Shown here one piece after another: positions 1 through 45,264 of a stretch of DNA of 45,264 nucleotides. Location of the stretch: the NCBI RefSeq assembly GCF_026241095.1, contig NZ_JAPFGB010000040.1:1-45264 (forward strand), in the 5' to 3' direction. The DNA comes from Saccharopolyspora sp. NFXS83 (lineage in GTDB: Bacteria > Actinomycetota > Actinomycetes > Mycobacteriales > Pseudonocardiaceae). The number at the start of each line of letters is the position of its first letter. The first letter of the stretch is position 1. The translations under genes were made by a program, and so were the position numbers. The notes below the pieces were generated by a model, which did not search any database, was not told the DNA's origin, and saw nothing but the letters and a program-made list of their open reading frames with translations.

Positions 1-2
1 CC

Positions 3-86
3 ACCCTCACCCCCGACACCACCACCCAACTCCGCAACCGCGTCGAAACACTCGCGAAAAAACACCCCCTCTACCCGAACCTGTGA
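3..86 (+). CDS. glyA: 3' end of a probable serine hydroxymethyltransferase (partial)
   Basis: Only the last 27 codons and the stop are inside the window. The tail reads LRNRVETLAKKHPLYPNL, which resembles the conserved C-terminus of serine hydroxymethyltransferase (a short helix followed by FPLYP-L). That enzyme interconverts serine and glycine with tetrahydrofolate in the cytoplasm. A strong hairpin terminator follows about 45 bases after the stop, so this gene ends its own transcript. The next gene is a glycine/D-serine/D-alanine type permease, which fits a glycine-related neighbourhood. The call rests on a very short stretch; another protein with a similar tail cannot be excluded. Confidence 0.5.
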   Translation, partial: TLTPDTTTQLRNRVETLAKKHPLYPNL

Positions 87-129
87 TGATCCGGTGAGGG
101 AAACCCCCTGACCAGATCCACAATTGCAC

Positions 130-179
130 CGGACGCCGCATTCCCCTCGATTCACGCGGGAATGCGGCGTCCGTGTTTT
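130..179 (+). terminator. Strong intrinsic terminator after the glyA-like gene
   Basis: A perfect 16-bp stem (130-145 pairing with 158-173, starting CGGACGCCGCATTCCC) closes a 12-base loop and is followed by TGTTTTC. This is the clearest rho-independent terminator in the window and separates the upstream gene from the permease. Confidence 0.9.
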
Positions 180-388
180 CGCCACAGCGGGCAACTTTAC
201 CCCGTGCAACAATTCCTCGGGCCGTCTCAGCAGGTCAGCGGATCATGAGCATGACGCAACGGCACATTGGCGACATTTCACCCAAGAATCGACGTTGAGC
301 CACGTCCACCCTGCCGAGACGGTCTCACTCAGGCGTGGCACAGTACCGGTCCACAACGAGTCCTTCTTCCCTCCGCAGGAGCACGGCG
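180..388 (+). other. Leader and promoter region of the permease
   Basis: Together with the terminator this makes a gene-free stretch of about 300 bases. It holds a short palindrome GAGACGGTCTC at 316-326 nested between GCCACG (299-304) and CGTGGC (334-339), so the leader could fold or bind a regulator. No convincing -35/-10 pair was found. I looked for glycine riboswitch motifs and saw none. Confidence 0.3.
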
Positions 389-1771
389 ATGAGCGAACCC
401 GTCCCCGAGGAATACCGCAAAGAACTGAGCAACCGGCACATCAACATGATCGCCATCGGCGGGGCGATCGGTGTGGGCCTGTTCCTCGGCTCCGGCAAGG
501 CCTTGAACCAGGTCGGTCCCGGCCTGATGCTGATCTACGCCATCGCCGGCCTGATGATCTTCTTCGTCATGCGCGCCCTCGGCGAACTGCTGATGTACCG
601 CCCCGTCAGCGGCTCCTTCGCGGAGTACGCGGGCGAATTCATCGGACCCTGGGCCAAGTTCGCCACCGGCTGGGGCTACTGGCTGGTGTGGATCGTGACC
701 GGCATGGCCGAGATCACCGCCGTCGGCGAGTACTTCCAGTTCTGGTTCCCCGAACTGCCGCAGTGGATCCCGGCGCTCGGCGCCCTGATCGTGCTCAGCT
801 GCGTCAACCTGATCGCGGTGAAGCTGTTCGGCGAGTTCGAGTTCTGGTTCGCGCTGATCAAGGTCGTCGCCATCGTCTCGATGATCGCCATCGTGGCGCT
901 CATCCTGATCTTCGGGTTCAGCGACGCCGGTGACACCGCCGCGGTGAGCAACATCTGGTCGCACGGCGGGTTCTTCCCCAACGGCCCCACCTCGGCGCTG
1001 CTGGCGTTCCAGATCGTCATGTTCGCGTTCATCGGCGTGGAGATGGTCGGGCAGACCGCGAGCGAGAGCAAGAACCCGAAGCAGGTGCTGCCGAAGGCCA
1101 TCAACGCCGTCATGTGGCGAATCCTGATCTTCTACGTCGGTGCCCTGGCCGCCCTGACCGCGCTGGTGCCGTGGACCAGCTTCAACGCCGACGGCAGCCC
1201 GTTCGTGCAGGCCTTCGCCCTGATCGGCATCCCCGCAGCCGCCGGGATCATCAACTTCGTGGTGATCACCGCCGCGCTGTCGTCGTGCAACAGCGGCATC
1301 TTCTCCACCGGCCGCATGCTGCGCACCCTGTCCGAGGACGGGCACGCGCCGAACGCCGTCGGCAAGCTCTCCTCCCGAGCGGTGCCCTCGCGCGCCATCG
1401 CCGTCACCTTCGGCGCGATGCTGCTCGGCGTGCTGCTCAACTACGTGGCGCCGGAAGAAGCGTTCACCTACATCACCAGCGCCAGCACCGTCGGCGCCCT
1501 GTTCACCTGGGGCATGATCGTGATCGCGCACCTCGGGTTCCGCCGCAAGGTCGCGCGCGGCGAGATCCAGGCGACCGCGTTCCGGATGCCGTGGGCGCCG
1601 TACTCGAACTACGTGGTGCTCGCGTTCCTGGCGATGGTCGTGGTGCTGCTGGCCTTCGACTCCGACACGATCATCGCGCTCTACATCACCCCGGTGCTCG
1701 TGATCGCGCTCGGCGTCGGCTACGTCGTCTCCCAGCGGCGTTCGGCCGAACGGGAGACCGCGCGCACCTGA
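389..1771 (+). CDS. cycA: D-serine/D-alanine/glycine-type amino acid permease
   Basis: This 460-residue inner-membrane transporter belongs to the amino acid-polyamine-organocation superfamily, with about 12 membrane segments. The N-terminus carries LSNRHINMIAIGGAIGVGLF, the first helix and substrate-binding signature of amino acid permeases. Long blocks match my memory of E. coli CycA, including FFVMRALGELL, VKLFGEFEFWFALIKVVAIVS and INFVVITAALSSCNSG. CycA imports glycine, D-alanine and D-serine with protons. ATG at 389 is chosen over an upstream in-frame start because CGCAGGAG lies about 8 bases before it and the protein then begins like the family. A strong terminator directly follows the stop, so it is a single-gene unit. 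Substrate range is inferred; a GABA or proline permease is the main alternative. Confidence 0.85.
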   Translation: MSEPVPEEYRKELSNRHINMIAIGGAIGVGLFLGSGKALNQVGPGLMLIYAIAGLMIFFVMRALGELLMYRPVSGSFAEYAGEFIGPWAKFATGWGYWLVWIVTGMAEITAVGEYFQFWFPELPQWIPALGALIVLSCVNLIAVKLFGEFEFWFALIKVVAIVSMIAIVALILIFGFSDAGDTAAVSNIWSHGGFFPNGPTSALLAFQIVMFAFIGVEMVGQTASESKNPKQVLPKAINAVMWRILIFYVGALAALTALVPWTSFNADGSPFVQAFALIGIPAAAGIINFVVITAALSSCNSGIFSTGRMLRTLSEDGHAPNAVGKLSSRAVPSRAIAVTFGAMLLGVLLNYVAPEEAFTYITSASTVGALFTWGMIVIAHLGFRRKVARGEIQATAFRMPWAPYSNYVVLAFLAMVVVLLAFDSDTIIALYITPVLVIALGVGYVVSQRRSAERETART

Positions 1772-1773
1772 TC

Positions 1774-1802
1774 GCTGCGGGAAACCGTGAATTTCCCGCA
1801 GC
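1774..1802 (+). terminator. Terminator of the permease gene
   Basis: GCTGCGGGAAA (1774-1784) pairs perfectly with TTTCCCGCAGC (1792-1802) around a 7-base loop, starting two bases after the stop codon. No T run follows, as is common in high-GC actinobacteria. Confidence 0.75.
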
Positions 1803-1912
1803 GCGGGCGGACCTGGTCCGGGAGACGTGCGGGGATCTCAGACGAACGCCCGAGCCCGGTTGCGCCGAGTGCCGGGTTCTGTCCGCCCGCCGACCGGGGC
1901 AAGATCGTCGGC

Positions 1913-2446
1913 ATGCACCCGGCCTCCCGCGTGCTGGTGATCAGCCGGAGCACGCAGCAAGAACGCAGCATCCAGCGGGACGGCCTGCTCGTCGTGCTCA
2001 CCCAGATCGCCAACGCGGTGGCCTGCGCCGCGGCGGCGGTGCTCTGGTGGTCGTGGACGGACGGGTCGTCCCGCTGGCTCGTGCTGATCCCCGTGACCGC
2101 AACCGCCTACAGCTGCTACGTCGCCCGCGCGCAGCTGCGCTGGCGGCGCATCAACCGGGACATGCTGAACCTGCAACTGGCGTTGACCGACCTCGGCGTC
2201 ACCTACGCCTCCGCGGCGGGCACCTACTCGGCGCCGTGGTCGGCGGTGCGGCAAGTGCGGTTGCGCAGCCACCGGGCCGGTTCGCCGTACCTGGTGATCG
2301 ACGTCGAGGGCTGGGGCGGGCCGCTCGGCGAGTGCTCCGGCGCCGACCGGCTCGCGCTCACCCTCAACGGCACCGGCCTCCAGCCCCGCGAGGTGAGCCG
2401 GGCGGTGCACCAGCTCAGCAGCGGCCAGGTCACCACCCGCAACTGA
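1913..2446 (+). CDS. Small two-helix membrane protein of unknown function
   Basis: I do not recognise a named family. The 177-residue product has two hydrophobic segments at roughly residues 28-46 (LTQIANAVACAAAAVLW) and 52-68 (WLVLIPVTATAYSCYV), separated by a short Trp-rich turn. A soluble C-terminal half of about 100 residues follows and contains a YSAPWSAV-VRLRSH segment, reminiscent of PH-like or DUF2550-type small membrane proteins of actinobacteria. ATG at 1913 is preferred because the upstream in-frame extension is Arg/Pro-rich and reads through the permease terminator area. The start has no strong ribosome site and may be leaderless. The next gene converges from the other strand, with a short repeat copy between them. 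Confidence 0.55.
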   Translation: MHPASRVLVISRSTQQERSIQRDGLLVVLTQIANAVACAAAAVLWWSWTDGSSRWLVLIPVTATAYSCYVARAQLRWRRINRDMLNLQLALTDLGVTYASAAGTYSAPWSAVRQVRLRSHRAGSPYLVIDVEGWGGPLGECSGADRLALTLNGTGLQPREVSRAVHQLSSGQVTTRN

Positions 2447-2480
2447 CTTCAGAGCAGGGCCTGCTGGGAACCTTGCGCAG

Positions 2481-2524
2481 CGGGTCGGTGGCGGAACCTC
2501 AGAGGCTCCGCCGCTGACAAGACG
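2481..2524 (+). repeat. Dispersed hairpin repeat, short form (copy A)
   Basis: Sequence CGGGTCGGTGGCGGAACCTC followed by AGAGGCTCCGCCGCTGACAA is nearly the same as copy B at 13038. It shares the GCGGAACCTCAG left flank of the long copies at 33.0, 36.5 and 45.2 kb but lacks their 51-base core. It lies between two convergent genes. GGCGG...CCGCC can pair, so a hairpin is likely. Confidence 0.75.
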
Positions 2525-2571
2525 CGGACCGAGAACGCTGCGCAGAACGACGAGTTCACGAAGGCGGGCGG

Positions 2572-2994
2572 TCAGACGCGTTCGAGCTCGACGACCGGGA
2601 TGGTCCGCTCGGTGTTGCGCTGGTACTCGCCGAACTGAGAAGCAACGGCGACCTGCCTGGCGTAGACCTCATCGCGCTCCTCGCCGGTGAGCACCCGCGC
2701 CACGACGTCGACGGTCTCGGTTCCGGTCTCCACCCGAGTCCGCGGGTGCGCCACCAGGTTGTGGTACCAGGCGGGGTTCTCGGCGGAACCGCCCTTGCTG
2801 GCGAAGATGAAGATCCGATCCCCCTCCAGCAGCGGCACCAGCGGCGAGATCCGCTCGGTGCCCGACTTGGCGCCCACGTGGTGCACCAGCACCAGCGGGA
2901 AGCCGTCGAACACGCCGCCGACCCGGCCGCCCCGCTCGCGGAACTCGGCGATGACCTTCCGGTTCATCTCGTCGAAGTCGATCGATTCGGTCAC
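2572..2994 (-). CDS. Nitroreductase/deazaflavin-dependent oxidoreductase family protein
   Basis: The 140-residue cytoplasmic protein matches the actinobacterial family of small split-barrel F420-dependent oxidoreductases (DUF385, the Ddn-like fold). Visible signatures are LVLVHHVGAKSGTERISPLV in the first third, then GDRIFIFASKGG and NPAWYHNLVAHP, and a final ERTIPVVELERV strand. Members reduce varied organic substrates with deazaflavin F420, or bind it without known activity, so the substrate is unknown. GTG at 2994 is selected because AGGAAAG with GGGGAG lies just upstream; a longer frame runs on but looks non-coding. It is divergent from an AraC-type regulator at 3202, with a 32-bp dyad between them, which suggests that regulator controls it. 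Confidence 0.85.
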   Translation of the reverse strand: MTESIDFDEMNRKVIAEFRERGGRVGGVFDGFPLVLVHHVGAKSGTERISPLVPLLEGDRIFIFASKGGSAENPAWYHNLVAHPRTRVETGTETVDVVARVLTGEERDEVYARQVAVASQFGEYQRNTERTIPVVELERV

Positions 2995-3128
2995 TGGTCT
3001 TTCCTCTCCCCGCAGGGGAGCACCGGTTCCGGCGCCACCCGCCCGACATGTCGCTGAACGCAGCGTATGCCGCGAGCGGCGAACTCGACGATGCCCGGCG
3101 AGCGCACCTGGATGTCCATCTGTCGCAC

Positions 3129-3160
3129 CGGAGATCACCCGGTGCACCGGACGGTCTCCG
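3129..3160. promoter_or_regulatory. Nested dyad operator candidate between divergent genes
   Basis: A perfect 12-bp palindrome CCGGTGCACCGG (3139-3150) is flanked at equal distance by CGGAGA (3129-3134) and TCTCCG (3155-3160). Both share the centre 3144.5, giving 26 of 32 positions symmetric. It lies between the deazaflavin-type oxidoreductase and the AraC regulator. Confidence 0.5.
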
Positions 3161-3188
3161 CACCGGAAGACCGCATCCGCGCGGTGGA

Positions 3189-3194
3189 TATCGT
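3189..3194 (+). promoter_or_regulatory. -10 box of the AraC gene, leaderless type
   Basis: TATCGT sits seven bases before the ATG at 3202 and there is no ribosome-binding sequence between them. The spacing fits a transcript that begins at the start codon. No good -35 box is visible. Confidence 0.45.
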
Positions 3195-3201
3195 TGCCGA
3201 C

Positions 3202-4131
3202 ATGGATCTGCTCGCCGACGTGCTCTCCCGGACCGGGGTCCGCGGCAGCCTGGGAGCGCGGATCGCCGCCGGGCAGGACTGGGGCCTGACGTGGAGCGGC
3301 GGCGCCGGCGCCGGCTTCTACGCGATCACGGCGGGCGGCGCGTGGCTCGGCCTCCCCGGCCACGCCCCGCAGCAACTGGCCCCCGGCGACGTCGTGCTGC
3401 TGCCCACCGGAACCGAGCACACCCTCGGCAGCTCGCCCGGAGCCGCGATCGACCGCCGCGACTGCGCCGACGCCGAACGGGCCCAAGCCGCCGGCGACGT
3501 GCTGCGCATCGGCAGCGGCGCAGCACGGACGCACATCCTCGGCGCCTCATTCTCCTCCGACGCCGCCGCCTCCACCCAGATCCTCGCCGTGCTGCCGGAG
3601 ATCATCCACGTGCACGCCGAGCACGGCAGCGAACTGGAGGACACGATCCGGCTGCTCTCGCGCGAACTGGCTCGGCCCCGGATCGCCACGGCCGTCGTGC
3701 TCGACCGCCTCGTCGACATCCTGCTCATCCAGCTGCTGCGGAGCTGGCTCGACGAGAACCCGGCGCAGGTCGCGGGCACCTGGCTCGGCGTGCTCCGCGA
3801 CCCGGTCGTGCGGGAGGCGATGACCGCCCTGCACCAGGACCCGGCCCACCCCTGGACGACCGAAGGCCTCGCCTCCCAGGTCGCGGTCTCCCGCGCCACG
3901 CTCACCCGGAGGTTCCTGCTGACCGCCGGGGAAGCGCCGGGCGGCTACCTCACGCGGTGGCGGATGGACCTGGCCGCGACCCGGCTGCGGGACACCGACG
4001 ACACCCTCGACACGATCGCGCGCTCCGTCGGCTACACCTCGGTGCACGCGTTCAGCCGCGCCTTCAGCCGCACCCGCGGTCGCGCTCCAGGCCGGTACCG
4101 GCTCGACAGCCGTGCCGCTCCAGCTCGCTGA
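3202..4131 (+). CDS. AraC-family transcriptional regulator with cupin sensor domain
   Basis: The 309-residue cytoplasmic regulator has an N-terminal cupin-type sensor (residues about 1-180; GFYAITAGGAWLGLPG, then LAPGDVVLLPTGTEHTL). Its C-terminal AraC DNA-binding domain spans residues about 210-305. Two helix-turn-helix units are visible: WTTEGLASQVAVSRATLTRR and the classic TLDTIARSVGYTSVHAFSRA. The architecture matches the AraC/cupin_6 group, in which the cupin binds a small ligand. ATG at 3202 starts right at the sensor and is preceded by TATCGT and seven bases, so the message may be leaderless; the ATG at 3067 would add an unrelated Arg-rich stretch. The probable target is the divergent oxidoreductase. 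The 3' end meets dedA with only nine bases between stop codons. Confidence 0.85.
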   Translation: MDLLADVLSRTGVRGSLGARIAAGQDWGLTWSGGAGAGFYAITAGGAWLGLPGHAPQQLAPGDVVLLPTGTEHTLGSSPGAAIDRRDCADAERAQAAGDVLRIGSGAARTHILGASFSSDAAASTQILAVLPEIIHVHAEHGSELEDTIRLLSRELARPRIATAVVLDRLVDILLIQLLRSWLDENPAQVAGTWLGVLRDPVVREAMTALHQDPAHPWTTEGLASQVAVSRATLTRRFLLTAGEAPGGYLTRWRMDLAATRLRDTDDTLDTIARSVGYTSVHAFSRAFSRTRGRAPGRYRLDSRAAPAR

Positions 4132-4144
4132 ACAGGTGGTTCAG
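4128..4144. terminator. Small hairpin spanning the stops of araC and dedA
   Basis: CTGAAC (4128-4133) and GTTCAG (4139-4144) form a 6-bp stem that includes the stop codons of both convergent genes. It is weak and may only help end transcription from both sides. Confidence 0.3.
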
Positions 4145-4818
4145 GCCGCCCGCTCGGTCTCCACGGACTCCGGCTCCTCAGCAGGCTCGACCTCGTCCTG
4201 CTCCTGGACCGTCTTGCGGGAACGCCGCCACAACCACACGCCGACGCCGATGAGGGCCAACGCGCCCAGCACGATGCCGCCAGCGCGGCCGAGCACGTGC
4301 TCGATGTACTTCGCGGACGTGCCCGCGGCCCAGCCGATGCCGACGTGCAGCATCGACCAGGTCGTCGCGCCAACGATCGACGTCACCAGGAAACGCCAGT
4401 AACCGAGCCCGCTGGTGCCCGCCGAGACCGGCACCAACGTGCGCACCACCGGCAGGAAACGAGCGACGAAGACCGCCCCGATGCCGTACTTGCGCAACAT
4501 CCGGCACGCCCGATCCCAATGCCGGACGCCGAGCTTCGCCACCATTCGTGTTTCCCGGACCCGCGCGCCATAACGTCGTCCCAGGAAAAAACCGATGTTG
4601 TCACCGATGACCGCGCACAAGGCCACGGTCAGTGACAATCCAAAGAAAAAGCCGATATCGGTCACCGCCGCCGAGGCGACGAGCAGACCGCTCTCGCCCG
4701 GCACCAGGAAACCCAGGCCGATCGTGCACTCGCCGAGCACAAGAGCACCGGTGACCAGGATCAGCAGCGGATGCGGGAGCCCGCCGACCATGGCCAGGAA
4801 ATCGCTGACGAAGGACAC
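4141..4818 (-). CDS. DedA family membrane protein
   Basis: The 225-residue integral membrane protein has the SNARE-associated/DedA (VTT) domain. Diagnostic blocks are GECTIGLGFLVPGESGLLVA near residue 28 and the conserved FVARFLPVVRTLVPVSAGTS near residue 116, where Arg residues are essential in characterised members. About five to six hydrophobic segments are visible, followed by an acidic C-terminal tail (EQDEVEPAEEPESVE). DedA proteins act as lipid scramblases or undecaprenyl-phosphate/phospholipid transporters and influence membrane potential and drug tolerance. The start is GTG at 4818 with GGGGAG ten bases upstream. It seems to be a single-gene unit. The exact lipid substrate cannot be told from sequence. 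Confidence 0.9.
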   Translation of the reverse strand: MSFVSDFLAMVGGLPHPLLILVTGALVLGECTIGLGFLVPGESGLLVASAAVTDIGFFFGLSLTVALCAVIGDNIGFFLGRRYGARVRETRMVAKLGVRHWDRACRMLRKYGIGAVFVARFLPVVRTLVPVSAGTSGLGYWRFLVTSIVGATTWSMLHVGIGWAAGTSAKYIEHVLGRAGGIVLGALALIGVGVWLWRRSRKTVQEQDEVEPAEEPESVETERAA

Positions 4819-5027
4819 GTGGAACTCCCCAGTTCACCTGTGTGTACGGGATGGTCGACCAACGGATGCCACGTTAGCTGCCACGACCCTACGGCAACCC
4901 CGGCATGACCCCGGCCACCCCCTGAGCCCGCCCCGGCACCGAATCGGGAAATCCCCCATTTCACGATCTTTGCCGCACAGCGCCGCTTTCCACGGTTATC
5001 CGCGCATATCCGGCAATGCGATCAGGG

Positions 5028-6593
5028 TCAGCACGACTTCGTCCAAGAACACTCCAGATCCGATTCCTCGCCGACTTCCGCGGTGTTCTGCCTGGGCACG
5101 GCCGGAATGCCGCGCGGCCGTTCGCCCGGGCCCGAGTACTCCGCCAACCGCACCGCGATCGCGTCCTCCAGATCGTTCGGCGAATCGCCCAAGAAATCGT
5201 TGAACATCACCGCGAACACCAGCGGACGCCCGTTCGCGGCCGTGACGTACCCGGACAGAGTGGTCACCCCGCTGATCGACCCCGTCTTGGCGTGCACGTT
5301 GCCCGCCGCGGCCGTCCCCGCCATCCGGTTGCGCAGCGTTCCGCCGACGAAGCGGCCCGGCTCCGCCGCCACCGGCAACGCCGCGTGGAAGTCGGCGAAC
5401 CACGGCCGCTGCCGCACGACGTCCAGCAACGACGCCAGCCTGCCCGGTGACACGGCGTCCATCGACGACAACCCGGAGCCGTCGACGAGCCGCAGCGCCG
5501 CAGGATCCACGCCGAGGCCCGCGAGCCGCTCGGTCAGCACCTCGATGCCCGCGGGCCAGGAACCCTCGTCGCGGGCCTGCCTGCCCATCGCCTTCGTCAG
5601 GACCTCGGCGTGGCCGTTGTTGCTCAGCTTCAGGAACGGCACCAGCAGCTCGCGCAGCGGCATCGACTCGTGCTCCGCGACCGCGCGCGCACCCGCGGGC
5701 ACCACCCCTTCGCCGGTGCCCGCGACGTGGACGCCGTGGGCGCGCAACGCGCGGGCGAACACGTCCGCCGCGTAGGCGCTGGGATCGCGCACGGAGGTGA
5801 ACTCCTCCGCCGGTTCGGCGTCGGCGGGCACCGAACCGGACACGACCACCCGGTCACCGCCGTGCTCCCGCGCGACCGACAACGTGGACTCCGAACCCGG
5901 CTCGCCCGTGGTGGCCCGCACGTCGAGCCGCACCGCGTCCGTCGCGGGCTCCGGGTCGACCCGCACCGGTGAGCCCGCCGTGGTGGGCGAGACACGCAGC
6001 AGGACGTTGCCCGCGTCGAAGTCCTCGTTCGGCGCGACCGTCAGCGCCGAGACCGGGGCCGCGTAGTAGTACGGCTCGTCGTCCCAGGCCCAGCCGGTGC
6101 CCAGCGGCACGTCGTCGAACCAGGTGTCGTCGGTCAGCAACCTGCCCTGCACCACGCGCACCCCGGAGGCCGCGACCTGCTCCGCCAGCCGGTCGTAGTC
6201 GGCGGCGAGCATGGTCGGGTCACCGGTGCCGCGCAGGTACAGGTCGCCGAGCAGCAGCGGCCCGGCCGAGGGCGCCGCGGCGCGCACCTCCGTCCGGAAC
6301 CGGTGGTCCGGACCGAGCTCCTCCAGGGCCGCCGCGGCGGTGAACAGCTTCGCCGTCGAGGCCGGGGTCGCCCGCGCCTCCGGCTGCCTGCTGTAGAGCA
6401 CCTCGTCGGTCTCCGGGTCCCGGACCACGACCCCCGCGTGCGAACCGGCCAGCCGGGGGTCGGCGAGGATCTCGTCCAGGTCGACCCGCAGCGCACCGGA
6501 GCCGGCCGGTGCCGCCACGACCGGCGCGGACGCCACCGGCCCCGCGACGACGCCGAGCAGGATCAGGGCGAATACCGGTACCCAGCGACGCAT
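5028..6593 (-). CDS. dacB: D-alanyl-D-alanine carboxypeptidase/endopeptidase, PBP4 type
   Basis: The 521-residue exported class C penicillin-binding protein belongs to peptidase family S13. It trims pentapeptides and/or cuts cross-links in peptidoglycan outside the membrane. A signal peptide covers about residues 1-28 (VFALILLGVVAGPVASAPVVA). All three active-site motifs are present: STAK with nucleophile Ser79 and Lys82, SNN at 324-326 (KLSNNGHAEVL), and KTG at 436-438 (HAKTGSISG). The segment between the first two is the long insertion typical of PBP4. ATG at 6593 has GAGGGG just before it. The protein ends in an unusual ECSWTKSC tail with two Cys, perhaps a surface disulphide. It appears to be monocistronic. 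Confidence 0.92.
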   Translation of the reverse strand: MRRWVPVFALILLGVVAGPVASAPVVAAPAGSGALRVDLDEILADPRLAGSHAGVVVRDPETDEVLYSRQPEARATPASTAKLFTAAAALEELGPDHRFRTEVRAAAPSAGPLLLGDLYLRGTGDPTMLAADYDRLAEQVAASGVRVVQGRLLTDDTWFDDVPLGTGWAWDDEPYYYAAPVSALTVAPNEDFDAGNVLLRVSPTTAGSPVRVDPEPATDAVRLDVRATTGEPGSESTLSVAREHGGDRVVVSGSVPADAEPAEEFTSVRDPSAYAADVFARALRAHGVHVAGTGEGVVPAGARAVAEHESMPLRELLVPFLKLSNNGHAEVLTKAMGRQARDEGSWPAGIEVLTERLAGLGVDPAALRLVDGSGLSSMDAVSPGRLASLLDVVRQRPWFADFHAALPVAAEPGRFVGGTLRNRMAGTAAAGNVHAKTGSISGVTTLSGYVTAANGRPLVFAVMFNDFLGDSPNDLEDAIAVRLAEYSGPGERPRGIPAVPRQNTAEVGEESDLECSWTKSC

Positions 6594-6696
6594 CGCGCCC
6601 CCTCGTGGCGGGAAGGAATCGTCCGGGCGGGTTGGTGCGTCGCCCGTATCAGGCGAAACCTAGACAACCGCCCGTGCCCGGTCAACGATCGAACGG

Positions 6697-7203
6697 TCAG
6701 CGCCCCGCGCTCTCGGCGCCGCGGTCCGCGAGCACGGCGTCCGCACCCCCGCCCTCGGCGTCGAAGCCCCGCATCGCCAGGTGCATCCGGTGCAGGAAGC
6801 TGTGGATCACGACGATCTCGGCAGGGTCGAACTCCGCCAGCACCTCCCTGCCGCGGTCGGCCAACGCGCCGAAGTACTCCGCCGCCACCGAGCGCGCCGA
6901 GTCCGTCGGCCGCAGCTGGACCTGGCGGCGGTCGGCGCTCTCCCGGCTGCGCTGCACGTGCCGCTTGGCTTCGAGCCGGTCGATGATCGCCGTGATCGCG
7001 CCCGAGGTGAGCACCAGGTCCTGGCGCAGCGCGCGCGGCGTCGCGGGTGCGCCACGCCGGTCCGCGTCCATGATCAGGATCAGGGCGCGCATGTCCGTCG
7101 GGTGCATGCCGTGCCGGGACGCGAAGGCCTGCGAGATCCGCTCGCCCTCGACACCCTGCTCGTGCAAGAGCTCCAACACCTGCTGCTCGATCGGTGCCTC
7201 CAC
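6697..7203 (-). CDS. MarR-family transcriptional regulator
   Basis: The 168-residue winged-helix repressor carries the DNA-binding region at about residues 50-110 (ATPRALRQDLVLTSGAITAI followed by IDRLEAKRHVQRSRESADRR). The DRR wing of MarR proteins is present, flanked by dimerisation helices. GTG at 7203 is preferred because GGGGAGG precedes it with ideal spacing; the upstream ATG codons would extend through the divergent promoter region. The gene is divergent from the FAD monooxygenase gene, with a MarR-style palindrome overlapping that promoter. It probably represses the monooxygenase operon until a small aromatic or lipophilic ligand binds. The ligand is unknown. Confidence 0.87.
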   Translation of the reverse strand: MEAPIEQQVLELLHEQGVEGERISQAFASRHGMHPTDMRALILIMDADRRGAPATPRALRQDLVLTSGAITAIIDRLEAKRHVQRSRESADRRQVQLRPTDSARSVAAEYFGALADRGREVLAEFDPAEIVVIHSFLHRMHLAMRGFDAEGGGADAVLADRGAESAGR

Positions 7204-7255
7204 CGGCCGCCTCCCCTGGCTTCGCGAAACCGGGATCATAACAACGACGACTATC

Positions 7256-7291
7256 TCAATGATTGACATACTTGGCAACCGTCATTACCTT
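7256..7291 (+). promoter_or_regulatory. Promoter of the monooxygenase operon with overlapping operator
   Basis: A consensus -35 TTGACA (7263-7268) and a -10 TACCTT (7286-7291) are separated by exactly 17 bases. The perfect palindrome TCAATGATTGA (7256-7266) covers the front of the -35 box. It stands out as AT-rich against its surroundings and has the size of a MarR half-site pair. Confidence 0.7.
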
Positions 7292-7377
7292 GGCCGTAGA
7301 GGCATCGCGCCCAGCCGGTCGACGCCGCGCCCGCTCCGATCACCGCACACCCGCGACCACCGAACGAGGTGACACCC

Positions 7378-8658
7378 GTGCTGGACGAGACCCGACAGCA
7401 CCACGAGCCGCACTGCGCGATCGTCGGCGGCGGGCCGGGCGGCGTGGTGCTCGCGTACCTGCTCGCCCGCGCCGGCACGCGGGTGACGCTGCTGGAATCG
7501 CGGCCGGACTTCCGGCGGGACTTCCGCGGCGACTCGCTGCACCCCTACACGCTGGAACTGATGCAGCGGCTCGGGCTGGCCGAACGGCTGCTGCGGATCG
7601 AGCACGCGCGGGCCACCACCTTCCGCTTCCACACCACCTCCGGGACCGTCACGACCGCCGAGTACGGCGGACTGCGCGGCCCGTTCCCGTACGTCGCGCT
7701 GATGCCGCAGGCCCGGTTCCTGGACTTCCTGGCGGCCGAGGCCGCGACGCTGCCCGGATTCCGGTTGATGCTCGGGGCGAAGGTGACCGGAGTGGTCGAC
7801 GAGGGCGACCGGATCACCGGCGTGCGCTACCGGGACGACCACGGGGAGCACCGGCTGGACGCCGACCTCGTCGTGGGCGCCGACGGGCGGTTCTCCCGGA
7901 TGCGGCGCCTGCTCGACCTCCCCGCCCGGTCGTTGGGGGCGAGCTCGGACATCCTGTGGTTCCGCCTCCCCCGGCGGCACCACGATCCACCGACGGCCGA
8001 CGCCGACCTCTACTTCGGGCCGGGTCACTACGTCTCCACCCTCGGGCAGGAGGACGGCTGGCAGGTCGGCTACACCGTGCCGAAGGGCGGCTACCCGGCC
8101 GCGAAACACGCCGGGGTCGGGCCGATCCGCGACTTCCTCACCGAACGGGTCCCCTGGCTGGCCGACCGGGTCGACGAGTTGACCGGCTTCGACCAGATCA
8201 CCCTGCTGTCCGTCGAGATCGCCCGCGTCGAGCGGTGGCACCGCCCCGGCGCGCTGCTCATCGGCGATGCCGCGCACGTGATCTCACCGGTGGGCGGCAA
8301 CGGGATCCTGATGGCGATCCAGGACGCCGTCACCGCCGCCAACGTTCTGATCCCCGCGCTCCGGCGGGGCGGTACCCCCGGCGAGGACGTGCTCGCCGAG
8401 GTGCGGCGGCTCCGCGAACCCGCCGTCGAACAGGTGCAGCGGCAGCAGGTCCGGACCGAGCACCGGGTCGCCGCCGTCCTCTCCGGCGACGGCGACTTCC
8501 GGCCGAACCCGCTGCTGCGCGCGGTGCTGCGGCTGCGGTCGGTGCGGCGCAGAGCGGCCCGCGCCAACGCCTACGGCCCGTCGCCGCCCGCGCTCGACAT
8601 GACCTTGCTGCACCCGAACCCCGACCCGGCCCGTGGGCCGACGCGAAGGAGCCGATGA
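7378..8658 (+). CDS. FAD-dependent monooxygenase (UbiH/PHBH-like)
   Basis: This is a class A flavoprotein hydroxylase of about 426 residues. The N-terminal Rossmann motif IVGGGPGGVVLAYLLARAG binds FAD (about residues 15-33). GADGRFSRMR is the DG motif contacting FAD and NAD(P)H. LLIGDAAHVISPVGGNG near residue 300 is the GD motif binding the FAD ribityl chain. Such enzymes hydroxylate or epoxidise small organic molecules; the substrate is not evident. GTG at 7378 is favoured because GAGGTG lies six bases before it; GTG at 7369 is the alternative. The stop overlaps the start of the next gene (ATGA), so the two are translationally coupled. Control by the divergent MarR is likely. Confidence 0.87.
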   Translation: MLDETRQHHEPHCAIVGGGPGGVVLAYLLARAGTRVTLLESRPDFRRDFRGDSLHPYTLELMQRLGLAERLLRIEHARATTFRFHTTSGTVTTAEYGGLRGPFPYVALMPQARFLDFLAAEAATLPGFRLMLGAKVTGVVDEGDRITGVRYRDDHGEHRLDADLVVGADGRFSRMRRLLDLPARSLGASSDILWFRLPRRHHDPPTADADLYFGPGHYVSTLGQEDGWQVGYTVPKGGYPAAKHAGVGPIRDFLTERVPWLADRVDELTGFDQITLLSVEIARVERWHRPGALLIGDAAHVISPVGGNGILMAIQDAVTAANVLIPALRRGGTPGEDVLAEVRRLREPAVEQVQRQQVRTEHRVAAVLSGDGDFRPNPLLRAVLRLRSVRRRAARANAYGPSPPALDMTLLHPNPDPARGPTRRSR

Positions 8659-9323
8659 CCATGCTGGTGACCGTGCTGGGAGCCACCGGGAAGACCGGCG
8701 CGCTGATCGTGGCGCAACTGCTCGCTCGCGGGCTGCCGGTTCGCGGGGTGGTGCGCCGACCGGAGGCCGCGGACGCGGTCCGGTCGCAGGGCGCCGAGCC
8801 GGTGCTGGCCGATCTGCGGTCGGCGACCGAACTGCTGGCCAACGCGCTGGCCGGCTCGGACGTCGTGATCAACGCAGCCGCCGCGAGCGACCCGCAACCC
8901 GGCCTCGCCGAGGCGGTGGACCGCGACGGCGCGATCAACGCCGTCACCGCCGCGCGGCAGGCGGACGTGCCCCGGTTCCTCCAGGTGTCCTCGCTGTTCG
9001 CGGACCGCCCGGACCAGGGGCCGGAATTCCTGCACCGGGTGCTGCGGGCCAAGGAGATCTCGGACCGGGCCCTGGCCGACTCCGACCTCTCGTGGACGAT
9101 CGTGCGCCCCGGCGGCCTCACCGACGATCCCGGCGCCGGCCTGGTCCGGATCGCCGACCGGATCGACATCACTCCGGGCATCCCGCGCACCATCCCCCGC
9201 GCGGACGTCGCGGCGGTCACCGTCGCCGCGATCGACGAGCCGTCCAGCCGGTGCCGCGCCTTCGACCTGACCAGTGGGAACACCCCGATCGCCACGGCGC
9301 TGAGCGCGGCGAGCGACGAATGA
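8655..9323 (+). CDS. NAD(P)-binding short-chain reductase-like protein (NmrA/SDR atypical)
   Basis: The 222-residue cytoplasmic protein begins with the dinucleotide-binding motif VTVLGATGKTGALIVAQLLA (residues about 4-23). An Arg pair (VRRPEA) after the second strand favours NADPH. DVVINAAAAS and FLQVSSLFAD follow, and later WTIVRPGGLTDDP, the arrangement of atypical SDR/NmrA-like proteins in which the catalytic Tyr is often lost. It overlaps the monooxygenase stop by four bases and shares its promoter. It could reduce the hydroxylated product or act as a redox-sensing partner; neither is proven. A terminator follows at 9410. Confidence 0.82.
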   Translation: MTMLVTVLGATGKTGALIVAQLLARGLPVRGVVRRPEAADAVRSQGAEPVLADLRSATELLANALAGSDVVINAAAASDPQPGLAEAVDRDGAINAVTAARQADVPRFLQVSSLFADRPDQGPEFLHRVLRAKEISDRALADSDLSWTIVRPGGLTDDPGAGLVRIADRIDITPGIPRTIPRADVAAVTVAAIDEPSSRCRAFDLTSGNTPIATALSAASDE

Positions 9324-9409
9324 CCACCGCCCGCCGCTGAACGATCAGCACAACCCGGAGGTGGCCACCGGCCACCGCCGCGACGGGATGGAACCCCGCC
9401 GCACACGCG

Positions 9410-9445
9410 AACGGGGCTCCCCAGCAGATGCCGGAGAGCCCCGTT
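9410..9445. terminator. Bidirectional terminator between the reductase gene and tesB
   Basis: AACGGGGCTC (9410-9419) pairs perfectly with GAGCCCCGTT (9436-9445). The flanking genes converge here, so the hairpin can serve both. Confidence 0.75.
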
Positions 9446-9456
9446 CTTCGTCGTGA

Positions 9457-10401
9457 TCAGTCCAGGACGCGCAGCAGGCCTTCCTGCACGACGGTCGCCA
9501 CCAGCTGCCCGTCCTGCGAGAAGAACCGCCCCGTCGCCAGCCCACGAGCGCCGGACGCGCTCGGCGAGGCGCAGTCGTAGAGCAGCCACTCGTCGGCGCG
9601 GAAGGGGCGGTGGAACCACATGGCGTGGTCCAGGCTCGCGCCGGAGACCTTGTCCAGCATCCAGTACACGCCGTGGCGCACCAGCACCGAATCCAGCAGC
9701 GTCAGGTCGGAGGCGAACGCCGCCATGCACACGTGCAGCAGCTTGTCGTCCGGCAGCGCGCCGTCGGCCCGCATCCAGACCTGGCTGCGCGCTTCGCGTT
9801 CGCCGTCGTCCTTGCGCACCCACGGCGGGTCGGTGACGTAGCGGACGTCGATCGGGCGCGGCTGGTACGGCGTACCGCCCAGCTCCCCCAGCAGGCTGCC
9901 GACCTGTTCGCCGTAGCTCGGCAGCGACTCCGGGGCGGGCACGTCCGGCATGGACTCGGCGTGGTCGATGCCGTCCTCGACCAGCTGGAACGACGCCGAC
10001 AGCGAGAAGATCGGCTTGCCGTGCTGCACCGCCACCACCCGGCGGGTGGTGAACGACCGGCCATCGCGGGTGCGGTCCACCTCGTAGACGATCGGGACGC
10101 TCGGGTCCCCGGGCCGGATGAAGTAGGCGTGCAGCGAGTGCACCGGCCGGTCCTCCGGCACGGTGCGCCCGGCGGCGACGAGCGCCTGCCCGGCGACCTG
10201 GCCGCCGAAGACTCGCACCGGTGACTCGGCGGGGCTGACCCCGCGGAAGATGTTCTCCTCGATCCGTTCCAGATCGAGCAGGGCGATCAGCCGGTCCAGC
10301 ACGGGCTGGCCGTGCGGCACACCGTTGACGTCCAACGGGACCGAGCTGTCGATGTGCAGGCCTGCCGGGTCGGCGGCAGCCGCTCGTGCCGCTTCGGTCA
10401 C
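9457..10401 (-). CDS. tesB: Acyl-CoA thioesterase II
   Basis: This 314-residue double-hotdog thioesterase hydrolyses acyl-CoA to free fatty acid and CoA in the cytoplasm. The first hotdog has FRGVSPAESPVRVFGGQVAG and VHSLHAYFIRPGDP. The second has SLDHAMWFHRPFRADEWLLY, RGLATGRFFSQDG and VATVVQEGLLR, which hold the family's Asp, Thr and Gln catalytic residues. The GTG start at 10401 has GAGGAG upstream; the first 35 residues are a variable, Ala-rich extension. It lies directly downstream of pyk on the same strand, as tesB does next to pykA in Mycobacterium. Confidence 0.93.
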   Translation of the reverse strand: MTEAARAAAADPAGLHIDSSVPLDVNGVPHGQPVLDRLIALLDLERIEENIFRGVSPAESPVRVFGGQVAGQALVAAGRTVPEDRPVHSLHAYFIRPGDPSVPIVYEVDRTRDGRSFTTRRVVAVQHGKPIFSLSASFQLVEDGIDHAESMPDVPAPESLPSYGEQVGSLLGELGGTPYQPRPIDVRYVTDPPWVRKDDGEREARSQVWMRADGALPDDKLLHVCMAAFASDLTLLDSVLVRHGVYWMLDKVSGASLDHAMWFHRPFRADEWLLYDCASPSASGARGLATGRFFSQDGQLVATVVQEGLLRVLD

Positions 10402-10434
10402 TTCTGCTCCTCGGGCGAATCGGGGTGGATCACC

Positions 10435-10460
10435 GGGCGGGAACGACGGTGTTCCCGCCC
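10435..10460 (-). terminator. Hairpin after pyk
   Basis: GGGCGGGAAC (10435-10444) and GTTCCCGCCC (10451-10460) form a perfect 10-bp stem with a 6-base loop between pyk and tesB. No T run follows. Confidence 0.55.
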
Positions 10461-10503
10461 TTGCCGGTCACTGCGACCGACCCACTCCGCGCGCGAGCAC
10501 GGA

Positions 10504-11925
10504 TCAGACGTGGTCTTCCTCGCCGAGCCGGTGCACCCGGATCAGGTTCGTCGAACCCACGGTGCCAGGCGGGGAACCCGCGACCACGACCACCATGTCG
10601 CCGCGCTGCGAACGTCCGAGCGAGAGCATCGCCTGATCCACCTGACGGACCATCTGGTCGGTCGTGTCCACTTTAGGCACGAGGAACGTCTCCGTCCCCC
10701 AAGTGAGAGCGAGCTGACTGCGGACCGATTCCTCCGGCGTGAACGCGAGCAGCGGCAGCCGGGTGTGCAGGCGAGCGAGCCGCCGCACGGTGTCGCCGGA
10801 CTGGCTGAACGCGACCAGCGCCTTCGCGCTGAGCCGCTCCCCGATGTCGCGCGCCGCGTAGGAGATGACGCCCCGCTTGGTGCGCGGCACGTGGCTCAGC
10901 GACGGCGGCGTCGGCGATCCGTCCTCGACGGCCTCGACGATGCGGGCCATCGTCTGCACGGTCTCGATCGGGTAGTCCCCGACGCTCGTCTCGCCGGAGA
11001 GCATCACCGCGTCGGTGCCGTCGAGCACGGCGTTGGCCACGTCCGAGGTCTCGGCGCGGGTCGGCCGCGAGTTGTGGATCATCGAGTCGAGCATCTGGGT
11101 GGCGACGATGACCGGCTTCGCGTTCTCCCGCGCGATCCGGATCGCCTTCTTCTGCACCAACGGGACGTGCTCGAGCGGGAGTTCCACGCCGAGGTCACCA
11201 CGGGCGACCATGACGCCGTCGAAGGCCAGCACGATGGCCTCCAGGTTGTCCACGGCCTCCGGCTTCTCCAGCTTCGCGATCACCGGAAGCCGGCGCCCGA
11301 CGCGGTCCATCACCTGGTGGACCAGGTCGATGTCGGCGGGGCTTCGCACGAACGACAGCGCGATGAAATCCACGCCGAGTTGCAGGGCGAACTCGAGGTC
11401 CGCGATGTCCTTCTCGGACAGCGCGGGCACCGAGACGTCCATGCCGGGCATGGACAGGCCCTTGTTGTCGGAAACGGGTCCGCCTTCGACGACGTCGAGG
11501 ACGACGTCGTTGCCTTCGATGGCGGAGACGGTCAGGCCGACCTTGCCGTCGTCGACCAGCACCCGGTCGCCGACCTTGGCGTCGGCGGCCAGGCCCTTGT
11601 AAGTGGTGGAAACGCGATCATGAGTGCCTTGCACGTCGTCGATCGTGATTCGCACGACGTCGCCGGTGTTCCACTCGACCGGACCGTCCGCGAACTTGCC
11701 GAGGCGGATCTTCGGTCCCTGCAGGTCGCCGAGGATGCCCACGGCACGGCCACTTTCCTTCGCGGCCGTCCGCACCAGGTCGTAGACCTGCTGGTGGTCG
11801 CCATGGCTGCCGTGGCTGAAGTTCAACCGGGCGACGTCCATTCCGCTGCTGACGAGCTCGGCCACCTTCTCCGGTGAGGCGGTGGCGGGGCCCATGGTAC
11901 AAACGATCTTGGCTCGTCGACTCAC
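10504..11925 (-). CDS. pyk: Pyruvate kinase
   Basis: The 473-residue enzyme converts phosphoenolpyruvate and ADP to pyruvate and ATP at the end of glycolysis. Signatures are AKIVCTMGPATAS at the N-terminus, NFSHGSHGDH, the substrate loop with Lys (VIAKLEKPEAVDNL), MVARGDLGVELPLEHVPLVQ, and TQMLDSMIHNSRPTRAE. The C-terminal allosteric domain is complete, so length and order are normal. The start is GTG at 11925; TAGGCT lies eight bases upstream with no clear ribosome site, which suggests a leaderless or nearly leaderless message. Position upstream of tesB on the same strand is the conserved arrangement. Confidence 0.97.
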   Translation of the reverse strand: MSRRAKIVCTMGPATASPEKVAELVSSGMDVARLNFSHGSHGDHQQVYDLVRTAAKESGRAVGILGDLQGPKIRLGKFADGPVEWNTGDVVRITIDDVQGTHDRVSTTYKGLAADAKVGDRVLVDDGKVGLTVSAIEGNDVVLDVVEGGPVSDNKGLSMPGMDVSVPALSEKDIADLEFALQLGVDFIALSFVRSPADIDLVHQVMDRVGRRLPVIAKLEKPEAVDNLEAIVLAFDGVMVARGDLGVELPLEHVPLVQKKAIRIARENAKPVIVATQMLDSMIHNSRPTRAETSDVANAVLDGTDAVMLSGETSVGDYPIETVQTMARIVEAVEDGSPTPPSLSHVPRTKRGVISYAARDIGERLSAKALVAFSQSGDTVRRLARLHTRLPLLAFTPEESVRSQLALTWGTETFLVPKVDTTDQMVRQVDQAMLSLGRSQRGDMVVVVAGSPPGTVGSTNLIRVHRLGEEDHV

Positions 11926-11933
11926 GTTGTGTC

Positions 11934-11939
11934 AGCCTA
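11934..11939 (-). promoter_or_regulatory. -10 box of pyk, leaderless type
   Basis: On the minus strand TAGGCT is followed by eight bases and the GTG start. The same hexamer occurs before the DUF2461 and NB-ARC/LuxR genes. Confidence 0.45.
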
Positions 11940-12000
11940 GTCTCCCTCGACTCGCGTCGAATACGCAGCCACCTGGAAACGAGCCGATCGGGATCTTGCG

Positions 12001-12369
12001 GTGCTGAATCATTACAGGCCACGGCCCGGTCAGCTGCTCTTCGGTGTGCTCTTCGCGATCAGCCTGATCATCTTGTTCACCCCGGCCTCGGGGGTCCCGT
12101 CGGCTCCGCCGGGCACCGACAAGGTCGTGCACTTCGTGCTGTTCGCCGCCTTGGCCACGAGCGGGACCGCCGCCCGCGTCCCGCTCGTCCCGCTGGCGGC
12201 GGGCCTCGTCGGGTACGCGGCGCTGTCCGAGGTGCTGCAGGCGGTGCTGCCGCTGGGGCGCAGCGGTGACGTGCGGGACGCGCTGGTCGACGTGCTCGGC
12301 GCGCTGGTGGCCCTGCTGCTCACCGCCGCCGGTCGGAGGGTCCGACGTGGTCGGCGCACCACTGGTTGA
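12001..12369 (+). CDS. VanZ-like small membrane protein
   Basis: The 122-residue protein has three or four hydrophobic segments and the VanZ family pattern: DKVVHFVLFAALAT in the first half, then SEVLQAVLPLGRSGDVRDAL and VDVLGALVALLL. The conserved His in helix two, the SE-LQ motif and the D-LVN/D-LG pattern are all present. VanZ gives low-level teicoplanin resistance in enterococci, but most genomic members have no known role. The start is GTG at 12001 with a weak GGAT upstream. Its last 50 bases overlap the 3' end of the next gene on the opposite strand. Confidence 0.75.
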   Translation: MLNHYRPRPGQLLFGVLFAISLIILFTPASGVPSAPPGTDKVVHFVLFAALATSGTAARVPLVPLAAGLVGYAALSEVLQAVLPLGRSGDVRDALVDVLGALVALLLTAAGRRVRRGRRTTG

Positions 12370-12997
12370 GCTCGCGCAGCTCCCGCCATCCCTTGCGGAC
12401 GCGGCTCGCGCAGCCCCGCTCGTGCAGCAGGTCGTCCGGTTCCCAGCGGCGCGCCGCGTAGAGCGTGCGATGCCGCAGCAGCTCCAGCCGCGGATGGTCG
12501 GCGGGCACTCCGCGCGGACGGGTGGCGAGGGTGTCGCCGGTGATCTCCCAGCGCGGCCCCAACGCGGCTAGGACCTCGCGCAGCCGTTCCCCGTGCACCG
12601 GCTCGTCCACCGCCGTCCGGTAGCGCGCCAGCTGGTCGGATTCGGTGTGGAAGCAGCCTCCCGCGATCAGCATTCCCGCCGCGCTGACCTCGGCGTAGTA
12701 GGCCCCGCCGCCGCGCCCGGCTTCGATCACGGCACCGCAGTGGGTCTTGTACGGCGCCTTGTCGGGGCTGAACCGCACATCCCGGTGCGGCCGGAACACC
12801 TTCCCCTTGCCGCTCGCGCCGCCGGAGCCGACCCCGGCGGCGAACTCCGGCTCCAACTCGGCGAGCAACGCCTCCATCGGAGCCCGCACCTGCTCGCGGT
12901 ACACCGCGAGCTGGTCGCTCCAGTAAGCCTTGGAGTTGTCGGCTTCGAGCCCCTCGTAGAACTCGACGGCTCCGTCCCCGAACCCTTCGAAACGCAC
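12320..12997 (-). CDS. DUF2461/TIGR02453 family protein
   Basis: The 225-residue cytoplasmic protein matches the widespread uncharacterised DUF2461 family. Typical blocks are EFYEGLEADNSKAYWSD near the N-terminus, VFRPHRDVRFSPDKAPYKTH in the middle (the family's RFSKDKSPYKTH core), and a GGGAYYAEVS strand. Function is unknown. GTG at 12997 lies six bases after TAGGCT, suggesting a leaderless transcript. The gene ends within the VanZ-like gene on the other strand (50-base tail-to-tail overlap). Confidence 0.83.
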   Translation of the reverse strand: MRFEGFGDGAVEFYEGLEADNSKAYWSDQLAVYREQVRAPMEALLAELEPEFAAGVGSGGASGKGKVFRPHRDVRFSPDKAPYKTHCGAVIEAGRGGGAYYAEVSAAGMLIAGGCFHTESDQLARYRTAVDEPVHGERLREVLAALGPRWEITGDTLATRPRGVPADHPRLELLRHRTLYAARRWEPDDLLHERGCASRVRKGWRELRELNQWCADHVGPSDRRR

Positions 12998-13003
12998 CGG
13001 ATC

Positions 13004-13009
13004 AGCCTA
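13004..13009 (-). promoter_or_regulatory. -10 box of the DUF2461 gene, leaderless type
   Basis: TAGGCT on the minus strand, six bases before the GTG start at 12997, with no ribosome site between. Confidence 0.5.
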
Positions 13010-13037
13010 GTGGGCGCTTCCAGCACGATCTGCCCAG

Positions 13038-13082
13038 CGGGTCGAGCGGCGGAACCTCAGCGGGCTCCGCCGCTGACAAGAC
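13038..13082 (+). repeat. Dispersed hairpin repeat, short form (copy B)
   Basis: CGGGTCGAGCGGCGGAACCT followed by CAGCGGGCTCCGCCGCTGAC and AAGAC closely matches copy A. CAGCGG and CCGCTG form the stem. It lies between two minus-strand genes and lacks the 51-base core of the long copies. Confidence 0.75.
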
Positions 13083-13142
13083 GACCGGCGATCGTTCTCC
13101 CCGAACCCGCTCGCCGCCGGAGGCGCCCTCCCCTCGGCACCC

Positions 13143-13727
13143 TCAGCCGAAGTGCCGTGCGACCTGGTCGAGGCGGTCGCGGTAGTCGCGCCACCACTGC
13201 TCGTCCTGCGGCGGCAGGTTGCTGTGGCCGGGTCGCCTGCCCGCGGAACCGTCGACGAGTTCGCGGACGATGTCGGCGTGCCCCGCGTGCCGGGCCAGCT
13301 CGCAGAGCACGTGGCACAGGATCCGGTGCAGGGTCATGTCACCGCGCTCGGCGGGCCACCACGGCACCCGGCCCGGCGCGTCCAGCGGGAACGCCTCGAT
13401 CGTCGCGTCCGCGTGCGCCCAAGCCCGGTGGTAGAGCCCGACGATCTGCTCCCGCGATTCCTCCGCGGTCGCCCACATGTCGTCGTTGTCGTCCCGGCCG
13501 TTGTCGATCCACGGCATCGGCTCCGGGAACGGGCGGTCGAAGACGATGCCGAAGTAGCCGACCGCCACGGTCGCGACGTGCTTGACCAGGCCCAGCAGGT
13601 TGGTGCCGGTCGGCGTCAACGGGCGCCGGACGTCGTGCTCGGAGAGCCCGTCGAGCTTCCACAGCAGGGCTTCGCGCGCCTCGCGCAAGTACTGGTGGAG
13701 GTCGTCCTTCGCATCGGTTCCGGTCAT
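13143..13727 (-). CDS. DinB-like/DUF664 family protein
   Basis: The 194-residue protein resembles the DUF664/DinB four-helix bundle group. Features are the N-terminal LREAREALLWKLDGLSEHDV, the LLGLVKHVATVAVGYF motif with the first metal-ligand His, and a second His pair in ILCHVLCELARHAGHADIVR. These His residues form the usual divalent metal site. In actinobacteria such proteins include mycothiol-dependent enzymes such as maleylpyruvate isomerase, but no substrate can be assigned here. ATG at 13727 is preceded by CAGGCT and six bases, close to the leaderless pattern of its neighbours. Confidence 0.85.
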   Translation of the reverse strand: MTGTDAKDDLHQYLREAREALLWKLDGLSEHDVRRPLTPTGTNLLGLVKHVATVAVGYFGIVFDRPFPEPMPWIDNGRDDNDDMWATAEESREQIVGLYHRAWAHADATIEAFPLDAPGRVPWWPAERGDMTLHRILCHVLCELARHAGHADIVRELVDGSAGRRPGHSNLPPQDEQWWRDYRDRLDQVARHFG

Positions 13728-13796
13728 CCGCGCAGCCTGGCACCGAGCACCGACGTCGCGCTCTCGATTTTTCCGGCTCGCACCCCGGCGGGCCGC

Positions 13797-14243
13797 TCAG
13801 CCGACGTGCACGTAAAGCTGCATTCCGACGTGCCGGTGGTTTCCGACCGGGCACCAGAAATCGTAGGTGCCGCGGGTCAAGGTGACGGTGAGATCCGCGG
13901 ACTGCCCCGTCTTCACCGTGATGGTGCGCTTGTTCACCACGCCGGGTCCTTTGATCTCCAAGGCGTGCGGTGCGATTCCCCGGTTCACCGCCCGGAACGT
14001 GTAGCGGCCGGGTGGGAGGTGCGACGGCATCAGCAATCGGTAGTCGACCATCGTGACCGTCACCTTCCGCGGCGCGCCTTCGCCCGCGACCGGTTCCGCG
14101 GAGCTCCCGGCCGCACCGGCGGCGACCGCGCCACCGCACAGAGCCAGGGTCATCGTGAGCGCGCTGAGCAGCACGATCAGCGTGCGCGACCCACGTCGGG
14201 CCGGGTGATCGGAGAACTCGTCCTCGCGCAAGTGGAATGGCAT
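13797..14243 (-). CDS. Secreted cupredoxin-like copper protein
   Basis: The 148-residue exported protein has an N-terminal membrane/signal segment (about residues 21-45, TLIVLLSALTMTLALCGGAV). A cupredoxin domain of about 95 residues follows. The type 1 copper ligands are all visible: His93 (IAPHALEIKG), then Cys131, His136 and Met141 in FWCPVGNHRHVGM. PPGRYTFRAVNRG is the usual first-half strand. Such proteins carry electrons or bind copper outside the cell; no oxidase gene adjoins it, so its partner is unknown. ATG at 14243 is preferred over upstream in-frame ATG codons because it gives a normal signal peptide and has GGGGGTG upstream. Confidence 0.8.
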   Translation of the reverse strand: MPFHLREDEFSDHPARRGSRTLIVLLSALTMTLALCGGAVAAGAAGSSAEPVAGEGAPRKVTVTMVDYRLLMPSHLPPGRYTFRAVNRGIAPHALEIKGPGVVNKRTITVKTGQSADLTVTLTRGTYDFWCPVGNHRHVGMQLYVHVG

Positions 14244-14481
14244 CGCGTACACCCCCGGAATACGGCGAAATGGGGATCCGATGCGCGCGGCGGAACTTCT
14301 CCGCCCGGTCATCGGCTCCGTTCGACGACCGTTCCAGCGTAATTCCGCGGGCACTTCCGGTCGTGTCCGGCCGAATGCCGCTGTGACTTCGGAAAACCGC
14401 AGGGGAACATGTGGCGCCTCCGCACTCGGAAACGGTCCGAAAGTCCCGCTGCTTCCGAGGACACCGATCGCCGTCGCCCGT

Positions 14482-14487
14482 TAACGT
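14482..14487 (+). promoter_or_regulatory. -10 box of the macrolide phosphotransferase homologue, leaderless type
   Basis: TAACGT stands six bases before the ATG at 14494 and no ribosome-binding sequence is visible. GAGGACA about 17-18 bases upstream is a weak -35 candidate. Confidence 0.45.
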
Positions 14488-14493
14488 GCCGAC

Positions 14494-15366
14494 ATGATCA
14501 TCGACGTGGCCCGCGCGCACGGGCTGGACGTGCGCATCGACGAGGTGAACGAGACCGGCTGGGACTTCCGCGTGCACCTCGCGACCGCGCGCGACGGGAC
14601 GCGGTGGGTCCTGCGGGAACCGCGCCGGGCGGACGTCGCGGCGCGCATCCCCGCCGAAGCCCGGCTGCTGGAGGTGCTGCGGCCACGCCTGCCGGTGGAA
14701 CTGCCGAACTGGGAGATCCACGGTCCTGACCTGGTCGCCTACCGGCGGTTGAGCGGCGAGCCGCTGGCGGCGGAGGACCCGCTCACCCTCGACGTGCCCT
14801 TCGCGACGGCCGACGAGGACTACCTGGCCCGGCTCGGCGAGGTCATCGCGGCGCTGCACCGCACCCCACCGCCGCTGCTGGCCACCACCGGCGTCGAGGT
14901 CAGCGGGCCGCAGGCGCTGCGAGCGGAGATCGACGCCGAGCTCACCGAAGGGGTAGCCAGGCTGGCGGTACCCGAGCACCGGGCGCAGCGGTGGCGGCGC
15001 TGGCTCGCCGACGACCGGTACTGGCTCGGCGCGGGCGTGCCGGTGCACCGGGACCTGAGCCCGAACCACACGCTGGTCGACCAGGTGGGGAGGTTCGTCG
15101 GCCTGCTGGACTGGGCGGACGCCGCGATCGATGACGCGGCGCAGGACTTCGCCGCCCCCTGCGCCGCGTTCGGGCCGGACGGGCTGCGACGCCTGCTGGC
15201 CGCCTACGCCGCCGCCGGTGGGCGCGCGCGGGAGTCGCTGCACGACCACGTCGTGGAACTCGCCGAGTTCCGGCGCACCGTCTCGCTCGGACTGCACGGA
15301 CTGCGCGCCGGACAGGCGCACTACGTCGATCTCGCGCGCTCCCGGTTGACCTTGGCAAGCCGCTGA
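14494..15366 (+). CDS. Macrolide 2'-phosphotransferase homologue (APH superfamily)
   Basis: The 290-residue cytoplasmic kinase-fold protein aligns by eye over its whole length with MphA-type macrolide phosphotransferases. Shared features are the N-terminal VNETGWDFRVHLATARDGTR, WVLREPRRADVAARI with the ATP-side Lys/Arg region, a WRRWLADD helix, and the metal-binding LLDWADAAIDDAAQDFA (Asp206). The catalytic loop reads VHRDLSPNH (His185-Arg186-Asp187), whereas APH enzymes nearly always have HGD. Catalytic Asp is kept, so activity is plausible. Mph enzymes inactivate erythromycin-type macrolides with GTP. No macrolide biosynthetic gene is nearby, and a kinase for another hydroxyl substrate remains possible. 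Confidence 0.78.
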   Translation: MIIDVARAHGLDVRIDEVNETGWDFRVHLATARDGTRWVLREPRRADVAARIPAEARLLEVLRPRLPVELPNWEIHGPDLVAYRRLSGEPLAAEDPLTLDVPFATADEDYLARLGEVIAALHRTPPPLLATTGVEVSGPQALRAEIDAELTEGVARLAVPEHRAQRWRRWLADDRYWLGAGVPVHRDLSPNHTLVDQVGRFVGLLDWADAAIDDAAQDFAAPCAAFGPDGLRRLLAAYAAAGGRARESLHDHVVELAEFRRTVSLGLHGLRAGQAHYVDLARSRLTLASR

Positions 15367-15404
15367 CCTGCAAGATCGCCCGGACCGACAGGGTGAAGCC
15401 GGGT

Positions 15405-15410
15405 TAGGCT
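15405..15410 (+). promoter_or_regulatory. -10 box of the NB-ARC/LuxR regulator, leaderless type
   Basis: TAGGCT is followed by six bases and the GTG start at 15417, the same layout as for the DUF2461 gene. No ribosome site is present. Confidence 0.5.
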
Positions 15411-15416
15411 CGGGGC

Positions 15417-17750
15417 GTGGTCTCCAGCGCGCGGTCGGCCCGCGTCCGCGAGCCGGCGGGCAACCTACCGGTCGACGTCACCAGCTTCGTCGGCCGGCGA
15501 CACGAGATCACCCGGACCAAACGCCTGCTCGCCGAATCCCGGCTGGTCACCCTCACCGGCCAGGGCGGTGTCGGCAAGACCCGGCTGGCGTTGCGGGTGG
15601 CCTCCAGCATGCGGCGGATCTTCCGGGACAAGGCGTGGTGCGTGAACCTGGAGGAGCTCCGCGACGGCGCCCTGCTCGCCGACGCCGCCGTCGAACAGCT
15701 CAGCCTCGGCGGGCCCTCCTCGGGCACCGACGTGGACGCCGTCGTCGAACACCTGCGGCACCGGGAGATGCTGCTGGTGCTGGACAACTGCGAACACGTC
15801 ATCGAGGACGCCGCGCTGTTCGTGGACTCGGTGCTGCGCTGGTGCCCCGGCGTGCGGGTCCTCGCCACCAGCAGGCAGTCGCTGGGCGTGGCCGGGGAAG
15901 CGACGCTGGTGGTGCCGCCGATGCAGATCCCCGACCTCGACGCCCCGCCGCCACCGGAGTCCTACGAGCAGTTCTCCTCGGTGCGGCTGTTCCTGGACCG
16001 GGCGCGCTCGACCGTGCCGGAGTTCGAGGTCACCGCCGAGGACGGCGCGGTGCTGATGCGGCTGTGCGCGCGGCTCGACGGCAACCCGCTGGCGATCGAG
16101 CTCGCCGCGGTGCGGCTGCGGTCGCTGTCGCTGCACCAGCTGGAGGAGCGGCTCGTCGAGCGCTACAACCTGCTCAGCGAGGGGCGTCGCGGCGCGCCGC
16201 CGCGCCAGCAGAGCCTGCGGGCGCTGATCGACTGGAGCTACGAGCTGTGCTCCGAGCAGGACCGGATCTCGTGGGCGCGGGTGTCGGTGTTCGCCGGGAG
16301 CTTCGGGCTGGCCGCCGCCGAACACGTGGCCAGCAACGGGCTCAGCCGGGTCGACGTGCTGGGCGCGATGCACTCGCTGGTCGACCAGTCGATCCTGGTG
16401 CGCGAGGAAGAAGCCGGTGAAGTGCGGTTCCGGTTGCTGCACGCGCTGCGCGACTACGGACAGGAGCGCCTCGACGCCTCCGGGGAGCGGCAGCGGGTGC
16501 TGGCCCGCCACCACGACTGGTACGCGGAGCTCGCCGACCGGTTCGCGGCGGACTGGCTCGGCCCGCACCAGGCGGCGTGGGTGCGGGAACTGCGGCTGGA
16601 CCTGGACAACCTGCGGCTCGCGCTGGACACCGCGGCGCACGAGCGGCGCACCGCGCCGGGCGCGTTGCGGCTGGCGTCGCGGCTCACGCCGTTCTGGAGC
16701 ATCCGGGGGCTCAACGGGGAAGCGCGGCACTGGCTGGAAACCGCGCTGGAACACGTCCCGCCGGACACCCCGGAGCGGCCCGCGGGCCTGCGGGCGAACG
16801 CGTGGTTCGCGCTGATGCAAGGCGACACCGCCACCGCGCTGCCGCTGCTGGACGAGGCGGCGGCGCTGGCCGCCGAGCACGACGACGAGTACGAACTCGC
16901 GTACGTGACGCAGATCCGGGGCATGGCGGCGTTCTTCCGCGACGACCTCGCCGAGGCGGAGGAACTGCTCGCGGACGCGCTCGGCCGGTTCCGGGACCTG
17001 GAGGCGCTCTACGGGGAATGGTTCGGTTTGTTCGCGCTGGGCCTGGTCAAAGGGCTCCGCGGCGATCGGGACAGCGGGATCGGGCTGCTGCGGGAATGCA
17101 TCGAGGCGGCGACCGGGCGCGGCGAACTGCTGTGGCGCTCGGCAGCGCTGTGGGCGAGCGCGCACATCGAGATCCTGCGCGGGGCCTCGGCGCGGGCGGA
17201 GACGGCGGCGAAGGAGGCGCTGCGGTTGCAGCGCACGCTGGACAACCGGCTCTCCAGCGCGTTCACCATCGACATCCTGGCGTGGATCGCGCACGGGCTG
17301 GGCCGCGACGAGCGGGCGGCACGCCTGTTCGGCGCGGCTTCGGCGGTGTGGGACGCGGTGCGCGCCGCACCTGAGTACTACGGGCGGTTCCATGCCTCGC
17401 ACGACGAGAACGAGCAGGGCGCGCGCCGCGCGTTGGGCGACCGCGCCTACCGGGAGGCCTTCGACCGCGGCTACGAGATGTCGCCGGAATCGGCGGTGGA
17501 CTACGCGCTGGAACTCAAGCGGACGACGCGCAGCGTCGCCCCGGACGAGCTGACCGCGACGACGCTGACCAAGCGGGAGAGGGAGATCGCCGAACTCGTC
17601 GCGCAGGGCAGGACGAACAAGGAGATCGCGGAGACGCTGGTCATCGCGCAGCGCACCGTGGAAGGCCACGTGCAGCACATCCTGACCAAGCTCGACTTCT
17701 CCTCCCGCGCCCAGATCGCCGGATGGCTGGCGGGTCGGCGTTCGTCTTGA
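15417..17750 (+). CDS. Large NB-ARC ATPase regulator with C-terminal LuxR DNA-binding domain
   Basis: The 777-residue cytoplasmic regulator belongs to the AfsR/LAL-like STAND ATPases common in actinobacteria. The N-terminal NTPase has NLPVDVTSFVGRRHE, Walker A GQGGVGKT at 48-55 and Walker B MLLVLDNCEH. Sensor-like VLATSRQSLG and the GNPLAIELAA motif follow, then a winged-helix segment (LRALIDWSYELC). Residues about 400-700 are a helical TPR-like region. The C-terminus (about 713-777) is a LuxR helix-turn-helix: LTKREREIAELVAQGRTNKE and TVEGHVQHILTKL. It likely senses a signal through its TPR region and binds DNA when ATP-loaded. Targets are unknown; the neighbouring phosphotransferase gene ends 50 bases upstream, while this gene has its own -10 box. 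Confidence 0.9.
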   Translation: MVSSARSARVREPAGNLPVDVTSFVGRRHEITRTKRLLAESRLVTLTGQGGVGKTRLALRVASSMRRIFRDKAWCVNLEELRDGALLADAAVEQLSLGGPSSGTDVDAVVEHLRHREMLLVLDNCEHVIEDAALFVDSVLRWCPGVRVLATSRQSLGVAGEATLVVPPMQIPDLDAPPPPESYEQFSSVRLFLDRARSTVPEFEVTAEDGAVLMRLCARLDGNPLAIELAAVRLRSLSLHQLEERLVERYNLLSEGRRGAPPRQQSLRALIDWSYELCSEQDRISWARVSVFAGSFGLAAAEHVASNGLSRVDVLGAMHSLVDQSILVREEEAGEVRFRLLHALRDYGQERLDASGERQRVLARHHDWYAELADRFAADWLGPHQAAWVRELRLDLDNLRLALDTAAHERRTAPGALRLASRLTPFWSIRGLNGEARHWLETALEHVPPDTPERPAGLRANAWFALMQGDTATALPLLDEAAALAAEHDDEYELAYVTQIRGMAAFFRDDLAEAEELLADALGRFRDLEALYGEWFGLFALGLVKGLRGDRDSGIGLLRECIEAATGRGELLWRSAALWASAHIEILRGASARAETAAKEALRLQRTLDNRLSSAFTIDILAWIAHGLGRDERAARLFGAASAVWDAVRAAPEYYGRFHASHDENEQGARRALGDRAYREAFDRGYEMSPESAVDYALELKRTTRSVAPDELTATTLTKREREIAELVAQGRTNKEIAETLVIAQRTVEGHVQHILTKLDFSSRAQIAGWLAGRRSS

Positions 17751-17758
17751 CGTGAGCA

Positions 17759-17793
17759 CCCGGCGGCGGGAAGGCTCGGCCGCCGACGCCGGG
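17759..17793 (+). terminator. Hairpin after the NB-ARC/LuxR gene
   Basis: CCCGGCG (17759-17765) pairs with CGCCGGG (17787-17793), and GC-rich inner sequence can extend the stem. It starts eight bases after the stop. There is no T run. Confidence 0.45.
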
Positions 17794-17889
17794 CCCTCGC
17801 CGCACCGGTCGTCCTCCCGTGCCGGCCGGCTCGGAGATCGCCCAGCGCGGCCGACTCCGACACCCGCTCGCCGTTGCACCCTCCGTGAC

Positions 17890-17905
17890 GGGAAACGGGT
17901 TTCCC
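17890..17905. promoter_or_regulatory. Palindrome upstream of the transglycosylase gene
   Basis: GGGAAAC-GG-GTTTCCC is a 16-bp near-perfect DNA palindrome 85-100 bases before the start codon. The two-base centre is too tight for an RNA hairpin loop, so an operator is the more likely reading. The rest of the 240-base upstream gap shows no other clear element. Confidence 0.4.
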
Positions 17906-17989
17906 AGCACGCGGATCTACGAAAGTAGGTACCTGCACACGTGGAAACCGCGATGTAGGCACACGGGCGGTGAGGGACTGTTGGTCCTC

Positions 17990-18700
17990 GTGAGTTCCCC
18001 CGACCACACCTTCCCCGAGGCCCTGACCACCCACGACAGCGCCACCAGCCCCAAGTCCCCGACCGCGCTGCTGCACCGGCTCCACGACAAAGCGGTCCCC
18101 GCGCTGCGGGAGCTGTGGAGCACCAGCGAGGCCATCGGTCCGCACCGCCTCACCCCGAAGATGCGGACCGTCCAGATCGCCGCCTCCGTCGTCGCCACCG
18201 GCGTGCTCAGCGCCGTGCTCGGCGGAGCCCCCGCGGCGGAACAAGCCCCCGAGTTCCGCGCCGCCGCCCCGGCGGCCGGGCACGTCCAGCCCGGACCGGT
18301 GAGTCCCCCGAACGCCGGTCCGGGACTGGGCGGTGCACCCGCCGACCCCGTGGACGGCTGGATCAGCCAGGCCACCGCGGTGCTGGAAGCCCACGGCGTG
18401 CCGCGCGACCAGATCGATCCGGCGGCGTTGCGCACGATCATCGAGCACGAGTCCGGCGGCGACCCGATGGCCGCGAACGACTGGGACTCGAACGCTTCGG
18501 CGGGCACCCCGTCGAAGGGCTTGATGCAGACGATCGACCCGACGTTCCACTCGTTCGCGGTTCCCGGGCACCAGGACATCTGGAACCCGGTGGACAACAT
18601 CGTGGCCGCGACCCGGTACTCCATCGATCGCTACGGCTCGGTGTCGAACGTGCCCGGCGTCGTCGGTGTCGGCTCCGGCGGTGGCTACGAGGGCTACTGA
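17990..18700 (+). CDS. Secreted or membrane-anchored lytic transglycosylase
   Basis: The 236-residue protein has a cytoplasmic or leader part of about 55 residues, then a hydrophobic segment (VQIAASVVATGVLSAVLGGA) and a Pro/Ala linker. The C-terminal SLT lysozyme-like domain spans about residues 120-225. The catalytic Glu lies in IIEHESGGDP, followed by SKGLMQTIDPTFHSF and DNIVAATRYSIDRYGS, the standard substrate-cleft motifs. It would cleave peptidoglycan glycan strands at the cell surface. GTG at 17990 is chosen because the sequence before it is not protein-like; a TTG at 17981 with TGAGGG upstream is a fair alternative. It overlaps the GntR gene tail-to-tail by seven bases. Confidence 0.85.
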   Translation: MSSPDHTFPEALTTHDSATSPKSPTALLHRLHDKAVPALRELWSTSEAIGPHRLTPKMRTVQIAASVVATGVLSAVLGGAPAAEQAPEFRAAAPAAGHVQPGPVSPPNAGPGLGGAPADPVDGWISQATAVLEAHGVPRDQIDPAALRTIIEHESGGDPMAANDWDSNASAGTPSKGLMQTIDPTFHSFAVPGHQDIWNPVDNIVAATRYSIDRYGSVSNVPGVVGVGSGGGYEGY

Positions 18701-19404
18701 TCGCCCTGCTGCTCGGTGGTGAGGCGTTCGAGGGTTCCCTCGAACGCCTCCTGCACCAGCTCCCGCATCGCCGACTCGGCGCGCTCGTGATCGCCGCCCC
18801 GGATGCATTCGGCGATCTCGCAGTGCAGGCGGACCGCGATCGGCTTCGGGTGCTCCGGCATCAGGCCGTGCCCGGTGCGCCAGCGCAGCACCTCGCCGAA
18901 CACGTCGCGCAGCTGCGCGAACATCTCGTTGCCGGACGCGGCCAGCACCAGGCCGTGGAAGTCGACGTCGGCTTCCAGGAAGGTCTCCAGGTCGCCGGAG
19001 CGGGCGGTGGCGACCATCCGCTCCGCCAGGCCGACGAGGCGGGCGGCCTGCTCGTGGCCGGCGTGCCTGGCCGCCGCCGCGGCGGCGACGGGTTCGACGG
19101 CGGTGCGCAGCTCGACCAAGGTCCGGACCTGCGCCGACCGGTCCACCGCGAGCAGCCAGCGGATCAGCGCCGGGTCGAAGGTGTTCCACTCGGCGCGAGG
19201 ACGCACCACGACTCCGACGCGCTTGCGGCTGACCACCAGCCTGATCGACGCGAGCGTGCGCACCACCTCGCGGGCGACGCTGCGGGAGATGCCGAACCGC
19301 TGCTCCAGCCCGTCGATGCGCAGCACGGTGCCGGGCGGGTGCTCGCCCGCGCTGATCTCGTGGCCGAGCACGTCGACCACCTGCCCGTGCAGTCCGCCGC
19401 TCAC
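18694..19404 (-). CDS. GntR-family regulator, FadR subfamily
   Basis: The 236-residue repressor-type protein has an N-terminal winged helix (residues about 5-75; GQVVDVLGHEISAGEHPPGT and RFGISRSVAREVVRTL). A C-terminal all-helical FCD effector domain contains LVELRTAVEPVAAAAAARHA, then the metal-ligand pattern FLEADVDFHGLVLAASGN and IRGGDHERAESAM. GTG at 19404 has GGGGAG at ideal spacing; the longer frame upstream lies in the promoter region and looks non-coding. It is divergent from the gluconate permease gene, the classic GntR-GntP pairing, so gluconate or a related sugar acid is the probable effector. Confidence 0.9.
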   Translation of the reverse strand: MSGGLHGQVVDVLGHEISAGEHPPGTVLRIDGLEQRFGISRSVAREVVRTLASIRLVVSRKRVGVVVRPRAEWNTFDPALIRWLLAVDRSAQVRTLVELRTAVEPVAAAAAARHAGHEQAARLVGLAERMVATARSGDLETFLEADVDFHGLVLAASGNEMFAQLRDVFGEVLRWRTGHGLMPEHPKPIAVRLHCEIAECIRGGDHERAESAMRELVQEAFEGTLERLTTEQQGDQ

Positions 19405-19546
19405 CAGGCTCCCCTCATCCGTTCGCTCCAATTTAGGCACCGGTGCCCGACCGCTCGCCCCGCAGGGGCGTGCGGCCGAGTGGCGGCAGGACGCGAGCCG
19501 TTCGGAGCCGGCCGTCGCCCGCACTATGCCTCGTGACTCGGTTAAC

Positions 19547-19604
19547 AGAGCAGACTTAATCGGTTCATGAGCCGAAAAAGTCATACTTTTCGGCGATCTG
19601 CTCT
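19547..19604. promoter_or_regulatory. GntR/GntP control region with inverted repeats
   Basis: AGAGCAGA (19547-19554) and TCTGCTCT (19597-19604) form an inverted pair flanking a central dyad. That dyad reads GCCGAAAA (19571-19578) with TTTTCGGC (19587-19594), and in an alternative register AAAAGT-CAT-ACTTTT (19576-19590). TACTTT at 19584-19589 could be the -10 box of gntP, so binding at the dyad would block it. The stretch is AT-rich relative to its surroundings. Confidence 0.5.
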
Positions 19605-19643
19605 TAAGGTGGGCCGCGCACCGAGCTCAGCGAGGAGCCCCTC

Positions 19644-21050
19644 ATGCCTTTGATGTCCCTGCCCGTCGCGGGCACCCTGCTCGCGCAGGCGCCACCCGGC
19701 GCGTGGAGCAGCCACGACACCCGGTTGCTGGCCGCCGCGGTCAGCGGCATCGCCGTGATCGTCGTGCTGATCAGCTGGGTGAAGATGCACCCGTTCCTGG
19801 CGCTGGCGCTGGGCGCCACCACGCTCGGCGTGGTCGCCGGGATGCCGTTCGAAGACCTCGTCGACACCTTCACCGAGGGACTCGGCAAGACCGTCGGCGA
19901 CGTGGGACTGCTGGTCGCGCTGGGCGCGATGCTGGGCAGGCTGCTCACCGACACCGGCGGCGCCCAGCAGATCGTGGAGACGGTCCTGGAACGCACCACC
20001 CGGCGCACCTTGCCGTGGGCGATGGTGTTCATCGCCGCGCTGCTCGGGCTGCCGATGTTCTTCGAGGTCGGCGTGGTGCTGCTGGTGCCGATCGTGGTGA
20101 TGGTCGCCGCCCGCTCCGAGCAGCCGATGCTGCGGATCGGGATTCCCGCGCTGGCGGGGCTGTCCATCCTGCACGGCCTGGTGCCGCCGCACCCCGGCCC
20201 GCTGGCCGCGGTGGACGCGCTCGGCGTCGACCTCGGCACCACCCTGGCGCTGGGCATCGTCGTGGCCATCCCGACCGCCGTGGTGGCCGGACCCCTGTTC
20301 GGCTCGTTCATCGCCAAGCGCGTGGAACTGCCCCCGGCCTCGACGCTGCTGGGCAAGACGCCCGGCCCGGACGACGAGGGCAGGCGGCCCGGTTTCGCGC
20401 TGTCGGTGGTGATGCTGCTGCTGCCGGTCGTGCTGATGCTCGGCAAGTCCGTCGCCGACCTCGCGCTGACCGAAGGCAGCGCCGGTTACGTCGCGCTGGA
20501 CACGCTGGGCACCCCCGTGGTCGCGCTGACGCTGACCGTGCTGATCGCGATGGCCACGCTCGGGCCGCGTTCCGGGCTGGGACGCACCGCGCTGTCCGGC
20601 ATCATCGGCGGTTCGCTGCCGCCGGTCGCGGGCATCATCCTCATCGTCGGCGCGGGCGGCGGGTTCAAGGAGACCCTGGTCAACTCCGGGGTCAACACCA
20701 TGATCACCGACGTGGCGGCGGGCGCGCACCTGTCACCGCTGCTGCTGGCCTGGCTGATCGCGGTCGGCATCCGGGTCGCGACGGGCTCGGCGACGGTGGC
20801 GACCATCTCCGCCGCCGGGATGGTGGCGCCGCTGGTCGCGGGGCTGGACCCGGTGCACGGGGCGCTAGTGGCGCTGGCCATCGGCTCCGGTTCGCTGTTC
20901 CTGTCGCACGTCAACGACGCCGGGTTCTGGCTGGTCAAGGAATACTTCGGGATGACCGTCGGGCAGACGCTCAAGACGTGGTCGGCGATGGAGACGATCC
21001 TGTCGGTCGTGTCGTTCGTCGTCATCTGCCTGCTGGAGATGCTGCTCTAG
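19644..21050 (+). CDS. gntP: Gluconate:H+ symporter, GntP family
   Basis: The 468-residue membrane transporter has about 12-14 hydrophobic segments. Family blocks include VKMHPFLALALGATTLGVVA, GDVGLLVALGAMLGRLLTDTGGA, GLPMFFEVGVVLLVPIV and LVPPHPGPLAAVDALG. Near the C-terminus are GSATVATISAAGMVAPL and GSLFLSHVNDAGFWLVKEYFG. It would import gluconate or a similar aldonate with protons. ATG at 19644 has GAGGAG upstream. The divergent GntR gene is the likely regulator. No gluconate kinase is present in the window, so the catabolic step is encoded elsewhere. Four palindromic repeats follow the stop. Confidence 0.93.
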   Translation: MPLMSLPVAGTLLAQAPPGAWSSHDTRLLAAAVSGIAVIVVLISWVKMHPFLALALGATTLGVVAGMPFEDLVDTFTEGLGKTVGDVGLLVALGAMLGRLLTDTGGAQQIVETVLERTTRRTLPWAMVFIAALLGLPMFFEVGVVLLVPIVVMVAARSEQPMLRIGIPALAGLSILHGLVPPHPGPLAAVDALGVDLGTTLALGIVVAIPTAVVAGPLFGSFIAKRVELPPASTLLGKTPGPDDEGRRPGFALSVVMLLLPVVLMLGKSVADLALTEGSAGYVALDTLGTPVVALTLTVLIAMATLGPRSGLGRTALSGIIGGSLPPVAGIILIVGAGGGFKETLVNSGVNTMITDVAAGAHLSPLLLAWLIAVGIRVATGSATVATISAAGMVAPLVAGLDPVHGALVALAIGSGSLFLSHVNDAGFWLVKEYFGMTVGQTLKTWSAMETILSVVSFVVICLLEMLL

Positions 21051-21058
21051 CTTTCGGA

Positions 21059-21181
21059 GTTGCCGCTGCAGCGGCACGGCTCCCATCGGGTGCTGCTGCA
21101 GCGGCACAGCGCCTGCCGGGCTGCCGTAGCAGCGGCACGGGGCCCGTCGGAGGTGCCGCTAGCGGCACGGGGCGGTCATCG
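21059..21181. repeat. Four tandem about 31-bp palindromic repeats
   Basis: Units begin near 21059, 21089, 21119 and 21151. Each contains a near-perfect palindrome: TGCCGCTGCAGCGGCA, TGCTGCTGCAGCGGCA, TGCCGTAGCAGCGGCA and TGCCGCTAGCGGCA. Each is followed by CGG/CAG and a variable, G-rich spacer ending in CGG or TCG. The array sits between gntP and helD. It could be a terminator cluster for gntP or an operator array for helD. Confidence 0.8.
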
Positions 21182-21189
21182 ACTGCCGG

Positions 21190-21195
21190 TATGAT
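21190..21195 (+). promoter_or_regulatory. -10 box candidate of helD
   Basis: TATGAT is one base from the bacterial consensus and lies about 90 bases before the helD start. No convincing -35 is visible at the usual distance; the last palindrome of the repeat array (21153-21166) ends about 24 bases upstream, where a regulator could act. Confidence 0.5.
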
Positions 21196-21283
21196 GGTTG
21201 GTCGGACTCTCGCCGGGGACGCATTCACGGCCCGTCGGCACCTCCGGTCCGACACATCATGTTGAGCACAAGGTGGAGCCAAG

Positions 21284-23575
21284 TTGTCCAACGCCCGAGC
21301 AGATCGGGGACCCGACCGCACCGACGACCTGACCGCCGAGCAGCAGTACGTCTCGACGCTCTACGACAAACTCGACGAACTCCGCCGGGACGCCACGAAA
21401 CGGCTCACCGACACGCTGCGCCAGACCGGCGGCACGCCGCAGGCGCGCACCGAACGCGACATCTCCACCACCATGTACACCGACAAGCTGACCCAGCTCA
21501 GCGCGGTGGAGCACGGGTTGTGCTTCGGACGGCTCGACCTGGACAGCGACGAGGTGTTCCACATCGGACGCATCGGCCTGTTCGACGAGGAACGCGAGTA
21601 CGAGCCGCTGCTGATCGACTGGCGCGCTCCGGCGGCCCGGCCGTTCTACCTGGCCACCGCCGCCGCCCGCGACGGCGTGTGGCGGCGCCGCCACCTGCGC
21701 AGCAAGTGGCGCACCGTGGTCGACCTGGAGGACGAGATCCTCGACCTCGACGCCGGTGAGCAGGGCAGCGACCTCGGCCTGGCCGGGGAGGCGACGCTGC
21801 TGGCGGCGCTGGACGCGCGGCGAACCGGGCAGATGGGCGACATCGTCGCCACCATCCAGGCCGAGCAGGACCGCATCATCCGCGCCCCCATGAACGGGGT
21901 GCTGGTCGTGCAAGGTGGTCCGGGCACCGGCAAGACGGCGGTGGCGCTGCACCGCGCGGCGTACCTGCTCTACACCTACCGCGAACAGCTCACCAAGCGC
22001 GGCGTGCTCGTGGTCGGGCCGAACTCGACGTTCCTGCGCTACATCGGCCAGGTGCTGCCCTCGCTCGGCGAGACGGGTGTGCTGCTGTCCACGGCCGGGG
22101 AGCTGTTCCCCGGTGTCTCGGCCACCGCCCCCGAATCCGCCGAGGCGGCGGAGATCAAGGGGCGCGGCGTGATGGTGAACGTGCTCAACTCGGCCGTGCG
22201 CGACCGCCAGCAGGTCCCGAAGGAACCCATCGAGGTCCTGTTCGACCGGGAGCCGCTGTCGGTGGGCAAGAACCTCGTTTCGAACGCCCGCAGCCGCGCC
22301 CGCAGGTCCCGGAAACCGCACAACCACGCGCGCAAGATCTTCCGCAAGGAGATGATCTCGGGCCTGACCAACCAGGTCGCCGACCGGCTCGGCCGGGACC
22401 TGCTGGACCGGCGCGACTTGGACGACATCGGCGCCGAACTGCGCGCCGACGACGCCGTCACCGAGGTCCTCGACTCGCTGTGGCCGCAGCTGACGCCGCA
22501 GCGGGTGCTCGACGACCTGCTGAGCGTGCCGAAGCGGCTCACCACCGCCGCCCGCAAGCACCTCACCGACCGGGAGCGCCAAGCCCTGCTGCGCGCACCC
22601 GGCTCGGCGTGGACGCCCGCCGACGCGTCGCTGCTCGACGAGCTGGCCGAACTGCTCGGCGAGGACGACACCAAGGCGCGCGAGGAGCAGGCCCGCCAGG
22701 AACGCGAAGAGCTCGCCTACGCCCAGGGCGTGCTGCACCTGATGGAGCAGGACGAGGAGATCGCCGACGAGGAGCGGCTGCGGGTCTCCGACGTGCTCGA
22801 CGCCGAACTGCTCGCGCAGCGCCACCGCACCCGCAGCGACCTCACCGCCGCCGAACGCGCCGCCGAGGACCGCACCTGGACGTTCGGGCACGTCATCGTC
22901 GACGAGGCGCAGGAACTGTCGGCGATGGCGTGGCGGGTGCTGATGCGCCGGTGCCCGAGCCGGTCGATGACGCTGGTCGGCGACATCGCGCAGACCGGCG
23001 CGCTCGGCGGCGCGGCCTCCTGGCACGAGGTGCTCTCGCCGTACGTGATGGACCGGTGGCAGCTCGCCGAGCTGACGGTGAACTACCGGACGCCCGCGGA
23101 GATCATGTCAGTGGCCGCCGACGTGCTCGCGGCGATGGACACCGACCTGGAACCGCCGGCGTCGGTGCGCACCAGCGGGCACGCGCCGTGGACCCGGCAG
23201 GTGCCGGAGGCGGACCTGCCGGAGGTGCTGCCGGAACTGGTGCGCGCCGAACTCGACGCCGTCGACGGCACGCTCGCCGTGCTGCTGCCGCCGGAACACC
23301 TCGCCGAGGTCGGCGGGCGGATCGCCGAGAAGGTGCCGGAAGCCGAGGTCGGCGCCCAGCAGGACGAGCTGGAGGCGCGGGTCGTGGTGCTCACCGTGGA
23401 CCAGGTCAAGGGCTTGGAGTTCGACTCGGTGCTGGTCGCCGACCCGGACCGGATCCTGGGCGAGTCCGCGCGCGGGCTCAACGACCTGTACGTAGCGCTC
23501 ACCCGAGCCACCCAACGCCTCGGGGTCGTGCACACCTCATCAGGGGTGCCGTCGGTGCTCGGGGGGCTCGCGTAG
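21284..23575 (+). CDS. helD: HelD-like RNA polymerase-recycling helicase (UvrD/SF1 family)
   Basis: The 763-residue protein has the actinobacterial HelD architecture. An N-terminal coiled arm (about 15-75; LTAEQQYVSTLYDKLDELRR) would enter the secondary channel. A HelD-specific segment follows (FGRLDLDSDEVFHIGRIGL and LLIDWRAPAARPFYLATA). Walker A is GGPGTGKT at 211-218, then AVALHRAAYLLYTYR. A long inserted helical region covers about 300-500. Walker B is VIVDEAQELS near 540, with LTVNYRTPAEIM and a final VKGLEFDSVLVAD-NDLYVALTRATQ. HelD removes stalled RNA polymerase from DNA, and some relatives displace rifamycin. TTG at 21284 is preceded by AGGTGGAG. Whether it gives drug tolerance here is unknown. 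Confidence 0.88.
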   Translation: MSNARADRGPDRTDDLTAEQQYVSTLYDKLDELRRDATKRLTDTLRQTGGTPQARTERDISTTMYTDKLTQLSAVEHGLCFGRLDLDSDEVFHIGRIGLFDEEREYEPLLIDWRAPAARPFYLATAAARDGVWRRRHLRSKWRTVVDLEDEILDLDAGEQGSDLGLAGEATLLAALDARRTGQMGDIVATIQAEQDRIIRAPMNGVLVVQGGPGTGKTAVALHRAAYLLYTYREQLTKRGVLVVGPNSTFLRYIGQVLPSLGETGVLLSTAGELFPGVSATAPESAEAAEIKGRGVMVNVLNSAVRDRQQVPKEPIEVLFDREPLSVGKNLVSNARSRARRSRKPHNHARKIFRKEMISGLTNQVADRLGRDLLDRRDLDDIGAELRADDAVTEVLDSLWPQLTPQRVLDDLLSVPKRLTTAARKHLTDRERQALLRAPGSAWTPADASLLDELAELLGEDDTKAREEQARQEREELAYAQGVLHLMEQDEEIADEERLRVSDVLDAELLAQRHRTRSDLTAAERAAEDRTWTFGHVIVDEAQELSAMAWRVLMRRCPSRSMTLVGDIAQTGALGGAASWHEVLSPYVMDRWQLAELTVNYRTPAEIMSVAADVLAAMDTDLEPPASVRTSGHAPWTRQVPEADLPEVLPELVRAELDAVDGTLAVLLPPEHLAEVGGRIAEKVPEAEVGAQQDELEARVVVLTVDQVKGLEFDSVLVADPDRILGESARGLNDLYVALTRATQRLGVVHTSSGVPSVLGGLA

Positions 23576-23576
23576 G

Positions 23577-23700
23577 GGTCGCGGAGCGGAACTTCGGCGT
23601 TCTTCTCGCCGCAGGAGCACTGCCACGAGCGGCACCGCCACGCTGGAAGTCGCCGTCCTCGCGAGGAGAACGCCGAGAGCCCGCTGCGGTGCCGCTCGCT
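23577..23700 (+). repeat. Dispersed hairpin repeat, diverged copy (copy C)
   Basis: A left arm at 23593-23609 (TTCGGCGTTCTTCTCGC) pairs with 23661-23677 (GCGAGGAGAACGCCGAG) over 17 positions if two G-U pairs are allowed. The GCGGAAC left flank matches the family, while the inner 51 bases have diverged from the core of copies D, F and G; CGTCCTCGCGAG at the right side is kept. It lies between convergent helD and the FAH gene, where it may end transcription. Confidence 0.65.
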
Positions 23701-23706
23701 CGGGGT

Positions 23707-24438
23707 TCAGGTCCTGACCACTCGGCTGGTGAGCGCGCCGATTCCGTCGATCTCGGCCACGAGCGAGTCGCCCGGTTCGATCGGGCTGATCGTGCCGGGG
23801 GCGCCGGTGAGGACCACGTCGCCCTTGGCCAGCTCGACCAGCGTGGACAGGTGGGACAGGGTTTCCGGGATGCTGCGGACCAGGTCCGCGGTGGATCCCG
23901 TCGCGACCCGGTCGCCGTTGCGGCGCAACGTGATCGCCGCGTCGGTGGCGTCGAACCTCGTCTCGATCCACGGGCCCAGCGGCGTGAAGCCGCGCCTGCT
24001 CTTCGCCGCCGTGCACAGCGGATCGCGGCGCTGCTCGTCGCGGGCCGTGACGTCGAGCGCGATCGTGTAGCCGAGCACGCGGGTGAGCACCAGCTCCGGA
24101 TCCGCCTGCCACATCGGAGCGCCCACGACCACCGCCAGCTCGGCCGCCGCCTCCACCAGCCCGATCCCGGCCGGCAGCGGGATCGCATCGCCCGGTCCCG
24201 CCACGCTGCCCACCGCTTTCAGGAACGTCGCCGGTGGCAGCACCTCGCCTTCGGCATCGACCCTGCTCGCCACGCCGAACACCGTGCTCGGCAGCACCGG
24301 CACCAGCAACGACTCGGGGCTGCCGAACGGGTCGCCGATCGGCACCTCCGCGGTGGGCTCCGGAAGAGGGTGCAGCACCCCGCCCACCAGCGCCCCGGAC
24401 TGGGGGCCGGACGCCGCTTGGTAACGCACCAGTCTCAT
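23707..24438 (-). CDS. Fumarylacetoacetate hydrolase family protein
   Basis: The 243-residue cytoplasmic protein shows the FAH fold: a short N-terminal cap (MRLVRYQAASGPQSGALVGG) and the hydrolase domain. The domain carries AAELAVVVGAP, LGYTIALDVTARD, SRRGFTPLGPWIET and GDVVLTGAPGTISPIEPGDS. Acidic residues in these strands bind Mg or Mn in the family, which includes hydratases, isomerases and acylpyruvases of aromatic catabolism. The specific reaction is unknown. ATG at 24438 has GGAG eight bases before it; GTG at 24447 is the alternative. No other aromatic catabolic gene is adjacent. Confidence 0.85.
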   Translation of the reverse strand: MRLVRYQAASGPQSGALVGGVLHPLPEPTAEVPIGDPFGSPESLLVPVLPSTVFGVASRVDAEGEVLPPATFLKAVGSVAGPGDAIPLPAGIGLVEAAAELAVVVGAPMWQADPELVLTRVLGYTIALDVTARDEQRRDPLCTAAKSRRGFTPLGPWIETRFDATDAAITLRRNGDRVATGSTADLVRSIPETLSHLSTLVELAKGDVVLTGAPGTISPIEPGDSLVAEIDGIGALTSRVVRT

Positions 24439-24750
24439 GCGACGCACTCCACGAAGTAGTAGGGATTCCGTTCGGTCCGGAACGCGGCGCGGAAGCCCGT
24501 GCGGCGCCGTGGGGCCATCCCATCAGGTAGGTGTCGCCGCAACCAACAGTCCACGTGGGAACCGGCGCAACCCGTGAAGTCGCTCACGCCCCCGGCGGTG
24601 GCGGAGATCGCGGCCGGTTCTCGCGGCCGGGAACGGTCGCACGCCGCGAGTTCGCCGGGCCTGGCCGCACGATCTTGTGAGATTCTTCGGGCCCCCGCCG
24701 GTGATCCGGCGGGGTGGCCGCGGGGACGGGCGACGAGAGGGGTGAGCGCC
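24439..24750. other. Gene-free region between the FAH and DUF218 genes
   Basis: This stretch of about 310 bases separates divergent genes. The clearest element is a perfect hairpin CCCCGCCGG-TGAT-CCGGCGGGG at 24693-24714, about 40 bases before the DUF218 start, which could be a leader structure. No clear promoter boxes were found. Confidence 0.4.
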
Positions 24751-25404
24751 GTGGCGGTACCGGCGGAGTCGGCGGCGGACGTGCGGACGTTGTGGGACTA
24801 CCACGACCTCCGGCACGAGCCGCGCCGCTGCGACGTGGGCGTGGGCCTCGGCAGCCACGACCTCGGAGTCGCGACGCGCACCGCCGAGCTGTACCACCAA
24901 GGCTGGTTTCCGCGGATCGTGTTCACCGGCGCCAACGCGCCCACCACCGTCGAGCGGTTCCCGCGCGGTGAGGCGGTGCACTTCCGGGAGCACGCGCTGG
25001 AGCTCGGCGTCCCCGAGTCGGCCATCGCGGTCGAGACGGCGGCCACGAACACCGGGGAGAACATCGAGTTCACCCGCGCGCTGCTGGCCGAACAAGGCCT
25101 GCTGCACGCCCAGGTCACGTTGATCTCCCGCCCCTACCAGCAGCGCCGCGCCCTCGCGACGGCCCGGAAGCGCTGGCCCGAGGCCGAATTCCGCTGCGCC
25201 GCGACCGCGCAGTCGCTGGAGGAGCACGTCGAGAGCATCGGCGACCCGCACCGGGTGATCACCATGCTGGTGGGCGACACGCAGCGGATCACCCGCTACG
25301 CCGAACTCGGCTTCGCCGCGCCGCAAGACGTGCCCGCGGAGGTGCACGCCGCCTACCTGCGGCTCGTCGACGCCGGTTACACGGCGCGCCTGGTCCGGGA
25401 CTGA
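24751..25404 (+). CDS. DUF218 (YdcF/SanA/ElyC-like) protein
   Basis: The protein of about 217 residues has the DUF218 Rossmann-like fold. CDVGVGLGSHDLGVATRTAE is the first nucleotide-type loop, followed by WFPRIVFTGANAPTTVERFP, then ETAATNTGENIEFTRALLAE, a strongly conserved family signature, and VTLISRPYQQRRALATARKR. E. coli relatives are YdcF and the envelope proteins SanA and ElyC, but this protein lacks a membrane segment, so it is more YdcF-like. The biochemical role is unknown. GTG at 24751 has AGGGGTG upstream; GTG at 24742 is the alternative. Confidence 0.82.
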   Translation: MAVPAESAADVRTLWDYHDLRHEPRRCDVGVGLGSHDLGVATRTAELYHQGWFPRIVFTGANAPTTVERFPRGEAVHFREHALELGVPESAIAVETAATNTGENIEFTRALLAEQGLLHAQVTLISRPYQQRRALATARKRWPEAEFRCAATAQSLEEHVESIGDPHRVITMLVGDTQRITRYAELGFAAPQDVPAEVHAAYLRLVDAGYTARLVRD

Positions 25405-25405
25405 T

Positions 25406-25442
25406 CCGCTGGACCGCCCCGCCGGGCGAGGCGGTCCAGCGG
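25406..25442. terminator. Bidirectional terminator between the DUF218 gene and gltD
   Basis: CCGCTGGACCGCC (25406-25418) pairs perfectly with GGCGGTCCAGCGG (25430-25442), an 11-base loop between. It starts two bases after the stop of the plus-strand gene, and the minus-strand gltD ends seven bases beyond. Confidence 0.8.
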
Positions 25443-25448
25443 GACCGG

Positions 25449-26946
25449 CTACACCACCGCCAGCGGCAGCGCCGTCGGGTGCACCGGCGACGGCAGGTCG
25501 GAGGCACCGGTGAGGTGCGCGTCCACCGCGTTCGCCACCGAACGGCCCTCCGCGATCGCCCACACCACCAGCGACGCGCCGCGGTGCGCGTCACCGCAGA
25601 CGAACACGCCCGGCGCGGACGTCTCCCAGTCGGAGCCGCAGCCGATGGTGCCGCGGCCGGACAGCTCGATGCCGAGGCCGTCGAGCAGCGGCATGTGCTC
25701 CACGCCCTCGAAGCCGATCGCGAACAGCGCCAGGTCGCACGGCACCTCCTCCGGGGCGTCGGAGACCGGCACGACCTGCCGCTTGCCGTCGGCGTCGCGC
25801 TCCACGCGCACCTCCCGCAGCCGCACCGCGCGCACGCGACCGTCGTCGTCGCCGACGAACTCCTCCACGGCTACGGCGAACTTCCGCTCCCCGGCCTCCT
25901 CGTGCGCCGGGTAGGTGCGCAAGATGTACGGCCACGTCGGCCACGGCGACAGGTCGTCGTCGCGCCGCGTCGGCGGCTGCGGGTACTGGTCGAGCTGCGT
26001 CACGCTCAGCGCGCCCTGGCGGGTGGCGGTGCCGTAGCAGTCGGCGCCGGTGTCGCCGCCGCCGATGATGACGACGTGCTTGCCGCGCGCGGAGATCGGC
26101 GTCGGCCCGTCGCCCTCGACCTCCTTGTTCGCGGGCACCAAGTGCTCCATCGCCAGGTGCACGCCGTCGAGGTCCCGGCCGGGCACCACGCGGTCGTCCC
26201 GGCCGCGCAGCGCGCCCACCGCGAGGACCACCGCGTCGTGGCCCGCCCGCAGCTGCTCCACCGTCACGTCGGCGCCGACCTCGCAGCCGGTCACGAACTT
26301 GGTGCCCTCGGCGCGCATCTGCCCCAACCGGCGGTCCAGGACGGACTTCTCCATCTTGAACTCGGGGATCCCGTAGCGGAGCAGGCCGCCGAGGCGGTCG
26401 TCGCGCTCGTAGACGGTCACCTCGTGCCCGGCGCGGGTGAGCTGCTGGGCCGCGGCGAGCCCGGCAGGCCCGGAGCCGACGACGGCGACCCGGTGGCCGG
26501 TGCCGACCTCGGCGGGCCGCGGTTGCACCTGGTCGTGCTCCCAGGCGACCTCCGCGATGGTCTCCTCGACCCGCTTGATCGTCACCGCTCCCCCGGCGTC
26601 CGGGGAGATCGCCAGCACGCACGCCGCCTCGCAGGGGGCCGGGCAGAGCTTGCCGGTGAACTCGGGGAAGTTGTTCGTCGCGTGCAGCCGCTCGCTCGCC
26701 TGGTCCCAGTGGCCGCGGCGGACCTGGTCGTTCCACTCCGGGATGAGGTTGCCCAGCGGGCACCCCGCCGAACCGGAGTGGCAGAACGGGATGCCGCAGT
26801 CCATGCAGCGCGCGGCCTGCGTGGACACCTCCGCCTTGCGGTCCGATGTGGACAGTGCCGCGTAGACCTCGCGCCAGTCGCCGAGCCGCTCGTCGTAGGA
26901 GCGCTTCGGGGCCTCGGCCCGGGAGAACTTCAGGAAACCCTTCGGG

Positions 26947-26954
<8 letters not shown>
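25449..26954 (-). CDS. gltD: Glutamate synthase small (beta) subunit
   Basis: The 501-residue subunit feeds electrons from NADPH to the large subunit for making two glutamates from glutamine and 2-oxoglutarate. The N-terminal iron-sulfur domain has two Cys clusters ([20 protein letters not shown] and [13 protein letters not shown]). FAD binding is at [17 protein letters not shown] near residue 155, followed by [21 protein letters not shown] binding is at [18 protein letters not shown] near residue 285. GTG at 26954 overlaps the gltB stop by eight bases, so the subunits are coupled. Length and motif order are normal. Confidence 0.97.
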
Positions 26955-31497
<4,543 letters not shown>

Positions 31498-32053
31498 TGC
31501 GCAAACCTCCCTCGTCGGTTCTCGTGCTGGGAGAACACCGCGACGTGCGCGGTGATCTCTTCCGGGCACGGGACGACGCTGGCCCGCGTGGGCGTCCGGC
31601 GCTGGACGGATGATCGGCCGAGCCGGGCAAGGGCACCGCGCTCGGCGAAAGCAGCTCCGGTCGGCGAGCCGGAAAGCGGCAGTGGAGTGCGAGCCGCAGA
31701 GACCGCCGTTCCGGCGAGCGGAGCGGTCGGATTCTTCAAGCACCAGGCCACGACGGGCACCCTTGCCACGACCCGAGTTCGCCGAACCTTAACAAGCACG
31801 ATACCCGGAAGCAGCACCGCAAGTCAGCTCTCGGCCGGCGTGAATATTCCGACTTCCCAGCGAACCGCGCCACCCGCCGCAGGTGGACGGCGGGGATCCG
31901 CACCCGGTCTCCGCGAGTGACGATCAGTTCCTGGTATCTTTCCAGCTCGGGGCGCTCGTGGCAGCGAATTCCGGTGCGTTCGCGCGCGGCGTCGCCGCCA
32001 GCCACCGCACCCGGCGCGCACACGTGGCGCACCGGCCCGACCACGAGGACGTC
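31498..32053. other. Gene-free divergent region between gltB and the importer gene
   Basis: About 556 bases separate gltB (minus) from the substrate-binding protein gene (plus). On the minus strand TAAGGT at 31786-31791 is a candidate -10 box, which would give gltB a leader of about 280 bases. On the plus strand TATCTT at 31935-31940 is a candidate -10 for the importer. I found no cobalamin riboswitch B12-box, no iron-box-like sequence and no known glutamine-type RNA in it. Confidence 0.4.
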
Positions 32054-33007
32054 ATGCTCGGGTTCCGCCGCATTCCCGCCCTGCTGCTGGCCGTGCTGGC
32101 CCTGCTGTTCGCCGGCACCTCGTGCGCCACGCGCACACCGTCCCCCGCACCGGAAGCCCCGGTCGAGGACCCGGCCGCCGCGTTCCCCGCGCAGATCACC
32201 ATCGAAGGCCAAGAGCCGGTGACGCTGCCCCAGCAGCCCAAGAGCATCGTGTCGCTGAGCCCCACCGCCACCGAATCGCTGTACGCCATCGGCGCGGGCG
32301 AGCAGGTCAAGGCCACCGACCAGTTCTCCACCTTCCCCCCGCACGCACCGCGCACCGACCTCAGCGGCCTCACCAGCGACGCCGCGGCCGTCGCCGGCCA
32401 CGACCCGGACCTGGTCATCGCACCCGAAGGTGCCGGCAAGCTCGTCGACGGACTGCACGAGCTGGAGATCCCGGTGCTGGTCACGCCGTCGGCGGCGTCC
32501 CTGGACGAGGCGTACGCGCAGATCGAGACCCTCGGCCAGGCCACCGGGCACAGCAGGCAGGCCCACGACGTGACGCGGCGGATGCGCGACGACATCGCCA
32601 AGATCGTCGCCGACACCCCGAAGCCGCCGGAGCCGCTGAGCTACTTCCACGAAGTCAGCCCGGACTTCTACACCACCACCTCGAACAGCTTCATCGGCGG
32701 CGTGTACGGGCTGTTCGGCCTCACCAACATCGCCGACGAAGCGGGCGGCGCGGGCAACGACTTCCCGCAGCTGGCCCAAGAACGCATCGTGCAGGCCGAC
32801 CCCGACCTGATCTTCCTGGCGGACGCGAAGTGCTGCGGCGCCACCCCGCAGTCCACCGCCACCCGCCCCGGCTGGGACACGCTCACCGCCGTGCGGGAGA
32901 ACCGGGTCATCGCCCTCGACGACGACGTCGCCGGCCGCTGGGGGCCGCGCGTGGTCGACTTGGTACGGGCAGTGAGCGACACCGTCTCCCGCACCCAGCG
33001 GCCTTGA
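32054..33007 (+). CDS. ABC importer substrate-binding lipoprotein (BtuF/FecB type)
   Basis: The 317-residue exported protein begins with a lipoprotein signal (LLLAVLALLFAGTSCA), with lipid attachment likely at the Cys near residue 25. It then has the helical-backbone binding fold of cluster A-II proteins: PKSIVSLSPTATESLYAIGA, later DPDLVIAPEGAGKLVDGL, and GGVYGLFGLTNIADEAGGAG. The SLSPTATE start and overall length resemble BtuF-like cobalamin binders, but ferric siderophore and haem binders look similar. ATG at 32054 is preceded by CGAGGA. Permease and ATPase genes follow after a 316-base gap filled by repeat copy D. Confidence 0.85.
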   Translation: MLGFRRIPALLLAVLALLFAGTSCATRTPSPAPEAPVEDPAAAFPAQITIEGQEPVTLPQQPKSIVSLSPTATESLYAIGAGEQVKATDQFSTFPPHAPRTDLSGLTSDAAAVAGHDPDLVIAPEGAGKLVDGLHELEIPVLVTPSAASLDEAYAQIETLGQATGHSRQAHDVTRRMRDDIAKIVADTPKPPEPLSYFHEVSPDFYTTTSNSFIGGVYGLFGLTNIADEAGGAGNDFPQLAQERIVQADPDLIFLADAKCCGATPQSTATRPGWDTLTAVRENRVIALDDDVAGRWGPRVVDLVRAVSDTVSRTQRP

Positions 33008-33009
33008 GG

Positions 33010-33290
33010 GGCTTCCGGTCGTCTTGTTCTGGTGGTCGGGTAACGGAACCTCAGCGGCTTCCTCGCTGCGGGATCTTTTTCCCGAGTGGCTCCGCCACGA
33101 GGGAAAAAGCCGTCCTCGCGAGGAAGCCGCTGAGAACCCGCCGGTGAGCGGCTTCTCGACGTGGGCTATGCGCTTCGCGCATCCAGGCACGGCCTTCGGC
33201 CGCAAGGCAAGCGGGCTTCGCCGCCCACTGCACGGCCTTCGACCTCAAGGCAGGCAGGCTTCGCCGCCCACTGCGCGGCTTCGACGCTGA
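33010..33290 (+). repeat. Dispersed hairpin repeat, full copy (copy D) with 43-bp tandem units
   Basis: The head TTCCGGTCGT...GGTGGTCGGGT (33013-33041) is shared with copy E. The left arm CTCAGCGGCTTCCTCGC (33050-33066) pairs perfectly with 33118-33134. The 51-base core between them (33067-33117) has an inner hairpin, CTTTTTCCC with GGGAAAAAG and GTGGC with GCCAC. A 35-base module (33148-33182) is identical to one in copy E. Two 43-base tandem units follow (33188-33230 and 33231-33273), beginning CACGGCCTTCG and ending GCTTCGCCGCCCACTG. It fills the gap inside the importer locus and holds no protein gene. Confidence 0.9.
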
Positions 33291-33323
33291 CATGACAGAG
33301 CTGAGCGTTTTCTGCGAGGACTC

Positions 33324-34352
33324 GTGAGACGGATGCCGCGCACCTCCCGGCTGCGGCCGGGGGCGCTGATGGCGGGGGTGGCGGCGTTGCTGCTGGCGCT
33401 GCTCGGCTCGGTGCTGCTGGGGGCCGCTGAGCTCGGGTGGACGCGGGTGCTCGCGGAGATCTGGGCGCAGCTCACCGGTGGGCACTCACCGCTGTCCGAG
33501 CGCGAAGCGGCGATCCTGTGGCGGCTGCGGGTGCCGCGCGCCGTGCTCGGGGCGCTGGTCGGGGCCGCGCTCGGGGTGTCCGGTGCCGCCTTCCAAGGGG
33601 TGTTCCGCAATCCGCTGGCCGACCCGTACCTGCTGGGCGCGGCAGGCGGCGCCGGGCTCGGCGTGACGCTCGTGATCACCATGCTGCCGCAGGCCGGATC
33701 GGCGCCCGGCGCGGCGCAGGCCGCCGCGTTCGCCGGAGCGCTCGGCGGGGTGGCCCTGACCTGGCTGCTGGGGCGTTCCGCGGGCAACGACGCGGCGACA
33801 CTGGTGCTGGCGGGGGTCGCCGTCGGCGCCTTCCTCGCCGCCGGGCAGACGTTCCTGCAGCAGCTGCGGCTGGAGAGCCTGCAGCAGGTCTACCTGTGGA
33901 TCCTGGGCCGGTTGAGCACCGCGGGCTGGACGGACGTGCTGCTGGTGCTGCCGCTGCTGGTGATCTCGGGTGCGGTGCTGTGCGCCTGCTCCCGGCTGCT
34001 GGACCTGCTCGGCACCGGCGACGAGGAGGCCGCCTCGCTCGGCGTGCACCCCGGCCGGGCCCGCGCCGTGGTGCTGGTGGCCGCGTCGCTGGCCACCGCC
34101 GCGGCTGTGTCGGTGGCCGGGCTGATCGGGTTCGTCGGGCTCGTCGTGCCGCACCTGGTGCGGCTGGCCTGCGGCGGGACCTACCGGATCGTCGTGCCGC
34201 TGTCGCTGCTGTTCGGCGGCGCCTTCCTCGTGCTGGCCGACATGCTCGCGCGGACCGCGCTCGCCCCCGCCGAACTGCCCATCGGCGTGATCACCGCGTT
34301 CACCGGAGCACCGTTCTTCGCGGTGCTGCTGCACCGGAGCAGGCGCGCGTGA
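33324..34352 (+). CDS. ABC importer permease (BtuC/FecCD family)
   Basis: The 342-residue membrane protein of the FecCD family has about ten helices. Signatures are WRLRVPRAVLGALVGAALGV, SGAAFQGVFRNPLADPYLLG, the central YLWILGRLSTAGWTDVL and the ATPase-coupling region SVAGLIGFVGLVVPHLVRLA. The C-terminal LPIGVITAFTGAPFFAVLL is typical. It would form the homodimeric channel for cobalamin, haem or a siderophore. GTG at 33324 has GAGGA very close upstream; ATG at 33333 is the alternative. Its stop overlaps the ATPase start (GTGA). Confidence 0.92.
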   Translation: MRRMPRTSRLRPGALMAGVAALLLALLGSVLLGAAELGWTRVLAEIWAQLTGGHSPLSEREAAILWRLRVPRAVLGALVGAALGVSGAAFQGVFRNPLADPYLLGAAGGAGLGVTLVITMLPQAGSAPGAAQAAAFAGALGGVALTWLLGRSAGNDAATLVLAGVAVGAFLAAGQTFLQQLRLESLQQVYLWILGRLSTAGWTDVLLVLPLLVISGAVLCACSRLLDLLGTGDEEAASLGVHPGRARAVVLVAASLATAAAVSVAGLIGFVGLVVPHLVRLACGGTYRIVVPLSLLFGGAFLVLADMLARTALAPAELPIGVITAFTGAPFFAVLLHRSRRA

Positions 34353-35137
34353 ACGACCTGCGGATCCGCGACCTCACCGCCGGGTACCGGCGGCGCACCG
34401 TGCTGTCCGAGATCTCCGCGCACGTCCCCGGCGGCGGCTGGCTCGGCATCATCGGCCCCAACGGCTCCGGCAAGTCCACCCTGCTCAAAGCCGTCGCGGG
34501 CCTGCTGCGCCACGAAGGCACCGTGCTCATCGGCGGGCGCCCGCTGCACGACGCCGGACGCCGGGAACGGGCCCGGCTGCTCGGGTACGCGCCGCAGATC
34601 CCGCAGCTGCCGCCGGGGCTCACCGTCACCGACTACGTGCTGCTGGGCCGCACCCCGCACCTCGGGCCGCTCGGCCGGGAAGGACAAGCCGACCGGGAAG
34701 TGGTCGAGCGGATCGTGGAACGCCTCGACCTGACCCGGCTCGCCGCGCGCCCGCTGACCGAGCTCTCCGGCGGGGAGCGGCAACGGGCCGCGCTCGGGCG
34801 GGCGCTGGCGCAGCGCGCCGGAGTGCTGCTGCTCGACGAACCCACCACCGGCCTCGACATCGGGCACGCGCAAGCGCTGCTGGACCTCGTCGACGAGCTG
34901 CGCCGCGAACTCGGAACCACCGTCGTCACGACCCTGCACGACCTGACGATCTCCGCGCAGTACGCCGAGGACCTGCTGCTGCTCGCCGACGGCCGCGTCG
35001 CCGCGCACGGCACGCCCGCCGACGTGCTCACCCCTGACGTGCTCACCGTGCACTACGACGCCCGAGTCGCCGTGCTCACCGGTCCCGACGGTTGCCCGGT
35101 TATCGCTCCGGTTCGGGGTTCCGGTCGTTCTGCATAG
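34349..35137 (+). CDS. ABC importer ATP-binding protein (BtuD/FecE type)
   Basis: The 262-residue ATPase has Walker A GPNGSGKS near residue 37, a Q-loop (YAPQIPQLPPGLTV), the ABC signature LSGGERQRAALGRALAQRA, Walker B VLLLDEPTTGLD, and the switch His in VVTTLHDLTISAQYAEDLLL. It powers the permease encoded by the overlapping upstream gene. The last residues GSGRSA and the stop codon are read from the head of repeat copy E (from 35119), so the natural C-terminus was probably altered when the repeat arrived. Confidence 0.93.
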   Translation: MNDLRIRDLTAGYRRRTVLSEISAHVPGGGWLGIIGPNGSGKSTLLKAVAGLLRHEGTVLIGGRPLHDAGRRERARLLGYAPQIPQLPPGLTVTDYVLLGRTPHLGPLGREGQADREVVERIVERLDLTRLAARPLTELSGGERQRAALGRALAQRAGVLLLDEPTTGLDIGHAQALLDLVDELRRELGTTVVTTLHDLTISAQYAEDLLLLADGRVAAHGTPADVLTPDVLTVHYDARVAVLTGPDGCPVIAPVRGSGRSA

Positions 35138-35260
35138 GTGGTCGGGTAGCGGCTTCTCGACGTGGGCTATGCGCTTCGCGCATACGAGCACGGCCTCCGG
35201 CCGCACGGCAGGCGTGGCTTCGCCGCCCGAGGCACGGCTCGGCCGCTAGACAGGCTCCGC
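35118..35260 (+). repeat. Dispersed hairpin repeat, core-less copy (copy E)
   Basis: The head (35119-35147) matches copy D in 29-base length and most positions. It continues straight into the 35-base module at 35149-35183, identical to 33148-33182, skipping the arms and 51-base core. One 43-base unit follows at 35189-35231. It begins inside the ATPase gene and supplies its stop codon. Confidence 0.85.
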
Positions 35261-35284
35261 CGCCGACTAGGCGGATCGCGAAAA

Positions 35285-35321
35285 ACGGCCGTGCCTCCGG
35301 GTGGTCCGGTGACACGGCCGT
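35285..35321 (-). terminator. Intrinsic terminator of lgt
   Basis: ACGGCCGTG (35285-35293) pairs with CACGGCCGT (35313-35321). Read on the minus strand, the stem is followed directly by TTTTT, so it is a proper terminator for lgt. Confidence 0.8.
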
Positions 35322-35339
35322 CGTGCGGCTCGGTGGAAG

Positions 35340-36470
35340 CTACTTCTCCTCGGTCTCGTCCGGCTGGTCCGGCTTCTTGTCGCCGGTGACGGCCGTGGCC
35401 GACGCCTCCTTCGGGCGCTTGTCCGAGGCGGAATCCTCCGGTTCCGGTGGGTCCGCGCCGGCTTCTGCCTTCGACGCGCCTGATCCCGACGGGCGCTCGT
35501 CCACGTCGGTGGAAGACGTCTCGCCGGACTTGCCGTCGGCGGCCGGTTCCACGCCGTAATCGTCGTCGCCGGGCAGCGGCTTCCCGCGCAGCGACGCCGG
35601 GTCCTCCCGCTTGCCGCGCACCACCAGCAGGTAGATCACGGCCAGCGCGAACACGATCAGCGAGGTGAACACGTTGATGCGGATGCCCAGCAGGTGCGTG
35701 GCCTCGTCGGTGCGCATCATCTCGATCCACACCCGGCCCGCCGTGTAGCCCGCGACGTAGAGCGCGAACACCCGGCCGCGGCCCATCCGGAACTTCCGGT
35801 CCGCCCACACGATCAGCACGGCGACCAGCAGGTTCCACAGCAGCTCGTACAGGAACGTCGGATGCACCACCGCGAGCGGCGCGGCCTGGTCGATGGCGTG
35901 CCCGTAGATCTGGTCCGCCATGCCCGTCTCCGGGTCGATGCGCCGGTAGATCTCCAGCCCCCACGGCACCGTCGTCGGGCTGCCGTAGAGCTCCTGGTTG
36001 AACCAGTTCCCCAACCGGCCGATGGCCTGCGCGGTGACCAGCGCCGGAGCGATCGCGTCGGCGAACGCCGCCAGCGACACCCCGCGCCTGCGGCAACCGA
36101 TCCAGGCACCGACCGCGCCCAGCGCGACCGCGCCCCAGATGCCGAGGCCGCCCTCCCAGACCTTCAACGCGTCCAGCGGGTTGCGCCCCGGACCGAAGTA
36201 CTTGTACCAGTCCGTCGCGACGTGGTAGAGCCGCCCGCCGACCAGCCCGAACGGAACGGCGAACACCGCGATGTCGGTGACCACGCCCTTGCGGCCACCC
36301 CGCGCCTGCCAGCGCCGGTCACCCCACAGGATCGCCACGATGATCCCGGCGATGATGCACAGCGCGTACGCGCGCAACGGCACCGGGCCGATCTGCCAGA
36401 CCCCCTGCGGAGGGCTGGGAATGTTCGCCAGGAACGAGGTCGCCGAGGCAGCGAGGTTGTGCGCGCTCAC
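35340..36470 (-). CDS. lgt: Prolipoprotein diacylglyceryl transferase with long acidic tail
   Basis: The 376-residue membrane enzyme moves diacylglycerol from phosphatidylglycerol to the lipobox Cys of prolipoproteins. The Lgt signature GRLGNWFNQELYGSPTTVPW is intact, preceded by YALCIIAGIIVAILWGDRRW and ALGAVGAWIGCRRRGVSLAA, with about seven membrane helices. About 90 residues at the C-terminus (from GKREDPASL) are Asp/Glu/Pro/Ser-rich and probably disordered, an extension seen in actinobacterial Lgt. GTG at 36470 is preferred; TACGGT lies seven bases before it and suggests a leaderless message, though GGTGGGG could be a ribosome site. It follows trpA, as in Mycobacterium. Confidence 0.95.
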   Translation of the reverse strand: MSAHNLAASATSFLANIPSPPQGVWQIGPVPLRAYALCIIAGIIVAILWGDRRWQARGGRKGVVTDIAVFAVPFGLVGGRLYHVATDWYKYFGPGRNPLDALKVWEGGLGIWGAVALGAVGAWIGCRRRGVSLAAFADAIAPALVTAQAIGRLGNWFNQELYGSPTTVPWGLEIYRRIDPETGMADQIYGHAIDQAAPLAVVHPTFLYELLWNLLVAVLIVWADRKFRMGRGRVFALYVAGYTAGRVWIEMMRTDEATHLLGIRINVFTSLIVFALAVIYLLVVRGKREDPASLRGKPLPGDDDYGVEPAADGKSGETSSTDVDERPSGSGASKAEAGADPPEPEDSASDKRPKEASATAVTGDKKPDQPDETEEK

Positions 36471-36477
36471 GCGCCCC

Positions 36478-36483
36478 ACCGTA
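36478..36483 (-). promoter_or_regulatory. -10 box of lgt, leaderless type
   Basis: TACGGT on the minus strand, seven bases before the GTG start at 36470. Confidence 0.4.
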
Positions 36484-36526
36484 TCGGTCCCCATCGAACG
36501 TTCCGAGGTCTGGGGCTTTTTAGGCG

Positions 36527-36705
36527 AGATCTGCGTAGGTGGTCGGGTGGCGGAACCTCAGCGTTCTTCTCGCTGCGGGATCTTTTTCCCGAGTGGCTCC
36601 GCCACGAGGGAAAAAGCCGTCCTCGCGAGAAGACAGCTGAGAACCCGCGGGTGGTCGCTCTGCGTGCGTGGTCGCTGCTCAGCGGCTTCGCCGCTGACAA
36701 GACAC
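36527..36705 (+). repeat. Dispersed hairpin repeat, full copy (copy F)
   Basis: The flank GGTGGTCGGGTGGCGGAAC leads into left arm CTCAGCGTTCTTCTCGC (36557-36573), which pairs with 36625-36641 at 15 of 17 positions. The 51-base core (36574-36624) is identical to that of copy D although the arms differ. The element ends with AGCGGCTTCGCCGCTGACAAGAC (near 36680-36702), the short form seen in copies A and B. It fills the gap between lgt and trpA. Confidence 0.9.
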
Positions 36706-36733
36706 GACCACAAGACCGTGCTGGTCGGTCTCG

Positions 36734-37528
36734 TCAGCGGGAGCGGACGCCTCGGCCCAGCTCGGCGGCGAGCTCGCGGACGCCGTCGACGCCCTCGCGT
36801 TCCGCGCGGTCGATGAACGCCGAGCCGACGATGACGCCGTCGGCGAACTTCGCGACCTCCGCGGCCTGCTCGCCGGAACGGACCCCGAGGCCCACACCGA
36901 TCGGCAGGTCCGTGTGCGCGCGCGTGCGCCGGACCAGGCTCTCCGCCTTGTCCCCGACGGTGGCGCGAGCACCCGTCACGCCCATCACCGAGGTGGCGTA
37001 GACGAAACCGGAACTGGCCTTCGCCGTCATCGCCAGCCGCTGCTCCGTGGACGACGGGGCGACCAGGAAGATCCGGTCCACGCCGTGCGCGTCGGAGGCG
37101 GCCATCCAGTCATCGGCCTCGTCCGGAACGAGGTCCGGGGTGATCACCCCGAGGCCGCCCGCCGCCTTCAGGTCGCGGGCGAACGCGTCCGGGCCGTACT
37201 GGTGCACCGGGTTCCAGTAGGTCATCACGACGGCGTGCTTGCCCGCCTCGGCGACCGAGGACACCACGTCGAACAGGTCCCGGACGCGGAACCCGGCGCG
37301 CAGCGCCACGTCCCCCGCGGCCTGGATGGTCGGGCCGTCGATCACCGGGTCGGAGTACGGGACGCCGACCTCGACGATGTCGCAGCCCGGCGCGTCGTCC
37401 GTGCCGCCGAGCATCCCCGCCAGCAGCTCCTTCGAACCCGCCACCGTGGGATACCCGGCGGGAAGGTAGCCGACCAGCGCGGCGCGATCCTCGTCGCGGC
37501 AGGCCGCGAACACCTCGTGCAGGCTCAC
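36734..37528 (-). CDS. trpA: Tryptophan synthase alpha chain
   Basis: The 264-residue TIM-barrel subunit cleaves indole-3-glycerol phosphate to indole and glyceraldehyde 3-phosphate. The catalytic Glu is in [20 protein letters not shown] and the Asp follows in the same block. Phosphate-binding [12 protein letters not shown] and [12 protein letters not shown] are present. The GTG start at 37528 overlaps the trpB stop by four bases, so alpha and beta chains are coupled. Repeat copy F follows the stop. Confidence 0.97.
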
Positions 37529-38826
37529 CGGGCCGCCTCCCCCACTGCGTCGTCCGCGACGGTCTCGCCGGAGTCGTCGACGAGGCCGAAGTACTTCGCG
37601 GCCGTGTCCATGTCCTTGTCGCCCCGGCCCGACAAGCTCACCAGCAAGGTGGCGTCCGGGCCGAGTTCCTTGCCGAGCTCCAGCGCGCCCGCGAGGGCGT
37701 GCGCGGACTCGATGGCCGGGATGATGCCCTCGGTGCGGGAGAGCAACTTGAACGCCTGCATCGCCTCGTCGTCGGTGACGGCGCGGTACTCGGCGCGGCC
37801 GGCGTCCTTGAGGTACGAGTGCTCCGGCCCGACGCCGGGGTAGTCCAAGCCCGCCGAGATCGAGTAGGCCTCGGTGATCTGCCCGTCGTCGTCCTGCAGC
37901 AGGTACGAGCGGGCGCCGTGCAGCGTGCCGGGCGTGCCCTTGCTCAAGGTCGCGCCGTGCTCACCGCTGTCGAGGCCGTGGCCCGCGGGTTCGTAACCGA
38001 CCAGGCGCACGCCGGGGTCGTCGATGAAGCCGTGGAAGATGCCGATGGCGTTGGAGCCGCCGCCGACGCAGGCGACCACCGCGTCCGGCAGGCCGCCGAA
38101 CTTCTCGAGGGACTGCTCGCGCGCCTCCTCGCCGATGATCTTGTGGAAGTTGCGCACCATCACCGGGAACGGGTGCGCCCCGGCGGCCGTGCCCAGCAGG
38201 TAGTGGGTGTCGTCGACGCTGGCGACCCAGTCCCGCAGCGCCTCGTTGATCGCGTCCTTGAGCGTCGCCGAACCGTTCGCGACCGGTCGGACCTCCGCGC
38301 CGAGCAACCGCATCCGCGCCACGTTCAGCGCCTGGCGCTCGGTGTCGACCTTGCCCATGTAGATCACGCAGTCGAGGTCGAGCAGCGCGCAGGCCGTCGC
38401 GGTCGCCACGCCGTGCTGACCGGCACCGGTCTCGGCGATGACGCGCTTCTTGCCCATCCGCTTGACCAGCAGCGCCTGCCCCAGCACGTTGTTGATCTTG
38501 TGCGAGCCGGTGTGGTTCAAATCCTCGCGCTTGAGCAGGATCCGCGCCCCGCCCGCGTGCTCGCCGAACCGCTTCGCCTCCGTGAGCAGCGACGGGCGTC
38601 CCGCGTAGTCCCGCAGCAGCCGCGCCAGCTCCTCGACGAACTCCGGGTCGAGCTGCGCCTTCTCGTACTCCGCGGTCAACTCGTCCTGCGCGGCGATCAA
38701 CGCCTCCGGCATGAACCGGCCACCGTAAGGACCGAAATGGCCCCGCCCATCCGGATCATGCCCCTCGGGCACCGGACGGCCCGGCCGATGCGCGCGGTCG
38801 TGCTGCGCGTCGTGCACCGTCGCCAT
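37525..38826 (-). CDS. trpB: Tryptophan synthase beta chain
   Basis: The 433-residue PLP enzyme joins indole and serine. The PLP Lys is in [17 protein letters not shown], the ammonium/Glu region is [18 protein letters not shown], and the glycine-rich phosphate loop is [20 protein letters not shown] at 38826 is preceded by GGAGAGGTGA. The 177-base gap before it (38827-39003) lies downstream of trpC on the same strand; I see no convincing small gene in it, including no clear TrpM-like ORF. It is the middle gene of the trpCBA unit. Confidence 0.97.
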
Positions 38827-39003
38827 CAGGGTCACCTCTCCACTCGTCCTCAGAACCCGGAACACCGGCCGAATCGCCGGTACCAGGCGATACCGCACCT
38901 CCCGGAACGCCGGGCGGGCACGTACACCACTCCGCACCTCGGGTTCCCGAAACCGGCGCCCCGACACCGGCGGAACCGGGATCGGGGCGCGCGGGCACGG
39001 GAC

Positions 39004-39816
39004 TCAGCGACTGGGGCGCGGGCACGCCGGATGCGACCCGGCGGTCACCAGCTGGGTCACCGCGACCCGCGGGTTCTCACTGGTCACCAGGCCCTCACCG
39101 ACGAGCACGGCGTCCGCGCCGGAACCCGCGTACGCCATCAGGTCACTCGGGCCGCGCACACCCGACTCGGCCACCTTGAGCACGTCCGGCGGCAGTCCCG
39201 GCGCGATCCGCCCGAACACCTCCCGGTCCACGTCCAAGGTGTGCAGGTTGCGCGCGTTGATCCCGATGACCTTCGCCCCCGCCTCCAGCGCACGGTCCGC
39301 CTCCTCGGCGGTGTGCACCTCGATGAGGGCCGTCATGCCCAGCGACTCGACCCGGTCCAGCAGGGCCTCCAGCGCGTTCTGCTCCAGCGCGGCCACGATC
39401 AGCAGCACCATGTCCGCGCCGTGCGCGCGAGCCTCGTGCACCTGGTACGGGCTGACGATGAAGTCCTTGCGCAGCAACGGCGTGCCCCCGACCTTGGCGC
39501 GCACGTCGTCGAAGTCCGCCAGCGAACCGCCGAAGCGGCGCTGCTCGGTCAACACGCTGATCACCCGCGCGCCCGCCGCCGCGTAATCCGCGGCCAGGTC
39601 GGCGGGCTCACCGATCTCAGCGAGCTCGCCCTTGGACGGGCTGCGCCGCTTGACCTCGGCGATGACGCCGACGCCGGGCGCGCGCAGCGCCGCCAGCGCA
39701 TCGTGCGGCGGTGGTGCCGCCGCCGATCGCTGCTTGATCTCGTCGAACGGGACGGCGGACTCGCGGACAGCCATGTCCTCGCGAACGCCCTCGATGATGG
39801 ATTCCAGAACGCTCAC
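39004..39816 (-). CDS. trpC: Indole-3-glycerol-phosphate synthase
   Basis: The 270-residue TIM barrel enzyme closes the indole ring from carboxyphenylamino-deoxyribulose phosphate. [15 protein letters not shown] holds the first catalytic Lys, [20 protein letters not shown] the second, and [14 protein letters not shown] and [12 protein letters not shown] the phosphate and substrate loops. The GTG start at 39816 overlaps the stop of a 30-codon ORF upstream by four bases. It is monofunctional, with no fused TrpF. Confidence 0.97.
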
Positions 39817-39905
39817 TCGAACACCTCGTCACGCGTGCCCCGAACACTCGCCCGCAGGTCTCGAAAATCGTCTTCCGCGCAGACCAACTCAAAGCGCTCG
39901 ATCAC
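39813..39905 (-). CDS. Tiny coupled ORF upstream of trpC (30 residues)
   Basis: A GTG at 39905 with AGGGGAG about five bases upstream opens a frame of 30 codons whose TGA overlaps the trpC GTG (GTGA). The peptide begins [14 protein letters not shown] and ends RGTRDEVFE; it is acidic and has no Trp, so it is not an attenuation leader of the usual kind. A good ribosome site plus an exact stop-start overlap suggests real translation and coupling to trpC. I do not recognise a family. Confidence 0.55.
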
Positions 39906-40034
39906 GACACTCCCCTTCCCGCCGTGCCGTTCGCATGGCCGATGCTAACCCCGTGCGGTGCGGCCTCTCGCCAAGGGGTCGGTACAACGTCCCTGCACAG
40001 CAAGGACCTTCGTCCCTTGCCGGATCCGATCGCG

Positions 40035-40091
40035 GTACCCGCCGCCACCACCCGGATGTACCCGGCCTGGTGCCGGGACCACGGTGGGTAC
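40035..40091 (-). promoter_or_regulatory. Hairpin region between the Trp membrane protein gene and the trpC unit
   Basis: GTACCC (40035-40040) pairs with GGGTAC (40086-40091), and CCCGGC (40061-40066) pairs with GCCGGG (40072-40077) inside. The structure begins a few bases after the upstream stop codon on the minus strand, so it could end or attenuate the trpE transcript before trpC. Confidence 0.45.
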
Positions 40092-40095
40092 GGCG

Positions 40096-40698
40096 CTATC
40101 GCTCGTCCGTCGGGTCAGCTCCCTCGTCCAGGGCATCCCAGAGCCTTTTGTCCGGATCCGCGGACTTCGGCCGCTCCGCGCCCGGAGCGGAGTACTTCGC
40201 GCCCATCGCGGGCAACCGGCCCGCCCGCCACGCCACCAGCAGCCCGGCGCCGAACAGCGCCAGCGCCGCCAGCAGCATCAGCAGCGGCCCGAACGGCGCG
40301 CGCGACAATTCCCCGATCGGCTCGCTCCCACCGGGCACGTCCGTCGGGACGTACTCCGACGAGGCACCGAACTGCCAAGTCACCGCCCGCCACACCAGCA
40401 GCACCCCGCCCAGCAAGGTCAGCGCGCCGATGATCCGGCGCAGCCAGCCACCGGTCGCGAGCACCGCCGCCACCGCCGTCAGCGCCGCCAACGCCAGCGG
40501 CACCAGCTCCGGGCGCACCGCCGCCCCCGTCGCCGCGGACTCGACGTCCCCGGAGAACGGAGTGCGGTACGGCCGGGACACCCAGTTCAGCGCGCTCGCC
40601 CACCACAGCAGTCCCGCGCCCGCCACCAGCAGCAGGACCACCGACCACAACAACCTCGGCGACGTCGCGCGCGGCTCGGCCGCCTCCCGGGCCGTCAA
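40096..40698 (-). CDS. Trp-biosynthesis-associated membrane protein (TIGR02234 type)
   Basis: The 200-residue membrane protein has four hydrophobic segments: [58 protein letters not shown] and [20 protein letters not shown]. The family is defined by its place next to trpE in actinobacteria (Rv1610-like) and has no proven role. TTG at 40698 overlaps the trpE stop (TTGA), so the two are coupled. The C-terminal tail is charged and probably cytoplasmic. Confidence 0.83.
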
Positions 40699-42281
40699 AC
40701 CCGCTCCTCCACGCCCGGCTGCGCCACCGACGCCTCCGTCGCCGCCGGCGGGCGCAACGTCTGCGCCGTGGCGATCGCGCTGAGCACGGCCTTCGCCTTG
40801 TTCAGCGTCTCCTGGTCCTCCGCCACCGGATCCGAGTCGGCGACGATGCCGCCGCCCGCCTGCACGTAAGCCACCCCGTCGCGCACCAGCGCGGTGCGGA
40901 TCGCGATGGCCGTGTCGGCGTCCCCGGCGAAGTCCAAGTAGCCCACCACACCGCCGTACTGCGCCCGCCGCGTCGGCTCCAGCTCCTCGATCAGCTCCAG
41001 CGCCCGCGGCTTCGGCGCGCCGGACAAAGTGCCCGCCGGGAAGCACGCCGTGACCGCGTCGAACGCGCTGCGGTCCTCCCCGAGGGTGCCGGTGACCGTG
41101 GAGACCAAGTGCATCACGTGGCTGTAGCGCTCGATGCGGAAGAACTCCACCACGTGCACCGAACCGGGGCGGCACACCCGGCCCAGGTCGTTGCGGCCCA
41201 AGTCGACGAGCATCAAGTGCTCGGCCCGCTCCTTCTCGTCGTTGCTGAGCTCCTTCTCCAGCCGCGCGTCCTCGTCCTCGTCCGCACCGCGCCAGCGGGT
41301 GCCCGCGATGGGGTGCGTCGTCGCCTGCCCATCGCGGACCGTCACCAGCGACTCCGGGCTGGAACCGACGATGTCGAACGGCGGGCCGCCCTCCGGGTCG
41401 GCCATCCGCAGCAGGTACATGTACGGGCTGGGGTTCGTGGTGCGCAGCACGCGGTAGACGTCCAGCGCGTCAGCGCTGGTCTCCATCTCGAAGCGCTGCG
41501 AGACGACCACCTGGAACGCCTCGCCGGAGCGGATGCTCTCCTTCGCCGACTCCACCGCCGCGTAGTGCTCCTGCGGGGTGCGGCGGCGCGTGAAGTCCGG
41601 CGCCGGCCGGGAGAACGCGGCGACCGTCGGCTCCGACGGCGTGCACAGCCGCTCGGTCATCTCGTCGAGCCTGCGCACCGCGTCGTCGTAGGCGGCGTCC
41701 ACCCGCTCCGGGCTGTCGTCCCAGTTCACCGCGTTCGCGATGAGCGTGATGGTGCCCTCGTGGTGGTCCAGCGCGGCCAAGTCGGTGGCCAGCAGCATCA
41801 CCAGCTCGGGGATCTCCAGGTCGTCCTCGGTGAGCTCCGGCAGCCGCTCCAGGCGGCGCACCGCGTCGTAGCCGAGGTAGCCGACCATGCCGCCGGTCAA
41901 CGGCGGCAACCCCGGAAGCGGATCGGTGCGCAGCAACCGCACCGTCTCGCGCAGCGCCTCCAGCGGGTCCCCGCCCTCCGGCAGCCCCACCGGCGGCGTG
42001 CCCGTCCAGCAGGCCTCGCCGTCACGCACCGTCAACGCCGCCGCACTGCGCACCCCGACGAAGGACCAGCGCGACCAGGAACGCCCGTTCTCCGCGGACT
42101 CGAACAGGAACGTGCCCGTGCGATCACCCGCGAGTTTCCGGTACACCCCCAGCGGGGTCTCGTCGTCGGCCAGCAGCCGCCGCACCACGGGAATGACCCG
42201 CCGCCCGGCGGCGAGCTCGCGGAACTCCGTGCGGTCCGGGGTGATGCAGCCGATGTCGCCGTCGCCAACCATGCCCATCAT
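40695..42281 (-). CDS. trpE: Anthranilate synthase component I
   Basis: The 528-residue enzyme makes anthranilate from chorismate with ammonia from Trp[20 protein letters not shown] is the N-terminal Trp-feedback region. The chorismate-binding domain has [66 protein letters not shown] and [20 protein letters not shown]. The first codons are uncertain: ATG at 42281 or 42272, the latter seven bases after CACAAT. No partner trpG lies in the window. No Trp-rich leader peptide was seen upstream. Confidence 0.96.
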
Positions 42282-42379
42282 TGTGCCGACACCGCACCCG
42301 CGTCGTCGCAGCGGTCAAGCCGCCCGGCCCCCGACGGTCCTTTTTGCGACGGGCACCGGACAGCGGCAAGGATGGCGGG

Positions 42380-43030
42380 GTGAGCAGCGGCACCCCCCGG
42401 CAGGACGACACCGACGACGCGGCCCCGAAGCGGCGCGGGCGCAGGCCGGGCGGGCAGGACACCCGCGCGGCCCTCGTCGAGGCGGCCCGCGAGGTGTTCG
42501 CCGAAGTCGGCTACAACGACGCCACGGTGCGCACCATCGCCACCCGCGCCGGAGTGGACCCGGCGATGGTCAACCACTGGTTCGGCGGCAAGGAATCCCT
42601 GTTCACCGTGGCCGTGCAGATCCCGGTGGATCCGACGACGCTCATCCCGGAACTGCTCGCCGGGGACAAGGAACAGCTCGCCGAACGCATCCTGCGCCGG
42701 TTCCTGGCGGTGTGGGACGACGTCGGCGGGGGCTCGTTCGCCGCGCTGGTCCGCAGCGTCGCCTCCCACGGTTCGGCGGTGCGGCTGCTGCGCGAGTTCG
42801 TGGCGACCGTCGTCATCAACAGGCTCATCCGCGAACTGGACATGGACCGCCCCGACCTGCGCGCGGCCTTGAGCGCCAGCCAAATCGTCGGGCTGGGCAT
42901 GATGCGCTACGTCGTGCAGCTGGAACCGCTGGCCTCCGCCGACCACGACGCGCTCGTCGCCGCCATCGCCCCCAACCTGCAGCACTACCTCACCGGCGAA
43001 CTGGACCCGGCGGCGAAGCTACCCGGTTAG
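42380..43030 (+). CDS. TetR-family transcriptional regulator
   Basis: The 216-residue regulator has a basic N-terminal arm (PKRRGRRPGGQ) and a TetR helix-turn-helix at about residues 30-75: ALVEAAREVFAEVGYNDATV, TIATRAGVDPAMVNHWFGGK. A variable helical ligand domain follows. GTG at 42380 is selected because AAGGA stands seven bases before it; the in-frame upstream sequence belongs to the trpE promoter region. It is divergent from trpE with about 98 bases between, but such a regulator need not control trpE. Ligand and targets are unknown. Confidence 0.88.
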   Translation: MSSGTPRQDDTDDAAPKRRGRRPGGQDTRAALVEAAREVFAEVGYNDATVRTIATRAGVDPAMVNHWFGGKESLFTVAVQIPVDPTTLIPELLAGDKEQLAERILRRFLAVWDDVGGGSFAALVRSVASHGSAVRLLREFVATVVINRLIRELDMDRPDLRAALSASQIVGLGMMRYVVQLEPLASADHDALVAAIAPNLQHYLTGELDPAAKLPG

Positions 43031-43055
43031 CGGGCAGAGCGGCCTGGGAACGGGC

Positions 43056-43394
43056 TCACAGCAGGACGTCGGCGTCGAAGCAGGTGCGGTCGCCGGTGTG
43101 GCAGGCGGCGCCCTCCTGGTCCACCACCAGCAGCACGGTGTCGCCATCGCAGTCCAACCGCACCTCGTGCACGTGCTGCACGTGCCCCGACGTCTCGCCC
43201 TTCACCCAGTACGCGTTCCTGCTGCGGGAGAAATAAGTACCGCGGCGCGTCGTGAGGGTGCGGTGCAGCGCCTCGTCGTCCATCCACGCCATCATCAGCA
43301 CCTCACCGGTGCCGCGCTGCTGCGCGATGGCCGCGACCAGCCCGTCCGCGTTGCGCTTGAGCCTGCCCGCGATCGTCGGGTCGAGTTCGCTCAT
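43056..43394 (-). CDS. hisI: Phosphoribosyl-AMP cyclohydrolase
   Basis: The 112-residue monofunctional enzyme opens the adenine ring of phosphoribosyl-AMP in histidine synthesis. [40 protein letters not shown] and the zinc/magnesium motif [20 protein letters not shown] with DRTCF are complete. ATG at 43394 overlaps the hisF stop (ATGA). No fused HisE domain is present, as in other actinobacteria. Confidence 0.97.
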
Positions 43395-44164
43395 CGGACG
43401 GTGATCCCTTCCGCGCGCATCGCCGCCTTGACCTCGCTGATCCGCAGCTGCCCGAAGTGGAACACGCTGGCCGCCAGCACCGCGTCCGCACCGGCGTGCA
43501 CCGCGGGCGCGAAGTGCTCCACCGCCCCCGCGCCACCGCTGGCGATCAGCGGCACGTCGACGCGGGCGCGCACCGCGCGGATCAGCTCCAAGTCGAACCC
43601 GGCCTTGGTGCCGTCGGCGTCCATCGAGTTGAGCAGGATCTCGCCCACGCCCAGCTCCTGCGCCCGCTCCGCCCACTCCACCGCGCAGATGCCCGTGCCG
43701 CGCCTGCCGCCGTGCGTGGTGACCTCGAAACCCGACGCCGTGGGCCGCTCCCCCTCCGGCACCCGGCGGGCGTCGGCGGACAGCACCACGCACTGCGCGC
43801 CGAACCGGTGGGAGGACTCCCGCAGCAGCTCCGGGCGGGCGATGGCGGCGGTGTTCAAGCTGACCTTGTCCGCACCCGCGCGCAGCAAGCGGTTGATGTC
43901 ATCGGGGCTGCGCACGCCGCCACCGACGGTCAGCGGGATGAACACCTGCTCCGCGGTCCGGCGCACCACGTCGAAAGTCGTCTCCCGGTCCGAGGACGAC
44001 GCCGTCACGTCCAAGAAGGTGAGCTCGTCGGCGCTCTCCGCGTCGTAGGTCTTCGCCAGCTCGACGGGATCGCCCGCGTCGACCAAGTTCGTGAAGTTGA
44101 CACCCTTGACGACCCGCCCGGCATCCACGTCCAGGCAGGGGATCACTCGCACCGCGACGCCCAT
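43391..44164 (-). CDS. hisF: Imidazole glycerol phosphate synthase cyclase subunit
   Basis: The 257-residue TIM barrel closes the imidazole ring with ammonia from HisH. The first catalytic Asp is in [43 protein letters not shown] with the second Asp, [20 protein letters not shown] and [13 protein letters not shown] follow. ATG at 44164 is six bases after TACCCT on the minus strand, so the message may be leaderless and separate from priA. HisH is not in the window. Confidence 0.97.
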
Positions 44165-44170
44165 GCCACC

Positions 44171-44176
44171 AGGGTA
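44171..44176 (-). promoter_or_regulatory. -10 box of hisF-hisI, leaderless type
   Basis: TACCCT on the minus strand, six bases before the ATG start. GGTGGC between them could instead act as a weak ribosome site. Confidence 0.5.
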
Positions 44177-44209
44177 GGCCGCCCGCGCGGAACGAGATGC
44201 ACCCGGTGC

Positions 44210-44239
44210 GTCCGGCGGCGGAGTCGACCACCGCCGGAC
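44210..44239 (-). terminator. Hairpin after priA
   Basis: GTCCGGCGG (44210-44218) pairs perfectly with CCGCCGGAC (44231-44239), just after the priA stop and before the hisF promoter. It supports priA and hisF as separate units. Confidence 0.6.
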
Positions 44240-44249
44240 GCCGGTCCGA

Positions 44250-44981
44250 TCAGGACACGGCCGCGAGGGCCTCTTCCAACGTGAAGTTCCCCGCGTACAA
44301 GGCCTTGCCGACGATGGAGCCCTCCACGCCCAGCGGCGCCAGTTCCGCCAACGCCCGCAGATCATCCACACTGGACACTCCGCCGGAGGCGACGACGGGG
44401 GCGTCGGTGCGGGCGCACACCTCGCGCAGCAGATCCGCGTTCGGCCCCTGCAACGTGCCGTCCTTGCTCACGTCGGTGACGACGTAACGACGGCACCCCG
44501 CGGCGTCCAACCGGGCCAGCACCTCCCACAGATCACCACCATCACGAGTCCAGCCGCGCGCGGCCAGCCGGTGGCCCTGCTCCGTGATCCGCACGTCCAA
44601 GCCCACCGCGACCTGATCCCCGTGCTCGGCGACGACCTGATCCGCCCACTCCGGATCCTCCAAAGCCGCCGTGCCCAAGTTCACCCGGTCGCATCCCGTG
44701 CCCAGCGCCGCCTTCAACGACTCGTCGTCGCGGATGCCGCCCGAAAGCTCCACCCGCACGTCCAGCCGCCGCACCACGTCCGCGAGCAGCTCCCGGTTCG
44801 AACCGCGGCCGAACGCGGCGTCGAGATCCACCAGGTGGATCCACTCCGCGCCCGCGCGCTGCCAGGCCAACGCGGCCTCCAACGGATCCCCGTAAGAAGT
44901 CTCGGTACCGGCCGCACCCTGGACCAGGCGGACAGCCTGACCATCGGCCACGTCAACTGCAGGAAGAAGCGTGAAAGTCAC
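44250..44981 (-). CDS. priA: Bifunctional phosphoribosyl isomerase PriA (HisA/TrpF)
   Basis: The 243-residue TIM barrel isomerises ProFAR in histidine synthesis and, in actinobacteria, phosphoribosylanthranilate in tryptophan synthesis. Catalytic Asp10 is in [18 protein letters not shown] and Asp174 in [14 protein letters not shown]. The PriA-specific loop [17 protein letters not shown] keeps Arg142 and Trp144, which switch between substrates. The missing trpF in the trp cluster agrees with dual function. GTG at 44981 is seven bases after TAGACT on the minus strand, suggesting a leaderless transcript. Confidence 0.95.
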
Positions 44982-44988
44982 GGCGCTT

Positions 44989-44994
44989 AGTCTA
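44989..44994 (-). promoter_or_regulatory. -10 box of priA, leaderless type
   Basis: TAGACT on the minus strand, seven bases before the GTG start at 44981, without a ribosome site. Confidence 0.5.
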
Positions 44995-45016
44995 TCGGGC
45001 CTAGTCGGGTGGGAGG

Positions 45017-45120
45017 TTTGGAGTCTCCCCGGCTTGGCGTGTGGGTTTGGTTTTGGGGTCTCGCTCGGCTTGGGTCTGGGGGTGGTTTTTAGGGCCTTCC
45101 CGGTTTGGGTGTGTGGTTGC
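45017..45120 (+). repeat. GT-rich degenerate tandem repeat, period about 35
   Basis: Three units start near 45017, 45052 and 45087. Each has TTTGG(A/G)GTCTC or a relative, then (C/T)CGG(C/T)TTGG and a G/T-rich tail such as GTGTGGGTTTGG. The plus strand is strongly G+T biased, unlike the rest of the window. Confidence 0.55.
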
Positions 45121-45179
45121 TGTGGTGCGGTGGAAGGTCTTCTCTACTGACTGCTTCCAGGGCTCGTGTTGCTGGGGTG

Positions 45180-45264
45180 TCCGGGTAGCGGAACCTCAGC
45201 CGGTCTCTCGCTGCGGGATCTTTTTCCCGAGTGGCTCCGCCACGAGGGAAAAAGCCGTCCTCGC
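45180..45264 (+). repeat. Dispersed hairpin repeat, full copy cut by the window end (copy G)
   Basis: The flank CCGGGTAGCGGAAC leads to left arm CTCAGCCGGTCTCTCGC (45195-45211) and then the 51-base core (45212-45262), identical to copies D and F. Only two bases of the right arm are inside the window. Confidence 0.88.

Follow-up and report, generated by a model that had tools for sequence, protein, structure and literature searches.

Repeats of the ERIC, BIME and MITE type are imperfect intergenic palindromes of about 100–250 bp that display insertion polymorphism, and the attC sites of integrons are hairpins located right after stop codons in one orientation, with the boxes GTTRRRY and RYYYAAC. 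REP sequences are 20–40 bp long, carry a GTAG or CGTC tag and are often accompanied by a RAYT gene, according to the available text of Di Nocera et al. 2013 (PMC3733652). In parallel, the available portions of two papers describe template switching as a process that homogenises the arms of inverted repeats and inverts their spacers (PMC8604942) and propose it as a maintainer of RNA hairpins (PMC8794818).

The 45,264-nucleotide stretch of Saccharopolyspora sp. NFXS83 analysed here (the window) contains four copies of a nested hairpin element, named C, D, F and G, of which C is diverged and G is truncated at the contig end. The element has the size range, the imperfect intergenic palindrome and the insertion polymorphism of ERIC, BIME and MITE-type repeats, but differs from them in sequence and host group, and neither a parent element nor duplications were found for it. 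Like an attC site, it is a hairpin placed after stop codons in one orientation; unlike attC, its ends read GCGGAAC and AACCCGC, not the R boxes GTTRRRY / RYYYAAC, and its copies are dispersed along the chromosome instead of lying in cassette arrays. The closest likeness is to the GTAG/CGTC families of REPs, which also form many intergenic palindromic copies near gene 3' ends, occupy tandem as well as convergent gaps and have stem sequence types of strain-dependent abundance. The element is a REP-like repeat that works like a REP without being a member: it is nested and larger, at ~135 positions against the 20–40 bp given in the available text of PMC3733652, and has no conserved tag, the base before the collar being A (0.37) or G (0.62) in 112 copies and variable across genera. 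A GCCGTCC/GCTGTCC string varies among copies and does not constitute a CGTC tag. Further differences from REPs are the lack of a Y1 transposase in the NFXS83 genome, the mostly single orientation to the upstream gene and one fold common to many genera. Simultaneous changes in both arms and inversion of the loop or spacer are shared with template-switch hairpins, which are described for rRNA, microRNA and yeast genes in the available portions of PMC8794818 and PMC8604942, whereas the element exists as many dispersed copies per genome.

The complete layout is best seen in copy D (Table 1). A sequence-only reading of the window had reported an identical 51-base core in copies D, F and G, flanked by 17-base arms paired at 17/17 positions in D and 15/17 in F, and all of this was confirmed for D and F; in G the core is identical, but the right arm would lie beyond the contig end at 45264, inside the copy, so that only the core could be verified. 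The 17 pairs attributed to copy C are indeed kept, as 15 Watson–Crick and two G·U pairs around a diverged core, and the nested hairpin CTTTTTCCC/GGGAAAAAG is present inside the core of D at 33075–33109. The 85-base arm–core–arm element is thus real, but the conserved unit is larger than that reading had it: it covers about 135 positions (33023–33156 for D, as matched by the covariance model) and includes conserved flanks; a second hairpin lies downstream. Each arm of copy F corresponds to a different arm type found perfect elsewhere, making F a chimera. The tails are of two kinds, type 2 consisting of a CAGCGGC-TTC-GCCGCTG hairpin and type 1 of a row of small hairpins. The first stem of type-1 tails takes 32 different forms among 119 segments, some of which the search pattern misframed, with pairing mostly kept; at 33142–33290, as in many type-1 tails, small hairpins such as GGCACGGCTTCGCCGCAAGGCAGGC vary in number. 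The remnant at 35143–35215 may have lost its hairpin by deletion between short repeats.

Table 1. Element copies, their parts and neighbouring genes in the window.
Feature	Position	Strand	Remarks
Copy C, diverged core	23567..23699	+	Covariance model R2, 80.5 bits; 85-base span 23593-23677
Peripla_BP_2 gene, upstream of D, same sense	31883..33007	+	Stop 35 nt ahead of D collar
Copy D, whole unit	33023..33156	+	Covariance model R2, 125.9 bits, E 6.9e-29; leader, collar ACGGAAC/AACCCGC, hairpin, tail start; 85-base span 33050-33134
Copy D, left arm	33050..33066	+	CTCAG, eight variable positions, TCGC
Copy D, 51-base core	33067..33117	+	Inner helix GGGAU/GUCCU, nested stem, tip
Nested stem CTTTTTCCC/GGGAAAAAG in D core	33075-33083 / 33101-33109	+	
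Tip GTGGC/GCCAC in D core	33086-33090 / 33094-33098	+	
Copy D, right arm	33118..33134	+	Complementary to D left arm, 17/17
Second hairpin, type-1 tail of D	33168..33182	+	ATGCGC TTC GCGCAT; stem variable among copies, pairing mostly kept
FecCD permease gene, downstream of D	33333..34352	+	
Remnant: leader fused to type-1 tail, without hairpin	35143..35215	+	Whole copy at same place in relative G120
Copy F	36530..36663	+	R2 match; arms 15/17, chimeric; 85-base span 36557-36641
Second hairpin of copy F (type-2 tail)	36678..36706	+	CTCAGCGGC TTC GCCGCTGAC
Copy G	45168..45264	+	Ended by contig end; core from 45212

Matches to the 35-base inner hairpin with up to three mismatches number 72 in the 6.9-Mb draft genome, 35 on one strand and 37 on the other, and a reversed control gave none. 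Copy D has a folding energy of −68.9 kcal/mol, z −10.3 relative to 200 dinucleotide-shuffled sequences. Both results uphold the claim that the element does not arise by chance. G120, a related genome in one contig, has 248 matches to the 85-base unit within three mismatches (reversed control 0). A 23-base core pattern retrieved 90 matches in the NFXS83 genome (G000), 30 in G101, 244 in G120 and 160 in G137, and none in the genus genomes G046 and G079 or in 291 genomes of other genera. With hits in 4 of 297 genomes, and with two scans of contig collections, from which near relatives may have been absent, giving no match, the pattern suggested a genus-only element. This was overturned by covariance model R1, built from 50 sequences, which matches in 77 of the family's 297 genomes, belonging to 15 of its 46 genera; because 13 candidates were scored per genome, its copy numbers per genome are lower bounds. 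G046 and G079 carry copies with a different inner core. Twenty of the top-scoring R1 matches, from seven other genera, all cover the full length of the model, which follows from their selection by the model itself. A second model, R2, applied across the class with strict filters and eight candidates scored per genome, found matches in 2 of 394 genomes, both from the same family. Spread by phage or plasmid was rejected, with no match in phage, plasmid or viral-contig collections, and so was a known Rfam RNA family: no match in the window reaches the gathering score, and a search at E up to 5 gave five weak hits at four loci (best E 0.11), all below it. Several contigs of the draft genome start or stop within a copy, as does the window at 45264, and the repeat therefore probably limits assembly.

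Placement relative to genes was determined with our own gene caller on 2.43 Mb containing 162 copies. Of these, 76 lie in convergent gaps, 75 in tandem gaps, 7 in divergent gaps and 4 at the edge of a stretch, and no copy is centred within a predicted gene. Convergent gaps, which make up 18% of all gaps, are over-represented (p 6e-18), and copies in tandem gaps follow the gene sense in 53 cases against 22 (p 0.0004), both p values being too small because related genomes do not supply independent copies. A same-sense gene is found upstream of 129 of 158 copies and is absent for 29; the collar lies 10–60 nt past the upstream stop in 117 of the 129, where uniform placement in the same gaps predicts 32.9, and in convergent gaps only 8 of 76 copies come as near to the gene on the opposite side. 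Outside the genus, 18 of 20 top-scoring copies are located 27–50 nt past the stop of a coding frame, the remaining two having no convincing frame. Since the leader is some 25–40 nt long, the element itself begins near the stop codon. The upstream genes are mostly unrelated (107 clusters among 128), and a gene-linked element was rejected on this basis.

Sense orientation and tight spacing past stops would fit a selected structured 3' UTR RNA, such as a terminator, stabiliser or protein-binding site, which spread only through its usefulness and whose arms are kept by selection, an account we regard as unlikely. Copy D keeps to the after-stop rule, 35 nt past the stop. It splits a transporter gene pair, separating the periplasmic-binding and FecCD permease genes (33007–33333), and copy F, an exception to the after-stop rule, lies antisense between trpA and lgt; both are a poor fit to a simple terminator. 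Sites with a GC-rich stem followed by a T run number five, against 1.3 in shuffles, and three of them are parts of the element's own stem, with a T run of the core as tail; none of the five comes after the complete hairpin, so that the T run expected behind the stem of an intrinsic terminator is absent there, a point against the selected RNA.

The fold is conserved across genera. In an alignment of 32 sequences from eight genera (A3), 97.1% of cells are paired and two-sided changes occur in 20 of the 38 pairs, with a covariation score of 0.410 versus 0.116 for shuffled alignments and 0.049–0.100 with slid partners. Four of five covariation measures lie above every one of the 500 shuffles; the exception, further pair types, gives 38 versus 37.1 and is reached by 209 of the 500. 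A second alignment of 50 sequences, all of the genus (A1), is 95.8% paired and scores 0.248 versus 0.088 shuffled. RNAalifold adds the helix GGGAU/GUCCU beside the core, the two G·U pairs of which are present in 32 and 31 of the 32 A3 sequences; this helix is complete on the sense strand only, because its G·U pairs become A·C mismatches on the other strand. These nearly invariant pairs suggest that some sense-strand structure is also selected and point to a role as sense RNA. Together with the collar and the motifs GGGAUC and GCUGUCC, nearly invariant in the eight genera compared, they argue for the selected 3' UTR RNA. Against it, changes on one side of a pair are rare, with 3 one-sided versus 198 two-sided cells in A3 and 12 versus 138 in A1, with the caveat that instantaneous double changes are reported, in the available text of PMC8794818, to be frequent in rRNA too.

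Pairing of the arms was followed in 256 distinct copies, 249 of them free of edge cuts and 239 with well-placed collars. The arms pair perfectly (17/17) in 167 of the 239, representing 36 distinct perfect arm types, and all eight variable positions (arm positions 6–13) are Watson–Crick in 180, whereas 1000 shuffles of the right arms gave a mean of 13.9 and a maximum of 25. Among 165 high-scoring copies, the off-consensus fraction is 0.22–0.62 at seven variable arm positions and 0.05 at the eighth; elsewhere it is at most 0.06, except at two core positions (0.55 and 0.30). Arm mismatches over all copies comprise 43 G·T, 58 A·C and 55 others, and the 43 single-mismatch copies comprise 15, 19 and 9, respectively. 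The lack of a G·T excess over A·C gives no sign of one RNA strand keeping the arms paired; it counts against the selected RNA, and one-strand RNA selection alone was rejected as keeper of the arms. Arm covariation by itself need not signify selection on the hairpin.

Comparison with relatives reveals turnover of both sites and arms. The NFXS83 genome and G120 are 94.4% identical over the aligned region, and orthologous sites are filled in one species and empty in another among these two genomes and other relatives (51 empty-like and 57 filled-like copy-by-genome rows, which are not independent and were inspected in part). The site of copy D is empty in four of five relatives and holds a different copy in the fifth. 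The view of a structured, mobile-looking element is therefore borne out: the copy count, covariation test and empty-site search that the sequence-only reading had proposed returned many copies, genuine covariation and empty sites. In 22 orthologous filled pairs, retained from 26 by nearby-flank identity, the arms are alike in one (6% at random), and the tail type is alike in all 22 (41% at random), although the flank filter itself favours like tails. Random pairs of copies share the same left arm in 25% of cases within the NFXS83 genome, 21% in G137, 7% in G120 and 2–5% between species. Cores scarcely vary, so that orthologous ones resemble each other about as much as random pairs do. Of the copies with at least two mismatches, 8 of 29 combine two arm types known to be perfect elsewhere. 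Inverted cores or palindromised flanks occur in 8 of 249 copies: the left flank mirrors the right in L255, L007, L216 and L251, the right mirrors the left in L139, and the core is reversed within its flanks in L022, L258 and L071. These eight copies are a footprint of template switching. Homogenisation of the arms by template switching and by exchange between copies can account for much of their covariation. The sequence-only reading thus holds in part: the covariation is genuine, but it does not prove selection on the hairpin.

The same traces could be read as those of a functionless selfish palindrome, its pairing kept by template switching and copy exchange alone. The inversions and palindromised flanks, the turnover of arms in place and the absence of strand bias all agree with such an element, as does the known capacity of template switching to homogenise arms and invert spacers (available portions of PMC8604942 and PMC8794818). 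It nevertheless seems improbable, given that the asymmetric inner motifs and G·U pairs have not been palindromised and the collar is nearly invariant in the eight genera compared.

The ends of the element bear on a third alternative, a MITE of a DDE insertion sequence whose ends are terminal inverted repeats. In its favour, GGGGTCCTTTCAGAATGA-like inverted repeats end some type-2 copies, the left-end pattern has 27 matches in G120 against 0 in a reversed control, with three inward-facing pairs of 223–235 bp, and copy L279, in another genus, carries AGTGCCTGTCTTTGAAC at both ends. Two shorter inward pairs of 89 and 100 bp (G120:C1:2443795-2443883 and 5928820-5928919) are possibly elements that lost the hairpin. 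We consider this origin distinctly improbable: end sequences differ between genera, terminal repeats are not evident in type 1, no consistent target-site duplication was found among the flanks compared, where insertion edges are often blurred by further sequence changes, and no parent element was seen in a transposase search that covered Tn3 and Y1. Tn3 transposase is present as fragments only, in 4 of 6 genus genomes, and is absent from G120, the genome richest in matches; a Tn3-derived miniature element, hinted at by the ends of two copies, was rejected accordingly. The Y1/REP-associated TnpA helper put forward by the sequence-only reading did not hold up either: PF01797 has no match in the NFXS83 genome, while 5 of 14 control genomes have matches, and a Y1/RAYT helper was rejected for this genome.

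Copy number, fold, distribution, polymorphic sites and placement by stop codons are matters of observation, and the element is probably best understood as a REP-like, non-autonomous interspersed repeat that is gained by stop codons, forms a hairpin in the sense 3' UTR and exchanges sequence between copies. On this account, a putative enzyme would insert the element near gene ends, where the predicted hairpin in the mRNA tail may block exonucleases or attenuate transcription and hence be tolerated. Changes in the stem would reach both arms when template switching during replication copies one arm onto the other and when copies recombine; single-arm changes may arise from mutation or exchange and then be copied across by template switching. 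Points against this account are that Y1 transposase is absent from the NFXS83 genome and Tn3 transposase is fragmentary, that the flanks compared gave no consistent target-site duplication, that insertion edges are often blurred, that 29 of 158 copies have no same-sense gene before them and that D and F lie where a simple terminator would be out of place. REPs located no more than 15 nt from a stop codon are reported to reduce translation in E. coli (available text of PMC12306157), and this may serve as a lead for function, though the hairpin of the element sits farther from the stop. A more speculative and very unlikely possibility is that the element acts as a mobile structured RNA homing to stop codons, with the sense transcript taking part in the insertion machinery and the eight variable positions acting as a diversified label, renewed in both arms, that governs exchange or recognition.

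The element is a widespread gene-end feature of one bacterial family, and a literature search by title and abstract, with most subscription papers outside its coverage, found no description of it. In a genome like G120, a single stem is present in ~250 parallel copies, and its variable positions evolve rapidly yet stay paired. Inversions and chimeras among these copies supply the intermediates, so that close strains allow a direct test of how compensatory changes come about: through selection acting by way of mismatched states, or through template switching in one event.
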